DNA from: Lysinibacillus sphaericus
GTDB lineage: Bacteria > Bacillota > Bacilli > Bacillales_A > Planococcaceae
NCBI RefSeq assembly: GCF_001629735.1
Contig: NZ_CP015224.1
Location: 62,001 to 126,000 of the forward strand
Direction: 5' to 3'
DNA: 64,000 nt
Made by a program: the position numbers and the translations under genes. The notes under the pieces are model-generated. The model was not told the origin of the DNA and ran no database searches. It was given only the letters and a program-made list of their open reading frames with translations. This document shows, piece after piece, positions 1 to 64,000 of the stretch (its first letter is position 1; each line of letters begins with the position of its first letter).

Positions 1-712
1 TATGGCGAAGCAATTTGTTGCTGAAGGAGCAAATGTTGTTATAACAGGGCGCAACGAAGAACGTTTAGCAGAGGCAAAAAAGTTTATTGCAGAGGCTGGC
101 TCAACTATTGAAACTTTTCAAATGGATGTACGAGTACCAGAACATGCAGAGGCGATGCTAGCGTTTGCTATTGAAAAATTTGGACAGGTTGATGGTCTTG
201 TTAATAATGCGGCAGGTAATTTCATTGTACATGCTGAGGATTTAACACCTAATGGTTGGAAGGCAGTTGTAGATATCGTGTTAAATGGTACGTTCTTCTG
301 TTCTTCAGCTGTAGGTAAATATTGGATAAAAAATAAAATTAAGGGCTCTATTTTGAATATGGTGGCTACTTATGCTTGGAATGCAGGAGCTGGTGTGGTC
401 CATTCAGCTGCGGCAAAAGCTGGAGTATTATCATTGACGAGAACATTAGCAGTAGAATGGGGAAAGCAGTATGGTATCCGCGTCAATGCAATAGCACCAG
501 GACCAATTGAACGGACGGGTGGAGCAGATAAGCTTTGGGAATCGGAAGCAGCTGCTGCGCGTACATTAGATTCTGTTCCACTAGGACGAACGGGTACACC
601 TGAGGAAATAGCTGATTTAGCAACATTTATGATGTCTAATAAAGCAAGTTATATGAACGGAGAATGTGTGACATTGGATGGTGGCCAGTGGCTCAATCAA
701 TATCCATTCTAA
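1..712 (+). CDS. fadH: 2,4-dienoyl-CoA reductase-like SDR (FadH/YkuF), 5' partial
   Basis: Short-chain dehydrogenase cut by the left window edge. The visible protein starts inside the Rossmann fold (KQFVAEGANVVITGR), so the glycine-rich nucleotide loop and true start lie upstream. It shows the NNAAGNF motif, and VVHSAAAKAG in place of the usual YxxxK segment, which is how the 2,4-dienoyl-CoA reductase subgroup looks. IAPGPIERTGGADKLW and the C-terminal QWLNQYPF also match Bacillus FadH/YkuF as I remember it. Family role: NADPH-dependent reduction of 2,4-dienoyl-CoA during breakdown of unsaturated fatty acids, in the cytoplasm. It is followed by a small membrane protein gene and then cbpB, as expected for the yku region. 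The product name is confident; substrate is inferred from family. Confidence 0.85.
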   Translation, partial: MAKQFVAEGANVVITGRNEERLAEAKKFIAEAGSTIETFQMDVRVPEHAEAMLAFAIEKFGQVDGLVNNAAGNFIVHAEDLTPNGWKAVVDIVLNGTFFCSSAVGKYWIKNKIKGSILNMVATYAWNAGAGVVHSAAAKAGVLSLTRTLAVEWGKQYGIRVNAIAPGPIERTGGADKLWESEAAAARTLDSVPLGRTGTPEEIADLATFMMSNKASYMNGECVTLDGGQWLNQYPF

Positions 713-775
713 AAATGTTTGCATAATGGAGAGCTGGATTGACGCATACTAAGGGAAAAGAAAGGAGTTTTGACA

Positions 776-1015
776 ATGGGTATGTGGTTAATACCAGCTC
801 TAATTGCCATGATAATTATTTGTGTTATTTCGTTTGTATCCACGTTGAAAATTGCAAAGATGACTTCTGAACGGAAGTCTGAAAAGGATACTCCGATTTC
901 AGAAACGGTTGAAGAGTATGCAACGATGCTCAATCCAATCGTATGGGTATATCTGATATTTTTACTCTTTTTAGGGATCATGATTTTTTATTACTGGAGT
1001 AAGGCTGGCTATTAG
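776..1015 (+). CDS. Small two-helix membrane protein, unknown function
   Basis: Encodes 79 residues. ATG 776 is preferred over an in-frame TTG six bases upstream because the AAAGGAG ribosome binding site (762-767) is 8 bases from the ATG and far too close to the TTG. Two hydrophobic segments are visible: residues about 3-24 (WLIPALIAMIIICVISFVST) and about 53-74 (IVWVYLIFLLFLGIMIFYYW). They are joined by a charged loop of about 28 residues (KMTSERKSEKDTPISETVEEY). Both ends probably face the same side of the membrane. I do not recognise the family. It sits 60 bases after the fadH-like gene, so it may be co-transcribed with it, and it is followed by a hairpin. Confidence 0.7.
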   Translation: MGMWLIPALIAMIIICVISFVSTLKIAKMTSERKSEKDTPISETVEEYATMLNPIVWVYLIFLLFLGIMIFYYWSKAGY

Positions 1016-1026
1016 AAATAACGCAT

Positions 1027-1078
1027 CCTCAATCAGAGATGAAACACTTTAACTGATTGAGGGTGTACTTAGTTTTTG
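1027..1078 (+). terminator. Possible intrinsic terminator after the small membrane protein
   Basis: Perfect 10-bp inverted repeat CCTCAATCAG (1027-1036) / CTGATTGAGG (1053-1062) with a 16-base loop. It is followed at a short distance by a modest T run (1073-1077). The loop is long and the T-tract is not directly adjacent, so this is a weaker call than other terminators here. Confidence 0.5.
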
Positions 1079-1213
1079 TTGAATGATTCAAAATAATTCG
1101 TTATTCCTGAAAAACTCTTCCCGTCCTGATCATGGTCAGACATAGAAAAGTTGTGATATGATGAAAGGGAAGGACTGTTCTGCACAGCCAGGACAGAAAA
1201 GGAGAAGAAGTTC

Positions 1214-1654
1214 ATGATTTCAACTAACAGCAAAGACTTATTAGCAATGCCAATTAGTGATTTTATCATTTCCTCTGAAAAAGTTGCACATGTACAAAGT
1301 GGTAATAGTGCAGAACACGCACTCCTTGTACTAACGCGGACAGGATATTCGTCCATTCCTGTATTAGATATGAAATATCGACTTCAAGGTTTACTGAGCA
1401 TGAAAATGATAACGGAATCGATTCTAGGACTCGAACATATTGAGTATGAAAAGCTTCCTGATATTAAAGTTGACTCTATTATGGAAAAAGAGATCGCTGT
1501 ATTAAAATTGTCAGATACATTTCAGCGAGCTTTGGATTTAGTTATTAACCACGCATTTTTATGTGTAGTGGACGAAGATGGTACATTTGCAGGGATATTA
1601 ACAAGACGTGTTATTTTAAAGCAATTGAAAAAATATATTTATCAAAAAGAGTAG
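1214..1654 (+). CDS. cbpB: CBS-pair c-di-AMP-binding protein CbpB/DarB (YkuL)
   Basis: Encodes 146 residues forming a tandem CBS domain: first module about residues 10-70 (HALLVLTRTGYSSIPVLDMKYRLQGLLS), second about 85-140 (IAVLKLSDTFQRALDLVINHAFLCVVDEDGTFAGILTR). Length and position directly before ccpC match B. subtilis YkuL, now CbpB/DarB. That protein binds cyclic di-AMP and, when free of it, stimulates the (p)ppGpp synthetase Rel and pyruvate carboxylase. ATG 1214 has a GGAG site about 9 bases upstream. A weak sigma-A-like -10 (TATGAT, 1157-1162) lies upstream. A hairpin with T-run follows directly (1661-1697). Family and synteny are strong; the exact partners in this organism are inferred. 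Confidence 0.88.
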   Translation: MISTNSKDLLAMPISDFIISSEKVAHVQSGNSAEHALLVLTRTGYSSIPVLDMKYRLQGLLSMKMITESILGLEHIEYEKLPDIKVDSIMEKEIAVLKLSDTFQRALDLVINHAFLCVVDEDGTFAGILTRRVILKQLKKYIYQKE

Positions 1655-1660
1655 TAGTTT

Positions 1661-1697
1661 AAGAGGGAGCTCATATGAAAGTCATGAGGCCCTCTTT
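1661..1697 (+). terminator. Hairpin/terminator between cbpB and ccpC
   Basis: Inverted repeat AAGAGGGAGCTCAT / ATGAGGCCCTCTT followed by TTGCTT. It overlaps the most upstream ATG (1675) of the next reading frame, which argues that the real ccpC start lies further downstream. Confidence 0.65.
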
Positions 1698-1722
1698 GCT
1701 TGTATTGGAGGTTTACAGATTG

Positions 1723-2610
1723 ATGGCAACAGAGGCAGAGATTTTAAAAATTTTGGCTGAGGAACGCAATATGCGGAAAGCAGCTGAACGTCTATTTCTA
1801 TCCCAACCAGCCCTTTCTCAACGTTTACAAACCATTGAAAAGGACTGGGGTGCACAATTATTTATTCGTTCACAAAAAGGTTTAACAGCAACACCTGCTG
1901 GTGAACAGGTTATTGCCTATGCAAAGGAAATGCTAGCGAAAAAGGAAGAAATATTTGAAACGATTCAATCTTTAACAACAAAGGTAAATGGGACATTGAA
2001 AATTGCCTGTGCGTCCATTGTTGGACAAAACTGGTTGCCTAAAATCCTAAAGGAATTTGTATCTAAATATCCTGATGCAAAAATATCGCTTATGACGGGC
2101 TGGAGTTCTGAAATTGTGAAAGCACTTTATGAGGGCGAGGCACATATTGGAATTGTACGAGGTCAGGTAGATTGGAAAGGGGAAAAGATTCACCTTTTCA
2201 GAGACACTCTTTATTTAGTGGATAAGGAATTGAAGACAATTGAAGATGTACTGACGACAGATCGTCCATTTATTCAATACAAAAGTGATTCGAACTACTA
2301 TCAGGAAATTCAACAATGGTGGCAGCAACACTTTGCTCAAAATCCCAGAAAACAAATTTTAGTAGATCAAATTGAAATTTGTAAACAGATGGCTTTAAAT
2401 GGAATAGGTTATGCTATACTACCATCCATCACATTAAATGATCATGATGAAATTCATAAAATACCTTTAACAAACGATGAAAAGGAATTTGGGATTACAC
2501 GAGATACATGGCTTATTGGCTATGAATCATCTTTTGAATTGCGTCAAGTAGAGGCATTTGTAGAAGTAGTGCAAGACCATGCACGTTGTTTGTTTGACTA
2601 TACAAAATAA
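1723..2610 (+). CDS. ccpC: LysR-type regulator CcpC
   Basis: LysR-family regulator of 295 residues. The frame is open from ATG 1675, but that codon sits inside a terminator-like hairpin. The ribosome site TTGGAGG (1705-1711) instead points to TTG 1720 or ATG 1723, giving MATEAEILKILAEERN, the normal LysR N-terminus. The winged HTH (NMRKAAERLFLSQPALSQRLQTIEKDWG) closely resembles B. subtilis CcpC, and the effector-binding domain covers about residues 85-290. CcpC is a citrate-responsive regulator of citrate synthase and aconitase genes and often of itself. Its place immediately after cbpB matches B. subtilis. Alternative: another LysR paralogue; synteny makes that unlikely. Confidence 0.85.
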   Translation: MATEAEILKILAEERNMRKAAERLFLSQPALSQRLQTIEKDWGAQLFIRSQKGLTATPAGEQVIAYAKEMLAKKEEIFETIQSLTTKVNGTLKIACASIVGQNWLPKILKEFVSKYPDAKISLMTGWSSEIVKALYEGEAHIGIVRGQVDWKGEKIHLFRDTLYLVDKELKTIEDVLTTDRPFIQYKSDSNYYQEIQQWWQQHFAQNPRKQILVDQIEICKQMALNGIGYAILPSITLNDHDEIHKIPLTNDEKEFGITRDTWLIGYESSFELRQVEAFVEVVQDHARCLFDYTK

Positions 2611-2614
2611 AAAA

Positions 2615-2650
2615 TAAGGCAATTCCAGTCTATTAGGGGATTGCCTTTTC
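2615..2650 (+). terminator. Intrinsic terminator of ccpC
   Basis: Stem AAGGCAATTCC / GGGGATTGCCTT followed by TTTC, just after the ccpC stop. Clear Rho-independent form. Confidence 0.85.
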
Positions 2651-2709
2651 GTTTTGGCTCAGTGATTTCTTAAGAGTTTATGAATATTGATGAAGATATC
2701 ATAAGAAAT

Positions 2710-2738
2710 GGAACAAAATGCAATTTAAATCGTATAAT
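2710..2738 (+). promoter_or_regulatory. Possible sigma-A promoter of the MoxR/vWA operon
   Basis: A perfect -10 TATAAT (2733-2738) lies 38 bases before the first gene of the operon. The only -35 candidate at 17-bp spacing is GGAACA (2710-2715), a poor match to TTGACA. Confidence 0.4.
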
Positions 2739-2776
2739 TATGTAACCATCTACTTACATAAAAAGGGGTTGAGCTT

Positions 2777-5170
2777 TTGAAAAAGACAAAAATTATGGCA
2801 CTGACTTTATTAGTAATGCTGATGATGAGCTTTCTGTTGCCTTCCACACAGGCGCAAGCTGCTGCACCATTAGAGGTCAAAGCAACAGCAGGCATTTCAG
2901 GGAAAGCTAAATATCAATCAGTTGTGCCCTTACAAGTTACAGTGAAAAATAACGGTGCAGATTTTTCTGGAGATATGGCAATAAATTCTTCTAATTCCTA
3001 TGAAGCAGCATCCGCACTTGTCGTTCCAATTGATATAGCAGCTGGAGAAGAGAAGACATTTACCTTCTATCTAGATGGTTTAGCTGACAATGGATATTCG
3101 GACGCAGATTTATTTGCTTTTTATGAAGGAAATATTGAAAAAGGAAAAAAGATTGCCTATAAGGGGACTAAGCGTCTACAATCGAATTTTTTAGATCCTA
3201 CATCAACATTTGTCTATACATTGACAGATAAAAGTGATCGACTATCAGCACTTTTACGTTTATCATCATTTGTTCCTCAAAACAATGTAGAAATATTTAA
3301 CATTAATCAATTAAAGGATTATACATTCCCAGAAGATGAACAAGGACTTGCCATGGCAAATGTCATCGTCGTAGATGAAGTTGCAATAGCCGACTTAGCA
3401 CAAAAACAACAAGAGGCATTGCTGAAATGGGTACAAGATGGGGGTACATTACTTTTAGGGGCTACTGATCAAGTGGATGCCACAGCAGGGGTTTTTAAAG
3501 ATTATTTACCAATGTCATTATCACAAGAGACGACATCTATCTCTGCAGAAACATTAACAAAATTATCGGGGGGTGGTATTTTTACGCAGCCAATTTCGAT
3601 TCATACAGCTACTAATCTTGAAGGAAGTTTACCGGTATTAACGGAGAATAATGTTGTACTAGCTTCGAAGAAAAAAATTGGCGGTGGTGAAATTATTCAA
3701 ACAGCCTTTTCTTTAGGAGATCAGCCGCTTGCTTCAATGGATGGCTATGCAGCCCTTCTAGCAAAAATGATCGATATTCAAAGTATTTCGCAGCATGGAA
3801 TGATGAATCAGGGCCAATCCCCACTCGATCAAATTTCTTATGAGCTTCGTAACATAAATGAATTATTCCCGTCCTTTGAAGTTTCAGTAAGCTATATGCT
3901 TATCGTCATTATTCTTTATATTATCATCATTGGCCCAGTTCTTTATTTTGTTCTGAAAAAAGTAGACAAGCGTGAGCATGCATGGTGGATTATTCCCGTG
4001 TTCTCAATCGTTCTTTCGATTGGTCTTTTCATTGTTGGAGCAAAAGACAGAATTGTTCAGCCACAAGTACAACAATCCGCATTTTATAAGGTCAATGAGG
4101 ATAGTAGTTTGAATGGGTATTATGTTGAATCAATCTTAACGAATCGTAGCGGGGATTTTATCGTTAATGCGGATAAAAATACAACGGCAGTTGCGATGAG
4201 AAATTATAATAATTTCACAGGTACTGTGGGTGATTTACATGAATCTTCTTATATTAAAGAAAATGCCAACGGTTCAACGTTAACATTACGTGATTTAAAT
4301 TATTGGTCTGTTCAATCATTTGGAGGGAAAACATCAGCTCAAAATATTGGGAAAATGGATGTTGATATCACATTGAAAAATGAAAAGCTGACTGGAACAA
4401 TAAAAAATAATTTCCCATTTGAATTAAAAGACGTCACGTTAATTTCTGGCGTGAAAGAAGTAAAGCTGGGTGATATTAAAGCAAATGGAACTTTGCAAGT
4501 AGACAAGGAATTGAAGACAACGGTACTTCAAAAGCCATCTGTTTTTAATAATTACAACTACAGTTACCCATCTCAGAAGGATGAGGTAGATCCAATGCGT
4601 GTTGAACGAATGAAAACATTAGCATTACCACTTGTAGAGAATGATAGACAGCCAATACTTACAGCATGGACAGATCAAGCGATAGTAGGGGCTGAGCTTG
4701 AAACAAGTGCAAATATGTCTCCAATTACAATGCTTGTTCAACCGTTTAAAGGGAAAGTGGAACTATCAGGACCATTTACAATGAAACGCAATAATTTCAC
4801 GTACTCATTAAACTCACTATCCGCGAGTGGATATTTCGATAAAATCGATGAGGAATTGAATAACTGGTATCTATCTGATGGTTTATACGAATTAACAATG
4901 GCAATGCCTGATCAATTTATGGACGCTGTGGAATCACTTAATGAACTAACCATTTCTAATAAGGATGTTAAACGTATGCAGCTGTCGATATGGAATAATG
5001 CCACAAATATGTATGAGCCATTAGTTGATACAAAGCAAGTGTTTACAGATAATATTAAAAATTTTATTAATCAAGATAGTGAAGTTCGACTTGAAATTAA
5101 GTATGGTCCAGATCCAACTGGTGAACAAACGAAATTACCTGAAATAGAGCTGAAGGGAGTGGCAAAATAA
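2777..5170 (+). CDS. Secreted/membrane protein heading the MoxR-vWA operon
   Basis: 797 residues starting at TTG 2777, with AAAAGGGG about 8 bases upstream. The N-terminus is a signal peptide (MKKTKIMALTLLVMLMMSFLLP, then an AQAAA cleavage region). Residues about 30-350 look extracytoplasmic and contain a segment resembling glutamine-amidotransferase-like folds (VIVVDEVAIADLAQKQQEALLKWVQDGGTLLLG). Two membrane helices follow at about 372-392 and 401-421. The remaining 375 residues are again soluble and polar, probably outside if the helices form a hairpin. I do not recognise a named family. It is the first gene of an eight-gene operon: the next start lies 2 bases after its stop, so it probably belongs to an envelope-associated complex with the ABC and MoxR/vWA proteins. 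Confidence 0.8.
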   Translation: MKKTKIMALTLLVMLMMSFLLPSTQAQAAAPLEVKATAGISGKAKYQSVVPLQVTVKNNGADFSGDMAINSSNSYEAASALVVPIDIAAGEEKTFTFYLDGLADNGYSDADLFAFYEGNIEKGKKIAYKGTKRLQSNFLDPTSTFVYTLTDKSDRLSALLRLSSFVPQNNVEIFNINQLKDYTFPEDEQGLAMANVIVVDEVAIADLAQKQQEALLKWVQDGGTLLLGATDQVDATAGVFKDYLPMSLSQETTSISAETLTKLSGGGIFTQPISIHTATNLEGSLPVLTENNVVLASKKKIGGGEIIQTAFSLGDQPLASMDGYAALLAKMIDIQSISQHGMMNQGQSPLDQISYELRNINELFPSFEVSVSYMLIVIILYIIIIGPVLYFVLKKVDKREHAWWIIPVFSIVLSIGLFIVGAKDRIVQPQVQQSAFYKVNEDSSLNGYYVESILTNRSGDFIVNADKNTTAVAMRNYNNFTGTVGDLHESSYIKENANGSTLTLRDLNYWSVQSFGGKTSAQNIGKMDVDITLKNEKLTGTIKNNFPFELKDVTLISGVKEVKLGDIKANGTLQVDKELKTTVLQKPSVFNNYNYSYPSQKDEVDPMRVERMKTLALPLVENDRQPILTAWTDQAIVGAELETSANMSPITMLVQPFKGKVELSGPFTMKRNNFTYSLNSLSASGYFDKIDEELNNWYLSDGLYELTMAMPDQFMDAVESLNELTISNKDVKRMQLSIWNNATNMYEPLVDTKQVFTDNIKNFINQDSEVRLEIKYGPDPTGEQTKLPEIELKGVAK

Positions 5171-5172
5171 TC

Positions 5173-6108
5173 ATGATTGAAATTCGTGACCTAACGAAAA
5201 GATATGGCTCCTTTACGGCACTGGATCATTTAAATTTGTCCTTAGAAGAAGGCATCGTGTTTGGCTTTGTTGGTGCTAATGGAGCGGGTAAATCAACAAC
5301 ATTTTCTATTTTAGCGACATTACTGTCACCGACATCAGGTGATGCGTTGATAAACGGTAAAAGTGTTGTTAAGGAACCGAAAGAAGTACGCAAGCAAATC
5401 GGGTATATGCCTGATTTCTTTGGTGTTTATGACCAGCTAAAAGTAGATGAATATTTAGATTTTTATGGAGCTAGCTACGGTATTCAACTAGCAGAGCGCC
5501 AAGTGCTGATTCCACAGCTTTTAGAGCTTGTAAATTTAACGAGCAAACGTTATGAATACGTTGATTTATTATCGCGTGGGATGAAGCAGCGTTTATGTCT
5601 TGCACGTGCACTTATCCATGATCCTAAAGTATTGATTTTAGATGAACCTGCGTCAGGATTAGACCCTCGCGCCCGTGTGGAAATGCGAGATATTTTACGG
5701 AATTTAAAGTCTATGGGTAAAACCATCTTAATCTCTTCTCATATTTTGCCTGAGCTTGCTGAAATGTGTGATGAAATTGGCGTCATTGATAATGGCAAAT
5801 TAATTGCACATGGAAATGTTGCTGCCATTCAGGCGCAGTTACAGGGAGAAAAGCGTATCGTCATGAAAGTAACAGATCGTATACACGAAGTACGTGCATA
5901 TTTGGAAGAAGATCCCCATATTTCATCTATTGATGTCCTTGAGCATCGTCTAGAAATAGCCTTTAATTATCGTGGAACAGATGCAGAGCAGGTAGCATTA
6001 CTGAAAAAGGCGATACTTGCAGATTTACCTATTTATGCGTTAAGTGAGGAAGAGAAAGATCTAGAGGATGTCTTTATGGCGATTACGAAGGGAGCGGACA
6101 GTCAATGA
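5173..6108 (+). CDS. ABC transporter ATP-binding protein
   Basis: 311-residue ABC ATPase. Walker A GANGAGKST (about residues 36-44), signature LLSRGMKQRL with SRG replacing SGG, Walker B VLILDEPASGLDP and the H-loop SSHIL are all present. The extra C-terminal region (about 220-311) is typical of ABC-2 exporter ATPases. The stop overlaps the start of the permease gene, so they form a pair. The hydrolysis role is certain; the exported substrate is unknown. The setting beside MoxR and vWA proteins is seen in other bacteria and suggests an envelope or exopolymer function, which is inference. Confidence 0.88.
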   Translation: MIEIRDLTKRYGSFTALDHLNLSLEEGIVFGFVGANGAGKSTTFSILATLLSPTSGDALINGKSVVKEPKEVRKQIGYMPDFFGVYDQLKVDEYLDFYGASYGIQLAERQVLIPQLLELVNLTSKRYEYVDLLSRGMKQRLCLARALIHDPKVLILDEPASGLDPRARVEMRDILRNLKSMGKTILISSHILPELAEMCDEIGVIDNGKLIAHGNVAAIQAQLQGEKRIVMKVTDRIHEVRAYLEEDPHISSIDVLEHRLEIAFNYRGTDAEQVALLKKAILADLPIYALSEEEKDLEDVFMAITKGADSQ

Positions 6109-6950
6109 TGGAAAGATTTTATAATCCAGTATTTGTGAAAGAGTTAAAATTACGATTCCGTTCTTTTAAAAGCTTCTCAGGATTAATGTTTTATTTAGCG
6201 GTACTTTGTATTTTCATTGCAGGTTTTTTATTGCTTACCACTGAATTTACTGGCAAGGGATTCTTTAAACCAGAAACAAGTTTTATGATGTTTGCTGTAT
6301 TAACCATTTTACAAATGGCATTAGTTCTTTTTATTACTCCAAGCTTAACAGCAGGAGCAATCAGTAGTGAGCGTGAAAAACAAACCTTGAATATTTTGCT
6401 AACAACGACACAAAGCTCTACACAAATTGTTGTTGGTAAATTATTATCATCGGTGTCGTTTCTAGTTTTAATGCTTGTAGCAGGATTACCATTATATAGT
6501 TTAGTGTTCCTATTTGGTGGGGTTTCACCTTCCCAGCTTGTTTCTATATTTTTATTCTATTTAGTTACTGTAGTAGCAATAGGTAGTATTGGTGTCATGT
6601 TTTCAACTATTACGAAAAAAACGATTGTTGCCATGATTGCCACATATGGTTCTATTATCTTTTTAGGTGGGATTACAGCGTTTTTCTTCTTTTTAACAAT
6701 GGCTTTCCATCAAATGGGTAATGCTGTAGGTGCAAGTACCTCCTTTATGACTTATTTTTGGGCTTCAATTAATCCAGGTGCCCTAATGCTGACGCTGATT
6801 TCACCTGAGATGGGAAATGCGTTAGCTGAACTTTCAGGAGTGGAACTACCTGTGTGGATTACTTATTTAATCGTTTATGTATTGATTATTGTACTTTGTT
6901 TAACAGTTGCCATAAAAAAATTACGTGCCAACATGAAAAGTAACCGATGA
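6105..6950 (+). CDS. ABC-2 type transporter permease
   Basis: 281 residues, about six membrane helices, with the motif SPSLTAGAISSEREKQTLNILLTTT that is typical of ABC-2 exporters (AGSIASEREKGTLELL type). Tandem ATGs at 6105 and 6108 overlap the stop of the ATPase gene, so the two are translationally coupled. It is the membrane partner of the preceding ATPase. Substrate unknown. Confidence 0.87.
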   Translation: MMERFYNPVFVKELKLRFRSFKSFSGLMFYLAVLCIFIAGFLLLTTEFTGKGFFKPETSFMMFAVLTILQMALVLFITPSLTAGAISSEREKQTLNILLTTTQSSTQIVVGKLLSSVSFLVLMLVAGLPLYSLVFLFGGVSPSQLVSIFLFYLVTVVAIGSIGVMFSTITKKTIVAMIATYGSIIFLGGITAFFFFLTMAFHQMGNAVGASTSFMTYFWASINPGALMLTLISPEMGNALAELSGVELPVWITYLIVYVLIIVLCLTVAIKKLRANMKSNR

Positions 6951-6962
6951 GGAGGAATTATT

Positions 6963-8408
6963 ATGGAGCGTCGTAAGCAATTACGAAAATATATTCAGCG
7001 TGCAAAGTCGAGTTTAACACTTGAAAAAAGCATTCCTATTGCACAATATGGTCTGTTTTTGGCATTGCTTTCGAGTGCTTCTCTCGTTCTTATTTCAAGA
7101 TTATTTGTCTGGCCCTATTACCGCCAAATTGCGTTGGCTATCTTTGTTACACTTATTATTGCAACGATCGTTTACATCTGGTGGAGACGTGTCAAAGAGA
7201 AAGAAGCTTTGCATACATTGGATCACTATTTTTCACATAATGAGTTGGTTACAGCTTTATCATTGAAAGACGATCAGGACCCACTTGTTCAAGCATTATT
7301 ATTAAAGGCGATACAGAATGTTGAACAGGCTTTCATAAGCTTTAAGGCTCGCAAGAAAAATTTGTTTCGACCAAAGGCGTTTATTGGACTATTTGGCACT
7401 GCTGTCGTCCTAGCAATTCTTTATATGTTCCCGGCAGCGACTCAAATAGAAGCGATTGAAGTTGAAAAAGAGCAAGCTGTAATCGACGATATGAAGAAGG
7501 AAGTTGCGGAGCTGGAGAAAAAAGCGCAGACAAAAGAAGTGAAAGAGCAATTGCAAGAGCTTCAAAACACGCTTAAGGAAGCAGAAACAGCTGAAGAGGC
7601 ACTCCGCGAAGTGGTGAAGAAGCAAAAGGAGCTTGCTCTTAAGGAGCAGCAATTAAAGGATAAACAAACGGCAAGTCAAGACGGAGCTACCGATGAACAA
7701 GGCTTATCGAAAAAAGAAGTTGAGCAATTGAAGGAACTTGCACAAATGCAGCAACAGCTCACACAAAATGCAAATGCAACACAAACAGCTATGAGTAAAC
7801 TTGGTAAACCAGCGAGTAATTCCTTACAAAATGCAATTGCAAGTGCTAATAATGCTGGCACTAACAATCAAAATAATAATCAACAACAAGGTAGTCAGCA
7901 GTCATCTGGTAATTCCCAGCCAAGCAATCAGCAAGGGCAGACGAGTCAGTCTGGTCAAAATAATGCTCAAAATGGTTCCCAACAACAAAATGGTAATAGT
8001 CAAGGACAAGGACAAGGACAGGGCCAAGGACAAGGACAAGGACAAGGACAGGGCCAAGGACAAGGACAAGGACAGGGCCAAGGACAAGGACAAGGACAGG
8101 GCCAAGGACAAGGACAGGGACAAGGTCAGGGCGCAGGTAAAGGTCAAGGTGGTCGAGATTTATTAACGACACCGAATCGGATTGGTGGGTCAAACGAGAC
8201 ATCCGTGGATGGTGGAGCATTAGGAGATGGCTCTCATGTCTCTGAGCAACAGGGGAATGGTCCGATAACAAAGGGCAGCATTCGACCGTATGAAGAAATA
8301 ATTGGTTCTTATAAAGACAGCTATTTAGAAAGCTCAGAGCGTTTACAATTACCGAAGGATTTACAAAATGTCGTGCAATCTTATTTCACGTCAATTGAGT
8401 CGCAGTAG
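6963..8408 (+). CDS. Membrane coiled-coil protein with Gly-Gln repeat
   Basis: 481 residues. Two helices near residues 27-47 and 50-72 form a hairpin, and a third lies at about 138-157. A long charged coiled coil follows at about 160-260 (KEQAVIDDMKKEVAELEKKAQTKEV, KQKELALKEQQLKD). A Gln/Asn/Ser-rich low-complexity stretch leads into an almost pure (Gly-Gln)n run at residues about 347-390, then a polar tail ending LQNVVQSYFTSIESQ. The architecture resembles the large coiled-coil membrane partners found beside moxR genes, but without the rest of the family's length I do not assign a name. It lies 12 bases after the permease and 11 before moxR, inside the operon. The GQ run is encoded by a 24-bp DNA repeat. 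Confidence 0.8.
   Translation: MERRKQLRKYIQRAKSSLTLEKSIPIAQYGLFLALLSSASLVLISRLFVWPYYRQIALAIFVTLIIATIVYIWWRRVKEKEALHTLDHYFSHNELVTALSLKDDQDPLVQALLLKAIQNVEQAFISFKARKKNLFRPKAFIGLFGTAVVLAILYMFPAATQIEAIEVEKEQAVIDDMKKEVAELEKKAQTKEVKEQLQELQNTLKEAETAEEALREVVKKQKELALKEQQLKDKQTASQDGATDEQGLSKKEVEQLKELAQMQQQLTQNANATQTAMSKLGKPASNSLQNAIASANNAGTNNQNNNQQQGSQQSSGNSQPSNQQGQTSQSGQNNAQNGSQQQNGNSQGQGQGQGQGQGQGQGQGQGQGQGQGQGQGQGQGQGQGQGQGQGAGKGQGGRDLLTTPNRIGGSNETSVDGGALGDGSHVSEQQGNGPITKGSIRPYEEIIGSYKDSYLESSERLQLPKDLQNVVQSYFTSIESQ
8001..8130 (+). repeat. In-frame 24-bp tandem repeat encoding Gly-Gln
   Basis: About 130 bases built from 6-bp CAAGGA/CAGGGC units arranged in a roughly 24-bp higher-order period (GGGCCAAGGACAAGGACAAG...). 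All units keep the reading frame and encode alternating Gly and Gln. Copy number may vary between strains without a frameshift, because the unit is a multiple of three. Confidence 0.9.
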
Positions 8409-8419
8409 GAGGAAATGAA

Positions 8420-9415
8420 ATGGCATTTACAGAGCAACAATATGTAGAAATGAGTACAAAATTACAACAAGTAAAAGATGAAATTCATCGTTTTATTGTA
8501 GGGCAAGAAGATGCGATTGATTATACTTTGTATGCTGTACTAGCAGATGGTCATGCATTATTAGAAGGTTTACCAGGCTTAGGGAAGACGATGTTAATTC
8601 GTACAATTTCTGAAGTTCTTGACTTATCGTTTTCACGTATACAATTTACACCGGATCTTATGCCGGCGGATATAACTGGGACAAGTATGATTGAACGCAC
8701 CCCAGATGGTAAACAACAATTTACGTTTCAGCCTGGCCCTATTTTTAGTCAGATGGTGTTAGCAGATGAGATAAATCGCGCTACACCCAAGACTCAAAGT
8801 GCTTTGTTAGAAGCAATGGGAGAAAAAACGGTAACGATTTTGGGCGATACAAAAAAAATGGCGAGACCATTTTTCGTGTTAGCGACTCAAAATCCGATTG
8901 AAATGGAAGGCACATATCCGTTACCAGAAGCACAGATGGACCGTTTCCTTTGTAAAATTCTTGTCCCCTATCCGGAAAAAAATGAGCTAATGGAAATTAT
9001 GAAGCGAACGACAGGTGCTCAGGAAATTGGCTTACAGAAACTGATGAATACAGAGGCTCTAATAGAAGCCCAGCAAATGGTGAAGGAAGTGCTGGTTGCT
9101 GATGAAATGCTTGAATTTGCAACCGATTTAGTAGTGGCAACGCACCCAGAAAGATCTGATGCTCTGGACGAGGTCAAGCAATATGCGATGTATGGCAGTG
9201 GACCTCGTGGTTTGCAAAGTTTAATAAAATTAGCAAAAGCTAGAGCGCTGATGAATGGTCGGTTCCATGTTTCAGTGGCTGATATTAAATCAGTAGCAAA
9301 ACCTGTATTACGTCATCGGATGCTATTGAACTATGAAGGGGAGGCTTCAGGAAAAACAGCAGATGATGTCATTGATGTTATTTTAGAAAAGGTTCAACAA
9401 GGTGTTAGCAAGTGA
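8420..9415 (+). CDS. MoxR-family AAA+ ATPase
   Basis: 331 residues. Walker A GLPGLGKT (about 49-56), Walker B MVLADEINRA, the insert NPIEMEGTYPLPEAQMDRF and the sensor/arginine-finger region are those of MoxR ATPases. These act as chaperone-like ATPases that mature or assemble partner complexes, usually working with vWA-domain proteins encoded next door. Here a DUF58 protein and two vWA proteins follow immediately. A GTG overlap with the next gene indicates coupling. The family is certain; the client complex is inferred to be the neighbouring membrane proteins. Confidence 0.93.
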   Translation: MAFTEQQYVEMSTKLQQVKDEIHRFIVGQEDAIDYTLYAVLADGHALLEGLPGLGKTMLIRTISEVLDLSFSRIQFTPDLMPADITGTSMIERTPDGKQQFTFQPGPIFSQMVLADEINRATPKTQSALLEAMGEKTVTILGDTKKMARPFFVLATQNPIEMEGTYPLPEAQMDRFLCKILVPYPEKNELMEIMKRTTGAQEIGLQKLMNTEALIEAQQMVKEVLVADEMLEFATDLVVATHPERSDALDEVKQYAMYGSGPRGLQSLIKLAKARALMNGRFHVSVADIKSVAKPVLRHRMLLNYEGEASGKTADDVIDVILEKVQQGVSK

Positions 9416-10287
9416 CAGCCAACTACTTATTGCCCGAAGACTGGTTAGCGAAAATCAGTCGTTTTCAAGTAGCTACTGCCTCCAAGCTACGCGGGCAGCA
9501 TAAAGGCTCGCATCGTTCACAGCGCTTTGGGGCATCCCTCGATTTTTCGGATTTTCGAGAATATCATTTAGGTGATGATGTACGACAAGTGGATTGGAAC
9601 GTCTTTGCCCGAACGGATAAATACTTTATTAAAAGATTTTTAGATGAACAAGAAATGCGCGTACACATCCTACTCGATACCACAAAATCAATGAGCATGG
9701 ATGCCAAGTGGACTTTTGCTCGTCAAATAGTGGCATCCCTTGGTTTAATGGTACTTGGTAGAGACGATCGTTTATCTTTTTCATTTTTACAAGATGAAAC
9801 GAAGCCTCCATTTCGTCGCAAGGGCGCCATGTATCGCCGAGCATTTTTACAAATAGTAACAGATATAGAGGAAGCGAGTTATTCGAATTCTTTTGCACAG
9901 GGTTCCTTAAAGGCTTTACCAAAGGATAGTACAGTGTTATTTATTGTTACAGATGGTCTAGAGTCAATTGAAGAATGGGAGCAACTTTTAAAAAGGCTAC
10001 CACGCTATGCTGGCGATGTACGTATACTACAAATAGTGACGGAAGAAGAACTATCACCAAATTATTCAGGGGATGTGCGTCTTCTTGATCGTGAAACAGG
10101 TAATGAAGTCAATGTGACAATGTCCACTAAAGTACTAGAAACCTATCATGCAAGACGTTTATTACATGAAGAAGAGTTTGAAGCTATTTGTCGTCGTTTC
10201 GGCATTCGAAAATTACAATTGAAGGTGGAAGATGGTTTGCAACAGGCAATCTTTCAGCAATTATTAAAAGCACATTGGATTAGGTGA
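9412..10287 (+). CDS. DUF58 (vWA-like) protein
   Basis: 291 residues from GTG 9412, which overlaps the moxR stop. It contains the DUF58 signature GDDVRQVDWNVFARTDKYFIKRFLDEQEMRVHILLDTTKSM, in which DTTKS takes the place of a vWA metal-site DxSxS. No membrane helix is evident, so it is probably cytoplasmic. DUF58 proteins accompany MoxR ATPases in many bacteria and are presumed adaptors or clients. Operon context is fully consistent. Confidence 0.9.
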   Translation: MTANYLLPEDWLAKISRFQVATASKLRGQHKGSHRSQRFGASLDFSDFREYHLGDDVRQVDWNVFARTDKYFIKRFLDEQEMRVHILLDTTKSMSMDAKWTFARQIVASLGLMVLGRDDRLSFSFLQDETKPPFRRKGAMYRRAFLQIVTDIEEASYSNSFAQGSLKALPKDSTVLFIVTDGLESIEEWEQLLKRLPRYAGDVRILQIVTEEELSPNYSGDVRLLDRETGNEVNVTMSTKVLETYHARRLLHEEEFEAICRRFGIRKLQLKVEDGLQQAIFQQLLKAHWIR

Positions 10288-10298
10288 GGTGAGCCGTA

Positions 10299-12044
10299 TT
10301 GGGCTTTAGTCAAATTATGTTTAGCTGGACGGCCATCATCCCGGTCATTGTCCTACTCTATTATTTCTTTCGAAAAAAATATACAGATCAGCCGGTCTCT
10401 TCAACACTTTTCTGGTCTGAGATTATGCAGGAAACACGGGTATCTCCTTATTTAAAGCATTTGCAAAAGAATGCCCTACTTTATTTACAGTTACTAGCAT
10501 TGTTGCTTCTTGTGTTGGCACTCATGAATCCCTATGTGAAAAAATCAACGATTGTTGGTGAGCAAACTATATTTATTGTGGATACTTCTGCAACAATGTT
10601 AGCTGGTAAGGGGCAATCTACCTTTGACACACATAAACAGGAAATGCTGACGCTTATAGATGAATTAAATGGGAGACCAGTCACGTTAATTACGACTGGT
10701 TCAGCACCAAAAGCGATTTTGCAGCAAGAGACAAATGTTAAAGAAATCGAAAAAGGTATTAAAGACTTACAAGTAACCTATGAAACGGCAGAAATGGATA
10801 AGGCGCTAGATGTGGCACAAGCATTTGTAGGAGATACACCGACTTCCATCTATGTATTTACAGATGCACTCGATAAAAAACAACTACCTATGAATAAGGA
10901 CTCCGTTAAATGGCTAGTAAGAGGTGCTGCGAAGGACTTAACAAATATTGCTATTACTCGATTTGCTGCAACAACAGATGGACAGGCTACAATGGCGCTT
11001 GTGCAGCTTCATAATGATACAGACAACGAGCAAAAGGTCACACTAGCATTACTAAATGAAGAGGGTAAAGAGTTAGTAGCTGAGAATATCGCTGTTCCTC
11101 CAAAGGAAGCGATAACAAAAACCTTCAAGGAGTTACCTGTAGAAAAATCGATGACAGCGATTATTGATGCGCAAGATGATTATGACGTAGATAATCAACA
11201 AACGGTTTTACTACAAACGGCTACTTCAAAAATTGTGGTTGATCAGGGCATGCATCAATTGATTCAAAAAGGATTTCAATCCGTAAGTACGGGTGTGAAA
11301 ATCGTTCCGCCTTTACAAGTAGTAGACAATCAGGATGCCACGGTGATCACTAATCAAGCTGAATTGCTGGAAAAGATGGTCAAACCTCTTGTGTTATTTG
11401 GCCGTGATGATGCTGAAAAGGTAGAGGTAAGTGGCATAGTAAGTACTAAAAGTGATGCTTTATTTGCTTTTAGTGAGCTTAAGGATGTTTATGTTAGCGC
11501 CTTGTATCCTGGATTTACAAATTATGAAACTATCGCTACTGTTGGAGAAAAGCCGTTTATACAGCGCTCTCCTAAAGGGGATATCGTCGTCTTAGCAGAT
11601 ATTGCAGATACGGATTGGCCACTACACCCATCATTCCCGTTATTCTTATGGAGTACTGAACAGCAGTTATCAGAATCCATTGGTTCACTCGGTATTTTCA
11701 CACCAAATGAACAAAGAGCAGTAGCTTTAGCGCAGGAAGACTGGAGCGTATATTCACAAGAAGATGAATTTCTATCATTGGTTACGGATGGTATGCTAAC
11801 TGCGCCAACAAAACCTGGCATCTATTTTGTGCGTTCTAATAATGAAGAAAAACATTTTATTGTACAATTGCAGGCGCAAGAACGTGTTATTGAGCAAGGA
11901 ACAAGCTATACATTAGGGGATATTTCTGATAACGGAAAGGCTGAGATTTCGAAGGCTTCTTTTGTCCCTTGGCTAATTCTTATTATTTTAGTTTTACTTG
12001 TTTTAGAGTGGGAGGTGCAACGACGTCGTGGATTTACGAATTGA
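10299..12044 (+). CDS. BatA-like vWA membrane protein
   Basis: 581 residues from TTG 10299, with GAGGTGAG just upstream. The N-terminus has helices at about 7-24 (IIPVIVLLYYFF) and 55-76 (LYLQLLALLLLVLALMNPYV). A vWA-like domain at about 85-220 contains IFIVDTSATM, a metal-site-like DTSAT. A central domain of unclear type follows, with a final helix at about 552-571 (FVPWLILIILVLLVL). The layout is that of Aerotolerance/BatA N-terminal proteins encoded beside moxR. Its last codons overlap the start of the next vWA gene. Role inferred: membrane component of the MoxR system. Confidence 0.85.
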   Translation: MGFSQIMFSWTAIIPVIVLLYYFFRKKYTDQPVSSTLFWSEIMQETRVSPYLKHLQKNALLYLQLLALLLLVLALMNPYVKKSTIVGEQTIFIVDTSATMLAGKGQSTFDTHKQEMLTLIDELNGRPVTLITTGSAPKAILQQETNVKEIEKGIKDLQVTYETAEMDKALDVAQAFVGDTPTSIYVFTDALDKKQLPMNKDSVKWLVRGAAKDLTNIAITRFAATTDGQATMALVQLHNDTDNEQKVTLALLNEEGKELVAENIAVPPKEAITKTFKELPVEKSMTAIIDAQDDYDVDNQQTVLLQTATSKIVVDQGMHQLIQKGFQSVSTGVKIVPPLQVVDNQDATVITNQAELLEKMVKPLVLFGRDDAEKVEVSGIVSTKSDALFAFSELKDVYVSALYPGFTNYETIATVGEKPFIQRSPKGDIVVLADIADTDWPLHPSFPLFLWSTEQQLSESIGSLGIFTPNEQRAVALAQEDWSVYSQEDEFLSLVTDGMLTAPTKPGIYFVRSNNEEKHFIVQLQAQERVIEQGTSYTLGDISDNGKAEISKASFVPWLILIILVLLVLEWEVQRRRGFTN

Positions 12045-14625
12045 TATGCCATTCATATTGTTGCTATTACTTCCATTACTCATCTATTTTGGTTGGACCT
12101 ATTGGCGAGAACGACAGCGACTAAAAAAGAGTCATGCTTTCGTACTTATGATTCGCATGCTAGCGGTAGGCTGTTTAGTTTTCGCATTGGCAGGGCCGTA
12201 TCTTTTATTACCTATAAAAGAAGAACAAATCGTGTATCTAGTTGACCGCTCAGCTTCCATGAATGGGACTGAAGATGAGATGGTACAGTTTATACAGGAT
12301 AGTTTACAATCGAAAAAAGATGAACAGCTTGCAGGGCTGTATTCATTCTCATCAACATTACAAACAGAAGCCATTATGACTAAAACATTAAAGGAAGTAC
12401 CAAAGTTTACGGAAATAAAGGCTACTGATCAAACGAATATAGAACAAAGCCTGCAACTTGCCACAGGTATTATAGATCCGAAAAAAGCAACACGCCTTGT
12501 GCTATTAACAGATGGCAATGAGACAAAGGGAAGTGCTTTAGATTTCGCCACGAAGTTTAAAGGCTCCAATATTAGTGTGGATGTTGTGCCCTTCAGTCAG
12601 CCTGTTGTGAATGATGTTTCATTAAAAAGCTTTGTGTCCCCACAAGTTGCCTATGTAGGTGAGCAACAACAACTGGTAACAGAAGTGCATGCAACAACAG
12701 CTGGACAAGGCGAGCTATTATTATATGAAAATGATGAACTGATTCATCGTGAGGGAGTCGAGCTAGCCGAAGGAACGAATATGTTTACCTATAAACATGC
12801 AGCGACTGGTGAAGGGCTGGTGAAATATGAAGCCGTTGTTCAAGTAGGACAGGACGCAATATTTGAAAATAATAAATTAACAAGTGTCACAATGGTACAA
12901 AGCGAACCACATTTACTCATTGTGAATGGCTATGAAACAGCTTCACCAATAGCGGCGGCACTTGGTCAGCAATCAATAGGCTATGATGTAAAATCACCTG
13001 AAAGCTTGCCAAATGAACTCTCCAGTTATTTGCAATATAATGCCATTATTTTTGATAATGTACCGGGACATTTAGTCGGTGAGGCAAAAATGAGTGTGAT
13101 AGAGCAAGCAGTCAAAAACTTTGGTGTTGGTTTTGCAATGGTGGGTGGAGAAAATAGCTTTGGTTTAGGTGGTTATTTTAAAACACCAATTGAAACTTTA
13201 TTACCTGTTGAAATGGAGATAAAGGGGAAAGAACAATTACCTTCGCTAGGACTTGTCATTGTGCTAGACCGTTCTGGCAGTATGTCAGGATCCAAGCTAG
13301 AGCTTGCAAAGGAAGCGGCTGCACGATCAGTTGAAATGCTACGTGATGAAGATACATTAGGATTTATAGCATTTGATGATCGTCCTTGGGAAATTATAGA
13401 GACTGGACCTTTGAATAATAAAGAAGAGGCAGTGGATACCATTTTATCCGTTACACCAGGAGGCGGAACAGAAATCTATGGTTCACTTGCAAAAGCATAT
13501 GAAAACCTAGCAGATATGAAACTGCAACGTAAGCATATTATTCTTTTAACGGATGGACAATCGCAGCCAGGAAATTATGACGATTTAATTGAACAAGGAA
13601 AAGATAACGGAATAACCTTATCGACAGTAGCTATTGGTCAAGACGCGGATGCAAACTTATTGGAAGCTCTGAGTGAGATGGGGAGTGGACGTTTCTACAA
13701 TGTTATCGATGAGCAAACTATTCCGTCCATTTTATCTCGTGAAACGGCCATGATTTCCCGTACGTACATTGAAGATAATCCATTCTATCCTGTACTGTAT
13801 AATGCAGGGGGATGGAATACGCTATTTGCCAATGGCGTTCCACAAATGAATGCTTATATTGGAACAACCGCAAAGCAGGGTGCTACTGTCGTGGCTGAAA
13901 GCGAAAAGGAAGATCCAGTATTAGCACAATGGCAATACGGTCTTGGCAAAACATTCGCATTTACTTCTGATTCAACAGGAAAGTGGTCAGGAGACTGGGC
14001 AAGATGGCAGGACTGGGGCACATTTTGGCAAACGCTTATTTCGCAAATGCTCCCAAGTTATAATGACGTTGCCTACGATGTAAGAGTAGAATCAGATGGA
14101 TCCTTTATGATTACAGACCCTACAAATGAGGCAGCATTTTTAGATATTGTGGCTGTTAATGAAGCGGGTGAAGAGCTAGACACACAGCTTGAAACTATAT
14201 CAGCCTCTCAGGTGCGAGCTGTGGTACAAGCTGAGCCGGGGTTAATCTTCTTCCGTATCGCTGATGAAAAGGAAATGATTTATCAGGCGGGATTAAGTGT
14301 TCCTTACAGCGCTGAATATGAACTTCTTCCTGTTAATGATAAATTAATAGAAGAAATAACCGAACAAACAGGTGGTGCTGTTTTAAAAGAACCACAAGAA
14401 GTGTTCCGTGACTTTACAAAGCAAGGGGCGGATCGTCAAAACATTGCCACATGGCTTCTCCTTGCAGGTATGCTCTTATTCTTTATTGATATAACAATAA
14501 GGCGCTTTGGCTGGAATTTCCTAACGAAGTCGAAGAAAAAGGAGCAACTGGTAGAGGATCTCCCTGTACAAGCAGAAGACACGAATGTAGCACAACTATT
14601 AAAGGGTATGAAAAAACGCCAATAA
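12028..14625 (+). CDS. Large membrane protein with two vWA domains
   Basis: 865 residues from GTG 12028, overlapping the previous gene by 17 bases. Helices at about 8-24 and 40-61 precede a first vWA domain with metal site D73-R-S75-A-S77. A class I glutamine-amidotransferase-like region lies at about 290-400 (FGVGFAMVGGENSFGLGGYF). A second vWA domain follows with D414-R-S416-G-S418 and TPGGGTEIYGSL. A final helix lies near 808-825 (WLLLAGMLLFFIDITIRRFGW) and the tail is basic. This is the arrangement of YegN/BatB-like giant vWA proteins. It ends the operon. The duplicated intact MIDAS sites suggest two divalent-metal-dependent contacts; function is otherwise unknown. Confidence 0.85.
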   Translation: MDLRIDMPFILLLLLPLLIYFGWTYWRERQRLKKSHAFVLMIRMLAVGCLVFALAGPYLLLPIKEEQIVYLVDRSASMNGTEDEMVQFIQDSLQSKKDEQLAGLYSFSSTLQTEAIMTKTLKEVPKFTEIKATDQTNIEQSLQLATGIIDPKKATRLVLLTDGNETKGSALDFATKFKGSNISVDVVPFSQPVVNDVSLKSFVSPQVAYVGEQQQLVTEVHATTAGQGELLLYENDELIHREGVELAEGTNMFTYKHAATGEGLVKYEAVVQVGQDAIFENNKLTSVTMVQSEPHLLIVNGYETASPIAAALGQQSIGYDVKSPESLPNELSSYLQYNAIIFDNVPGHLVGEAKMSVIEQAVKNFGVGFAMVGGENSFGLGGYFKTPIETLLPVEMEIKGKEQLPSLGLVIVLDRSGSMSGSKLELAKEAAARSVEMLRDEDTLGFIAFDDRPWEIIETGPLNNKEEAVDTILSVTPGGGTEIYGSLAKAYENLADMKLQRKHIILLTDGQSQPGNYDDLIEQGKDNGITLSTVAIGQDADANLLEALSEMGSGRFYNVIDEQTIPSILSRETAMISRTYIEDNPFYPVLYNAGGWNTLFANGVPQMNAYIGTTAKQGATVVAESEKEDPVLAQWQYGLGKTFAFTSDSTGKWSGDWARWQDWGTFWQTLISQMLPSYNDVAYDVRVESDGSFMITDPTNEAAFLDIVAVNEAGEELDTQLETISASQVRAVVQAEPGLIFFRIADEKEMIYQAGLSVPYSAEYELLPVNDKLIEEITEQTGGAVLKEPQEVFRDFTKQGADRQNIATWLLLAGMLLFFIDITIRRFGWNFLTKSKKKEQLVEDLPVQAEDTNVAQLLKGMKKRQ

Positions 14626-14639
14626 TTTTGTTTAGATGA

Positions 14640-14668
14640 AAGCAGTGCGAATTTCGCACTGCTTTTTG
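14640..14668 (+). terminator. Intrinsic terminator of the MoxR/vWA operon
   Basis: Stem AAGCAGTGCGA / TCGCACTGCTT followed by TTTT, 15 bases after the last stop. Strong. Confidence 0.9.
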
Positions 14669-14701
14669 TACATTCATGGAAAAAGAAATCCTCCTACGAC
14701 A

Positions 14702-15208
14702 CTATTTAATAAAGAGAGTAGGATTAAAATATCTTACTAGCACCGTTTTTCGCAAACTGCTAGCTACTAAAATGCCTAAAATTGCTCCAATTGTACTTGA
14801 TATTAAAAAGGCAGGCATAAAAAATAAGGCTGCTACGGAAGTTCCCATAAGTACCTTTGCATAGGGCACTGCTACAAGTGATGCTAGAAGACCAGTGCCA
14901 ATCACTTCACCCAAACCAGTAAACCAAATTTTACCGCTATATTTATAGGCAAGCCCTGCGCATAATGCACCAATAATACTACCAGGAATGGCTAAAAGAG
15001 AGCCTGTCCCTGTAAGGATTCGAATTATGGCCGTAACAAAGGCAACCACAACTGTAGATACGGGTCCAAGTATAATGGCTCCTATTACGTTAATAGCGTG
15101 CTGCACCGGATAAGCACGAGCAATCCCAGTTGGAATGGAGATAAAAGTAGAACCTGCAACAGCAAAGGCTACTAATAAAGCCATAATTGTTAATTTTCTA
15201 ATAGACAT
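14702..15208 (-). CDS. thiW: ThiW, thiamin-precursor ECF transporter S component
   Basis: 168 residues. The frame is open further upstream, but AAAAGGAG at 15219-15226 sits 10 bases before ATG 15208, giving MSIRKLTIMALLVAFAVAG. About five membrane helices. The motifs ISIPTGIARAYPVQHAINVIGAIILGP and GTGSLLAIPGSIIGALCAGL are those of ThiW, the substrate-binding subunit of an energy-coupling-factor importer predicted to carry the thiazole precursor of thiamin. The shared EcfA/EcfT energising module would be encoded elsewhere. A TPP riboswitch and terminator directly upstream fit this: expression should fall when thiamin pyrophosphate is plentiful. Confidence 0.9.
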   Translation of the reverse strand: MSIRKLTIMALLVAFAVAGSTFISIPTGIARAYPVQHAINVIGAIILGPVSTVVVAFVTAIIRILTGTGSLLAIPGSIIGALCAGLAYKYSGKIWFTGLGEVIGTGLLASLVAVPYAKVLMGTSVAALFFMPAFLISSTIGAILGILVASSLRKTVLVRYFNPTLFIK

Positions 15209-15249
15209 GTTAGGTGTACTCCTTTTCATTTTAGCCACTAGGAAAATGA

Positions 15250-15285
15250 AAAAAGCCGCTTCCTTCAAACGACAGGAAGCGGCCT
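15250..15285 (-). terminator. Terminator forming the TPP riboswitch expression platform
   Basis: On the minus strand GCCGCTTCC / GGAAGCGGC followed by TTTTTT, between the TPP aptamer and thiW. The left arm can alternatively pair with the 3' end of the aptamer (GGAAAGTGGC), which would give a plausible antiterminator when no ligand is bound. Confidence 0.85.
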
Positions 15286-15314
15286 TGCTTATACACTGAA
15301 AATAGCAAGAAGCG

Positions 15315-15405
15315 CCACTTTCCTCCGCTAGTATGAACTAGATCAGGTTCGAAGGGTCCGTATATAACCATATACGTCTCAGCCTTTAGAAGACTCCCCT
15401 AGTGG
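15315..15405 (-). ncRNA. TPP riboswitch (THI element) upstream of thiW
   Basis: Read on the minus strand, P1 is formed by CCACT (15405-15401) and AGTGG (15319-15315). Between them lie the conserved blocks GGCTGAGA, a P3 stem GTATAT/ATATAC, ACCCTTCGAACCTGATCTAG and the CTAGCGGAGGAAA end. These are the core thi-box segments that bind thiamin pyrophosphate. A terminator follows, so regulation is by premature transcription termination. Confidence 0.95.
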
Positions 15406-15428
15406 TAAGTATTTTTCTATTTTTTAGA

Positions 15429-15456
15429 AGTGTAACATACTTCAATAAATAGTCAA
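15429..15456 (-). promoter_or_regulatory. Probable sigma-A promoter of the thiW leader
   Basis: Minus strand TTGACT (15456-15451), 16-bp spacer, TACACT (15434-15429). It ends 24 bases before the riboswitch aptamer starts, the expected placement. Confidence 0.6.
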
Positions 15457-15469
15457 TAAGAGTTACCTA

Positions 15470-16666
15470 TTAATGTGAATCTGGATGCATAAGCTGAGGC
15501 GCCTTTTTCAATGTCCAAATCAGGGCAAGGAAGAAGCAAGCTAATAAGATAATGGCACCAAAAATATAAGGACTGTTCATATTCCAGTCAAATAAAAAAC
15601 CAGCCAAAGCGGGTCCAATCATATTTCCTAGACTCATATAGGCATTATTCAAGCCGGCTGCGAATCCTTGCTCTTTTTCTGCAAGTTTTGATATGAGAGT
15701 ATTAACAGCTGGACGAATCAACGTTGTCGCCGTAGAGAAGATGGTTGCAACAACTAATATTAGTGCAAAACCAGAAACAAATAATATTAAGAAAATAGCA
15801 ACGGCCGCAATAAATAAATTGACCAAAACTACTTTCATTTCACCAAACCGTTTAAAGAGTGGCGTAATAATAAACATTTGTACAATTACCCCAAACGCAC
15901 CACCAACAACTAAAATGATGGCAATATCGCCAGGTGAGTAATTAAATTTCTCTGTCACAAATAGTGATAAGGTCGTTTGGAAGTTAGCAATCCCAAATGA
16001 GAATACCATCATAATAATTAACATAACAAAATAAGGCATATGTACAGAGCGAGCCATCTGTTTTACCAGATTATCTTGCTTTTGTCTATTTTGCGCAGTA
16101 TTTGGCTTTGTAGATGGTAATAAAAAGTAAGATAAAATAGCCGCTAAAATGGCGGCAGCTCCCGCCATGAAAAATGGAAAATGTAAGCTAACCTTTGCAA
16201 GGAAACCACCAATTCCAGGGCCAATCATAAAGCCGAAAGACATAGCAGCTCCTAACAAACTCATTCCTTTTCCGCGTTCTTCATAAGTTGTCACGTCTGC
16301 TACAAAAGCCATAATAGGAGGTGCTACAAATGCAGAGCCAAGGCCACCTAAAAAACGTGCTAAAAAGAGCATCCATACATCTGTAGAAAGGCCAAAACCG
16401 ATTTGTGCAAGTCCTGTTAGTATAAGACCGAAAATAATTAAATTTTTCCGCCCATACTGGTCCGAAAGATTCCCAGCAATTGGAGAAAATACGAATTGTG
16501 CTAAGGCGAACGTTGCAATAAGCATGCCTAGAACTTGTCCTGCTGCTCCAAATATTCTTAAATATTCAGGCATTACAGGAATAATAATTCCAATACTCCC
16601 CATTGCGATAAACATGTTAAACATTAAAATATACAAAGCCGCCTTATTGGACTTCTGCTGGGTCAT
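15470..16666 (-). CDS. MFS drug/metabolite exporter (DHA1, TetA/multidrug type)
   Basis: 398 residues from ATG 16666 (MTQQKSNKAALYILM). The reading frame is open 15 codons further, but a GGGGGG-type ribosome site lies 8-14 bases before this ATG. Twelve membrane helices are predicted. The loop motif GNLSDQYGRKNLIIFG between helices 2 and 3 is the MFS motif A, and the helix-5 region GPGIGGFLA is motif C, typical of proton-driven antiporters. Likely a multidrug efflux protein in the cytoplasmic membrane, with substrate unknown. It stands alone between the thiW riboswitch and the pot operon, on the same strand. Confidence 0.85.
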   Translation of the reverse strand: MTQQKSNKAALYILMFNMFIAMGSIGIIIPVMPEYLRIFGAAGQVLGMLIATFALAQFVFSPIAGNLSDQYGRKNLIIFGLILTGLAQIGFGLSTDVWMLFLARFLGGLGSAFVAPPIMAFVADVTTYEERGKGMSLLGAAMSFGFMIGPGIGGFLAKVSLHFPFFMAGAAAILAAILSYFLLPSTKPNTAQNRQKQDNLVKQMARSVHMPYFVMLIIMMVFSFGIANFQTTLSLFVTEKFNYSPGDIAIILVVGGAFGVIVQMFIITPLFKRFGEMKVVLVNLFIAAVAIFLILFVSGFALILVVATIFSTATTLIRPAVNTLISKLAEKEQGFAAGLNNAYMSLGNMIGPALAGFLFDWNMNSPYIFGAIILLACFFLALIWTLKKAPQLMHPDSH

Positions 16667-16711
16667 CGACAAGCCCCCCTTTTTGTAATCAAATATAGTA
16701 CAGTCTATCAT

Positions 16712-17113
16712 AAAGAATTATGGCTGGCTAATAGTTGAGATTGCTGTAACTGGTTCGATATGTAGAATGATTTTCCAGAAAAGCTTTTATCTCATAAAAA
16801 TTCGGGGTGTGGAGTGAGGAGAGAGAATTGCTTTTTCTAGAGACTTGAAGTAGGGAGAGTAAAAAACTAGTGAAAATAAATAATTGCGTTTGCCATTACC
16901 TATAACCGTGTAGATGAAAGTTAAAGATGAAGTTATAATGCGCAGGTGTCGTACGACGTAGATTCAAGGTCTTTTTATGGATAAAGAAAAACTAAAGATT
17001 GCTGGCATCTTGAAAAAATTGATGATACCTAGACGAAGTGGGATTGTATGATCGACAACTGGTTACTAGTAGAATTTCTTTCTAAATATAGCGATACAAA
17101 TGAATGCTTAAAT
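16712..17113. other. Intergenic region without a supported gene
   Basis: About 400 bases between the MFS gene and the pot operon terminator. I see no promoter that I would defend. Two short open frames (25 and 44 codons, near 16977 and 17048, plus strand) have no ribosome binding site and the second runs into potD antisense sequence. It may be decayed sequence. Confidence 0.4.
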
Positions 17114-17148
17114 AAAAAAGGCGAATTGGTTTGTAGACCAATTCGCTC
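17114..17148 (-). terminator. Intrinsic terminator of the potABCD operon
   Basis: Minus strand GCGAATTGGTC / ACCAATTCGC followed by CTTTTTTATTT, directly after the potD stop. It could also work weakly on the plus strand. Confidence 0.88.
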
Positions 17149-17155
17149 TTATAAA

Positions 17156-18229
17156 TTATCGAATACTCATTTTAAATTCTAAAAACAGTTCATTATATTT
17201 TCCTAAGTAATCTGGACCTAAGTTTTTGTATACCTCTAAGGTATCACGTTGGTCCTCAGATGGGTAGTAGCGTTCATCTGAAACTACTTCTGGGTCCATT
17301 AAGTCCATCGCAGCAATATTTGGCGTTGAATAGCCAACATAATCGGCATTTTGAGCACCGGATTCTGCACTTAGCATAAAATTGATGAAGGCATGTGCAC
17401 CATCAATATTTTTCGATGTTTTGGGAATAACCATATTATCGAACCATAGATTGGAGCCCTCTTCAGGAACAGCAAAGTCCAACTCTTCATTTTCAAACAT
17501 CATGTCTGCTGCCTGACCAGACCAAGTGAGGGCTACTGTTGCTTCATTATTAATCATTAATGGTGTAATTTCATCCCCAATGATCGCTTTTACGTTGGGC
17601 GCAAGTGTAATCAATTTGTCAGTTGCTTCCCGTAGTTCATTGTTATCCAATGAATTCAAGGAGTGTCCAAGACTATTTAACCCCATCCCAATCACTTCAC
17701 GGGCACCGTCTACTAAAAATACTTTTCTTTTTAATGAAGGATCCCATAAATCGTCCCAAGAAGAGAAATCTAAATTTCCAACTAGTTTTGGATTATAGAC
17801 AATCCCTACTGTTCCCCAAAAGTAAGGAACTGAATATTGATTGTTATCATCGAATGGTAAGTCTAAAAAGTAAGGGTCGATATTTTTTAAATTCGGTATT
17901 TTTGCTTTGTCTAAAGGAATCAATAAATTATCTTCCTTCATTTTTTCAATCATATACTCAGAAGGAACAGCAATATCGTAAGCTGTACCACCTTGCTGTA
18001 TTTTTGTCATCATAGCTTCATTGGAGTCAAATGTTTCATAGATGACATGAATACCTGTTTCTTTTTCAAATTCCTTCAATAGATCAGGGTCAATATACTC
18101 TCCCCAGTTAAAAATGGTTAAAGTGTCTTTTCCACTTTTACCGCCACCTGCACTTAAGGCGTCAGCAGCATAGAATAAAAGGGCAGAAACAACAAGGATA
18201 GCGATGGTCGCTTGAATTAATGACTTCAT
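17156..18229 (-). CDS. potD: Spermidine/putrescine-binding protein PotD
   Basis: 357 residues. A hydrophobic N-terminus (residues 1-26, ATIAILVVSALLFYAADALSA) precedes the mature domain beginning TLTIFNWGEYIDPDLLKEFEKETGI, the characteristic start of PotD/PotF solute-binding proteins. FWGTVGIVYNP and MINNEATVALTWSGQA are further family motifs. There is no cysteine in the signal region, so it is not a classical lipoprotein; the segment may stay uncleaved as an anchor. The start overlaps the potC stop. It delivers polyamine to the PotBC permease. Confidence 0.93.
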   Translation of the reverse strand: MKSLIQATIAILVVSALLFYAADALSAGGGKSGKDTLTIFNWGEYIDPDLLKEFEKETGIHVIYETFDSNEAMMTKIQQGGTAYDIAVPSEYMIEKMKEDNLLIPLDKAKIPNLKNIDPYFLDLPFDDNNQYSVPYFWGTVGIVYNPKLVGNLDFSSWDDLWDPSLKRKVFLVDGAREVIGMGLNSLGHSLNSLDNNELREATDKLITLAPNVKAIIGDEITPLMINNEATVALTWSGQAADMMFENEELDFAVPEEGSNLWFDNMVIPKTSKNIDGAHAFINFMLSAESGAQNADYVGYSTPNIAAMDLMDPEVVSDERYYPSEDQRDTLEVYKNLGPDYLGKYNELFLEFKMSIR

Positions 18230-19023
18230 TGTTGTCCCTCCGTTCTTTTGCTTGTACGACTTGTAATGAAGTAATAACCAACCACAACGATAACGGTTAC
18301 AAAGAATACTAATCCAGAAATAGCGTTAACTGTGAGAGATATTCCTGCGCGAGCCATCGAGTATATTTCTACCGATAATGTACTGAAGCCATTGCCGGTT
18401 ACGAAAAATGTCACAGCAAAATCATCTAATGAATACGTAAGAGCTAGGAAGAAACCTGCAAAAATACCTGGCTGAATATACGGTAAAATGACACGCATCA
18501 TAACATCCTTTTTGGTTGCTCCTAAATCTAACGCTGCATCAATTAGTGATTTATTCATTTCTAACAATTTAGGTAAAACCATTAACACTACAATCGGTAC
18601 ACTAAACGCTACGTGTGCTAATAATACTGAAGCAAAGCCTAATTTAATGCCAACCATTGTAAATAGAATTAAAAAGCTTGCCCCAATGATGACATCTGGA
18701 CTGACAATTAAAACATTGTTTAGGGACAATAATGTATTACGCATTTTTGAATCTTTGACAGTGACAATACCAATTGCTCCTAATGTTCCAATAATAGTAG
18801 AAATTAAAGCAGATAGTAATGCTACGATAACAGTATTGATTAAAATAACAAGTAGCCTTGAATCTTCAAAAACAGCCTGATAATGCTCTAAAGTAAAGGA
18901 CTCAAAGTTATTCATGGAGCCACCACTATTGAACGAATAAAAGATTAAATAGAAAATGGGTGCATACAGAACGACAAAAACAATCGTTAAATAGACTTTG
19001 GCTGATGCAGAGAGTTTGTTCAT
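18226..19023 (-). CDS. potC: Spermidine/putrescine ABC permease PotC
   Basis: 265 residues with six membrane helices. The cytoplasmic EAA-type loop is AALDLGATKKDVMMRVILPYIQPGI. The FNSGGSMNNFESFTLEHY region after helix 1 is typical of PotC. It overlaps both neighbours by 4 bases (ATGA junctions), so potB-potC-potD are translationally coupled. It forms the channel with PotB. Confidence 0.93.
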   Translation of the reverse strand: MNKLSASAKVYLTIVFVVLYAPIFYLIFYSFNSGGSMNNFESFTLEHYQAVFEDSRLLVILINTVIVALLSALISTIIGTLGAIGIVTVKDSKMRNTLLSLNNVLIVSPDVIIGASFLILFTMVGIKLGFASVLLAHVAFSVPIVVLMVLPKLLEMNKSLIDAALDLGATKKDVMMRVILPYIQPGIFAGFFLALTYSLDDFAVTFFVTGNGFSTLSVEIYSMARAGISLTVNAISGLVFFVTVIVVVGYYFITSRTSKRTEGQQ

Positions 19024-19829
19024 CGTACGCGACCTCCTTTATCTTTTTGTCCCGTAACAAGCATAATGATGACCATAAATAAAATTAAGAACACGGCAAT
19101 AGTTGAACCCATCCCCCAATTTTGTGTCACAAGGAATTGCTGCTCAATCGCTGTACCAAGCGTGATAACACGATTTCCTGCAATTAAGCGAGTAATCATG
19201 AAAAGTGATAGAGCAGGGATGAAAACAACCTGAATACCTGATTTAACACCATCCATTGTCAATGGTAAAACAACGCGACGGAACGTTGTAAAGGCAGATG
19301 CGCCTAAATCACGAGATGCATAAATAAGTGTCGGATTTAAACGATCTAAAGAATTAAATATCGGTAAAATCATAAACGGAATAAAAATGTACACGGATAC
19401 AAAAACAAAGCTAATATCCGTAAAAAGCATTTGCTTTGGATCAAAGCCAAACACTTCGATAAATGCATTAATTGGCCCGTATAAACCAAAGATGCCGATA
19501 AAGGCATATGTTTTTAACAATAAATTAATCCATGAAGGAATAATAATGAGCAGTAACCAAAGCTGCTTATGTTTCGTTTTTGTTAAAAAGTAAGCAGTTG
19601 GATATGAAATTAATAATGTAAATAATGTAATTAAAAATGCATACCAAAACGAGCTTAATGTCATTTTTAAGTAAACAGAAGTGAAGAACGCTTTATAATT
19701 ATCGAGCGTGAAATTGCCATGTAAATCGAGTAGGGAATAATAAACAACGAGTGCAATCGGCGCGATAACAAAAAAGGCGATCCATAAAACATATGGAAAT
19801 AACGCTGATTTTGATGGCTTAGTTTGCAT
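19020..19829 (-). CDS. potB: Spermidine/putrescine ABC permease PotB
   Basis: 269 residues, six membrane helices. It has the EAA loop [25 protein letters not shown] and the PotB-type sequence [20 protein letters not shown] between helices. It overlaps the end of potA by 11 bases and potC by 4. Pairs with PotC in the membrane and with ATPase PotA on the cytoplasmic side. Confidence 0.93.
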
Positions 19830-20925
19830 CTTCGTCGTCTCCGTAGGATTCTAATCGTTTATCGAACTCTTCCTCTGTTTCATTTAAACGCATTACATGA
19901 ATGGACTCTGGATCAAAGTCTAAGCCGATTTCTGTCCCTACTTCAGCTTTTTTCAACGAATGGACTAGCCATTCATTGCCATCTTTATCATACGTAGATA
20001 GCTCATAATGGACGCCACGGAATAATTGTGTATCTACTTTTACTACAAGCTTCCCTTTATCTATAGTTGTCATTTCTAAATCCTCTGGGCGTATAACAAT
20101 ATCAATTTTCTCATTTGGTTTCATACCTTGGTCAACACATTCGAAAATCTTACCAGCAAATTCAACCTTAAAATCTTCAATCATGACACCGGGTACTATA
20201 TTGGATTCACCAATGAAATCTGCCACGAAGCGATTAATAGGTTCATCATAGATATCTACTGGTGTACCAGATTGTTGAATTTGCCCTTCACTTAAGACGA
20301 AAATTTCATCACTCATAGCAAGTGCTTCTTCCTGATCGTGAGTAACGAAAACAAAGGTCTTGCCAAGACGTTGCTGTAATTCACGCAATTCGTATTGCAT
20401 TTCTGTACGCAATTTTAAGTCTAATGCAGAAAGTGGTTCATCCAGTAAAATTACTTCAGGGTCGTTAACGATGGCACGCGCAATTGCTACACGCTGACGT
20501 TGACCACCAGACATTTCGGAGATTTCACGATTGCCATAGCCTGCTAAATTGACAAATTTTAATGCCTCCGCCACACGTTCTTTTATTTCCTTTTCAGGTA
20601 ACTTCTTGATACGTAGTCCGAATGCGACATTTTCAAATACATTTAAATGAGGAAACAGCGCATAATCTTGAAAAACAGTATTCACCTGACGTTCATTGGC
20701 AGGAACAGAATTTATTTTTTTATCATGGAAAAACACATCCCCAGTTGTAGGTTCTGTGAAACCAGCAATAATTCGTAAAATGGTTGTTTTTCCACAACCA
20801 GATGGGCCAAGGAGAGTATAAAATTTGCCCTTTTCTAGTTCCAAGTTGATATTCTTTAAGACGACTGTTCCGTCACTATAAGACTTGGATACATTTTCAA
20901 AACGTATAATAGAATTCATTGTCAT
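19819..20925 (-). CDS. potA: Spermidine/putrescine ABC ATPase PotA
   Basis: 368 residues from ATG 20925, with AAGGAGG 7 bases upstream. Walker [10 protein letters not shown] (about 39-47), signature [14 protein letters not shown], Walker [13 protein letters not shown] and the H-loop [12 protein letters not shown] are intact. A C-terminal TOBE-type domain (about 280-350, [16 protein letters not shown]) is the usual regulatory part of PotA. The gene lies 17 bases after the regulator gene and starts the transporter part of the operon. Energises polyamine import. Confidence 0.95.
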
Positions 20926-20942
20926 TGATGCGCCTCCTTAAG

Positions 20943-21485
20943 CTATAAATATGAATCCGTTGCAACGAGTAAAATTTTCGTCTCAGCAGCATGGGCATTA
21001 AAAATTTGATGATGGTCTGTCGCGTCAAAATAAAGAGCATTGCCTTCACTAGCGATATATTGTTCATTCCCTAAAACGAGACGAATACGCCCCTTAACTA
21101 CATAAATAAATGTTTCTGATAGTGATGGCTCAAATTGCTTGAATTCGCCATTGGCTTCAAATGTTAAGAAAATGGGCTCCATTTCTTTTTCGTTGGATGT
21201 TGGAATGAGCCATTGAATTTCGTATTTTTTCTCTTCATCTGTAAAGATGGACTGATCTTCCTCCGTATAAACTACCTTTTGTTCAGGTGATTCATCATCA
21301 AAAAATTCCTTGGGTGTGGACCCTAACACTTCTAATATTGAAAAAAGTGTTTCAATAGAAGGTGAATTCAAATCACGCTCTAATTGGGAAATATAGCCCT
21401 TACTTAAATCTGTACGTTCTCCAAGTTCCTCTTGGGTAAGACCTTTTTTTAAACGAAGCGCTTTAATTTTTGCTCCTATTTGCAT
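20943..21485 (-). CDS. XRE-cupin transcriptional regulator of the polyamine operon
   Basis: 180 residues. The N-terminal Cro/C1-type HTH covers about residues 6-60 (IGAKIKALRLKKGLTQEELGERTDLSKGYISQLERD). The C-terminal cupin domain lies at about 108-178 (FEPSLSETFIYVVKGRIRLVLGNEQYIASEGNALYFDATDHHQIFNA). This architecture is that of PuuR-like regulators, and as first gene of the pot operon it is most likely the polyamine-responsive regulator. The ribosome site AGGAGGG is 6-7 bases before ATG 21485. A palindrome just downstream of the predicted promoter suggests autoregulation. The effector is inferred. Confidence 0.88.
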   Translation of the reverse strand: MQIGAKIKALRLKKGLTQEELGERTDLSKGYISQLERDLNSPSIETLFSILEVLGSTPKEFFDDESPEQKVVYTEEDQSIFTDEEKKYEIQWLIPTSNEKEMEPIFLTFEANGEFKQFEPSLSETFIYVVKGRIRLVLGNEQYIASEGNALYFDATDHHQIFNAHAAETKILLVATDSYL

Positions 21486-21552
21486 CTTTTCCCTCCTAGA
21501 AGAAGTTTAGCAATCATAAACTTTTGAAATATGAAGTTTACTTTAACGAAAC

Positions 21553-21604
21553 TTTTAGTTTACTAAAACCATTACAATTATACATAATAAATAAAAATTT
21601 GCAA
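21553..21604 (-). promoter_or_regulatory. pot operon promoter with overlapping palindromic operator
   Basis: Minus strand TTGCAA (21604-21599), 16-bp spacer, perfect -10 TATAAT (21582-21577). Directly downstream, where transcription would start, is the inverted repeat TTTTAG-N4-CTAAAA (21553-21568). An AAGTTT / AAACTT pair lies just beyond (around 21533-21555). This placement would let the XRE-cupin protein block transcription of its own operon. Confidence 0.55.
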
Positions 21605-21743
21605 TCGTTATTTATGAAAAAAATCGCTGTAAAATGTTAAAAAAAGAGTCATAAATGTAGTGGAGAAAAAAATTGTATAAAGAAGAATATAATTGTTAAA
21701 AATAGCTAATAAATAGGATGTAGCAGAAATTCCAATTTCGGAT

Positions 21744-21772
21744 TTGACAATTTTTTGTCGCCTTATTTCAAT
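21744..21772 (+). promoter_or_regulatory. Possible promoter of ykuU
   Basis: A perfect -35 TTGACA (21744-21749) with a 17-bp spacer to TTCAAT (21767-21772). The weak -10 lowers confidence. The transcript would carry a leader of about 110 bases with a small TTCGC-TTGT-GCGAA hairpin at 21838-21851. Confidence 0.4.
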
Positions 21773-21891
21773 CGTGTAATTGGGCGGAGCTTACTTGTTT
21801 GAAAAACTACGTTTACTCTGCTATCGTAGAAGACGAGTTCGCTTGTGCGAATGGAATATATAAACTACATATTTATTCGGAGGGATTTATT

Positions 21892-22434
21892 ATGGCAGAA
21901 CGCATGGTAGGTAAACAAGCACCTGACTTTACAATGGAAGCAGTACTTTCAGACAAATCATTTGGTAAAGTATCATTAGAAGATATTAAAGCACAAGATA
22001 AATGGACAGTACTTTTCTTCTATCCAATGGACTTCACATTTGTATGTCCAACAGAAATCACTGCAATGAGTGATCGTTATGACGAGTTCGAAGACTTAGA
22101 TGCAGAAGTAATTGGTGTTTCTACTGATACAATCCACACTCACTTAGCATGGATTAATACAGACCGTACTCAAAATGGTCTAGGTGAATTAAAATACCCA
22201 TTAGCTGCGGATACAAACCATCAAGTATCAAAAGAGTATGGTGTGTTAATTGAAGAAGAAGGTATCGCGCTACGTGGTTTATTCATCATTAATCCAGAAG
22301 GTGAATTAAAATACCAAACAGTATTCGATAATAATATCGGCCGTGATGTTGATGAAACATTACGTGTACTTCAAGCACTACAAACTGGCGGTCTTTGCCC
22401 AGCAAACTGGCGTCCAGGTCAAGCAACTCTATAA
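21892..22434 (+). CDS. ykuU: 2-Cys peroxiredoxin YkuU
   Basis: 180 residues. The frame is open 31 codons further upstream, but GGAGGG lies 7 bases before ATG 21892, giving MAERMVGKQAPDFTMEAV, the usual AhpC/TSA start. The peroxidatic cysteine is in FYPMDFTFVCPTEI, and the resolving cysteine in GGLCPANWRPG near the C-terminus, so it is a typical 2-Cys Prx. It reduces hydrogen peroxide and organic peroxides in the cytoplasm. The next gene encodes the thioredoxin-like YkuV, an obvious reductant candidate, though a strong terminator separates them. Confidence 0.93.
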   Translation: MAERMVGKQAPDFTMEAVLSDKSFGKVSLEDIKAQDKWTVLFFYPMDFTFVCPTEITAMSDRYDEFEDLDAEVIGVSTDTIHTHLAWINTDRTQNGLGELKYPLAADTNHQVSKEYGVLIEEEGIALRGLFIINPEGELKYQTVFDNNIGRDVDETLRVLQALQTGGLCPANWRPGQATL

Positions 22435-22461
22435 GAGCATAGAGTTGAGTCATGCTGTAAC

Positions 22462-22499
22462 AAAAAAAGAGTCCCCACGACATGTTTGTGGGGACTTTT
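22462..22499 (+). terminator. Intrinsic terminator of ykuU
   Basis: Stem AGTCCCCAC / GTGGGGACT followed by TTTT, flanked upstream by an A run. Strong. Confidence 0.9.
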
Positions 22500-22613
22500 A
22501 AGTGAAGTGGCGAGTGCTAATTTACTTTATCTTAGATGGCAATAGAGTTTGGGGAGGAGTTTTAACCAAATCTTAAGCATCTAAAGAAAATGATCTATTA
22601 GAGGAGGATTTTT

Positions 22614-23069
22614 ATGAAACTTCGTGAACAAATGCCTGAACTAGTTGGCGCAACAACTTGGTTAAATGGCGAAGTAACAAAAGCGGAACTAGTAGGCAAA
22701 AAACCAACATTAATTCATTTCTGGTCAGTAAGCTGTCATTTATGTAAAGAAGCTATGCCTGATGTTAATAATTTCCGTGATCAATATAAAGATGAACTAA
22801 ATGTTGTAGCAGTACATATGCCGCGTTCTGAAGCAGATACTGATTTAGAGACAATTAAGGCAGTAGCGGCTGAGCATGATATTTCGCAACCAATCTTTGT
22901 GGATAGCGAAATGAAATTAACAGATGCTTTTGAAAACCAATATGTACCTGCTTATTTTGTGTTTGATAAAGATGGTCAACTGCGTCATATGCAAGCTGGT
23001 GGTAGTGGTATGAAAATGTTAGAAAAACGTGTAAATCGCGTACTAGATGAAATGCGTAACGCTGAATAA
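22614..23069 (+). CDS. ykuV: Thiol-disulfide oxidoreductase YkuV
   Basis: 151 residues, very like B. subtilis YkuV: KLREQMPEL start, active-site WSVSCHLCKEAMPDV (CxxC at about 41-44), VPAYFVFDKDGQLRH with the cis-proline, and GGSGMKMLEKRVNRVL at the end. It has no signal peptide, so it works in the cytoplasm as a thioredoxin-fold thiol reductase. The ribosome site GAGGAGG lies 6-7 bases before ATG 22614. Genes ykuU and ykuV are also adjacent in B. subtilis, which suggests a shared oxidative-stress role. Confidence 0.93.
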   Translation: MKLREQMPELVGATTWLNGEVTKAELVGKKPTLIHFWSVSCHLCKEAMPDVNNFRDQYKDELNVVAVHMPRSEADTDLETIKAVAAEHDISQPIFVDSEMKLTDAFENQYVPAYFVFDKDGQLRHMQAGGSGMKMLEKRVNRVLDEMRNAE

Positions 23070-23083
23070 TTATAGTAGGTGAT

Positions 23084-23112
23084 GACGGGGATGAAGGTCC
23101 TCGTCTTTTTTT
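23084..23112 (+). terminator. Intrinsic terminator of ykuV
   Basis: GACGGGGA / TCCTCGTC (one G-T pair) with a 6-base loop, then TTTTTTT. Confidence 0.8.
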
Positions 23113-23154
23113 ATGTTTGGAGGGTTGTCCAACAATGACGAATCGCGTCTTGTT

Positions 23155-23188
23155 TTGACAATACATATCACAAAGAATACGCTACAAT
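23155..23188 (+). promoter_or_regulatory. ktrC promoter element, repeated upstream of mprF
   Basis: 34-base block beginning TTGACAATACATAT and ending TACAAT, 32 bases before ktrC. TTGACA with 17-bp spacing gives TACGCT as -10; a second -10-like TACAAT lies 5 bases further. 31 of 34 bases are identical to 32444-32477 upstream of mprF. Confidence 0.7.
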
Positions 23189-23219
23189 GATGGTATAGTA
23201 GTTTTCGGAGGGATTTTTT

Positions 23220-23885
23220 ATGATGAAAAAAGAGTTTGCGGTCATTGGGCTTGGACGTTTTGGGGGAAGTATTGTTCGTGAATTAATGAGTCAGGGTGCT
23301 CAAGTGATGGCAATTGACCATTCCTCAGAGCGTGTAGACGAATTTGCTTCTATTGCGACACAAGCTGTCATTGCAGATTCAACAGATGAATCGGTCCTAA
23401 ATTCATTAGGTATCCGTAATTTTGAACATGTGATTGTAGCCATTGGGGAAGATATTCAAGCAAGTATTTTAACAACCATTATTTTAAAAGAAATTGGTGT
23501 TGAGCAAATTACAGTAAAGGCTCAAAATGATTACCATGAAAAAGTATTGCGTAAAATTGGTGCTGACTTTGTAGTCCATCCTGAAAGAGATATGGGTATT
23601 CGTATTGCTAATAATATGCTATCGAATACAGTACTAGATTACTTAGAGCTTTCAGATGAACACTCTATTATGGAATTAAAGGCGAATGATGCCATTGCGG
23701 GATATTCTATTATGGATTTAGATATTCGAGCAAAATATGGTATTAACATTGTAGGGCTTAAGCGTGGTGCTGATATTATTGTATCACCACAGGCAAGTGA
23801 TAAGATTTTATTGGGAGATATTATGCTTGTAATCGGTGCTGACGTTGATATAAATCGTTTTGTCAAAAAGGCATTGAATGGGTAA
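23220..23885 (+). CDS. ktrC: Potassium channel gating subunit KtrC (RCK protein)
   Basis: 221 residues. RCK_N domain: FAVIGLGRFGGSIVRELMSQG (dinucleotide/ATP-binding glycine loop) with acidic residue region MAIDHSSERVDEFA, through about residue 140 (AQNDYHEKVLRKIGADFVVHPERDMG). RCK_C domain at about 140-220, in which c-di-AMP binds in Ktr proteins. The sequence closely follows B. subtilis KtrC (YkqB). It forms a cytoplasmic ring that opens the KtrB/KtrD potassium channel; no channel gene is adjacent, as in B. subtilis where ktrC is separate from ktrD. ATGs at 23220 and 23223 are both possible. Confidence 0.93.
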   Translation: MMKKEFAVIGLGRFGGSIVRELMSQGAQVMAIDHSSERVDEFASIATQAVIADSTDESVLNSLGIRNFEHVIVAIGEDIQASILTTIILKEIGVEQITVKAQNDYHEKVLRKIGADFVVHPERDMGIRIANNMLSNTVLDYLELSDEHSIMELKANDAIAGYSIMDLDIRAKYGINIVGLKRGADIIVSPQASDKILLGDIMLVIGADVDINRFVKKALNG

Positions 23886-23891
23886 TTGTCC

Positions 23892-24371
23892 ATGACTAAA
23901 CGAAGATGGAGACTTATTATATTTGCAGCTATTTTACTGATTGGTATTTTTGTTATGCAGTCTCGTGAAAAAAATGAGAAGGAATCGATTTCTCTTATTT
24001 TAGATCAAGCCGCCAAAATTGATTCAATTGAAATATTTCAAGGGGAACAACCTGTATTTCGAGCAATCAACGGCGAGGCGAAAAACTTCGTCGAGAAATA
24101 CCCATTAAGTCATGTAAAGAAGCTTTCTAAAAAAGAACGAACATTCTTTGAAGAAGAGCCAGCCTATCATATTGTTTATAAAATAAAGGACAAGCCGCTT
24201 TATGAAGTGGACATTTTAAAGGTAGCGATTAGCTCTGAACTAAGCGAAGAATTACAACAAATGGTTTTTCCTATCGGTGACGGTCACTATATGATTTATT
24301 GGACTCAAGAGAAAAAAGCTTTAGAACAATCAACCAATACTCAGCGTTTACTGGAGACATATCAACATTAA
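23892..24371 (+). CDS. Single-pass membrane protein, unknown function
   Basis: 159 residues from ATG 23892 (an in-frame TTG six bases upstream is less likely). It begins 7 bases after the ktrC stop, so it is probably co-transcribed and coupled. One N-terminal helix (about 6-22, WRLIIFAAILLIGIFVMQS) is followed by a hydrophilic domain of about 135 residues, presumably outside the membrane. There is no lipobox. I do not recognise a domain family. A good terminator follows. A link to potassium homeostasis is only suggested by position. Confidence 0.75.
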   Translation: MTKRRWRLIIFAAILLIGIFVMQSREKNEKESISLILDQAAKIDSIEIFQGEQPVFRAINGEAKNFVEKYPLSHVKKLSKKERTFFEEEPAYHIVYKIKDKPLYEVDILKVAISSELSEELQQMVFPIGDGHYMIYWTQEKKALEQSTNTQRLLETYQH

Positions 24372-24379
24372 TGAAGGTA

Positions 24380-24417
24380 GTGACACAGCATGTCCGGCTG
24401 GTCACTATTTTTTTATT
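24380..24417 (+). terminator. Intrinsic terminator after the ktrC unit
   Basis: Stem TAGTGAC..CAGC / GCTG.GTCACTA followed by TTTTTTT. Confidence 0.88.
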
Positions 24418-24504
24418 TGTAGGTATGTGTTGTTTGGAAAAAATTGTTTGATTTCAGTATGGTAGTTCGATTAAACTTTGACATAAAGAAGGGGGTAAAA
24501 ATAT

Positions 24505-25608
24505 ATGAAGTTTATGTCTAATCGATGTGTGATCGAACGTATACAACCAGAACACTTCATAGATATTCAGGGGCTCTACACAAATGAAAGCGTCAGAGAG
24601 TATCTTGGAGGAGTTCCACAAAAAAACTATATTGAAGCTTCTTTTCGAGGCATGCTAGAGGCACCATTTCCTAATACATATTTTTATATTTCATTAAAGA
24701 AGACGGGGGAATTTATAGGCCTTGTATCCATTGATGAGTATCATGAGCAAGAGATGTATGAACTTTCCTATCAATTTTTACCTCAGTATTGGGGGAGGGG
24801 GTTAGCATTCGAAGTGTTAACACAAGTGATAGAGGAAGGTTTGAAGTATTTAAATATCTCTTCTATCGTGGCAGAGACACAAACTGTTAATCATGCATCC
24901 TGTCGCCTACTCGAAAAGCTAGGGATGAAAAAAGTACAGGTACTTGAAAGATTTGGTCGAGAGCAAGCGGTCTATGAATTTAAAAAAACGAGTGCTGTCA
25001 CTAGACAAATCGTTGCCATATCAGGCGGAGGATTTTCTCAGCAAATCCCTTCCTTTATTGACCATTATATTTTGAGTCAAATTAAGACAAATGAACGTAT
25101 CAAAATTTGTTTTATTCCAACAGCAAGTAATGATGCACAGGGGTATATCGACAAATTTTATTCAGCATTTACACATTGTGACGCTACTCATATTTTGCAA
25201 AAGGACATGAATGACATACAAATTCGAGAAAAAATATTGGCACAGGATATTATCTATGTAGGTGGGGGAAATACCAAGCTTCTTTTAGATAAATGGCATG
25301 CCTATCAGTTCGGGGAGTTATTGAAGGAAGCTTATAAAAGCGGTGTTATTTTAGCTGGCATTAGTGCTGGGGCAATGTGTTGGTTTGACAAATGCTTTAG
25401 TGAAAATCAAAACAATCATTATGAGGAATACAACGGGCTAGGGATATTATCAGGAACATTTTGTCCACATTATGATGATCCAGAACGAAGCATGCTATTT
25501 AATAGCTGGCTAAAAAATAATGCAACATTGCAGGCATATATGCTGAATGATGCAGAGACGCTTCATTTTAACAATGAAAAATTAGTTGCTAAAATCCAAT
25601 GCTATTAA
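24505..25608 (+). CDS. Fusion of GNAT acetyltransferase and S51 (PepE-like) peptidase
   Basis: 367 residues with AAGGGGG before ATG 24505. Residues about 1-165 are a GNAT acetyltransferase of RimJ/RimL type (ELSYQFLPQYWGRGLAFEVLTQVIEEG holds the acetyl-CoA loop, then NHASCRLLEKLGMKKV). Residues about 168-367 are a peptidase family S51 domain: VAISGGGFS start, GGGN at 253-256, nucleophile S287 in GISAGAMCWF, and H322 in FCPHYDD. S51 members include aspartyl dipeptidase PepE and cyanophycinase. The frame is uninterrupted through the junction, so it looks like a genuine two-domain enzyme. Substrate unknown; the neighbours suggest detoxification or peptide modification (inference). Confidence 0.85.
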   Translation: MKFMSNRCVIERIQPEHFIDIQGLYTNESVREYLGGVPQKNYIEASFRGMLEAPFPNTYFYISLKKTGEFIGLVSIDEYHEQEMYELSYQFLPQYWGRGLAFEVLTQVIEEGLKYLNISSIVAETQTVNHASCRLLEKLGMKKVQVLERFGREQAVYEFKKTSAVTRQIVAISGGGFSQQIPSFIDHYILSQIKTNERIKICFIPTASNDAQGYIDKFYSAFTHCDATHILQKDMNDIQIREKILAQDIIYVGGGNTKLLLDKWHAYQFGELLKEAYKSGVILAGISAGAMCWFDKCFSENQNNHYEEYNGLGILSGTFCPHYDDPERSMLFNSWLKNNATLQAYMLNDAETLHFNNEKLVAKIQCY

Positions 25609-25734
25609 AAGGGAAGGAAATTATGGTCAGGTCAAACATGCTAAAGCTTTAAAAGCAGAGATAGGGGGCTTTAGATAAACATATATTTATTTTCTAATGG
25701 ATAAAGAAAAAAAATAGGAAGTGAGGTTCTTGAC

Positions 25735-26229
25735 ATGCTAATACGAGAAGCAACAAGAAATGATAGTGCTCAAATTATAGCTGTTATGAAAAATGCGGAA
25801 GCATCTAATTTGATGTTATTTGGTCCTGGCGAACGAAAAATGGCGCCTGAGCCGTTTGCAAATTATTTAGAAAAGCTAAATCATAGCCGTCATTCAGCCT
25901 TATTCGTAGCTGAAATAGATGATACGGTGGTCGCATATTTAATTGCACAAGGTAATGAAGCATCCAGAATTGCTCATCGTGCCTATCTTGTCATTGGCAT
26001 CCAGAGTAATTATAGAGGCAGAAAAATTGGAACAGCCTTATTTAATCATGTAGAAAAATGGGCAAAAGATAATAGTATTCATCGTCTCGAGTTAACGGTG
26101 ATGGAAAATAATGAAGCTGGAATTGCTTTATATAAGAAAATGGGCTTTGATATTGAGGGAATGAAACGGGATTCCTTGTATGTGGATGGACAATATATCA
26201 ATGAGTATTACATGTCAAAACTTGTATAA
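25735..26229 (+). CDS. GNAT family N-acetyltransferase
   Basis: 164 residues, complete GNAT fold. The acetyl-CoA-binding motif is VIGIQSNYRGRKIGTALFNHVEKWA (about 81-105), followed by RLELTVMENNEAGIALYKKMGFDIEGMKRDSLYVDGQYINEYYMSKL. The last part resembles acetyltransferases that act on small amines or peptide N-termini. It starts 127 bases after the S51 fusion gene and ends 15 bases before the S66 peptidase gene, so it probably shares that transcript. Substrate not known. Confidence 0.87.
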   Translation: MLIREATRNDSAQIIAVMKNAEASNLMLFGPGERKMAPEPFANYLEKLNHSRHSALFVAEIDDTVVAYLIAQGNEASRIAHRAYLVIGIQSNYRGRKIGTALFNHVEKWAKDNSIHRLELTVMENNEAGIALYKKMGFDIEGMKRDSLYVDGQYINEYYMSKLV

Positions 26230-26244
26230 GAAAAGGAGTAGGAG

Positions 26245-27216
26245 ATGACTACTATCGGTATTTTTTCACCGTCCTCTCCAGCGACGGTTTCTGCGTCAAA
26301 ACGTTTTGAGCGTGCGAAAGCATTTCTAGAAGAGAGAAATTTTCATATTGTAGATGGTTCTCTTACTGACAAATCCGATTATTATCGCTCGGGCTCACCT
26401 AAAAAACGAGCAGAAGAATTAAATGAATTACTTCGCAATCCAAGGGTGGATATTATTATGTCTACGATTGGAGGTACCAATTCCAATAGTATGCTACCTT
26501 ATATTGATTATGAGGCTTTCCAACGAAACCCCAAAATCATTATAGGCTACTCTGATGCAACAGCTATTCTACTGGCGCTTTATGCGAAGACAGGTATCTC
26601 AACATTTTATGGTCCAGCGTTCGTGCCTTCCTTTGGCGAGTTTGAGCCATTAGTCAACGATACATACAAATTTTTTGAGGCGTATTTCTTGCAACCCCAA
26701 GTGCTTCCTTATGAAATACAAAAGCCCCCTTACTGGTCAGATGAGCCAGTCAATTGGCTAGAGAAAACAGTGGAGAAAAAGTTAATCAAAAATGAATGGA
26801 TAACCGTCCGAGAGGGAGTTGTAGAAGGGAGGCTAATTGGGGGAAATGTTAATGCCATGTATGGTTTTATTGGTACGCCTTATTTCCCAGTAATTGCTGA
26901 AGGCGACATTTTATTAATAGAAGATTGTATGAAAAATGCGGCGATTGTGGAAAAGAATTTTGCGATGCTCAAATTGCACGGTATTTTGGACAAAATCAGT
27001 GGAATTATTTTGGGCAAGCATGAATGTTATGATGATCTAGGGACCGGACGCCAGCCTTCCGATATATTACTTGAACAATTGGACGGTATAATTATGCCTA
27101 TTTTGGCTGAAGTGGATATTTCTCATACACAGCCTATGCATCCGATAGCAATTGGTAAACGAGTGAGGCTAGATGCTACAGCTAGAAAGATTTATTGTAT
27201 CGAACAATGGTTATAG
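26245..27216 (+). CDS. S66 family serine peptidase, MccF-like
   Basis: 323 residues of peptidase family S66 (LD-carboxypeptidase/MccF). The Ser-Glu-His triad is visible: S103 in IIGYSDATA, E226 in LLIEDC and H294 in ISHTQPMHP, with spacings (123 and 68) close to those I recall for E. coli MccF. The segment PPYWSDEPVNWLE supplies the aromatic residues seen in the MccF branch rather than in cell-wall LdcA enzymes. MccF cleaves the amide of microcin C and related aminoacyl-nucleotides and gives immunity. No cell-wall recycling genes are nearby. Alternative: LD-carboxypeptidase acting on murein tetrapeptides. Confidence 0.83.
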   Translation: MTTIGIFSPSSPATVSASKRFERAKAFLEERNFHIVDGSLTDKSDYYRSGSPKKRAEELNELLRNPRVDIIMSTIGGTNSNSMLPYIDYEAFQRNPKIIIGYSDATAILLALYAKTGISTFYGPAFVPSFGEFEPLVNDTYKFFEAYFLQPQVLPYEIQKPPYWSDEPVNWLEKTVEKKLIKNEWITVREGVVEGRLIGGNVNAMYGFIGTPYFPVIAEGDILLIEDCMKNAAIVEKNFAMLKLHGILDKISGIILGKHECYDDLGTGRQPSDILLEQLDGIIMPILAEVDISHTQPMHPIAIGKRVRLDATARKIYCIEQWL

Positions 27217-27219
27217 TAC

Positions 27220-27248
27220 AAAGCCTTGCTAATTTGGCAAGGCTTTTA
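27220..27248. terminator. Terminator between convergent S66 and GNAT genes
   Basis: AAAGCCTTGC / GCAAGGCTTTT with a 7-base loop; T-rich on the plus side. Serves the S66 gene and possibly, in the other direction, the GNAT gene that ends at 27253. Confidence 0.85.
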
Positions 27249-27252
27249 TTTG

Positions 27253-27798
27253 TTATGGGTTCCTTGCATCATCATCAGTTATAGCGTACATTTTCACATT
27301 TTTATATTGACCCTTGACGAACATACTTTTGCGTAACAGCCCTTCAATTTGCATTCCAGATTTCTCCATTACCTTTTGAGAGCTTATGTTTTCTTCAAAG
27401 CATCTCGCTTGAATACGTACGAGCTTTAATTCCTGAAATCCAAAGTCAATCAGCTTTTTTGTGGCTTCCGTTGTCATTCCTTTATTCCAATAATCCTCCG
27501 AAAGAACAAAACCGATTTCCCCACATTTATGGGTGTTATCAACTGTAACAAAGTCAATTGTCCCAATTAGAGTCCCTGAATATTCAATTCCCCAAAGTAA
27601 ATGATTGCCTTGCTCGTACCCATTTAAAATGAACGTCAAAAAAGCTTTAGTATCCTCTATACTTGTATGGGCATGCCATGTTACATAACGGGCTACGCTT
27701 TCTCGAGAAGTATAATCGAACATAGCCTCGACATCCTGCTGTGTAACAGGTCTTAAAAGTAGTCTTTCTGTTTTCAAAATGGGTACATTATATTTCAT
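27253..27798 (-). CDS. RimJ/RimL-type GNAT N-acetyltransferase
   Basis: 181 residues. TERLLLRPVTQQDVEAMFDY is the standard N-terminus of the RimJ/RimL group, then GEIGFVLSEDYWNKGMTTEATKKLIDFGFQELKLVRIQARCFEENISSQKVMEKSGMQIEG with acetyl-CoA-binding and C-terminal motifs. AAAGGAGGGG lies 6-8 bases before ATG 27798. It is convergent with the S66 gene. Family members acetylate ribosomal protein N-termini, but some RimL enzymes also acetylate the aminoacyl-nucleotide warhead of microcin C, which is interesting next to an MccF-like peptidase. Confidence 0.87.
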   Translation of the reverse strand: MKYNVPILKTERLLLRPVTQQDVEAMFDYTSRESVARYVTWHAHTSIEDTKAFLTFILNGYEQGNHLLWGIEYSGTLIGTIDFVTVDNTHKCGEIGFVLSEDYWNKGMTTEATKKLIDFGFQELKLVRIQARCFEENISSQKVMEKSGMQIEGLLRKSMFVKGQYKNVKMYAITDDDARNP

Positions 27799-27828
27799 GT
27801 AATCCCCTCCTTTAACATTATTGTATAC

Positions 27829-27866
27829 AAAAAAGCTGACCTCAGAATGAATGGGGCCAACTTTTT
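27829..27866 (-). terminator. Probable terminator after the 67-residue protein gene
   Basis: Minus strand AAGTTGGCCCCA / TGAGGTCAGCTT with a short loop, followed by TTTTTTG; some mismatches and G-U pairs. Confidence 0.6.
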
Positions 27867-27934
27867 ATAAAGGGGAGATGGGTGAATACACATACACATC
27901 ATCTGTGGACACATCTTCTATGCGTAATCTCATT

Positions 27935-28138
27935 TTACGGATAGCGTTTATCGGTTGCAGAGGAGTCCTTTGTTTTCGTTTTATGCTGTTCATCTTTGAC
28001 TTTTTCATTTAGTTCTTCGACAGGTATAGGATCAACGGTTTTCATATCCTCATGTTTATCAAAAATACTTTCCTTCCCTGTATCCAACACATCAGGATTG
28101 TTTGTATAGCGCGTTTTTGATTGCTTTTTATTAGTCAT
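27935..28138 (-). CDS. Small hydrophilic protein, unknown function
   Basis: 67 residues, highly charged and low in hydrophobics (MTNKKQSKTRYTNNPDVLDT, then DKHEDMKTVDPIPVEELNEK, and a Lys/Asp/Thr-rich tail). It is probably disordered. GAGGTGAT lies 6-8 bases before ATG 28138. It resembles small acidic/basic proteins of spore-forming bacilli in composition, but I cannot assign a family. It is monocistronic between the GNAT gene and dctP, with a terminator downstream. Confidence 0.65.
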   Translation of the reverse strand: MTNKKQSKTRYTNNPDVLDTGKESIFDKHEDMKTVDPIPVEELNEKVKDEQHKTKTKDSSATDKRYP

Positions 28139-28212
28139 TTATAATCACCTCTTACTATACACTTTCACCATTTTACTAGAGTTTAAACATAATCGTTTTC
28201 CATAGTCTACCC

Positions 28213-28268
28213 TTGAAAAAAAACATAAGAAGGGCAGTGAAACAGCCGTGGCTGTCATCACTACCCTT
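28213..28268 (-). terminator. Intrinsic terminator of dctP
   Basis: Minus strand AAGGGTAGTGA / TCACTGCCCTT enclosing an inner GACAGCC/GGCTGTT hairpin, followed by CTTATGTTTTTTTT. Confidence 0.82.
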
Positions 28269-28272
28269 TTTC

Positions 28273-29535
28273 TTAGGATACTATAGTGGCCTTTCCTTGA
28301 AGGGCACGTTCTTCCATCGTGACATCAAATTCTTTTTCGGATTTCGATACTACCACACAAGCAACGCCATTACCAATTAAATTTGTAACAGCACGAGCCT
28401 CTGACATAAAACGATCGACACCAATTAAAAGTGCTATTCCTTCCACTGGTATCATTGGGAAAGCAGCTAAAGTCGCTGCTAATGTAATAAATCCTGATCC
28501 GGTTACACCCGCTGCACCTTTAGAAGTAATCATTAAAATTCCGAGTAATGTAATGATTTGAATCCAAGTTAGGTCCATCCCGTATGCTTGTGCAATAAAC
28601 AGGGCTGCCATTGATAGATAAATAGAAGTCCCATCTAGATTGAATGAATACCCAGTAGGAACGACTAAACCTACAACCTGCTTTGAGCAGCCATAATTCT
28701 CTAGCTTTCGCATCATAGATGGTAGAGCTGATTCAGAGGAGGATGTCCCAATTACTAAGAAAATTTCATCTTTGATGTAAGCAATAAATTTAAAAATATT
28801 GAATCCAAAAAACTTTGCAATGCCACCTAAAATAAAGACAACAAATAAAAACATTGTAATATATACGGCAGCCATTAATAGACCTAGATTACCTAAGGAT
28901 TTTAATCCAAAGTTCCCAATTGTATAGGCCATTGCACCAAAAGCTCCAATTGGTGATATTTTCATCACCATACTGACAATCTTGAAGAAGATTTCTGCTA
29001 CTTGCTCAAAGAATGTGATGACTGGTTTTGCAGGTGCTCCGATTGAGGCAGCTGCTAAGCCAAATAAAATAGCAGAGAATAGGACTGGTAATAGTTGACC
29101 AGTTGCCAATGCACCCACTACATTTTCAGGAATAATACTAGAAATAAATGCACCCAAGCCTTGCTCAGATTCAGCCGCAGCAGTTGTATATTTCGAAATA
29201 TCAGCATCAGACGCACCTGATGTATCTAATCCAGTACCAGGACTTACAATTAAAGCAACAGCAATTCCGATTGCTAAGGCAATTGTGGAAACTATCTCGA
29301 AGTAAAGTAATGCCTTACCTCCGATTTTCCCAACCTTTTTCATATCCCCCATACTGCCAATTCCAATAACAACTGTTAGGAAGATAATTGGGGCAATTAA
29401 CATTTTAATTAATTTAATGAATAGATCTGCTAAGATTTTTAAACTAGCACCGAACTCGGGGAAAATGGCACCAACAATAATCCCAAGGATGATAGCCACA
29501 ATAACCTGAACAGTTAAATTTTTCAGTATCCTCAT
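28273..29535 (-). CDS. dctP: C4-dicarboxylate:cation symporter DctP (DAACS family)
   Basis: 420 residues of the dicarboxylate/amino acid:cation symporter family. Family motifs: SSSESALPSMMRKLENYG (reentrant loop 1), PTGYSFNLDGTSIYLSMAALFIAQ (helix 7), GAAGVTGSGFITLAATLAAFP (reentrant loop 2) and DRFMSEARAVTNLIGNGVACVVVSK (helix 8). About eight helices. The divergent two-component system next to it matches B. subtilis dctSR, which controls dctP for succinate, fumarate and malate uptake. On that basis I call it DctP rather than the glutamate carrier GltP, which is the alternative. The SD sequence AGAGGTAG overlaps one arm of an inverted repeat in the leader. Confidence 0.88.
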   Translation of the reverse strand: MRILKNLTVQVIVAIILGIIVGAIFPEFGASLKILADLFIKLIKMLIAPIIFLTVVIGIGSMGDMKKVGKIGGKALLYFEIVSTIALAIGIAVALIVSPGTGLDTSGASDADISKYTTAAAESEQGLGAFISSIIPENVVGALATGQLLPVLFSAILFGLAAASIGAPAKPVITFFEQVAEIFFKIVSMVMKISPIGAFGAMAYTIGNFGLKSLGNLGLLMAAVYITMFLFVVFILGGIAKFFGFNIFKFIAYIKDEIFLVIGTSSSESALPSMMRKLENYGCSKQVVGLVVPTGYSFNLDGTSIYLSMAALFIAQAYGMDLTWIQIITLLGILMITSKGAAGVTGSGFITLAATLAAFPMIPVEGIALLIGVDRFMSEARAVTNLIGNGVACVVVSKSEKEFDVTMEERALQGKATIVS

Positions 29536-29548
29536 TTTTTGCTACCTC

Positions 29549-29627
29549 TTTTCTAAATTTTCTCTTTGATATCGCTTTCACTAGAATCATCATAGCGAAT
29601 ACTTCTTAAAAAAAGAGATTTAGAAAA
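29549..29627. repeat. Inverted repeat in the dctP leader
   Basis: TTTTCTAAATTTTCTCTTT (29549-29567) and AAAGAGATTTAGAAAA (29612-29627) are complementary apart from a 2-base bulge. In dctP mRNA this would form a long stem whose 3' arm touches the ribosome binding site. Confidence 0.55.
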
Positions 29628-29640
29628 TAAGAAACATAAC

Positions 29641-29868
29641 GTTCATTAAGTACATTTTCTTACATTCACATATAAATATAGTAATATCAATAACTATCTC
29701 TGTTATGGTACGCTAAAGTTAATCTATTATTGTTATAATACAAAAACATAAAATAAAAAAAGAGTTCATTGTAAATGGTCGAATTATAATATTGTTCATT
29801 AAATTCAATATTTTCTGCTATTTATATAGACTAAAGGTGTTGTCAAAAGAATTTTTTGCAGATAATCT
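29641..29868. promoter_or_regulatory. dctP/dctS divergent control region
   Basis: AT-rich region between the divergent genes. GTTCATT occurs three times in the same orientation (29641, 29764, 29794), the last two 30 bp (about three helical turns) apart. These are candidate binding sites for the response regulator. A possible dctS promoter is TTGTCA (29840-29845), 17 bp, TAATCT (29863-29868). None is certain. Confidence 0.35.
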
Positions 29869-29937
29869 TAAAACCATATCGTAAATATGTGTGCCACTAC
29901 TAATGAGAATGCGAATTTGAAAGGAAGGATTTATTGA

Positions 29938-31539
29938 ATGATGAAAATGCCTGTAAACGGCAAAATACTGTTAATGACATTTTTAATCATTGCACTCTCC
30001 TTTTTACTAGGTGGTATTTTTGTACTCGGTAACTTATTATCTGAACAGGAAAAAGATTACGGTCAGCGAGCAATGCTTGTAGCACGAACTGTATCGAATG
30101 TACCAGAGTTAAGTGTGCATTTGAACAATGACAATATAAAAGAATCCGCCAAAAATATTAATAAAATTGTAGATGGCATTAGAGTGATTAATAAGGCAGA
30201 GTATATTGTTGTGATGAATATGGATCGTATTAAACTATCTCATCCAGTAAGTAAGGAATTAGGACAGCGCAGTGAGTCGCAGGATTTAAATGCGGCATTT
30301 AGTGAGCATTATTATGTTTCGAAGGCACGTGGAGAATCAGGTGTCATGATACGGGCTTTTGTCCCCATTATTAATGACAAAAGGGAGCAAGTGGGCATTG
30401 TAGTAGTTGGCTATTCATTACCAACACTGCTAGAAATGCTACAAAGCTATGAGCGAGAAATTATGATAACTATTGTTATCTCACTGATTTTCAGTATTTT
30501 TGGTGCATATACACTTGGACGGCATATAAAAAAACAAATGTTTGGGCTAGAACCTCATGAAATTGCCAAAATGTATGTGGAAAGAACAGAAACCTTTAAT
30601 GCTATGCATGAGGGAATAATAGCCGTTGATAAGGAGATGAATATAACGATTTTTAATGAGAAAGCAGCTGATATTTTAGGTGTTACTCGGAAAATAGAGG
30701 ACTGTATTGGACAAAAGATTTATGATGTTTTGCCGGATACTCGCCTGCCTGAAATTGTTGAAACAGCAACTCCTGTTTATGATCAAGAGCTTTACATTAA
30801 TCATCATAGTATCTTAAGTAATCGTGTCCCCATTATTGTGAATGGCGAGCTAGTTGGGGCAGTTGCTATGTTTAAAGATTTAACAGCTGTGAAGAAGCTT
30901 GCAGAGGAAGTGACAGGTGTAAAGGCCTTTGTTCAAGCATTACGTGTGCAAACCCATGAGCATAAAAATAAAATTCATACGATTGCAGGACTATTACAAC
31001 TGGGACACACAAAGCAAGCACTTGAATATGTTACAGTCACCACTGAAAATGAAGCATCATTGACGAAGTTCTTAAACGAACGCTTTCATAATGAAAATAT
31101 TTCAGGTTTGTTATTAAGTAAAGTAAGTTATGGAAAAGAACTGGGTATCGAGGTTGAGATTGATCAGAAAAGTCATTTTAAACGCTTTCCTCCTCTATTA
31201 GATCATCATGATTTTGTTGTGTTACTCGGCAATTTAATTGAAAATGCTTTTGAGGCTTTGAATGTCCTTTCTAAAGAAGATAAATATGTAGCCATCTCTG
31301 TAGACGAGCATGATGGAGTCTTAGCGATAGCAGTTTCTGATAATGGGATTGGCATGTCCAAAGAGGTACAGGATCGTATGTTTGAAAATGGATTTTCTTC
31401 AAAGGCTGCTGAAAATCGGGGCATTGGCTTGCATCTAGTCTATGAAATTATAAGAAAAGGCAACGGAGATATAGAAGTAGTGAGTGAATTTATGAAAGGA
31501 ACAAGTTTCTTAATTTTATTTGAGTTAGGAGAAGTATAG
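29938..31539 (+). CDS. dctS: Sensor histidine kinase DctS (CitA/DcuS type)
   Basis: 533 residues. Helix 1 at about 8-30, an extracytoplasmic sensor (Cache/PDC-like) to about 172, helix 2 at about 173-193, a cytoplasmic PAS domain at about 215-320 (NAMHEGIIAVDKEMNITIFNEKAADIL), then the kinase core. The phospho-acceptor is H340 in QTHEHKNKIHTIAGLLQLG. The ATPase domain has the N-box LIENAFEAL, DNGIGM and GIGLHLVYEI. This is the arrangement of C4-dicarboxylate and citrate sensors. GGAAGG lies before ATG 29938. The stop is adjacent to the dctR start. Divergent dctP is the likely target. Confidence 0.9.
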   Translation: MMKMPVNGKILLMTFLIIALSFLLGGIFVLGNLLSEQEKDYGQRAMLVARTVSNVPELSVHLNNDNIKESAKNINKIVDGIRVINKAEYIVVMNMDRIKLSHPVSKELGQRSESQDLNAAFSEHYYVSKARGESGVMIRAFVPIINDKREQVGIVVVGYSLPTLLEMLQSYEREIMITIVISLIFSIFGAYTLGRHIKKQMFGLEPHEIAKMYVERTETFNAMHEGIIAVDKEMNITIFNEKAADILGVTRKIEDCIGQKIYDVLPDTRLPEIVETATPVYDQELYINHHSILSNRVPIIVNGELVGAVAMFKDLTAVKKLAEEVTGVKAFVQALRVQTHEHKNKIHTIAGLLQLGHTKQALEYVTVTTENEASLTKFLNERFHNENISGLLLSKVSYGKELGIEVEIDQKSHFKRFPPLLDHHDFVVLLGNLIENAFEALNVLSKEDKYVAISVDEHDGVLAIAVSDNGIGMSKEVQDRMFENGFSSKAAENRGIGLHLVYEIIRKGNGDIEVVSEFMKGTSFLILFELGEV

Positions 31540-32247
31540 ATGGATGTAATAAATGTCTTATTAATTGAAGATGATCCAATGGTACGAGAAGTGAACAGGC
31601 AATTTATTGAGCAAATCAAAGGTTTTTCTTTAGTCGGCTATGCTAGTAATGGTATTGAGGGAATTCAAAAAATTAAACAATTAACCCCAGAGCTTGTCTT
31701 TATAGACATTTTTATGCCAGAGCAAGATGGCATTATTACGTTAGGGAAAATTCGAGAGGAGCATCTTCCGGTCGATGTTATCGCTGTAACTGCTGCGAAT
31801 GATATGCCCACTGTGCAGCGTATTTTACACTTAGGTGTATATGATTATATTATGAAGCCTTTTACATTTGAGCGGATTGAGCAAACATTAAAAAATTATC
31901 GAAGCTACAGAAAAAAAATAAGCGGTATGCAGGATTTAACCCAGCATGATGTGGATCATTTAATGCAGCAACGTCTCCCTGAGCAAGTTGTTATTACAAC
32001 AGCAGGAACGGAGGCAATTACTATAGAGGAGCTACCAAAGGGGTTTAATCGAGCTACGTTAGATAAAGTGTTTGCCTATATTCAAACAAGTGGTGGGGCA
32101 GTATCTGCCGAGGAGGTTTCTACTTATATAGGTACAGCACGTGTTACAGCTAGACGTTATCTTGACTTCTTAGAAAAGCAAAGTCTATTAAAAGTAGATA
32201 TACAATATGGAAGTGTAGGACGTCCTATTCATCGTTACTATATCTAA
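31540..32247 (+). CDS. dctR: Response regulator DctR (CitB family)
   Basis: 235 residues. The receiver domain (1-120) has the acidic pair E-D-D at 9-11, phospho-acceptor D56 in FIDIFMPEQDG, and the conserved TAA..K pair (VTAAND, YIMKPF). The C-terminal part (about 165-235) is the CitB/DcuR-type HTH: VSTYIGTARVTARRYLDFLEKQSLL and then GSVGRPIHRYY. It starts directly after the dctS stop. It should activate dctP when C4-dicarboxylates are sensed. A second, related regulator lies at the right end of the window. Confidence 0.9.
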   Translation: MDVINVLLIEDDPMVREVNRQFIEQIKGFSLVGYASNGIEGIQKIKQLTPELVFIDIFMPEQDGIITLGKIREEHLPVDVIAVTAANDMPTVQRILHLGVYDYIMKPFTFERIEQTLKNYRSYRKKISGMQDLTQHDVDHLMQQRLPEQVVITTAGTEAITIEELPKGFNRATLDKVFAYIQTSGGAVSAEEVSTYIGTARVTARRYLDFLEKQSLLKVDIQYGSVGRPIHRYYI

Positions 32248-32326
32248 TCATTAGTTATGTTAGATTTATCGGTTGTATGGTCATTCACTTTACTGTATGC
32301 GACTCTAAAAAATTAGAGCCAATAAT

Positions 32327-32374
32327 GGTCATTTTTATGTCTCTAATTATAGAGGGATGAAAATGGCCCTTTTG
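32327..32374 (+). terminator. Intrinsic terminator of dctSR
   Basis: Long stem GGTCATTTTTATGTCTCT / AGAGGGATGAAAATGGCC (a few G-U pairs and one mismatch) with a short AT loop, followed by CTTTT. Confidence 0.75.
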
Positions 32375-32443
32375 ATGTTGGTTAGTTAGGAGTATAAAAT
32401 TGTTCTATATAGTTTATTTATTAATGAATAGTAGTACCTTACT

Positions 32444-32477
32444 TTGACAATACATATAGCAAAGAATACGTTACAAT
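32444..32477 (+). promoter_or_regulatory. mprF promoter element, copy of the ktrC element
   Basis: 34 bases from TTGACA to TACAAT, 31 of 34 identical to 23155-23188 upstream of ktrC. TTGACA with 17-bp spacing gives TACGTT as -10. It lies 71 bases before mprF. Confidence 0.7.
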
Positions 32478-32491
32478 ATGGAAATAGTCTG

Positions 32492-32508
32492 TTACCTTAA
32501 ATAGGTAA
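32492..32508. promoter_or_regulatory. Small palindrome in the mprF leader
   Basis: TTACCT-N5-AGGTAA, perfect 6-bp arms, 15 bases downstream of the promoter element. It could be a repressor site or a small RNA hairpin. Confidence 0.4.
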
Positions 32509-32547
32509 TAGAAAGTTTAGTTAGATTATGGGAAGTAGGTTTGGCAT

Positions 32548-35070
32548 ATGTTTACCGTTCGAAAAGAGGCACTGTTGAAATTATTAAAAATTATTTTCCC
32601 AATAATACTTTTGGGGATAGCTATTTATGAAATTCAACAAACAGTGAGTGGGATAGATGTTCATTTACTACAAAAAGAAGTGAATGAGCTTCAGCTATGG
32701 GAGCTTTTATTGATCTTTCTAATCACCTTTTTAGCGATTACCCCAATGATTTTTTACGATGTTATTTTAGCAAACATCTTACGTATCAAGATTAATAAAC
32801 GTAATCTGCTCAATCATTCATTTATTGTTAATACCTTTTCAAACCTCATTGGCTTTGGGGGATTAGTTGGTATATTTTTACGCGATTATTTTTATACCAA
32901 ATATAAAGAAGATCAAGAAGGCATGATGCGAAGTATTGCTTCGGTCACACTGTTTTATTTAACCGGAATTTCCTTGTTAACGTGGATTATGTATATATTC
33001 TTTTGGGATTTCCCGTTGCTTAAAGAAGAACGATGGTTATCGATTGCCGTAGTTCTTGTCAGCCTATATGTACCAGCTTTTTTGGCGATGTATATAATTC
33101 GCTATAAAAAGGAAAGTTCTTTAACACCAAAAATATCAGTTCAATTGATGATCACTTCAGTAGCTGAGTGGCTTGCCGTATTTTTTGTGATCTGGGCTTT
33201 AACGTTTATTTTGAAGATTCCAATAGAATTATCTACATTAATTCCCATTTTTTTAATTGCTTCTAGCGCAGGAATAGTCAGTATGATACCTGGCGGTGTT
33301 GGCTCCTTTGATCTCGTTTTTTTATGGGGAACACAAAGTATTGGAATTGCTGATGAAAAGGTGTTGTTTCTATTAATATTGTATCGAGTGGGCTATTTTG
33401 TTCTACCATTTTTAGTTTCTGTACTCTTATTTATTAAAGAATATTGGATGCGGTGGAATCAATCTTGGGATGACTTACCTAATATTATTTTTCAGAAACT
33501 AAGCCATACGCTATTAACCATATTGGTGTTTATATCTGGCATTATTTTATTGCTATCTGCAGCTTTGCCAGGGATACTAAGTCGTCTAAAAATTGCTCAG
33601 GAGTTTTTATCCTCGCCCATTATGAATGTATCCCATCAATTGACCGTGGCAGCGGGCTTTATACTGTTAGGGTTATGTAGGGGAATCAAATACAAGGTAA
33701 AAAGGGCCTACCAGCTCGCTATTGTTGTGCTAAGTAGTTCGGCGCTATTTTCAATTTTTAAAGGTTTTGATTATGAGGAAGCCATTTTTTTAGTCATTGT
33801 CGCAGTGTTATTAATGGTGTCAAAAAAGCAGTTTTATCGAGAAAGTTATGTTTTGACATGGGGAATTGTCATTATTGATTTTGCTGTAGTAACTGTTATT
33901 ACAGCGATGTATGTGGTAATTGGCTACGTTAATTTGCCCTCTGCCAAAATTCATTTTCCTAGTGCCCTACAAGACTATATGATAACCGATTATCAGGACC
34001 TCTTTAATAGTGCGATTATCGGTATTCTGATCGCCATTGTTATTTTTTATATAGGCTATTTTATATGTACACCTAAGAAAATGGTCAAACTTTTATCTCA
34101 TGAACAAGAGGAAGCTATTAAAAATCATTTGATGTCCTATCAAGGGACGGAGTATTCACATTTAATTTTTTTACATGATAAATTTGTACATTGGAATGAT
34201 AAAGGAACAGTTTTATTCTCTTATCAAATTTATGCAGATAAGATTATTGTTCTTGGAGATCCGGTTGGTAATGAATCTGATTTTTTATCTGCTATCCAGG
34301 AATTTTTGGAAATGGCTGATCGTTATGGCTATACACCTGTATTTTACGAAATTAACAATAAAATTTTCTCCGCCTTACACGAGTATGGATATAGTTTCTT
34401 TAAGCTTGGTGAGGAAGCCTTTGTAGATTTAGATAAATTTACATTTACAGGAAAAGAAATGAAGGGTAGCCGAGCAATCAGAAATAAGTTTGAACGTGAA
34501 AATTATATAGTGGAAATAATGAGTCCACCTTATTCTCAGGAAGTCATGAAGGAATTGAAAGAGGTATCAGCAAAATGGTTGCAGGGAAGGGCAGAGAAGG
34601 GTTTTTCACTTGGTTTTTTTGATGAACATTATTTAAGTACTTCAAATATTGCTGTTTTACGTGGTGCTCAAGGAACGTTTGGCTTTGCTAGTATTATGCC
34701 CATGTATGATCAAGGGGAAAGGGTTTCTGTTGATCTTATGCGCTTTAAGCCTGGCTCACCATCTGGAACAATGGATTTCATTTTCCTATCACTATTTGAA
34801 TGGGCAAAATCGGAAGGTTATCGTGTCTTTAATATGGGGATGTCTCCTTTATCCAACGTCGGACAATCTAGATATTCCTTTTTAAGTGAAAAAATAGCTG
34901 CGCAAATCTTTCTACATGGACAGCATTTTTATCATTTTAAAGGATTAAAAAACTTCAAGTTAAAATATGCAGATTTTTGGGTACCCAAATATGTAGCGTA
35001 TCGGAAAAAATCATCATTACCATTCACGATGGCACAAATCACATTGTTAATCGGTAGCAAGAGAAAATAG
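32548..35070 (+). CDS. mprF: Phosphatidylglycerol lysyltransferase MprF
   Basis: 840 residues. About 14 membrane helices in residues 1-510 form the flippase part (STLIPIFLIASSAGIVSMIPGGVGSFDLVFLWG is a hallmark). The cytoplasmic catalytic DUF2156 domain covers about 530-840 (VFYEINNKIFSALHEYGYSFFKLGEEAFVDLDKF, KGSRAIRNKFERENY, SPSGTMDFIFLSLFEWAKSEGYRVFNMGMSPLSNVG). MprF transfers an amino acid, usually Lys, from tRNA to phosphatidylglycerol and flips the product outward. This lowers surface negative charge and gives resistance to cationic peptides and daptomycin. Full family length. Monocistronic with its own promoter and terminator. Confidence 0.94.
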   Translation: MFTVRKEALLKLLKIIFPIILLGIAIYEIQQTVSGIDVHLLQKEVNELQLWELLLIFLITFLAITPMIFYDVILANILRIKINKRNLLNHSFIVNTFSNLIGFGGLVGIFLRDYFYTKYKEDQEGMMRSIASVTLFYLTGISLLTWIMYIFFWDFPLLKEERWLSIAVVLVSLYVPAFLAMYIIRYKKESSLTPKISVQLMITSVAEWLAVFFVIWALTFILKIPIELSTLIPIFLIASSAGIVSMIPGGVGSFDLVFLWGTQSIGIADEKVLFLLILYRVGYFVLPFLVSVLLFIKEYWMRWNQSWDDLPNIIFQKLSHTLLTILVFISGIILLLSAALPGILSRLKIAQEFLSSPIMNVSHQLTVAAGFILLGLCRGIKYKVKRAYQLAIVVLSSSALFSIFKGFDYEEAIFLVIVAVLLMVSKKQFYRESYVLTWGIVIIDFAVVTVITAMYVVIGYVNLPSAKIHFPSALQDYMITDYQDLFNSAIIGILIAIVIFYIGYFICTPKKMVKLLSHEQEEAIKNHLMSYQGTEYSHLIFLHDKFVHWNDKGTVLFSYQIYADKIIVLGDPVGNESDFLSAIQEFLEMADRYGYTPVFYEINNKIFSALHEYGYSFFKLGEEAFVDLDKFTFTGKEMKGSRAIRNKFERENYIVEIMSPPYSQEVMKELKEVSAKWLQGRAEKGFSLGFFDEHYLSTSNIAVLRGAQGTFGFASIMPMYDQGERVSVDLMRFKPGSPSGTMDFIFLSLFEWAKSEGYRVFNMGMSPLSNVGQSRYSFLSEKIAAQIFLHGQHFYHFKGLKNFKLKYADFWVPKYVAYRKKSSLPFTMAQITLLIGSKRK

Positions 35071-35090
35071 TGCCCCTTTAAAATTTCAGA

Positions 35091-35130
35091 AACAAAACAG
35101 TCAGCTGTGTGTTGGCTGTTTTGTTATTTT
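35091..35130 (+). terminator. Intrinsic terminator of mprF
   Basis: AACAAAACAGTCAGC / GTTGGCTGTTTTGTT followed by ATTTT. Confidence 0.85.
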
Positions 35131-35208
35131 CATCTGTTAGTCGTTTATTCACTTTCAGCAGGCAAAAGCCTTTTCAATAAGTTTTGTTAGAAGAAAAATG
35201 ATGATAAT

Positions 35209-35241
35209 TAAAAAAGCCCTGCATGGTGACAGGACTTTCTT
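35209..35241 (-). terminator. Probable terminator of the MefA-like gene
   Basis: Minus strand AAGTCCTG / CAGGGCTT followed by TTTTT, about 60 bases after the stop of the MFS gene. Confidence 0.65.
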
Positions 35242-35303
35242 AACATCGAGGAAGGTGCTTTGCAGCAGGTTTGCAAACGTCAGTTGATTAACTAGAAGGA
35301 TGT

Positions 35304-36539
35304 TTAAACATCTTTATGCTCAGCAGTAGGTCTTCCAGCATGTAATAAGACTTTACTGCCCAGTAGGAAAAATCCTTGGATAAATAAGAGGATTCCTGTA
35401 CCAATAAGTAGCCACTCGATAGCAATAATGTCTGCAATCGGACCGAAAATAAGCATACCTAAAGGCATCATAGAGGTAGATATCATACTAAGAATGCCAA
35501 ATACTCTTCCCATATAATCACTATTCACTTTTTCTTGTAATAACACCGTTGCGGGTGTATTAAAGATTGGCATAGCTATTCCAGTAACTGTCATGATTAT
35601 GAGATACAGCCAAAAAACAGGAATGACTCCGAGAGCCATTGTACAAAGACCAAATAATAAAGCAGATAATGTCATCGTATGCACTTTATTTTTAAAGCCA
35701 CCCCATGTTGCGATTGCGATACCACCAATTAACATCCCAATGGCAAAGGCCATCTCGATAGCAGTCAAGCGCCAGACATCATTACCAAAGCTACGAGTAA
35801 CTTGCAAAGGTGTTAAAAAGGCAGCAGGGGCAGCGAGCAGCATGAAAAAGGCAAAGAACAAGAATAAATGTTTCAAGAAAGCATGCTCTTTAATGTAGAT
35901 GAAGCCTTGTTTCATATCACTAAAATAACCTGTTGTTTGTGGCTGATTAGCTTTTGCATGTGCAGGAATATGCAGAAATAATAAGAAAATAGCAATAGCA
36001 ATAGCAGCTGTTGTCACATCAATAAAGAAAATAGACTCGATTGAAGCCATCGTTAATAATGCTCCACTTGCCATAGGTGCAAGAATCATGATAAAAGCTT
36101 GAATACTACTATTCGCTCCATTAACTTTCATTAAATGCTCTTCAGGTACAAATTGCGGTAAAATAGCGCCCACAGCTGGTGTTTGAATACCTGCACCAAC
36201 TGCACGTACCGCCGATATGACAAACAATAGCCAGAGTTCATCATAGCCGATTAAAAATAAAATGGCTAAAAAGAGTGTAGATAAGGCGATCATGCCATCT
36301 GCCAAGATAATAAGCCATTTTCGGTTATAACGATCTGCCCAGACACCAGCAATAGGTGCTAGGAAGAAGGTTGGTAAAAAGCCACAAATAATCGCAATGG
36401 TCATCATGCTGCCTGATTGCGTTGTAAGCGTGATATACCATGTAATGGCATATTGCACAAGAGCAGAGCCAAAAAGTGAAATCGTCTGACTACTTAAAAA
36501 AAGTATTGTATTACGTTTCCAATGTTCCAATTTCGTCAT
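35304..36539 (-). CDS. MefA-like MFS efflux transporter (DHA3), attenuator-controlled
   Basis: 411 residues, twelve helices, DHA3/macrolide-efflux type. HWKRNTILFLSSQTISLFGSALVQYAITWYIT at the start, GVWADRYNRKWLIILADG (motif A), QTPAVGAILPQFVPEEHLMKVNGANSSIQ and NTPATVLLQEKVNSDYMGRVFG all follow MefA-like proteins. ATG 36539 has AAAGGG immediately against it, which is too close. Either the start is TTG at codon 4 (36530, spacing 9), or translation depends on the upstream 47-codon frame whose TGA overlaps this ATG. Upstream lies a macrolide-type leader peptide and terminator, so the gene is probably induced by a ribosome-targeting antibiotic which it exports. The exact drug is inferred. Confidence 0.87.
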   Translation of the reverse strand: MTKLEHWKRNTILFLSSQTISLFGSALVQYAITWYITLTTQSGSMMTIAIICGFLPTFFLAPIAGVWADRYNRKWLIILADGMIALSTLFLAILFLIGYDELWLLFVISAVRAVGAGIQTPAVGAILPQFVPEEHLMKVNGANSSIQAFIMILAPMASGALLTMASIESIFFIDVTTAAIAIAIFLLFLHIPAHAKANQPQTTGYFSDMKQGFIYIKEHAFLKHLFLFFAFFMLLAAPAAFLTPLQVTRSFGNDVWRLTAIEMAFAIGMLIGGIAIATWGGFKNKVHTMTLSALLFGLCTMALGVIPVFWLYLIIMTVTGIAMPIFNTPATVLLQEKVNSDYMGRVFGILSMISTSMMPLGMLIFGPIADIIAIEWLLIGTGILLFIQGFFLLGSKVLLHAGRPTAEHKDV

Positions 36540-36679
36540 CCCTTTCTAACAGTAATGCCTGTGTGGAAAGTAAAAAGACAACAAAAAAGAGGGGAGTAGA
36601 AGTCCCCCTCTTTTCCAGTATTCCTAAAACAGACTAGACCTAATTCCATTTCCTTGCACAGCAGGCAAAGAGTACACAT
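36536..36679 (-). CDS. Possible 47-residue Cys-rich coupling ORF in the attenuator leader
   Basis: Open frame starting at ATG 36679, two bases after the leader-peptide stop, and ending in a TGA that overlaps the ATG of the MFS gene (ATGA). It reads MCTLCLLCKEMELGLV and continues through the terminator hairpin with six Cys in total. It has no ribosome binding site, so translation would need reinitiation after the leader peptide. It could be a coupling ORF that melts the terminator and hands ribosomes to the MFS gene, or just chance openness of a structured leader. Confidence 0.35.
   Translation of the reverse strand: MCTLCLLCKEMELGLVCFRNTGKEGDFYSPLFCCLFTFHTGITVRKG
36583..36614 (-). terminator. 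Attenuator terminator in the MFS leader
   Basis: Minus strand AAAAGAGGGG / CCCCTCTTTT with loop GACTTCTACT, followed by TTGTTG. It stands between the leader peptide and the efflux gene, so most transcripts should stop here unless it is prevented from forming. Confidence 0.9.
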
Positions 36680-36733
36680 ATTTAATTAGTAATGTGAAAT
36701 CGTAGTCTAATTGAAGCTGTCATTTGGAATACC
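36617..36733 (-). promoter_or_regulatory. Nested leader stems of the antibiotic-sensing attenuator
   Basis: Three complementary pairs are arranged in nested order on the minus strand: GGTATTCC (36733-36726) with GGAATACT (36624-36617); AGACTA (36708-36703) with TAGTCT (36636-36631); CTAATT (36689-36684) with AATTAG (36645-36640). The first arm touches the leader Shine-Dalgarno and the second covers the Arg-Leu-Arg codons. An alternative pairing of CTCTTTGCC (36672-36664) with GGAAAAGAG (36616-36608) would block the terminator's left arm. No folding was computed. Confidence 0.65.
36682..36723 (-). CDS. Macrolide-type regulatory leader peptide MTASIRLRFHITN
   Basis: Thirteen codons with an excellent ribosome site, GGAGGG (36737-36732), 8 bases before ATG 36723. 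Arg-Leu-Arg occupies codons 6-8, exactly where the erm(D)/erm(K) leader (MTHSMRLRF...) has its macrolide-dependent arrest site, and the MTAS start is like that of the msr(A) leader. With a macrolide in the exit tunnel, ribosomes are known to stall at such +X+ motifs. Here stalling would rearrange the leader RNA and let transcription reach the MefA-like gene. The peptide is seen directly in sequence; drug response is inferred from the erm/msr systems. Confidence 0.85.
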   Translation of the reverse strand: MTASIRLRFHITN

Positions 36734-36756
36734 CTCCGTTCATATAAGTTGTGTTG

Positions 36757-36786
36757 ATTGTAGCATACAGTTTATGACTGCGTAAA
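36757..36786 (-). promoter_or_regulatory. Promoter of the attenuator-controlled efflux gene
   Basis: Minus strand TTTACG (36786-36781), 18-bp spacer, extended -10 TGCTACAAT with TACAAT at 36762-36757. Transcription would start near 36750, a dozen bases before the leader ribosome site. Confidence 0.65.
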
Positions 36787-36885
36787 GAATGAATCAAACA
36801 AAAATTAGGTTAAATTATAAAATAAGGAAATTGTAACGGAATAATAATGAAGTGTAGGTCATCTGTGTTTTTTGGAGGGATTATA

Positions 36886-36927
36886 ATGATACATATTTTT
36901 GCATTAACTAAAGCGCTTTTTAAATAG
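36886..36927 (+). CDS. Possible 13-codon leader ORF
   Basis: MIHIFALTKALFK, preceded by GGAGGG 6 bases upstream. It lies about 150 bases before the GHL10 gene on the same strand. A small AAACAA/TTGTTT inverted repeat follows. The ribosome site is good, but nothing else supports translation; it may be a leader peptide or chance. Confidence 0.3.
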   Translation: MIHIFALTKALFK

Positions 36928-37079
36928 GGTTATAGAAACAAATGGTTTTGTTTTAGTCATACGTAGTAATTCAAATTCCATGATTATTATTTGATCCAGT
37001 TAGTGAAGTTGCTTCAGGAACGTGCATATAGCGTGAACTTATCATATACTAAAATAGAAAAATAGCAAATGGAGGAAAT

Positions 37080-38648
37080 ATGAGAAAGAAAAATAGTAAA
37101 TGGAAACTTATTGCTTTAGTCGCTATGATTTTGATGTTATGCCTATCAGCAATCCCTGCTAATACAGTGAAGGCAAGCACAACACAGCCGAAACGAGAAA
37201 TGCGGGCTGTCTGGATTTCAACGGTTCTCAATCTTGATATGAAAGCAGGTATGAATAAGGAGCAGTACACGGTTTGGGCACGCCAAACATTGGATCAATT
37301 AAAAGCCAATAAATTCAATACTGTTATTTATCAAGTAAGACCAACAAATGATGCAATGTATGCATCTGAGTTAGCCCCATGGTCGTCCTACATAACAGGG
37401 AAAAAACAAGGTACAAACCCCGGTTACGATCCTCTTACGATACTAGTAGAGGAGTCACATAAACGAGGGATGGAACTGCATGCTTGGATGAATCCTTATC
37501 GTGTAACAATGTCTGGACAAAAGCTAACTGACCTTGCTCCCGATAATGTAGCTATAACACATCCAAACTGGGTTGTTAAATATGGCAAACAATATTATTT
37601 AAATCCTGGTTTACCTGAGGTGCAAGACTATTTAGTTGAAATAGTAAGAGAGCTAGTAGCCAATTATGATGTTGATGCCGTTCATATGGATGATTATTTT
37701 TATCCATATAAAATTGCAAATGAAGTTTTCCCAGATCAAGCAGCTTACAAAAAATATGGTGCTTCCTTTAACAAGGTAGAGGATTGGCGAAGAAATAATG
37801 TGAACAGGCTTGTTGAAAATCTTTATACAGCTATTAAAGAGACAAAGCCATATGTACAATTTGGTATTTCACCATTTGGTGTATGGCGTAATAAATCATT
37901 GGATAAAACAGGAAGTGATACACGAGCTGGTGTCAATAATTACGATGATTTATATGCAGACGTCAGAACATGGATTCAAAATGGCACGATTGATTATATT
38001 ACCCCGCAAATTTACTGGTCAAGAACATTATCTGTTGCCAAATATGGGACATTGTTAGATTGGTGGAGCCATGAAGTACAAACATATGCAAAAATGCATC
38101 CTGTTCATCTATATATTGGATTGGCTGATTATAAAGTTGGCAATGACAGTGATGCTGCATGGAAAAATAAAATGGAATTGCCCAGTCAAATACTAGAAAA
38201 TCGTTCAGAAAAAGTAGCAGCCGATGGGCAAATGCATTTCTCGTTAAGAAGTTTTCAAAGCAATAAATTAGGCTATGCAACAATTGTTAGTCAACAGCTA
38301 TATAATTATACAGCAATGACACCAGAAACAATTTGGAATGATGACGCAGTGCCGAACAAGCCGACTTATGTAGAAGTGACAAAGGAAACGGCAGGTCGTA
38401 AGATTGAAATTATTGACGATAATGGAACACAGCCACGTAAGTATGTTATATATCGTTTTAAAGGGAACAAAGAAGGTTCCTACCATGACCCTCAAAATAT
38501 AGTGGATGTTGTATATAATAAGGATGGCATCACTCAATTTGTGGACAAGTCAGCTCTTGCTAAGCAAAACTATACATACGGCATTACGGCCGTTTCTGCT
38601 ACAGGTGTAGAAAGCAAGGAAGCTTTTGTAGTGAAAGAGGTTCAATAA
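37080..38648 (+). CDS. Secreted GHL10-family glycosyl hydrolase-like protein (YngK-like)
   Basis: 522 residues. A signal peptide (KWKLIALVAMILMLCLSAIPANTVKA) precedes a GHL10 (DUF187) barrel at about 35-400: REMRAVWISTVLNLDM, VIYQVRPTNDAMYASELAPWSSYITG, LHAWMNPYRV, DAVHMDDYFYPY and GISPFGVWRN are hallmark segments, with acidic residues in the barrel positions. About 415-522 looks like a fibronectin-III-type module. Length matches B. subtilis YngK. It is probably exported and acts on a cell-wall or extracellular polysaccharide; the actual substrate is unknown. GGAGG lies before ATG 37080, and a terminator follows. Confidence 0.88.
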   Translation: MRKKNSKWKLIALVAMILMLCLSAIPANTVKASTTQPKREMRAVWISTVLNLDMKAGMNKEQYTVWARQTLDQLKANKFNTVIYQVRPTNDAMYASELAPWSSYITGKKQGTNPGYDPLTILVEESHKRGMELHAWMNPYRVTMSGQKLTDLAPDNVAITHPNWVVKYGKQYYLNPGLPEVQDYLVEIVRELVANYDVDAVHMDDYFYPYKIANEVFPDQAAYKKYGASFNKVEDWRRNNVNRLVENLYTAIKETKPYVQFGISPFGVWRNKSLDKTGSDTRAGVNNYDDLYADVRTWIQNGTIDYITPQIYWSRTLSVAKYGTLLDWWSHEVQTYAKMHPVHLYIGLADYKVGNDSDAAWKNKMELPSQILENRSEKVAADGQMHFSLRSFQSNKLGYATIVSQQLYNYTAMTPETIWNDDAVPNKPTYVEVTKETAGRKIEIIDDNGTQPRKYVIYRFKGNKEGSYHDPQNIVDVVYNKDGITQFVDKSALAKQNYTYGITAVSATGVESKEAFVVKEVQ

Positions 38649-38653
38649 ATAAT

Positions 38654-38699
38654 AAAACAGCTACTCAAGCGATTGAACCGCATGAGTAGCTGTTTTTTA
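38654..38699. terminator. Bidirectional terminator between the GHL10 gene and swrC
   Basis: AAAACAGCTACTCA (38654-38667) / TGAGTAGCTGTTTT (38683-38696), with T-rich sequence on the plus side and an A-run on the other. It serves both convergent genes. Confidence 0.88.
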
Positions 38700-41600
38700 T
38701 TAATTTTCTTCGATATCTTTACGATTTTTCTTTAACATTTTTGAAAGCATTTCATACACAATTGGTACAACCACTAATGTTAATAGAGTGGATGATAATA
38801 AACCACCAATTACAGTAATGGCTAAGTCTTTTGATATTAATCCACTACCACCAGAACCAAGTGCCATAGGAACCATCGCACCGATTGTTGCAATAGCTGT
38901 CATCAATATTGGGCGTAAACGTGTAGCACCAGCTTCTAGAATGGCTTCACGCATGACTAAACCAGCATGTTCCATATGAATAATACGGTCAACTAATACG
39001 ATGGCGTTCGTCACAACGATACCGATTAACATCAGTAGACCCATCATAACAGAAACAGAAATCGTTTGACCTGTTACGAATAAACCAACAAATGCACCGA
39101 TTACGGCGAATGGAAGCGAGAAGAGAATAGCGAATGGAGCTAAACCTTCACCGAACGTAACAACTAAAATGAAGTATACAATCGCTATTGCCGCTAGCAT
39201 AGCAACACCCAGCTTCGTGAATGTTTCTTGCATATCTGCAGCAACTCCAGCAACACCTGTTGTTACACCCTTTGGTAAATCTAATTTGTCAATTTTCTTA
39301 TCGGCAGCAGAAGTTGCTTTTGAAATATCATCGCCGATAATCGTACCGGATACTGTTGCGAAGTATTCACCTTTTGAACGAGATAGTGAGTTAAGAGTCG
39401 TGCCTTCTTCAACATCTACTAGCTCACCAATAGTCATCGTTGTGCCTAATGCTGTTTTAACTTCAGTTGCTAAAACATCCTCAAGTGAAGTCGCAGCTGC
39501 TTTGGCATCACGTTGAACAATGACATCAATATCTTTTCCATCATTTTTCACGGTTGTTAAAACTTCTTGTGATGTATTTGCATTTAAAGCCATCACGATT
39601 TGAGCAGTTGTTAAACCATATTGAAGGACATTCTTCTGTTCTACTTTAAGTACATTTTCAACATATGGATCTTCGTTATCTGATTTAATATCTTCTAGGC
39701 CATCCACATCTTTTAAAGCACCTTCTACTTGATTTACAGCGTCTCGTAGCTTATCTAAATCATCACTATATAGTGTGTAGCTTACTTCGTTTGAAGACAT
39801 AGACATTGAAGAGAAGTTCTGAGATTTCCATTCTCCTGATTGACCTATATTAAATACATAGTCTTCTACTTCTTCACGAGCTTTAGGGAAGTCTTTCATA
39901 TCTGGATCAAAGATTAGGTACATTAAAGCTCCGCCAGCGCCTCCGCCCATCATCATTGCTGATGGATCGACATTGTTCGCATCTGTAATGGAAACTTGTA
40001 AAATATCAACGTCTTTGCGCTTCATTAATTCTTTTTCTACTTTTTCAACATTTGCTGCAGTTTCATCTGCAAGCTCTCCAGTTGAAGGAGTATATGTGAG
40101 GTACATAACTTTTTCTTCCTGTGATCCCATAAAGCTAAACCCAATTAAAGGAGTTAACGCTAGTGAACCTACAAGTAAGAAAATCGCAATTAGAGACGTA
40201 ATAATTTTATGATTTAACGCTTTTTCTAAAACACCTTTGTACCATGTTGCTAGTTTACCAACTTCTTTATGCTGGCTTTCTTTTTTCTCACCGTATAGTT
40301 TTTTACGGAATAGGAAATGGGATAATGCAGGTACAATGGTAATGGCTACTAATAATGATGCACCTAATGCAAACGTCATTGTTAGTGCGAATGGCATGAA
40401 TAGTTCGCCAACCATACCACCTACAAAAATAAGTGGAGCAAATACAGCCACTGTAACTAATGTTGACGAAAGAATCGGTTTAAACATTTCAATGGTTGCT
40501 TCACGAATTAAAGCTCGACCTGTTAATTTTTCTTGTTTTAAATGGATACGTCGATAAATGTTTTCAACAACTACAATCGAGTCATCGATAACACGTCCAA
40601 TGGCAACGGTAATCGCCCCAAGGGTCATAATGTTTAATGTAATATCCATCCAGTTTAGTAGTAGTAATGCCATGAAAACTGAAACTGGGATCGAAACAAT
40701 CGAAATAATGGTTGATTTGAAATCACGTAAGAATAACAAGATGATTAATACAGCAATTGCACCACCAAATACGGCCTTTTCAATCATGGTAAAGACAGAA
40801 TCTTCAATTGGGGCACCTTGGTCAAGAGAGATATCTACGTTTAGGCCATCTAAACGTTTTTCTTCATCTTTCATAAGGTCTTTAACGGCATTGACAACAG
40901 TTACAGTGTTAGCATCTTGACCCTTAACGATTTGAATGGCTATAGCATCTTGACCGTTTGTACGGGACACAGATTGTACTTTACCTTCTACTTCAATCTT
41001 TGCAATATCACCCAGACGAACGAATGGTGAAGGATTTGTTGCTGAAGGTGTGACTGGAATTAATAAATCTTTTAGTTCATCTACGGACTTTACTTTACCG
41101 TCTACAGAAACTGCTTGTTCTCCAACAGTAAATTGATATAAACCAAGTGATAGTGACATATCGCTTGCTTGAATCATTTGCTTGACTGTTTCCTCTGTTA
41201 ACCCTAATGCAGCCATTTTTTCTTCATCATATTTAAAGGATACTTGTTCAATATGCTGACCTGTAATGGTTGCAGAGGCAACACCATCAATTTTTTCAAT
41301 CTTAGGAAGTAAAACATCTTCTACTGTAGAAGTAAGATCGACAATATCTTCCTCAGAACTACTAACGGATAAAGCTACTACTGGCATCATGTTCATACTG
41401 ATAGCCATAATAGTTGGCTCTTGAGCACCTTCAGGCAATTTTAGATTATCTAAAGCTGCTTCTAACTGACGCTTTTTTTCATCCATATCAATGCCATAGT
41501 CGTATTCAACCTGCACTTGTGCTACGTTGGAAGAGGATGTTGAGTAAACTGCCTTCACATCTTCTAAGCTTTCTATGGATTTTTCGAATGGGATGGAAAG

Positions 41601-41795
41601 CTCATTCATGACTTGTTCAGGCGTTGCACCTGGATATACGCCCATGACAATTAAGTATGGGATCGAGATATCAGGTATAGATTCCATTTTCATTCTTGTG
41701 CCGGAATAAATACCAGAGACAGTGATGATAATTGTTAATAACCACACTGCCAATTTGTTTTTCAATACGAAATTAACTAAACCTTTCACCTTCAC
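38700..41795 (-). CDS. swrC: RND efflux transporter SwrC/AcrB family
   Basis: 1031 residues from GTG 41795, with AAAGGG about 5 bases upstream. Twelve membrane helices arranged as 1+5 twice with two large extracytoplasmic loops. RND motifs: PGATPEQVMNELSIPFEKSIESLEDVKAVYSTSS, AIAIQIVKGQDANTV, GRVIDDSIVVVENIYRR (proton-relay helix 4 aspartates), and GIVVTNAIVLVDRI in the second half. This is the Gram-positive HAE1 branch typified by B. subtilis SwrC (YerP), which gives surfactin self-resistance and swarming. Gly/Met-rich insert SAMMMGGGAGGALMY is seen. The divergent TetR gene mirrors yerO-yerP. The substrate here is inferred. Confidence 0.9.
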   Translation of the reverse strand: MKVKGLVNFVLKNKLAVWLLTIIITVSGIYSGTRMKMESIPDISIPYLIVMGVYPGATPEQVMNELSIPFEKSIESLEDVKAVYSTSSSNVAQVQVEYDYGIDMDEKKRQLEAALDNLKLPEGAQEPTIMAISMNMMPVVALSVSSSEEDIVDLTSTVEDVLLPKIEKIDGVASATITGQHIEQVSFKYDEEKMAALGLTEETVKQMIQASDMSLSLGLYQFTVGEQAVSVDGKVKSVDELKDLLIPVTPSATNPSPFVRLGDIAKIEVEGKVQSVSRTNGQDAIAIQIVKGQDANTVTVVNAVKDLMKDEEKRLDGLNVDISLDQGAPIEDSVFTMIEKAVFGGAIAVLIILLFLRDFKSTIISIVSIPVSVFMALLLLNWMDITLNIMTLGAITVAIGRVIDDSIVVVENIYRRIHLKQEKLTGRALIREATIEMFKPILSSTLVTVAVFAPLIFVGGMVGELFMPFALTMTFALGASLLVAITIVPALSHFLFRKKLYGEKKESQHKEVGKLATWYKGVLEKALNHKIITSLIAIFLLVGSLALTPLIGFSFMGSQEEKVMYLTYTPSTGELADETAANVEKVEKELMKRKDVDILQVSITDANNVDPSAMMMGGGAGGALMYLIFDPDMKDFPKAREEVEDYVFNIGQSGEWKSQNFSSMSMSSNEVSYTLYSDDLDKLRDAVNQVEGALKDVDGLEDIKSDNEDPYVENVLKVEQKNVLQYGLTTAQIVMALNANTSQEVLTTVKNDGKDIDVIVQRDAKAAATSLEDVLATEVKTALGTTMTIGELVDVEEGTTLNSLSRSKGEYFATVSGTIIGDDISKATSAADKKIDKLDLPKGVTTGVAGVAADMQETFTKLGVAMLAAIAIVYFILVVTFGEGLAPFAILFSLPFAVIGAFVGLFVTGQTISVSVMMGLLMLIGIVVTNAIVLVDRIIHMEHAGLVMREAILEAGATRLRPILMTAIATIGAMVPMALGSGGSGLISKDLAITVIGGLLSSTLLTLVVVPIVYEMLSKMLKKNRKDIEEN

Positions 41796-41831
41796 ACCTA
41801 CCCTTTATTGACTAACTAAATTCAATTATTT

Positions 41832-41860
41832 ATACTAATGACTAATCGGTCATTTGTCAA
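41832..41860 (-). promoter_or_regulatory. swrC promoter with TetR operator in the spacer
   Basis: Minus strand TTGACA (41860-41855), 17-bp spacer, TAGTAT (41837-41832). The inverted repeat AATGAC-TAATCG-GTCATT (41837-41854) fills the spacer exactly, the classic position for a repressor that blocks RNA polymerase. Confidence 0.7.
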
Positions 41861-41888
41861 CGAAATGCATTAGGAGAGAGTTAAAAAT

Positions 41889-42722
41889 ATGTTAAAAAAG
41901 CAATTAATTATGGAGAAAGCATTAGAGCTGTTTTCTGAACAGGGTTTTGAAGCTACATCAGTACAGCAAATAACAGAACGTTGTGGGATTTCTAAGGGTG
42001 CGTTTTACTTATCCTTCAAAACAAAAGACGAGCTTGTTATCTCTATGGTTGACTACTACTTACAACAATTTATTACAGATGTTGACCGAGTAGTCAGAGG
42101 GACGTATAACAAAGAAACGATTTTGGTTGAATTTTATAAAAGTATCTTTCAGGCATTCAAAAATCACTCTGCATCTGCTAGAGTATTTTTTAATGAGAAG
42201 GTCTTTCTAACAAAAAAAGAGCTATTTCATAAAATAACAGCGTATGAAGCAGAGATGTCTAAATCTATCATTTATATGCTGGAGCAACTTTATCAGGATA
42301 AGCTACAAGAAACAAAATACGATGTCATGTATTGTATTAAAGGTTTTATGAAGAGCTATGCGGAACTTTTTATCTTTTCAGATATGCCTCTCGATTTAGA
42401 ACAACTTGCGAAATCTTTAGCAGAAAAAACAGATATTATTGCACGACATACAACGATACCTTTTATTACGAAGGAGCTTGTTACTTTTATAGCGAAGCCT
42501 TGCGAACAGGATATTTCAAAGGAAATGTTACTGCAGTTAATTGAACAAAATATTGATAATACTGAGGATTCTATTGAAAAAGAATCATTGGAACTGCTAA
42601 AACTCGAAATAGAAAAGCCAACATACAGTAAAGCCATCGTAAAGGGGCTAATAGAAAATCTACGACTTAGCCCTGCGTATCATTGGATTGCTTATGTATG
42701 TGCAAAATACTTAAATATTTAA
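41889..42722 (+). CDS. TetR-family repressor, likely regulator of swrC
   Basis: 277 residues, longer than most TetR proteins. The N-terminal HTH (about 5-50) reads LIMEKALELFSEQGFEATSVQQITERCGISKGAFYLSFKTKDELV. The large C-terminal ligand domain has no recognisable subfamily motif. Divergent from the RND pump with 93 bases between, like yerO beside swrC (yerP) in B. subtilis. It probably represses the pump and perhaps itself through the palindrome at 41837-41854. Confidence 0.85.
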   Translation: MLKKQLIMEKALELFSEQGFEATSVQQITERCGISKGAFYLSFKTKDELVISMVDYYLQQFITDVDRVVRGTYNKETILVEFYKSIFQAFKNHSASARVFFNEKVFLTKKELFHKITAYEAEMSKSIIYMLEQLYQDKLQETKYDVMYCIKGFMKSYAELFIFSDMPLDLEQLAKSLAEKTDIIARHTTIPFITKELVTFIAKPCEQDISKEMLLQLIEQNIDNTEDSIEKESLELLKLEIEKPTYSKAIVKGLIENLRLSPAYHWIAYVCAKYLNI

Positions 42723-42730
42723 ATTATAGG

Positions 42731-42772
42731 ATAGAATTGCTCACTTTAGATCGGTGAACAATTCTATTTTTT
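42731..42772 (+). terminator. Intrinsic terminator of the TetR gene
   Basis: ATAGAATTGCTCAC / GTGAACAATTCTAT then TTTTTTT. The T run overlaps the end of the convergent kinase gene. Confidence 0.88.
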
Positions 42773-43575
42773 TATTTTTCTTTCAAATGTATGGAAATAT
42801 TTATTAAATGTGGCAGAGATCGGTAAGCCTCTAATGCACTACTAAAAGGGTCTTGAATCCATAATAATCGTTCGAGAAAATCCTTCACTTCTATCGGTAA
42901 ATTCAATTCTTGTTGCCACGTGTCCTCTTTCTTTTTACGTGGCTTAAAGTCTGAATAAAGTAAGAACAATAGAAAATGGCCCACGAAATATAGATCGCTA
43001 ATATGATTTTCAGCTCGCTTCGGGTTTTGTATAGAAGAAAGTTCCACTGCCTTTTGTAATGTCGTTGCGAGACCAAAATCTATAATGTGTAATTGTTGAT
43101 CAACCAATAAGATATTAGGTATACGTAAATCTCGATGGACAATTCCGTGATTGTGTAGCAGGATAATTTGTTCTAAAAGCTGTTTGGTTATTTCAAGTGA
43201 CTGAGCGACAGGAAATTTAACACCTTCTTGAAAAATAAGCTGTTCAAAGGTTTGGCCGTTTATATAGTCCATCATAAAATAAGGCATATCTTGGATAGTT
43301 CCAGTCGAATGGATTTTAGGTATATTCGGCAATGATAATTGCTGTAGAATTTGAATTTCCTGCCTGAATTTATGTATGGTCTTTTGGTGATGACGATGCT
43401 TGGGACGCAGGCATTTTAAGACGAACAGACCTGTTGATGAGCAATTTTCAATTAAGTACGCACGACCATATGAGCCAAAGCCAAGAAATTTTTTAAACGT
43501 GAAATCTGGATGCTCAGCTATGAAAAGCTCTACAGCATAATCAAAGTTTTTTTCTGAAAGTCGTTTCCACCACAT
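42772..43575 (-). CDS. Hanks-type serine/threonine protein kinase
   Basis: 267 residues containing a full small kinase domain: glycine loop GFGSYG (32-37), ATP lysine K54 in FVLKCLRP, helix-C glutamate E73, catalytic H147-R-D149-L-R-I-P-N154 and D166-F-G. In the catalytic loop the usual Lys (HRDLKxxN) is Arg, which some kinases tolerate. There is no membrane helix, so it is cytoplasmic, resembling soluble bacillar kinases such as PrkD/YbdM in size. Its ATG overlaps the stop of the preceding 59-codon SR-rich gene (TAATG), so the two are translationally coupled. That small basic Ser-rich protein is an obvious candidate substrate. Activity is inferred. Confidence 0.82.
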   Translation of the reverse strand: MWWKRLSEKNFDYAVELFIAEHPDFTFKKFLGFGSYGRAYLIENCSSTGLFVLKCLRPKHRHHQKTIHKFRQEIQILQQLSLPNIPKIHSTGTIQDMPYFMMDYINGQTFEQLIFQEGVKFPVAQSLEITKQLLEQIILLHNHGIVHRDLRIPNILLVDQQLHIIDFGLATTLQKAVELSSIQNPKRAENHISDLYFVGHFLLFLLYSDFKPRKKKEDTWQQELNLPIEVKDFLERLLWIQDPFSSALEAYRSLPHLINISIHLKEK

Positions 43576-43754
43576 TAGCTACTGAAAAAACTCAAAGAGC
43601 TGAAAAAACTACGTGAGCTTTTACGAGAACTACGTTTATAATGCTTATGGCCATAATAATTATGGCGTTTGGAATATCTGCGACGACTGCTTGATGAAGA
43701 ATAATGACGTTTGGATTTACCATTGAGTAGGGATTGAAGAAGTTTATTTAGCAT
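43575..43754 (-). CDS. 59-residue Ser/Arg/His/Tyr-rich basic protein coupled to the kinase gene
   Basis: Found by reading upstream of the kinase. ATG 43754 has AAAAGGAG 6-8 bases upstream; the stop TAA overlaps the kinase ATG. Composition is extreme: KSKRHYSSSSSRRRYSKRHN, then alternating Tyr/His/Lys, RSSRKSSRS and a Ser/Phe-rich tail; no acidic residue at all. It resembles phosphorylated Ser/basic-rich coat proteins such as CotG in style only, and I do not assign a family. With about twenty serines next to a Ser/Thr kinase gene in one coupled unit, a kinase-substrate pair is a reasonable hypothesis. The alternative is a nucleic-acid-binding peptide. Confidence 0.75.
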   Translation of the reverse strand: MLNKLLQSLLNGKSKRHYSSSSSRRRYSKRHNYYGHKHYKRSSRKSSRSFFSSLSFFSS

Positions 43755-43855
43755 AAAACGCTCCTTTTGGATGTTGTTATTACTATATACGCAAAAATAA
43801 AAAGGGAGGTTTCAAAAAAAGAAAAAAATTAAGTAAATTTACAATTAGCAAAAAG

Positions 43856-43889
43856 AAAGAAGCTATGTACATATTACATAGCTTCTTTC
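43856..43889 (-). terminator. Intrinsic terminator of rnjA
   Basis: Minus strand GGAAAGAAGCTATGT / ACATAGCTTCTTTC followed by TTTTTGC, 8 bases after the rnjA stop. Confidence 0.85.
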
Positions 43890-43896
43890 CATGAGG

Positions 43897-45567
43897 CTAA
43901 ACCTCCATAATAATCGGTAGAATCATTGGACGACGTTTTGTTTTTTCAAATAGGTAAGGACCTAAAACGTCTGTAATTTCGTTTTTAAGCTCTGTCCATT
44001 GAGGAGGGGTTTTGCTTTGAATGGTTTCATTCAGATGACGATTAAGCATTTTTTGAGCTTCATTGATCATCGTACCTGACTCGCGCATGTAGACAAAGCC
44101 ACGGGAAATGATATCAGGACCTGAAACAATTTTTTGATTTTCCATATCTACGCTTACGACTACGATAACTAGGCCTTCTTCAGAAAGAATGCGACGATCG
44201 CGCAACACAATATTACCAATATCTCCAATACCATTACCATCGATATAAACATCACCAGAAGGGATACGACCAGCCACATGTGCCTCATTGGCACTTAGTG
44301 CTAACACATCGCCATTTTCCATAACAAATGTATTTTCAAGTGGTACATCGCAATCTTCTGCTAAGTGTGTATGCATTTTTAACATACGGTATTCGCCATG
44401 GATAGGCATAAAAAACTTAGGTTTCATTAAACGTAGCATCAATTTTTGTTCTTCTTGTGAGCCGTGACCAGAAGTATGGATATTGTTTAATGCACCATGA
44501 ATAACTTCTGCACCCGCACGGAACAATAAATTGATGATTTTATTAACACTCACAGTATTACCAGGAACCGGTGAAGAAGAGAAAATAACTGTATCACCAG
44601 GTTGTATTTGGATTTGACGATGAGTACCATTGGCAATACGTGATAATGCAGCCATTGGTTCACCCTGTGAGCCTGTACATAAAATCATTACTTCATTTGC
44701 TGGAAGTCGATTAATGCTTTGAGCATCAATAAATGTATCTTTTGGAGCGTTGATATAACCAAGCTCGCGCCCAATTGTAATCGCATTATCCATAGAGCGA
44801 CCAAAGACAGCAATTTTTCTTCCGTATTTGATAGCAGCGTCTGTTGCTTGTTGTAAACGGTGAATATTTGACGCAAATGTAGCAAAAATAATTCGGCTAT
44901 CCACTTTACGGAAAATTTCATCGATACTTTTGCCAACTGTACGCTCTGACATTGTAAAATTAGGCTTTTCAGCGTTTGTACTATCTGATAGTAAGCAAAG
45001 TACGCCATCTCGTCCTATTTCGGCCATCTTTGTTAGGTTGGCTGGTTCGCCAACAGGTGTAAAGTCGAATTTAAAGTCACCTGTATGAACGATATTACCA
45101 GGTGGTGTTTTAACAACAATTCCATAAGCATCAGGGATACTATGAGTTGTTCTAAAGAAGCTAACAGATGTTTTTCTAAATTTAATAACATCTTCTTCTT
45201 TAATTTCGATGAGTTTAGTTGTACGTAGCAAGCCATGTTCTTCTAATTTATTACGTAATAAGCCAAGTGCGAGCTTACCACCATAGACTGGAACATTCAC
45301 TTGACGTAAAAGATAAGGAATACCGCCAATATGATCCTCATGTCCATGTGTAATAAATAGTCCTTTGATTTTATCGACGTTACGTACTAAATACGTATAG
45401 TCTGGAATAACATAGTCAATGCCGAGTAAGTCATCTTCTGGAAATTTAATGCCAGCGTCAATTAAAATAATTTCATCTTGAAATTGAACGCCATAAGTAT
45501 TTTTGCCGATTTCGCCCAGTCCGCCGAGCGCGAAAACAGCTGCTTGGTCATTTTTAACAAACTTCAT
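43897..45567 (-). CDS. rnjA: Ribonuclease J1
   Basis: 556 residues, the standard length. Metallo-beta-lactamase core with the zinc motif H74-G-H76-E-D78-H79 and later [12 protein letters not shown], a beta-CASP domain ([49 protein letters not shown]), and a C-terminal domain ending [12 protein letters not shown]. RNase J1 is a 5'-3' exonuclease and endonuclease central to mRNA decay and rRNA maturation. It begins 5 bases after the rpoY stop, using a GGAGG inside the end of rpoY. Same order (ykzG-rnjA) as in B. subtilis. Confidence 0.97.
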
Positions 45568-45572
45568 GTTTG

Positions 45573-45782
45573 TTAAATTTCCTCCAAGACGAAGTTCGGG
45601 CTTGCTTGTTCGTACTCCAAATAGTTACCTTCAAGCAGCTGGACGAACTCGATATTGTAGTTACGGTCTTTTAACTTTTGACGTACTTCTCGTTCTGAAG
45701 CAGCTTCAAGATATAGACTTTTAGTATTTTCGCGAACTGGAATCTCATTTGCATTTTCTTGATAATAAACTTTGTAAATCAT
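45573..45782 (-). CDS. rpoY: RNA polymerase epsilon subunit RpoY
   Basis: 69 residues, [20 protein letters not shown] through VLEEI, matching the DUF1447/RpoY family (YkzG). The frame is open upstream, but AAAGGAG 8 bases before ATG 45782 fixes the start. RpoY is a small subunit of Firmicute RNA polymerase. It is always found before rnjA, as here, with a 5-base gap. Confidence 0.95.
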
Positions 45783-45876
45783 AGTTTGCTCTCCTTTAAT
45801 TGCGTACAATTTTATTGCACCTTTGACTACTACCACACACGTGCTACAAGAAAACAACGAATTTCTTATAAGAAGA

Positions 45877-45905
45877 AATGTACGTTTGTAGTCCTTGTAT
45901 CTCAA
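45877..45905 (-). promoter_or_regulatory. Probable promoter of rpoY-rnjA
   Basis: Minus strand TTGAGA (45905-45900), 17-bp spacer, TACATT (45882-45877). The leader of about 90 bases contains a TTCTTATAAGAA palindrome (45863-45874). Confidence 0.55.
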
Positions 45906-46017
45906 TACTTCGGTTGTGCACTATGTTATAAAATGAATAGGAAGTAGTGAGACAGTGGTTGCGTATAGCCAAATAAATGCATTTCCTTTATATTATCACG
46001 CAGTTCCTCTAAAATAA

Positions 46018-46044
46018 AGAAAAGCCCTTCAAATAATGAAGGGC
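46018..46044 (-). terminator. Intrinsic terminator of the cationic peptide gene
   Basis: Minus strand GCCCTTC-ATTATTT-GAAGGGC followed by TTTTCTTT, 6 bases after the small ORF. Confidence 0.85.
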
Positions 46045-46049
46045 AAATG

Positions 46050-46121
46050 TTAGGCAATTGATTTTTTTCCGAGTACGCCACGAAGTTGCTTCAACAATTT
46101 CCGTTTTAGTTTCTTCAGCAT
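46050..46121 (-). CDS. 23-residue cationic amphipathic peptide gene
   Basis: Reads MLKKLKRKLLKQLRGVLGKK and three more residues (SIA): ten Lys/Arg, no acidic residue. The spacing of leucines and basic residues fits an amphipathic helix. AAGGAG lies 9-12 bases before ATG 46121. The ORF has its own near-consensus promoter and its own terminator, so it is a self-contained unit of about 120 bases. I do not recognise the peptide. It may be a membrane-active or nucleic-acid/ribosome-binding micro-protein, or the RNA itself may be functional. Confidence 0.6.
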   Translation of the reverse strand: MLKKLKRKLLKQLRGVLGKKSIA

Positions 46122-46142
46122 GGCACATCACTCCTTAGGATC

Positions 46143-46171
46143 ATTATAATCAAAATTATTGTCTGTGTAAA
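46143..46171 (-). promoter_or_regulatory. Strong sigma-A promoter of the cationic peptide gene
   Basis: Minus strand TTTACA (46171-46166), exactly 17-bp spacer, TATAAT (46148-46143). One of the best promoters in the window. Confidence 0.75.
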
Positions 46172-46215
46172 GTCATTCACCTTGATGGGTACTATTTATA
46201 GAAAGGGATTATAAA

Positions 46216-46986
46216 ATGAATAAAATTTTGTTTTTTGATGTTGATGGCACTCTCTATAACAGCGAAAAAAAATTACCTGAATCTGCAAAAAATGCTCTTT
46301 TGGAAGCACGCTGCAATGGCTATGAATTGGCGATTGCTACAGGTCGTGCACCTTTTATGATTGAATCATTATTAGAAGAACTTGATATTAATACGTATGT
46401 TACTTTCAATGGACAGTATGTTGTTTATAAGGGTGAGGTTGTCTATACGAACGGAATTGAAAAAGATGAATTAGCTAAAATTATTGCTTTTGGTGAAGCT
46501 CGCAATGAACCGGTAGTGTTTTTAGATGACAAACGTATGATTGCGTCTGTCAGTGACCATATGATGGTAGCAGAAAGCTTGGATACACTTAAATACCCGT
46601 ATCCAGAATTAGATTCATCCTATTATATGCAGAATGATGTATATCAAACACTTATATTTATGGAAGAAAAAGATGAACCTTTATATTGTGAAATGTTTCC
46701 GAATGTCCAATTTGTCCGTTGGCATCCGTATTCTTGTGATATTTTGCCAAAGGGCGGTTCGAAGGCGGTAGGGATTGAAAAAGTATTGGATAAAATGGGC
46801 ATCACATTAAAGGATGCCATTGCTTTTGGAGATGGTATTAATGATATAGAAATGCTTCAAGCGGTTGGGACCGGTGTTGCAATGGGAAATGGTCATGAAC
46901 GAGTGAAGGCTATTGCACATCATATTGCCGATCATGTAGATGCAGATGGTCTCGCTAAAATAATGCGCAAGCTTGCTATCATATAA
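46216..46986 (+). CDS. ykrA: HAD-superfamily Cof-type phosphatase YkrA
   Basis: 256 residues. HAD motif I FFDVDGTLYNSEKKLPESA (nucleophile D8, acid D10), motif II IATGRAP, the Cof-type (IIB) cap in the middle, motif III KGGSKAVGIEKVLDKMG, and motif IV FGDGINDIEML. Such enzymes dephosphorylate sugar phosphates, flavin or pyridoxal phosphates with broad specificity. In B. subtilis ykrA lies between rnjA/ykzG and def (ykrB); here a phosphonate locus separates it from def. AAAGGG lies before ATG 46216, and a terminator follows. Confidence 0.88.
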   Translation: MNKILFFDVDGTLYNSEKKLPESAKNALLEARCNGYELAIATGRAPFMIESLLEELDINTYVTFNGQYVVYKGEVVYTNGIEKDELAKIIAFGEARNEPVVFLDDKRMIASVSDHMMVAESLDTLKYPYPELDSSYYMQNDVYQTLIFMEEKDEPLYCEMFPNVQFVRWHPYSCDILPKGGSKAVGIEKVLDKMGITLKDAIAFGDGINDIEMLQAVGTGVAMGNGHERVKAIAHHIADHVDADGLAKIMRKLAII

Positions 46987-46992
46987 TAAAGA

Positions 46993-47032
46993 AACAACTA
47001 GTTGACAATCGTAGCAACTAGTTGTTTTTTTG
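46993..47032 (+). terminator. Intrinsic terminator of ykrA
   Basis: AACAACTAGTTG / CAACTAGTTGTT followed by TTTTT; also close to the end of the convergent regulator gene. Confidence 0.88.
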
Positions 47033-47038
47033 GTTAAA

Positions 47039-47812
47039 TTACTGGTGTTCTTCAGAAATGTTCACTAGTTTTATTTCAACCCCTTTATCGGAAAAATGTT
47101 GAATCGTTTTTTTAGACAGTGTGTCGTCTGTAATAATGACATCTACTTCTTCAAGAGGACATACTTGAATAGCTACATCCTTGTTAAATTTTGAAGAATC
47201 AGTAGCGACATAGACGGTTTGAGAAATCGAAATAATTTTTTTTCTCGTAATAGCTTCTTCTAGATTAAAGTCGGAAATCCCCTTTTCAAGAGATACCCCA
47301 CTAGCGCAAATAAAAGCCCTATTAATATTTAGATGTTCGAAGTGGAAGAGAAATTCATTCGATGTAACGGATTTTTCAGAGTGACGCACTTTTCCACCGA
47401 GCAGTATAACTTCAATATTAGAGCCGATTAGATCGAAAGCTACAGGTAATGAGTTTGTCACGACTGTTAATTTTTCCTTGTCCAATAAAAATGGTGTCAT
47501 TTGATATGTAGTTGTTCCACTATCGATAAAAATACATTCTCCATCTTGAACAAGAGAAGCACTTGCTTTGGCGATGGCAATTTTTTCTGTTAACTGTTCA
47601 TGTAGTCGTTGATCAATTAGTCCCTCTACAGGTTCAATATATTTAATACCTCCATAAAACTTCTCAATTTTCTTGTCTTGCACTAGCTGTTGAATATCGC
47701 GACGAATTGTTTCCATTGAGACATTAAATTCTTTCGTGAGTGTTACCAATTTCACAACCTTATGCTGTCTTACAAATTGTAATATTTGTTGTTGTCTTTC
47801 AATCATATACAT
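47039..47812 (-). CDS. DeoR-family regulator of the phosphonate locus
   Basis: 257 residues. N-terminal DeoR HTH (MIERQQQILQFVRQHKVVKLVTLTKEFNVSMETIRRDIQQLVQDKKIEKFYGG), then a DeoR sensor domain with FIDSGTTTYQMTPFLLDKEKLTVVTNSLPVAF, which normally binds a phosphorylated sugar-like effector. It is divergent from an aminoethylphosphonate transporter/degradation operon. Phosphonate operons more often use GntR- or LysR-type regulators, so a DeoR protein is noteworthy. The effector might be phosphonoacetaldehyde or aminoethylphosphonate (inference). Two identical 10-bp repeats lie in the intergenic region. ATG 47812 or 47806 could be used. Confidence 0.87.
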   Translation of the reverse strand: MYMIERQQQILQFVRQHKVVKLVTLTKEFNVSMETIRRDIQQLVQDKKIEKFYGGIKYIEPVEGLIDQRLHEQLTEKIAIAKASASLVQDGECIFIDSGTTTYQMTPFLLDKEKLTVVTNSLPVAFDLIGSNIEVILLGGKVRHSEKSVTSNEFLFHFEHLNINRAFICASGVSLEKGISDFNLEEAITRKKIISISQTVYVATDSSKFNKDVAIQVCPLEEVDVIITDDTLSKKTIQHFSDKGVEIKLVNISEEHQ

Positions 47813-47831
47813 TTCATCACCTCTAATAGAT

Positions 47832-47883
47832 ATTTACTCAAAGTATACATAACTTTGTCAACAATTGGTCAGAATTTACTCAA
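47832..47883. promoter_or_regulatory. Two direct repeats, candidate operators of the DeoR regulator
   Basis: ATTTACTCAA occurs at 47832-47841 and 47874-47883, identical over 10 bases. They are 42 bp apart (about four helical turns), between the divergent regulator and transporter genes. Near-cognate TTTACACAA follows the second copy. Confidence 0.5.
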
Positions 47884-47957
47884 CATTTACACAAAGGCGT
47901 ATTTTCCTTTACAAATGGCCCCTATACTAAAGCTAAGAACTGAGAGAGGTGACCAAT

Positions 47958-48710
47958 TTGTTAGAACTGAAAAATATCTCAAAAAGCTATAAAAATAAGC
48001 AAGTCTTAGTAGATATCAATGTAACCATCGAATCAGGTGAAATCATATCTTTATTAGGGCCGAGTGGCTGCGGTAAAACTACTTTGCTTAATATCATCTT
48101 AGGGCTTACAGAGCAAACGGGTGGTCAGCTGCTCTACAATGGGCAAGATATATCGAAGAAATCCATGCAAGAAAGAGGATTCAATATTGTTTTTCAGGAT
48201 TTTGCGTTATTCCCTCATTTAAATGCCTACGACAATATTGTATATGGATTGAAAAATAAAAATAAGCAAATGTCCAAAGAAGATGTACAGGAATATATTG
48301 ATTTTTTAGAACTGACTCCGCATTTGCAAAAAAAGATTCATGAATTATCAGGTGGTCAAAAGCAACGTGTATCTATTGCTAGAACGCTTGTTATGCAACC
48401 CAACATACTTTTGTTAGATGAGCCGTTAAGCGCACTTGATGGGGTCATTAAGGAATCTATCAAGGAGCGTATTAAATCAATTGCTCGTGAATTTAATTTG
48501 ACGACAATTATTGTGACACATGATCCAGAAGAAGCGCTAACTTTATCGGATAAAGTTTTGATCATTAATGAAGGAACAGTCGCTCAATTCGGTACACCAC
48601 ATGAAATCGTAGCAGCACCGAAAAATTCATTTATTGAGGATTTTATTTTAAAGCAGCTTCATATTAAGCGAAATAATATCTATCAATTGTTTGGAGAAAC
48701 ATATGCTTAA
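47958..48710 (+). CDS. 2-aminoethylphosphonate ABC transporter ATPase
   Basis: 250 residues from TTG 47958; the more upstream GTG 47949 overlaps the ribosome site AGAGAGG and is unlikely. Walker [10 protein letters not shown], signature LSGGQKQRVSIART, Walker [14 protein letters not shown]-loop THDPEEALTLSD. It is of the FbpC/PotA-like import type. It overlaps the start of the permease gene by 8 bases. The substrate is assigned from phnW and phnX downstream in the same operon. Confidence 0.87.
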   Translation: MLELKNISKSYKNKQVLVDINVTIESGEIISLLGPSGCGKTTLLNIILGLTEQTGGQLLYNGQDISKKSMQERGFNIVFQDFALFPHLNAYDNIVYGLKNKNKQMSKEDVQEYIDFLELTPHLQKKIHELSGGQKQRVSIARTLVMQPNILLLDEPLSALDGVIKESIKERIKSIAREFNLTTIIVTHDPEEALTLSDKVLIINEGTVAQFGTPHEIVAAPKNSFIEDFILKQLHIKRNNIYQLFGETYA

Positions 48711-50334
48711 AACGAATAAAATGATGAAATTAATCTTTCTGCCGATTCTATTATTTCTCCTATTTTTTTTAATAGTGCCATTGATTTATATGTTTTGGCA
48801 CTCTTTAAAAGTAGGAAATGATATTTCCGTTCAACATTATATAGATGCTTTAAAAAATGTAGAAATCCGTGATGCTTTCTTCAATAGCTTTAAAGTTTCT
48901 TTTGTGGCATCTGTCATTACAACCATTTTAGCTTTTTTATTGGCCTATGCTGTTCATTTTACAACGATGCATCGCCATACAAAAAAGCTAGTACAAATAG
49001 GAATTACGTTGCCTATGCTATTGCCGACTATCACCTATGGCTTCGTGTTGATTTATACATTTGGTAATCAAGGAATTCTAACAAGATTAGCTGGACAACC
49101 ACTTTTCACGATTTATGGATATAACGGTTTGGTGATAGGTTACATCTTATACACATTGCCAGTCGCTTTTATTCTAATGCAAAACTCTATGCAATATATC
49201 GATAAACGATTTTTGCTAGTGTCTATGTTAATGCATGATCGTCCGCTCCGTCGTTTTTATCATACGGTATTACGTCCGATGCTTGGGACGATTGGTGGTG
49301 CGTTTATTTTAACATTTATTTTAAGCTTTACAGATTTCGGAATCCCTGCATCAGTAGGTGGTAATTACAGGGTAATTGCCACTGAACTTTATCAAGCTAT
49401 GCTAGGTTCGATTGTGCATTTTGAGCGTGGGGCAGTTATTTCAGTGTTAATGCTTGCCCCAGCTATATTGGGTGTCCTCATGTTAACCATTTTAGAACGT
49501 TTTAATTTTCATTATAAACAGGCGGGGAGAAGTGAACTTGTTAAACATCGTCTTCGTGACACATTGTTTACTGCCTATTCAATTGCCTCTGTTGCAGTCG
49601 TATTTATCATTTTTTCAACCATGTTTATCGTTCCATTTACGAAGGGTTATCCCTATGATTTCAGCTTTACATTTGAACATGTGCAAAATGTGTTAGCGGA
49701 GAAAGATTTAATAAAGGTGTATGTTAATTCACTTATCGTTGCGGCTTTAACAGCTGTTTTAGGTGTAATGATTACATTTATGTCGGCTCTTCTTAATGCA
49801 AGGACGCCATTGAAAGGAAGGAAAAGCTTAGATATTGCCTCAATGATTACTAACACAGTTCCTGGAATGGTGCTTGGTCTATCGTATTTGTTTTTCTTTA
49901 ATGGAAGTTCATTAAAGGGTACATTTCTTATCATTATCGCATGTAATATTGTGCATTTTTTTACAACTCCTTATTTAATGGCTAAAAATTCATTGCAAAA
50001 GATGGACCCAACCTGGGAAGTGACAGCGGAGCTATTAAAGGATTCTTGGTTAAAAACAGTCATACGCATTATCTTGCCAAATATTAAATCGACCATTTAT
50101 CAAATGTTTAGCTACTATTTTTTAAATGCAATGGTCACGGTCAGTGGCGTTATTTTCCTTGTCAGCACAAAGACTATGCTTGTTTCGACAAGAATAAAAG
50201 AGCTTCAGCATTTTGCAAAATATACAGATATTTTCGTACTATCGATATTCATTTTATGTACAAACCTCATTGTGAAATTAGGTTGTGATTATATAACAGC
50301 ACATCAAGAAAAAGTGGAGGAGATCTCAAAATGA
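48703..50334 (+). CDS. 2-aminoethylphosphonate ABC transporter permease (double-length)
   Basis: 543 residues from ATG 48703, with GGAG 6 bases upstream. About twelve helices in two homologous permease halves, as in FbpB-type fused permeases. The first EAA-like loop is LVSMLMHDRPLRRFYHTVLRPMLGTIGG (about 170-197), the second VTAELLKDSWLKTVIRIILPNIKSTI (about 440-465). One such chain can form the whole channel. It lies between its ATPase and solute-binding protein genes. Substrate inferred from the operon. Confidence 0.87.
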   Translation: MLKTNKMMKLIFLPILLFLLFFLIVPLIYMFWHSLKVGNDISVQHYIDALKNVEIRDAFFNSFKVSFVASVITTILAFLLAYAVHFTTMHRHTKKLVQIGITLPMLLPTITYGFVLIYTFGNQGILTRLAGQPLFTIYGYNGLVIGYILYTLPVAFILMQNSMQYIDKRFLLVSMLMHDRPLRRFYHTVLRPMLGTIGGAFILTFILSFTDFGIPASVGGNYRVIATELYQAMLGSIVHFERGAVISVLMLAPAILGVLMLTILERFNFHYKQAGRSELVKHRLRDTLFTAYSIASVAVVFIIFSTMFIVPFTKGYPYDFSFTFEHVQNVLAEKDLIKVYVNSLIVAALTAVLGVMITFMSALLNARTPLKGRKSLDIASMITNTVPGMVLGLSYLFFFNGSSLKGTFLIIIACNIVHFFTTPYLMAKNSLQKMDPTWEVTAELLKDSWLKTVIRIILPNIKSTIYQMFSYYFLNAMVTVSGVIFLVSTKTMLVSTRIKELQHFAKYTDIFVLSIFILCTNLIVKLGCDYITAHQEKVEEISK

Positions 50335-51317
50335 AAAAATCAACAATCATGATGTTAGGGACAGTTAGTGCAGCAGCAATAATATTAACTGCATGTGGAG
50401 GGGGAGAAGCAGGTTCGAAAGATGAAATAATTATTTATTCAAATGCAGATGATGAGGCAATTGAAGTAATGGAATCTACATTAGACGAAAAAGGCTATAA
50501 AGGAAAATATGTAATTCAATCATTCGGTACTTCAGAGTTGGGTGGAAAAATGATGGCTGAAGGAACAGATATTGAAGCGGATATCGTAACGATGGCTTCT
50601 TATTTTATAGAAAGCGCCCAAACCTCGAAATCCATGTTTACAGATATTTCTTCGGATTTAAAACCTCTTGATGGCGGTGTTACATATGCATTGCCGATTT
50701 TAGGAAATGTTGGATCTATTTTTATTAATACAGGTGTTTTGCAGCAAAAGGACTTGCCGGTTCCAACAACGATAAAAGATTTGACGGACCCTGCCTTTAA
50801 GGATTTACTCTCATTCCCTAATATTATGGACTCTTCAACCGGTTGGCTATTAGTACAAGCCATTATTAAAGAATATGGTGAGCAAGAGGGACAAAGGATT
50901 TTGGCGGATTTAATTAAAAATGCTGGACCTCATATTGAAAGCTCTGGATCAGGACCAATAAAAAAAGTGAAGACAGGAGAAGTAGCAGCTGGATTTGGTT
51001 TACGTATTCAAGCTATTGATGCCAAAAAAGAAGGACTACCAATAGAATATATAGACCCAGTGGAAGGGAACTTTACGCTAACAGAATCAGTTGCTGTGGT
51101 AGATAAAGAAGGAGATGAAACTTTAGCTAAAGAAATGGCAAAGGTAATTGCAACAGAGGCTCGAAATGGTTTATTAGAGCAATACCCTGTAGCGCTTTAT
51201 GAAGGAGAGCAGGTAAAGGCAGAGCATGTGCCGGCACACCTTAAAAAGTGGGATACTACCTTAACAGTAGATTTACTAGAAAAACACCAAGCTTTCTTTA
51301 AAGAAGCGCAAAAATAA
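50331..51317 (+). CDS. 2-aminoethylphosphonate-binding lipoprotein
   Basis: 328 residues. Lipoprotein signal with cysteine C22 in ILTACGGGE. The mature protein is a type II solute-binding protein of the iron/phosphonate group (DEIIIYSNADDEAIEVMESTLDEKG, MAEGTDIEADIVTMASYF, LTDPAFKDLLSFPNIMDSSTGWLL, TGEVAAGFGLRIQA). It is anchored outside the membrane and hands substrate to the permease encoded just before. ATG overlaps the permease stop. Aminoethylphosphonate is inferred from phnW/phnX 14 bases downstream. Confidence 0.87.
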   Translation: MKKSTIMMLGTVSAAAIILTACGGGEAGSKDEIIIYSNADDEAIEVMESTLDEKGYKGKYVIQSFGTSELGGKMMAEGTDIEADIVTMASYFIESAQTSKSMFTDISSDLKPLDGGVTYALPILGNVGSIFINTGVLQQKDLPVPTTIKDLTDPAFKDLLSFPNIMDSSTGWLLVQAIIKEYGEQEGQRILADLIKNAGPHIESSGSGPIKKVKTGEVAAGFGLRIQAIDAKKEGLPIEYIDPVEGNFTLTESVAVVDKEGDETLAKEMAKVIATEARNGLLEQYPVALYEGEQVKAEHVPAHLKKWDTTLTVDLLEKHQAFFKEAQK

Positions 51318-51330
51318 GGGGTTGTAGAAG

Positions 51331-52431
51331 ATGAGCAACTATAAATTATTAACACCAGGACCATTAACAACTACTAAGACAGTCAAACAGGAAATGTTAA
51401 AGGATCGCTGTACGTGGGATGACGACTATAAAAATGTGACACAAGTGATACGGAAGCAACTCTTAAATTTAGCGCAAGTCGATGAGCCACATTATACAGC
51501 AGTACTAATGCAAGGTAGTGGCAGTTTTGTTGTAGAGTCGGTGCTAACAACTGCTGTGGGTGAAGATGATAAATTGCTAATTATAACGAATGGCGCTTAT
51601 GGTGAAAGAATTGTAGAAATGGCTAAAGTGTTAAGATTGGCACTAGTTGTTTATAGTGTCCCTTATGATAAACAGCCATCATCGTTAGAAGTTCAAGCGT
51701 TACTAGAAAAAGATGCAAGTATTACACATGTAGCGGTTGTACACTGTGAAACAACTACTGGTATTTTAAATCCAATTAAAGAAATAGGAGAAGTTGTTTA
51801 TTCTTTCAACAAAACATTTATCGTAGATGCTATGAGTAGCTTTGGTGGTGTGCCAATGGATTTATCCGACTTGCATATTGATTTTTGTATTAGTAGTGCC
51901 AATAAATGTATTCAAGGTGTTCCTGGGTTTGGGTTCGTCATTGCTAAAACAAATATATTAGAAAAATGCAAAGGACAAGCGCGCAGTGTAGCCTTAGATT
52001 TATATAGTCAATGGGAAGTAATGAAAAAGGATGGGAAGTGGCGTTTTACTTCCCCAACACATGTAGTAGCGGCATTTGCTAAGGCGTTAGAAGAGTTAGT
52101 GGAAGAAGGAGGAGTTAACGCACGTTACCAACGTTATGCTGATAATAATCTATTACTGCGTTCTCGTTTATCGGTACTAGGGTTCGAGGCATATATTTCT
52201 GAAGAGCTACAATCACCGATTATTACAACGTATTTGTTCCCACATAAAGAATTTTCTTTTGAACATTTTTATCAGGAAATGAAAAAGGCAGGCTTTGTCA
52301 TCTATCCTGGTAAGCTGACAGATGTAGATACATTCCGTATTGGAAATATTGGAGATATATATGAGGAAGATATGCAGGCCTTATGTGAAGTCATTGAAAA
52401 CTATATGGTGGTGAAAAATAATGAAAATTGA
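51331..52431 (+). CDS. phnW: 2-aminoethylphosphonate-pyruvate transaminase PhnW
   Basis: 366 residues, a class V (fold type I) PLP aminotransferase. LLTPGPLTTTKTVKQEMLKDRCTWDDDYKNVTQVIRKQL is the PhnW start. The PLP lysine is K192 in ISSANKCIQGVPGFGFV, with D and Q/S residues of the cofactor pocket in FIVDAMSSFGG. It converts 2-aminoethylphosphonate and pyruvate to phosphonoacetaldehyde and alanine. AAGGGG lies 9 bases before ATG 51331. It overlaps phnX by 11 bases. Confidence 0.95.
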   Translation: MSNYKLLTPGPLTTTKTVKQEMLKDRCTWDDDYKNVTQVIRKQLLNLAQVDEPHYTAVLMQGSGSFVVESVLTTAVGEDDKLLIITNGAYGERIVEMAKVLRLALVVYSVPYDKQPSSLEVQALLEKDASITHVAVVHCETTTGILNPIKEIGEVVYSFNKTFIVDAMSSFGGVPMDLSDLHIDFCISSANKCIQGVPGFGFVIAKTNILEKCKGQARSVALDLYSQWEVMKKDGKWRFTSPTHVVAAFAKALEELVEEGGVNARYQRYADNNLLLRSRLSVLGFEAYISEELQSPIITTYLFPHKEFSFEHFYQEMKKAGFVIYPGKLTDVDTFRIGNIGDIYEEDMQALCEVIENYMVVKNNEN

Positions 52432-53230
52432 AACAGTTATTTTGGATTGGGCAGGTACAGCAGTTGATTTTGGTTGCTTTGCCCCTGTAAATGTCTTTTT
52501 AACGATTTTTGAAGATGCTGGTGTAACAGTAACCCTTGAGGAAGCTCGTAAACCTATGGGCATGCTGAAAATTGATCATATTCGTACGATGCTTGAAATG
52601 CCAAGGATTAATGAAGAATGGAAACGAGTTCATCGCCAGCATTTTACGGAGGAAGATGTACATCTTCTATACAATCAATTTGAGTCAAAGCTAATGGAAT
52701 CTTTGGCGACCTACACAGATCCTATTCAGCATGTAACCGCGACTGTACAGCAATTAAGAGAAGCGGGTATTCGATTTGGTTCTACTACAGGCTACACAGA
52801 TTTCATGATGGAAGTCGTAACAAAACAGGCTGCTACGAAGGGCTATCAACCAGATTTTTTAGTAACTCCGACACAGGTTAGTGATAAAGGGCGACCCTAT
52901 CCGTATATGATTTTCAGAAATATGGAGGCATTAGGAGCGAAATCAACCAAGCAAGTAGTAAAGGTCGGCGATACAACATCAGATATAAAAGAGGCGCTGA
53001 ATGCAGGTGTTTGGGCTGTTGGTGTTATTATTGGAAGTTCGGAAATGGGACTGTCTGAAGAAGAGTTCCTAGCTTTAACTGCTGAAGAACAACAACAAGC
53101 CATTGAAAAAACAAAACGTATTTTTGAGATGACTGGTGCACACTATACCATTGAAACGATGAAAGACCTACCTATATTAATTAATACGATAAATGAAGAG
53201 CTAGCAAATGAAACGAACGATAGAAATTGA
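52421..53230 (+). CDS. phnX: Phosphonoacetaldehyde hydrolase PhnX
   Basis: 269 residues of the HAD superfamily. Nucleophile D9 in VILDWAGTAVDFGCFAPVNVF (Ala replaces the usual second Asp, as in all PhnX). Schiff-base lysine K50 in RKPMGMLKIDHIRTML, then GSTTGYTDFMMEVV and KVGDTTSDIKEALNAGVWAVGV. It cleaves the C-P bond of phosphonoacetaldehyde to acetaldehyde and phosphate, completing aminoethylphosphonate use as a source of P, N and C. Last gene of the operon. Confidence 0.96.
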   Translation: MKIETVILDWAGTAVDFGCFAPVNVFLTIFEDAGVTVTLEEARKPMGMLKIDHIRTMLEMPRINEEWKRVHRQHFTEEDVHLLYNQFESKLMESLATYTDPIQHVTATVQQLREAGIRFGSTTGYTDFMMEVVTKQAATKGYQPDFLVTPTQVSDKGRPYPYMIFRNMEALGAKSTKQVVKVGDTTSDIKEALNAGVWAVGVIIGSSEMGLSEEEFLALTAEEQQQAIEKTKRIFEMTGAHYTIETMKDLPILINTINEELANETNDRN

Positions 53231-53242
53231 GAACAAAGAAAA

Positions 53243-53276
53243 AACAAACCTCAGCACAATTGCTGAGGTTTGTTTT
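53243..53276. terminator. Terminator between phnX and convergent defB
   Basis: AACAAACCTCAGCA / TGCTGAGGTTTGTT, 14-bp perfect stem, followed by TTGTTG on the plus side; probably works for both genes. Confidence 0.88.
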
Positions 53277-53288
53277 GTTGATTTGCTT

Positions 53289-53846
53289 TTAATCACGTTC
53301 ATAAGGAATTGAATCTGGAATTTCAGCAAATGGATTTTTCTCATTAATACGGTCATAAAACATGACACCGTTCAAATGATCTAATTCATGCTGAAAGGCG
53401 ATGGCAGGCAATCCTTTAAGGCGCATTTTCTTCTCTTCCCCATCTATAGTTTTAAATTTTACTGTAATGCGTGCATGGCGTGGGACGTATCCAGGAACAT
53501 TACGATCAACTGAAAGACAACCTTCTCCAGCAGAAAGGTATGTATTTTCAACTGAATGGCTGACTATTTTGGGGTTTATGGCTACGAAGCTTAATTGTTC
53601 ACCAGCATCATCTTGCAAATGAAGTGCAAACATACGCTGTAGACTATTTACTTGATTGGCAGCTAAGCCTATGCCGCTGCGTAAATTATATTTTTCTGCC
53701 ATTTCTGGGTCTTGGCTATTGATTAAGTACTGCAGCATATCCTCGGCGAGCTGCCTTGTTTCATCAGATAAAGGGAATTTAACTTCCTCAGCTTTCGTGC
53801 GTAAAGTCGGATGACCTTCGCGGATAATATCATCCATTAAAATCAT
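53289..53846 (-). CDS. defB: Peptide deformylase (YkrB type)
   Basis: 185 residues. The three deformylase motifs are present: GIGLAANQVN (about 59-68), GEGCLSVD (about 108-115) and the metal-binding HELDH in FQHELDHLNGVMFYD (about 153-157). It is the long Gram-positive type 2 form. It removes formyl groups from nascent proteins. AAAGGAAG lies 8 bases before ATG 53846. Its place before pdhA, transcribed divergently, matches the B. subtilis ykrB region. Confidence 0.95.
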   Translation of the reverse strand: MILMDDIIREGHPTLRTKAEEVKFPLSDETRQLAEDMLQYLINSQDPEMAEKYNLRSGIGLAANQVNSLQRMFALHLQDDAGEQLSFVAINPKIVSHSVENTYLSAGEGCLSVDRNVPGYVPRHARITVKFKTIDGEEKKMRLKGLPAIAFQHELDHLNGVMFYDRINEKNPFAEIPDSIPYERD

Positions 53847-54139
53847 ATAGTAATCTTCCTTTCATCTTTGTAGTGCTCTATTAATTAGTATACATCACGT
53901 CTAAAAACAATCACATGAAAAAAGACCTTATTTGAATATACTCAAAAAATTTTTCGAATGCTATTAGATTTTCTAGAATGGGGTATTCTACTATTGGAAA
54001 ACCTGTTGAAAAACTTAAGAATTACAAGGTGTAAATATGGTGTTCTAATACAGAATTTCGTTATTAGTAATACAGTATAGGACAGAGATAATTAAATGTT
54101 ATTCTAGAAAAAATCTTTGTTTATAGCCGTAATATATGA
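53847..54139. other. AT-rich intergenic region between defB and the pdh promoter
   Basis: About 290 bases between the divergent genes with no supported ORF. It contains AT-rich runs and a TTCTAGAAT/ATTCTAGAA pair (around 53970 and 54100), but no clear second promoter that I would call. Confidence 0.4.
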
Positions 54140-54170
54140 TTGACCGACAGTATTTTATTCAGTATACTGA
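54140..54170 (+). promoter_or_regulatory. pdhA promoter with palindrome over the -10
   Basis: TTGACC (54140-54145), 17-bp spacer, TATACT (54163-54168), 73 bases before pdhA. A perfect 12-bp palindrome TCAGTATACTGA (54159-54170) is centred on the -10, a possible repressor site. Confidence 0.7.
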
Positions 54171-54237
54171 GTGTCAAGAATAAGTTGTACTAGTCAAAAA
54201 GGTGATTTATTTTAATACAGCTGAAAGGGAGATGTGA

Positions 54238-55356
<1,119 letters not shown>

Positions 55357-55359
55357 CCT

Positions 55360-56337
55360 ATGGCACAAATGACGATGATTCAAGCAATTACAGATGCACT
55401 TCGCACAGAATTAAAGAATGATGAAAACGTTCTTGTATTCGGGGAAGATGTAGGTGTCAACGGTGGGGTATTCCGCGCGACAGAAGGCCTACAAAAAGAA
55501 TTCGGAGTTGACCGCGTTTTTGATACGCCGTTAGCAGAATCAGGTATTGGTGGCTTAGCAGTCGGTCTTTCTCTACAAGGATTCCGTCCAGTTCCTGAAA
55601 TTCAGTTCTTCGGCTTCGTTTATGAAGTAATGGATTCAATTAGTGGTCAGTTAGCACGTATGAGCTACCGTAGTGGCGGCGTATATAACGCACCAGTAAC
55701 AATTCGTTCACCATTTGGTGGTGGAGTGCATACTCCTGAGATGCACTCAGATAGCTTAGAAAGCTTAATGACTGCACAACCAGGTTTAACGGTAGTTGTA
55801 CCATCAACACCTTACGATGCAAAAGGTTTACTTATTTCATCTATTCGTAATGACAACCCAGTTATTTTCTTAGAACATTTAAAACTTTACCGTTCATTCC
55901 GTGAAGAAGTACCAGAAGAAGCTTACGAAATTCCACTAGGAAAAGCGGATGTAAAACGTGAAGGTAAAGATTTAACAATTGTTGCTTACGGTTTAATGGT
56001 TCATGAAAGCTTAAAGGCTGCAGAAGAACTTGAAAAAGAAGGCCACTCTGTTGAAGTAATTGATTTACGTACAATTCAACCAATTGATATCGAAACAATT
56101 ATTGCGTCCGTAGAAAAAACAGGTCGTGCAATCGTTGTACAAGAAGCACAAAAACAAGCAGGTATCGCGGCAAATGTAGTAGCAGAAATTACTGAGCGCG
56201 CAATTCTAAGCTTAGAAGCGCCTGTTCTTCGTGTGGCTGCACCAGATACTGTGTACCCATTCCCACAAGCTGAAGGTGTTTGGTTACCAAACTACAAAGA
56301 TGTAATGGAAACAGCGAAAAAAGTTTTAACATTCTAA
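55360..56337 (+). CDS. pdhB: Pyruvate dehydrogenase E1 component beta subunit
   Basis: 325 residues. Transketolase-like pyrimidine-binding domain (about 1-180; [52 protein letters not shown]) and C-terminal domain (about 195-320; [30 protein letters not shown]). Forms the alpha2beta2 E1 tetramer. Codon use becomes noticeably more regular here, consistent with high expression of the operon. Confidence 0.97.
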
Positions 56338-56384
56338 TGAAGCTTCTAAACTTGAACATCAGTAAATAGAAAGGATGGGTACAC

Positions 56385-57719
56385 ATGGCATTTGAATTCA
56401 GATTACCGGATATTGGCGAGGGAATTCACGAAGGCGAAATCGTGAAATGGTTCGTCAAGGCTGGAGATACAGTAAAAGAAGACGATATTCTTTGTGAAGT
56501 ACAAAATGATAAAGCAGTAGTAGAAATTCCTTCACCAGTTGAAGGAACAGTAGAGGAAGTTTTAGTAGGAGAAGGAACAGTTGCCGTTGTAGGCGATGTT
56601 TTAATCCGTTTGGATGCACCTGGCTATGAAGATTTAAAGCTAAAAGGTGATAGTCATGCTGAAGAGAAAACAGAAGCACAAGTTCAAGCAACTGCTGAAT
56701 CTGGTCAGAACGTAGAGAAAGCTCCTGCTAAAGAGGAGAAAGCACCAGAGAAAGCTCCTGAAAAAGCCGAGACAGTTGTTGATGAAACAAAACGTGTTAT
56801 TGCGATGCCTTCTGTTCGCAAATTTGCACGTGATAACGACGTAAACATCCGTGAGGTAAAAGGTTCAGGCAAAAATGGTCGTATTTTGAAAGAGGATATT
56901 ACAAACTTCTTAAATGGTGGAGGTACTGTTGAGACAGAATCAGCAACTGATGTGACAGTTGAAGAAGCTGTTCAACAAGAAACTACTCCAACAGCACCAG
57001 TTGTTCTTGAAGGGGAATTCCCAGAAACTCGTGAGAAAATGTCTGGTATTCGAAAAGCGATTGCAAAAGCAATGGTACACTCGAAACAAACAGCTCCACA
57101 TGTTACACTAATGGATGAAGTCGATGTAACAGCTCTTGTAGCGCATCGTAAAAAATTCAAAGATATCGCAGCTGAAAAAGGTGTTAAATTAACATACTTA
57201 CCTTATGTAGTGAAAGCACTAATCTCAACATTACGCGAATTCCCAGAATTTAATCGCTCATTAGATGATGCAACACAAGAAATTATCCAAAAGCATTACT
57301 ACAATATTGGTATTGCAGCGGATACTGATAAAGGTTTACTTGTCCCAGTAATCAAGCATGCAGATCGCAAGTCTGTATTTGCAGTGTCAAATGAAATTAA
57401 TGAGTTAGCGACTAAAGCCCGTGAAGGTAAACTTGCACCACATGAAATGAAAGGTGCATCTATGTCTATTACGAATATTGGCTCTGCGGGAGGTCAATGG
57501 TTTACACCAGTAATTAATCATCCTGAAGTAGCAATTCTAGGTATTGGTCGAATTTCAGAAAAACCTGTAATAAAAAATGGTGAAATTGTAGCCGCACCTG
57601 TGTTAGCATTATCATTGAGCTTTGATCATCGTATGATCGATGGAGCCACTGCGCAAAATGCTTTAAATCACTTGAAGCGTTTGTTAAGTGAGCCAGAATT
57701 ATTATTAATGGAGGCGTAA
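56385..57719 (+). CDS. pdhC: Dihydrolipoamide acetyltransferase (E2)
   Basis: 444 residues with one lipoyl domain (1-78; lipoylated K43 in [14 protein letters not shown]), a Lys/Glu/Ala/Pro-rich linker ([19 protein letters not shown]), a peripheral subunit-binding domain (about 137-172, [20 protein letters not shown]) and the catalytic acyltransferase domain (about 215-440; [12 protein letters not shown] with H415 and the following Asp). It forms the 60-mer core of the complex. 47 bases after pdhB; AGAAAGG lies before ATG 56385. Confidence 0.97.
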
Positions 57720-57724
57720 CAAAA

Positions 57725-59140
57725 ATGGTAGTAGGAGATTTCCCAATCGAAACAGATACTCTTGTCATTGGTTCAGGTCCTGGAGGATATGTAGCAGCAA
57801 TTCGTGCAGCTCAAACTGGCCAAAAAGTAACAATCGTTGAAAAAAATGTACTTGGTGGTGTGTGCTTAAACGTAGGTTGTATTCCATCAAAAGCATTAAT
57901 TTCAGTAGGTCACCGTTTTGAGCAAGCTAAGCATTCAGATGACATGGGAATCATCGCTTCTGATGTGAAATTAGACTTCTCAAAAGCACAAGCATTTAAA
58001 GACAGCGTTGTTAAAAAATTAACTGGCGGTGTTGAAGGCTTACTTAAAGGGAACAAAGTTGAAATTGTACAAGGTGAAGCTTATTTCGTTGACGCTCATT
58101 CAGTGCGTATCATCAATGGTGAATCTGCTCAAACTTACACATTTAACAATGTCATTATTGCAACAGGTTCTCGTCCAGTTGAAATTCCTACATTCAAATT
58201 CTCTGAGCGCGTACTAAATTCTACTGGTGCACTTTCTTTACAAGAAGTTCCTGGTAAATTAGTGGTAATCGGTGGAGGTTACATTGGTACAGAGTTAGGA
58301 TCAGCATATGCAAACCTTGGCTCACAAGTAACAATTATTGAAGGCGGAAAAGATATTTTAGCTGGCTTCGAAAAACAAATGACTCAAATCGTGAAAAAAG
58401 GCCTTAAAAAGAAAGGCGTTGAAATCGAAGTAAACGCATCTGCAAAAGGCGTTGAAGAAACAGAAAACGGCGTAGTAGTAACTTATGAAGTTGGCGGAGA
58501 AGAGAAAAAAGTTGAAGCTGATTACGTATTAGTGACTGTAGGTCGTCGTCCAAATACTGATGAAATGGGCCTTGCTGAAATCGGCGTTGAATTCGGTGAA
58601 CGCGGTCTAATCAATGTAGATAAACAATGTCGTACAAATATTTCAAATATCTATGCAATCGGTGATATCGTTGCTGGACCTCAGCTTGCACATAAAGCTT
58701 CTTATGAAGGCAAAGTTGCTGCTGAAGCAATTGCTGGTGAAAAATCAGTTGTTGACTATCTTGCTGTACCTGCTGTATGTTTCACAGATCCAGAAATGGC
58801 GACAGTTGGTTACAACGAAGAACAGGCAAAAGCAGAAGGTATCGAATACACTGCCGCGAAATTCCCATTCGCAGCAAATGGTCGTGCTCTTGCATTAAAC
58901 CAATCTGAAGGCTTCGTGAAGCTTGTTGCTCGTAAAGAAGATGGTTTATTAATCGGTGCTCAAATCGTAGGTGCTGGTGCATCTGATATGATCGCTGAAA
59001 TGGGCTTAGCCATTGAAGGCGGAATGACTGCTGAAGATATCGCATTAACAATTCATGCTCACCCAACATTAGGTGAAATTACAATGGAAACTGCTGAAGT
59101 ATTACTTGGCAACCCAATTCACATTGTAGCAAAAAAATAA
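57725..59140 (+). CDS. pdhD: Dihydrolipoamide dehydrogenase (E3)
   Basis: 471 residues. FAD-binding [15 protein letters not shown], redox disulfide C47-LNVG-C52 in [15 protein letters not shown]-binding [20 protein letters not shown], a second FAD segment [19 protein letters not shown], and the active-site [10 protein letters not shown] (His/Glu) near the end. It reoxidises lipoyl groups and makes NADH. It starts 5 bases after pdhC and ends the operon. Confidence 0.97.
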
Positions 59141-59153
59141 TGTAAAACCGTTT

Positions 59154-59192
59154 AAACGGCTATAAAGCAAATGCTTTGTAGCCGTTTTTTGT
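59154..59192 (+). terminator. Intrinsic terminator of pdhABCD
   Basis: AAACGGCTA / TAGCCGTTT with an inner AGCA/TGCT helix, then TTTTGT. Confidence 0.9.
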
Positions 59193-59261
59193 ATATTATC
59201 TATAATTTTGTTAAAGTAAATATATTGTTAAGAATATTCGAAAATATTTGGGGTGAATATA

Positions 59262-60044
59262 ATGGAACTAGGCTTAAAGGGGAAAGTAGCAATTATAACA
59301 GGATCGAGTAAAGGTATTGGCTATTATACGGCCATGCAACTTGTAAAAGAGGGTGCACAGGTTGTCCTTTGTGCACGTGGAGAAAAACAGCTACAGGTGG
59401 CAGCTGGGTGTATTAAAAATGAAACGGGTATCGATGTTTTAATTGTTCCAACGGATATTACTAAAGAAAAAGATTGTAAGAATCTAATTGAGCGTACAGT
59501 TGAACATTTTGGACACGTTGATATTCTCATTAATAATGCTGGGACAGCTTCAGCAAATCCTTTTGAATCTGTGAGTAGTGAGCTGTGGCAAGCAGATTTA
59601 GATTTAAAGGTATTTGGGGCTATTCATTGCTCAAAATATGCTGCGCCATATATGCGTAAGGCTGGTGGCGGTGCAATCGTTAATGTGACTGCGGTGATGG
59701 CTAAGACTCCCCCTGCAAGCTCGCTTCCTACAACTGTTAGCCGTGCTGCGGGACTTGCCTTGACAAAAGCGATGAGTAAGGATTTAGGTAAGGATAATAT
59801 CCGTGTAAATTCTGTATGTATTGGGCTTATTCGCAGTGATCAAATCGAAAAAAAATGGAAGAAGGAAGATCCTAGTTTATCGTGGGAAGACTATTCTCGT
59901 AAAGTAGGACAATCTATTCCACTTGGTCGTGTAGGTGATACACAAGAAGCTGCTAACGTCATTACGTTTTTAGTATCTGATGCAGCTAGCTATGTTACCG
60001 GGACCTCATTGAATATTGATGGTGGTTCTGGTCACGCATTATAG
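59262..60044 (+). CDS. SDR-family protein with non-canonical active site
   Basis: 260 residues from ATG 59262 (GGGGTG 7 bases upstream; an in-frame GTG lies nine bases earlier). Cofactor loop ITGSSKGIGYYTAMQ, LCARGEKQL and the NNAG motif (ILINNAGTAS) are normal, and NIDGGSGHAL ends the protein. But the catalytic region reads VNVTAVMAKTPPASSLPTTVSRAAGLALTKAMS: where classical SDRs have Tyr-x-x-x-Lys (YSASKA) this has Thr-x-x-x-Arg or similar. So NAD(P) binding is likely, but the usual Ser-Tyr-Lys chemistry is not. A subgroup of SDRs with this TVSRAAG segment exists in other bacteria; its reaction is unknown to me. Confidence 0.85.
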   Translation: MELGLKGKVAIITGSSKGIGYYTAMQLVKEGAQVVLCARGEKQLQVAAGCIKNETGIDVLIVPTDITKEKDCKNLIERTVEHFGHVDILINNAGTASANPFESVSSELWQADLDLKVFGAIHCSKYAAPYMRKAGGGAIVNVTAVMAKTPPASSLPTTVSRAAGLALTKAMSKDLGKDNIRVNSVCIGLIRSDQIEKKWKKEDPSLSWEDYSRKVGQSIPLGRVGDTQEAANVITFLVSDAASYVTGTSLNIDGGSGHAL

Positions 60045-60048
60045 TGAA

Positions 60049-60091
60049 AAAATCCACTATACTTTCATTAATAGAATGTGTAGTGGATTTT
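60049..60091. terminator. Bidirectional terminator between the SDR gene and tctA
   Basis: AAAATCCACTA (60049-60059) / TAGTGGATTTT (60081-60091), 11-bp perfect arms, with A/T tracts built into the ends. Confidence 0.82.
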
Positions 60092-60096
60092 ATGGA

Positions 60097-61623
60097 TTAT
60101 CCTTCTTCGTTAATCAGAACATTTTTACCACGCATTTTCATGAATAGTGGTATAAGTAACCAAGCAATAGCAGCTATTAAAAATAGTAATGATAAAGGCT
60201 TTACTATAAAAATAGAAAAATCACCATTAGAAATAGTTAATGCACGGCGCATATTATTTTCAATCATCGGTCCTAGGACAAGTGCTAGTACTAAAGGTGC
60301 TACTGGATAGTCATTTTTAGCAAATAGATAACCGAGCACACCACAAGCTAATAATAAAAATAAATCAAAAGTGGCGAATTGTACTGCATACACACCAAAA
60401 ATTGAAATCGCAACAATAATGGGCAATAAATATTTTTTCGGAGTTTCTATGATTTTTGCAAAAATACGAACGAGAGGCATGTTTAAGGCTAATAACATAA
60501 AGTTTCCTATAAACATACTGGCAATTAATCCCCAAGCGACTTGAGGATGCTCATCAAATAATAATGGACCTGGCTGAATATTATACATAATAAGTGCACC
60601 CATTAAAATAGCAGTTGTACCTGAACCAGGAATACCTAATGTTAGCAATGGAATCATTGCGCCTCCTGATGCAGCATTGTTCGCTGATTCAGGTCCAGCA
60701 ACACCGGCAATATGGCCTTTTCCAAACTTCTCAGGTGTTTTACTGAATTTCTTTTCGGTAATATAAGAAAAGAATGAGGCAAGTGTTGCGCCTGCGCCAG
60801 GTAAAACGCCAATGAAAAATCCTAGTAGTGAACCGCGAGCGATAGGGATAGCGCTTTCTTTTAAATCCTGCTTTGTTGGTAATACACGATTAATTTTTGC
60901 TAATTGACCATCTTCCTCATCTCTTTCAAGTATCGTTTTAAATACTTCTCCTAACGCAAATAAACCAACGGCAATTGTTAAAAATTCAATACCTGAGAAC
61001 AGCATAGGTTGACCAAATGTAAAGCGTTCGATTCCGGATACAGCATCAATGCCAACTGTACCGAGCATAAGTCCTAAGGCAGTCATAATTAAAGCTTTTG
61101 TAATAGAGCGGCCTGCAAGTCCACTTACTGCAGCAAGCCCTAGTAACATTAATGAAAAGTATTCTGCTGGTCCAAATTTAAGGGCTAATTTTGATAATGG
61201 ATTCGCTAATAGTATTAGACCAAGTAATGCTATAACCCCAGCACAAAAGGAACCAATTGCTGCAATAGAAAGAGCACTTCCAGCACGTCCTTGCTTAGCC
61301 ATTTGGTAGCCATCCAATGTAGTAACAACTGATGAGGATTCACCAGGTGTATTTAATAAAATCGAAGTGGTAGAACCACCATACATGGCTCCATAATAAA
61401 CCCCTGCAAGTAAAATAATTGAGCTTGTAGCGGCGGCCTCCGTAGGTAATCCCGCTGTAATGGTTGCGGTTACTGGGATTAATAAAGCAACGCCGCTCAT
61501 TGGACCTATGCCAGGAAGGACACCAACTGCTGTTCCAATTATGACACCAACAAGAGCGAATAAAAGATTTTGCCATTGAAGGGCAATAGCAAATCCATCA
61601 GCTAAAAATTGCAATGTAGACAT
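60097..61623 (-). CDS. tctA: Tripartite tricarboxylate transporter large permease TctA
   Basis: 508 residues, about twelve helices. TctA signatures: GTAVGVLPGIGPMSGVALLIPVT near the N-terminus and the repeated GFFIGVLPGAGATLASFFSYITEKKFSK, with ESANNAASGGAMIPLLTLGIPGSGTTAILMGALI. These glycine/proline-rich repeats bind the carboxylate. Together with TctB and the binding protein TctC it imports tricarboxylates such as citrate, or other carboxylates. It starts 17 bases after tctB. Substrate inferred from family. Confidence 0.93.
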   Translation of the reverse strand: MSTLQFLADGFAIALQWQNLLFALVGVIIGTAVGVLPGIGPMSGVALLIPVTATITAGLPTEAAATSSIILLAGVYYGAMYGGSTTSILLNTPGESSSVVTTLDGYQMAKQGRAGSALSIAAIGSFCAGVIALLGLILLANPLSKLALKFGPAEYFSLMLLGLAAVSGLAGRSITKALIMTALGLMLGTVGIDAVSGIERFTFGQPMLFSGIEFLTIAVGLFALGEVFKTILERDEEDGQLAKINRVLPTKQDLKESAIPIARGSLLGFFIGVLPGAGATLASFFSYITEKKFSKTPEKFGKGHIAGVAGPESANNAASGGAMIPLLTLGIPGSGTTAILMGALIMYNIQPGPLLFDEHPQVAWGLIASMFIGNFMLLALNMPLVRIFAKIIETPKKYLLPIIVAISIFGVYAVQFATFDLFLLLACGVLGYLFAKNDYPVAPLVLALVLGPMIENNMRRALTISNGDFSIFIVKPLSLLFLIAAIAWLLIPLFMKMRGKNVLINEEG

Positions 61624-61640
61624 ATGTTCACTCCTTTACA

Positions 61641-62117
61641 TTAAAAAGTTGGGAAACTAGGCAATGAACCTCCTAGTAAACTTGTAAATAAATAATAGAC
61701 ACCCAATGAAAATCCAGCGGCAATAATAATGGAATAAATAAGCTTAGCTCGTTCCATCGTTTGGAAGCTAATACATAAAAATAAAAACGTTGTGATCACA
61801 TAGCCTATTTTTTCTAGGAAGAATACATAGGCAATCGCACTAACAAAAATGATTAAAAATTTCTTGAGCTCAGTAGATGAGGTTTTAGAAGGTGCAGTTG
61901 GTCCTCCTGTAATTCTCTCCCTTACAGCATTTTTCCATGATTCATAAAATAGTTGAAGACTTAATAAACCTAAAATAATACCTAAACCTAGTGGAAATAT
62001 TTTAGGACCGACTGTAGATCCATAAGCACTATCAGAAATTTGCGTTGCTTGAAAGATAAATAAAATGCTAACAGCTAAGAGGATAATGCTAAATGTTTTA
62101 TCAAATGTGTAATTCAA
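61641..62117 (-). CDS. tctB: Tripartite tricarboxylate transporter small permease TctB
   Basis: 158 residues, four membrane helices (about 10-28, 42-60, 85-105, 120-150). YGSTVGPKIFPLGLGIILGLLSLQLFYESWK is the typical TctB N-terminal part. It works with TctA; its role in the complex is not well defined for the family. 94 bases after tctC. Confidence 0.9.
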   Translation of the reverse strand: MNYTFDKTFSIILLAVSILFIFQATQISDSAYGSTVGPKIFPLGLGIILGLLSLQLFYESWKNAVRERITGGPTAPSKTSSTELKKFLIIFVSAIAYVFFLEKIGYVITTFLFLCISFQTMERAKLIYSIIIAAGFSLGVYYLFTSLLGGSLPSFPTF

Positions 62118-62211
62118 TCGTTATACACCTCCGTTGATAATAATTTAAGGTTGCACAAGTAAATCTTATTGGATGGAAATACTTGTGCTCTTTTTCGAGA
62201 CAGGCTATTCT

Positions 62212-63231
62212 TTACTTTTGCATACCAAGAGCTGTCAATAGTTCTACGATGATTTTATTCTGATTGTCTAGGTAAGTTGTAAAATCCTCAGCATTGCGGT
62301 ATTCAGCTTGCCAGCCATTACGTGACACCTCAGCTTGCCATTCTTCTGATTCAGCCATTGCTTGTAATTTTTCAGACCAGTAGGTAACCGCATCTTCACT
62401 CATATTTTTCGGACCAAAAATACCACGCCAAATAGTAAATTCTTCATCAATACCAGCCTCTTTAAATGTAGGAACTTCTGCTAGCTCACCTTCTAAACGT
62501 TCAGAGGAACTTACGGCTAATACACGCACATCTCCTGATTTAACATAAGTAGCAATTGTCGAAGCATCTGTTGCAATGACATCAGCGTTGCCGCCTAGTA
62601 ACGCGGTTACAGCTTCACCACCACCATCGTAAGAAACGTATTTAATTGTTTTTAAGTCTAAGCCAGCTTTATAGGCAGGAATAATTCCTACTAGATGATC
62701 CATAGAGCCCGGTGCAGAGCCACCTGCTAAAGTAACATCTTTTGGCGAATCTTTTATAGCATTTAATACATCTTCAAGCGTTTGGAATGGAGAATCCTTC
62801 TTAACAACAATTGCACCATAGTCACGCGTTATTTGTGCTAAGGGTGTAGTGTCCTTGTAGCCAAATTTACTATTTCCTTCAGCTTTTTCATGATTAATAA
62901 GAATTGGCGGTGATTTAACCATTAACATATAATCATTGCTAGCTTCCTTTGTAGCAAATGTTGCCATAAAGGCAGCACCACCGCCGCCTGGCTTGTTTTC
63001 AACTTGAATTGATTTATTAATTAAACCTGTATCATTCATCGTTTTTGCTACTGCACGAGCTGTTAAATCCCAACCACCCCCCGCCCCTGATGGAGCAACA
63101 ATGGTAATATTACTTTTCGGATAATTATTTGCTTTTTTTCCTTCTGCTGTTTCTCCATTTGATGATGAACAGCCAACTAAACTAGTAAATAGTAAGCCAG
63201 CTATCATAACTTTTGAAATCTTCCTCCACAT
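62212..63231 (-). CDS. tctC: Tripartite tricarboxylate transporter binding lipoprotein TctC
   Basis: 339 residues. Lipoprotein signal with C21 in SLVGCSSSN. The mature domain has the family motif SNITIVAPSGAGGGWDLTARAVAKTM, then NKPGGGGA and LAGGSAPGSMDHLVG. It binds the carboxylate outside the cell. It is the first gene of tctCBA; AAGGGGG lies before ATG 63231. Tandem cre-like boxes lie 22-52 bases upstream, so carbon catabolite repression is likely. Confidence 0.92.
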   Translation of the reverse strand: MWRKISKVMIAGLLFTSLVGCSSSNGETAEGKKANNYPKSNITIVAPSGAGGGWDLTARAVAKTMNDTGLINKSIQVENKPGGGGAAFMATFATKEASNDYMLMVKSPPILINHEKAEGNSKFGYKDTTPLAQITRDYGAIVVKKDSPFQTLEDVLNAIKDSPKDVTLAGGSAPGSMDHLVGIIPAYKAGLDLKTIKYVSYDGGGEAVTALLGGNADVIATDASTIATYVKSGDVRVLAVSSSERLEGELAEVPTFKEAGIDEEFTIWRGIFGPKNMSEDAVTYWSEKLQAMAESEEWQAEVSRNGWQAEYRNAEDFTTYLDNQNKIIVELLTALGMQK

Positions 63232-63253
63232 AAAAATCCCCCTTAAAAATAAA

Positions 63254-63283
63254 ATGATAGCGCTATCATTCGAGCGCTATCAT
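63254..63283. promoter_or_regulatory. Tandem cre-like (CcpA) boxes upstream of tctC
   Basis: Perfect 16-bp palindrome ATGATAGCGCTATCAT (63254-63269) and a second half-copy GCGCTATCAT (63274-63283). TGATAGCGCTATCA fits the catabolite-responsive element consensus TGWAARCGYTWWCW at 13 of 14 positions. It lies between the probable promoter and tctC, as a roadblock site would. Confidence 0.65.
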
Positions 63284-63356
63284 AACTATAACTTATATCA
63301 GAATTGTGAAAATATTGTGGTGATATTGTGGATTAACGTCATTTTGTTCATAAAGT

Positions 63357-64000
63357 TTATGAGAAAATAAAGTATCGCCGTTCAGGACGACCAACTGTGC
63401 CATAAGTTAGTTCGATATAGGCCTGCTTTTGTGTGACTAAAAATTCTAAATAGCGGCGAGCAGTGGAACGACTAACACCAATATTTTTTCCTAACAGTTC
63501 AGCTGTACTACCATCTTTCCTTGTGCTTAAATAGTTGATGACATGATTCATCGTTGTTAGATCAATGCCCTTTGGTAATAGTAGCTGTGTATCCTCTGGG
63601 ATGGATGAAGCAGTTTTGGGCCAAAGGCATTGAATTTTTTCTTGTGTAAATTTCTCATTATTTTGCAGGAGTAGATGCTTGAAACGGAATTTTTCTATAC
63701 TTTCTTTTAGTTGATCGAATGTAAATGGCTTTAAAATATAGTCAGTAACATTTTTACGATACGCTTTTTGTACAATATGAGCCTCCGTGGCTGCGGTAAT
63801 CAAAATAATGCTACTGGTTGGGCTCATTTTTTTGATTTTATCAATTAGATCCACGCCAAGTATATCTGGTAAAAATACATCGAGTAATATTAGCTGTGGT
63901 GCAAATGATTGAAGCCAGTCTAAAGCTTCTTCTCCAGTATTTGCACACGCAATTACTGTAAATCCTTCAATTTTCTCTAAAAAACGACGATGTACGTCTG
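63357..64000 (-). CDS. CitB-family response regulator, 5' partial
   Basis: At least 214 residues; the frame is open to the right edge, so about ten N-terminal residues and the start are missing. Visible receiver domain: DVHRRFLEKIEGFTVIACANTGEEALDW, phospho-acceptor Asp in LILLDVFLPDILG, LITAATE and DYILKPFTF (conserved Lys). The C-terminal HTH reads LLGKNIGVSRSTARRYLEFLVTQKQAYIELTYGTVGRPERRYF, closely parallel to DctR at 31540-32247. It probably pairs with a CitA-type sensor just outside the window and activates the divergently named but same-strand tctCBA operon 125 bases downstream, as CitT or TctD do elsewhere. Confidence 0.9.
   Translation of the reverse strand, partial: DVHRRFLEKIEGFTVIACANTGEEALDWLQSFAPQLILLDVFLPDILGVDLIDKIKKMSPTSSIILITAATEAHIVQKAYRKNVTDYILKPFTFDQLKESIEKFRFKHLLLQNNEKFTQEKIQCLWPKTASSIPEDTQLLLPKGIDLTTMNHVINYLSTRKDGSTAELLGKNIGVSRSTARRYLEFLVTQKQAYIELTYGTVGRPERRYFIFS

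Follow-up and report, generated by a model that had tools for sequence, protein, structure and literature searches.

A probable ribosome-arrest attenuator upstream of a Mef-like transporter gene in Lysinibacillus sphaericus and its RNA relatives in Bacilli

Chancey et al. 2015 showed experimentally that transcription of mef(E) is attenuated in a leader-dependent way, with the leader peptide MTASMRLR, which they likened to the leader peptides of erm(K) and msr(A) (PMC4335068). The ErmDL leader peptide is reported to arrest the ribosome when Leu7 occupies the P site and Arg8 the A site (PMC8298421). A conserved Arg-Leu-Arg uORF within a covarying RNA has been described in Bacillales as uORFC-6-1, with 51 representatives (PMC8632094). 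A leader of this general type is described here for Lysinibacillus sphaericus, where it precedes a gene for an MFS transporter; no report of this particular leader from Lysinibacillus was found in the openly licensed PMC literature. The original prediction for this locus regarded control of an MFS pump by an erm(D)-like leader through termination as not a standard case, but attenuation of a Mef pump by an RLR leader is already in print for mef(E) (PMC4335068).

The leader region and the transporter gene

The window is a stretch of 64,000 nt of contig NZ_CP015224.1 (positions 62,001 to 126,000), from a host genome of 4.69 Mb. The promoter, Shine-Dalgarno sequence, 13-codon ORF, nested stems, terminator and MFS gene that had been predicted are all present on the minus strand, arranged as follows (window coordinates, with the evidence for each feature).

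36757..36786, minus strand: promoter TTTACG-18-TACAAT with TG (extended -10); 9/12 match to consensus
36732..36737, minus strand: Shine-Dalgarno sequence GGAGGG of the leader ORF; sequence, GGAGG in relatives
36682..36723, minus strand: leader ORF MTASIRLRFHITN, 13 codons plus stop (ATG at 36723); sequence, conservation, strict leader test
36700..36708, minus strand: codons for Arg6, Leu7 and Arg8, where the ribosome is predicted to arrest (P site Leu7, A site Arg8); synonymous changes, arrest by analogy to ErmDL (PMC8298421)
36726..36732, minus strand: 5' arm of stem P1, GUAUUCC, covering the leader ribosome site; genus folds, arm-swap test
36618..36624, minus strand: 3' arm of P1, GGAAUAC; genus folds, arm-swap test
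36717..36721, minus strand: long-hairpin segment GACAG, partner at 36628-36632; genus pairing
36705..36708, minus strand: 5' arm of P2, AGAC, on the Arg6-Leu7 codons, partner GUCU at 36636-36639; genus pairing, covariation
36652..36670, minus strand: P4 hairpin CUUUGC/GCAAGG in the hairpin crown; folds, covariation helix 4 (95.3% of cells paired)
36624..36641, minus strand: candidate antiterminator 5' half AGGUCUAGUCUGUUUUAG; stalled nascent folds, pairing with the terminator arm in 12/13 genus sequences
36600..36618, minus strand: candidate antiterminator 3' half, overlapping the terminator 5' arm; stalled nascent folds
about 36582..36617, minus strand: intrinsic terminator UGGAAAAGAGGGGG...CCCCUCUUUUUUG; terminator scan, kept in genus relatives
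36542..36570, minus strand: small hairpin CUUUC/GAAAG plus ACAG/CUGU over the MFS Shine-Dalgarno region, possibly a second, translational brake; sequence
35304..36539, minus strand: Mef-like MFS transporter, 411 aa; ORF, NCBIfam

The promoter score of 9/12 is by itself at chance level (one such match found, 1.1 expected in shuffled sequences). The extended -10 element TATGCTACAAT is the same in all 13 leader-bearing relatives of the genus, and TTTACG is found in 11 of the 13. The terminator scan returned three overlapping matches on the minus strand and one on the other strand, with 0.1 expected. The small hairpin at 36542-36570 is conserved in nine aligned and four printed genus sequences, with its inner pairs supported by the genus pairing analysis and its outer pairs assessed by eye.

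Judged by its sequence, the pump belongs to the Mef-like branch of the MFS. It had been predicted to be of the MefA type, and while the Mef-like affiliation holds, its NCBIfam score is higher for Mef(B) (226 bits, cut-off 800) than for Mef(A) (198 bits, cut-off 675), with Mef(C) at 161 bits (cut-off 870); none of these three curated cut-offs is reached or closely approached, and the score against TIGR00900 (249 bits) is also under its cut-off. The protein is 31% identical to the MFS protein of the mef element on a Streptococcus pneumoniae contig (L052). The pump operon contains no msr(D)-type ABC-F gene, nor any further ORF of at least 60 aa on the minus strand before the convergent mprF gene. 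A search of plasmids gave four records (best identity 66.8%), all on replicons of 0.8–1.4 Mb that are predicted to be non-mobilizable.

Conservation and folding of the leader RNA

Among 32 genomes of the genus, 18 encode the MFS protein at E ≤ 1e-60, and in 13 of these, the window included, a leader of the form MTAS[IM]RLRFH lies near the gene. Three of the other five orthologs carry a homologous element further upstream (~390–580 nt) with an RFR peptide, either MPGRFRFHNLNR or M(M)PSRFRFRNLNR, and their MFS proteins are 80–82% identical. A provisional scoring of three of the five (77–83% identity) as leaderless was discarded, as a search of 400 nt upstream had missed the leader and one of 900 nt found it. 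The remaining two (L020 and L024) gave no match to the covariance model of the RNA core (model R1).

Across the family, the MFS protein is present at E ≤ 1e-100 in 70 of 261 genomes. A strict leader test, requiring a Shine-Dalgarno sequence, an ORF of 6–22 aa with [RK][LFVIM][RK] near its start and a terminator within 260 nt, was passed by 35 of the 70 orthologs (34 without the doubtful L187), and by none of 350 shuffled upstream regions and none of 70 reverse complements. Eight further loci (L144, L145, L147, L148, L154, L170, L171 and L179) carry a short +X+ ORF but do not pass the strict test, in most cases because they lack a simple terminator. Examples of the family leaders are MTASMRLRIQ.LNR, MQSVRLRFQNSNR, MASVRLRFQASNC and MTASMKLRFRFPFN. 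The position of the +X+ motif moves among codons 4-6, 5-7 and 6-8, and Arg-X-Arg is kept while its codons vary synonymously (AGA/CGA/CGT, CTA/CTT/TTG) and the flanks change. The shifts in position and the use of different Arg and Leu codons argue for selection on the peptide. Arg-Leu-Arg at codons 6-8 had been proposed to mark an arrest leader, and both this pattern of synonymous change and the strict test favour such a role. In a tree of the MFS proteins, leader types track clades, and most leaderless orthologs also cluster in clades. R1 matches 41 of the 70 orthologs, with one match each and always on the strand of the gene, and gives no match in the other 29; the model had been built with 23 of the 70, and 18 of the remaining 47 match.

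The 184-nt leader RNA folds at −51.9 kcal/mol, versus −37.2 kcal/mol in shuffled sequences (z −4.3; 0/200 as low). Most aligned sequences have a common frame, consisting of P1 (Shine-Dalgarno arm), P2 (Arg codons), P3 (end of the leader), P4, the 3' arms and the terminator, with L145 and L179 as exceptions. The stems are almost without variation among the 13 genus sequences, so the genus alone provides little information. A single consensus fold of a mixed MAFFT alignment was abandoned, since only P4 appeared in it; P1 was misaligned between the groups, and an arm-swap test and a core alignment (A2) were therefore used instead. Alignment A2 holds 44 of 50 sequences (L157 and L098 left out for a wrong 3' cut, and four as redundant), and alignment A1 holds 61 of 68 (seven near-duplicates left out).

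In the covariation set (44 sequences, P2-P4), 87.4% of cells are paired, compared with 26–45% for slid partners. Two-sided changes number 43 (shuffles, 18.2), and the covariation score is reached by 0/500 shuffles. Less striking are the number of pairs with a two-sided change (reached by 31/500 shuffles) and the number of further pair types (67/500), and helix 2 is weak, with 75.6% of cells paired and two pairs failing in about half of the sequences. The sequence of P1 differs between groups. When its arms were swapped in 68 sequences, using groups that were set post hoc by the analyst, pairing was −12.6 kcal/mol within the own group versus −5.1 kcal/mol with other groups (3.3% as good); the effect is clear for three groups and weak for the MQSVRLR-type group (−9.5 own versus −8.4 for the next group). 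Neither the window element nor any of seven related loci scanned matched an Rfam family at gathering score. Loss of the RLR codons or of the stems in relatives had been named beforehand as one outcome that would speak against the original prediction, and both are conserved. The leader, hairpin and terminator form a genuine element and not a chance arrangement. At the level of sequence comparison, its parts, their conservation, the Arg-X-Arg motif, the stems and the RNA core held in common with erm-type leaders can be taken as established.

Proposed switch and alternative readings

The element is likely to be a ribosome-arrest transcription attenuator that controls the chromosomal Mef-like pump and probably senses macrolides; drug binding, arrest, read-through and export of macrolides by the pump are inferred. 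Without drug, the leader peptide would be completed and released, and the leader RNA would form the long hairpin, burying its own ribosome site together with 36624-36641; the terminator (36617-36582) would then halt transcription before the pump gene. With a macrolide or a related exit-tunnel drug bound, the ribosome would arrest at Arg6-Leu7-Arg8 and occupy the 5' arms of the long hairpin, and its 3' side, AGGUCUAGUCUGUUUUAG, would be left free. The free strand would pair with the 5' arm of the terminator, CUGGAAAAGAGGGGGACUU, as this emerges and ahead of synthesis of the 3' arm, and RNA polymerase would read through into the pump gene. Several +X+ leaders among the orthologs have no simple terminator, 29 of the 70 orthologs give no R1 match and the pump scores under the Mef cut-offs, all of which count against this reading.

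To mimic the stalled ribosome (Leu7 in the P site), the leader was blocked as far as 34 nt beyond the A of its ATG. In nascent RNA ending after the terminator 5' arm, this arm is paired upstream with a probability of 0.00–0.10 when the leader is free and 0.59–0.76 when it is stalled (13/13 genus sequences). Its stalled partner is GUCU..UUUUAG (window 36624-36641) in 12/13, at 0.64–0.80, and CACTTTGCC is present in this region in 11/13. The fraction of shuffled spacers pairing as well as observed is 0.01–0.16 (median 0.06). In a wider set, for which the arm boundaries were placed automatically, the shift goes in the expected direction in 36 of 40 evaluated rows, with weak support from shuffles; L179 and L182 lie outside this set, and the terminator arms so placed extend too far in the window clade and are incorrect in some rows. 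A switch on blocking the leader, as originally predicted, is thus seen in nascent RNA in 13/13, but in the complete leader the terminator stays in the optimum fold in 13/13. The erm-type control L036 stays like the window (terminator arms paired 0.99 free, 0.96 blocked), and the mef(E)-type control L052 switches (0.86 free, 0.00 blocked). As the complete leader keeps its terminator in spite of the block, antitermination at this locus would have to be kinetic. The folds lend modest support to 36624-36641 as a plausible antiterminator, in nascent RNA only. The segment CTCTTTGCC, first put forward for this role, gives a stalled nascent pairing of 0.000 in the window and at most 0.022 in 12/13, with 0.37 in L019, and is rejected as the antiterminator; CUCUUUGCC, originally taken as the partner of the terminator arm, pairs at 0.000 in the window and reaches 0.37 in L019 only.

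The attenuator might work as proposed with a natural inducer other than a 14-membered macrolide, such as a 16-membered macrolide, a natural ketolide or another exit-tunnel ligand. Specificity is reported to be set by residues before the motif, with Ser4/Met5 used by ErmDL for arrest with erythromycin and Arg6/Arg8 relied on for arrest with telithromycin (PMC8298421); the RYR leader of Bacillus subtilis yxjB is described as answering tylosin and not erythromycin (PMC6851288), and leaders of the present family vary ahead of the motif. The window leader, however, retains Thr2, Ala3, Ser4 and RLR and differs from MTASMRLR of mef(E) at residue 5 (Ile for Met) and in the tail, and a different inducer seems somewhat unlikely. 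Control could also be mainly or partly translational, with the hairpin at 36542-36570 masking the ribosome site of the pump and the terminator acting as a partial brake. That hairpin is kept across the genus set, the terminator is the optimum fold even with the leader blocked, and dual transcription and translation attenuation is in print for yxjB and cplR; three divergent relatives, on the other hand, have a T-tailed hairpin at the corresponding place, and we give this reading a fairly low probability.

The weakness of the antiterminator against the complete terminator would also fit a relief of termination by ribosome-polymerase timing or occlusion instead of by 36624-36641, and NusG-dependent pausing is reported to be required at yxjB (PMC6851288). 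Such a mechanism is improbable here, given that in the genus set 107–110 nt separate the leader ATG from the start of the terminator 5' arm, which puts this arm out of reach of a ribosome stalled at codon 7, and that the arm is paired with the free 3' strand in 12/13. The chance-level promoter match is what can be said for a fortuitous short ORF before an ordinary terminator, and the outcome of the leader test (35/70 orthologs, against 0/350 shuffles and 0/70 reverse complements) makes this, together with the covariation, extremely unlikely. If the drug-responsive attenuator is the right reading, the pump would be an intrinsic, inducible chromosomal gene of environmental Bacilli, and its switch would belong to one RNA family usable for finding macrolide-responsive genes by sequence. 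The natural variants (RLR, RFR, KLR and RRR, at codons 4-6, 5-7 or 6-8) may then point to the residues that decide which macrolide is sensed.

The RNA core in Bacilli and its relation to known attenuators

A pattern scan of genome contigs gave at least 118 loci. Among the matches listed, 103 have a short leader and a downstream ORF, and at least 66 of these precede MFS proteins, with the 8-aa leader MTASMRLR in at least 47 of the MFS-linked loci by the analyst's count; the other targets in this list include at least 15 genes of an ABC-F cluster, 6 of an Erm cluster, 2 Mph-like genes and 14 singletons. Similar leaders thus occur before known types of macrolide-resistance gene. A search with R1 (threshold E ≤ 0.001) returned 87 matches in 80 of 398 genomes of Bacilli, representing 44 of 145 genera. 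Of these, 81 were inspected, the other six being window-type MFS loci seen before, and a short +X+ ORF is present in 67 of the 81.

The downstream genes of the 87 matches comprise MFS genes (7 window-type, 3 other Mef-like and 2 LmrB-like, the last below cut-off), Msr-like ABC-F genes (21, plus one doubtful at 30% identity), Mph genes (16), Erm genes (13, one by a 40-residue match only), an HflX cluster (12; all six that were run against NCBIfam are HflX), an RlmA-type methyltransferase cluster (5, all below cut-off), one SDR gene and three short unclassified ORFs; none was found in three cases. For the ABC-F, Mph and Erm genes, assignment was by BLAST against a small number of reference proteins; in the reference set, NCBIfam was applied to L026, L036, L041 and the L054 relatives L098 and L277. 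The HflX, RlmA-type and LmrB-like genes were not knowingly part of R1 training, the gene after training locus L130 being out of range. R1 scores 28.5 bits on the Msr-linked leader L026 and 20.2 bits on a second such leader, L092. Outside Bacilli, a genome of Clostridia gave one match (7.2e-8), with a KFR leader and a terminator followed by an ORF called HflX by NCBIfam. Six genomes of other phyla gave none at E ≤ 1, and 150 genomes from the order of one control gave none at E ≤ 0.001, a result that is uninformative alone without a positive.

The genome of the window holds a second R1 copy (34.3 bits, E 7.6e-4), with the leader MTYSMRRRCPDLSQ, before a gene for an Msr-family ABC-F protein (731 bits, cut-off 680), which would put a Mef-like pump and an Msr-type protector each behind its own, unlinked copy of the switch. 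In streptococci the Mef/Msr pair lies in one operon, in contrast to the two unlinked loci found here. On balance, we lean towards a single RNA element, ancestral and portable, that consists of an Arg-X-Arg arrest peptide within a branched hairpin and has been placed in Bacilli before at least seven mechanistically different drug-defence functions, namely Mef-like and LmrB-like efflux, Msr-type ABC-F ribosome protection, Mph inactivation, Erm and RlmA-type rRNA methylation and HflX ribosome splitting. The window pump would represent a diverged lineage that has kept the Arg-X-Arg logic through drift in the position of the peptide, the start codon, the sequence of the stems and the terminator. 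No description of a single RNA family uniting these leaders was found in the openly licensed PMC literature. The published uORFC-6-1, judged without its alignment, probably overlaps the R1 core, so the family is probably in part already in print; its main target is given as hflX (PMC8632094), whereas the window gene is an MFS pump.

The mef(E)/mel system of Streptococcus pneumoniae resembles the window in its MTASMRLR-type leader, its terminator and the MFS pump downstream. It differs in that msr(D) is absent beside the window pump, which is 31% identical, and in the leader RNA, as Rfam RF02862 gives 275 bits on L052 and no match in the window. In turn, none of five mef-type loci gave an R1 match on the leader strand at E ≤ 1 (L025 gave 13.5 bits on the other strand), which places the streptococcal mef leader outside the R1 family. 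The yxjB (tlrB) gene of B. subtilis is described with an Arg-X-Arg leader, ribosome arrest and a terminator, as in the window, where arrest is predicted. Unlike the window leader, its RYR motif is reported at the C-terminus of a 9-aa peptide with tylosin specificity, and the system has a hairpin sequestering the Shine-Dalgarno sequence and a required RNA polymerase pause (PMC6851288). RlmA-type genes are also found among the R1 targets.

The erm(D)/erm(K) leaders (ErmDL/ErmKL, MTHSMRLRFPTLNQ) share with the window a homologous RNA core (P2-P4), a GTCTGTC-like 3' arm, an RLR peptide and a long hairpin that buries the Shine-Dalgarno sequence and is followed by a terminator. The window differs in the gene controlled (MFS), in a shorter and changed leader tail (FHITN), in the sequences of P1 and the terminator, and in having one terminator, versus the two described for erm(K) (PMC4335068). 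In its own genome the core copy of the window reaches 54.7 bits (E 1.0e-8), although it is itself one of the 44 model sequences. The kinship with erm(D)/erm(K) leaders that had been proposed corresponds to homology of the RNA core, according to the alignments and covariation; erm-linked loci align with the window-type core across the 61 sequences of A1 and the 44 of A2. This homology to erm-type leaders, and the spread of the core over several defence mechanisms, deserve more attention than the single locus, in which three features of the erm(D/K) type (RLR at codons 6-8, core P2-P4 and a terminator after the long hairpin) are present.

Further copies of the leader RNA core

The core of the leader RNA (covariance model R1) occurs a second time in the genome from which the window was taken (G000), and a copy is also carried by a genome of the Clostridia (locus L278).

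G000:C1:3584000-3584090, minus strand, core copy no. 2 (locus L277), same genome as the window copy
L278:1501-1593, minus strand, core copy in the Clostridia genome

The leader peptide of L277 is MTYSMRRRCPDLSQ, with RRR at the place where the window leader has RLR, and a gene for an Msr-family ABC-F protein lies downstream of the core copy. At L278, the core copy with its leader (peptide MGIFLYKFRFKTLCN) is followed by a terminator and then by HflX.

Surroundings of the terminator and the MFS gene

Directly 3' of the terminator is a UGUUGUC stretch (window 36577-36583) that is kept in many members of the family alignment; the start of the leader, GACAGC, is complementary to it. The three genus relatives with an RFR leader (L021, L022 and L023) carry a second T-tailed hairpin (CACAGG...CCUGUG, U7) immediately 5' of the MFS gene.

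About 50-80 nt 5' of the MFS match in L021, L022 and L023, second T-tailed hairpin

The MFS gene of L014, a relative that otherwise carries the leader, contains one in-frame stop. Near the MFS locus of the window are both an RND-type permease gene and a divergent gene that, judged by its own sequence, is regulator-like.

38700-41795, minus strand, RND-type efflux permease (Pfam ACR_tran)
41889-42722, plus strand, putative regulator gene, divergent

Rfam matches and the mef-type leader

Only one Rfam match in the window reached the gathering score.

15303-15410, minus strand, TPP riboswitch

The mef-type leader of a Streptococcus pneumoniae contig (L052:2480-2710, minus strand) is matched at 275 bits by RF02862, 'Enterococcus sRNA 1300', a family that may represent nothing more than the transcript of the mef leader ended by attenuation.
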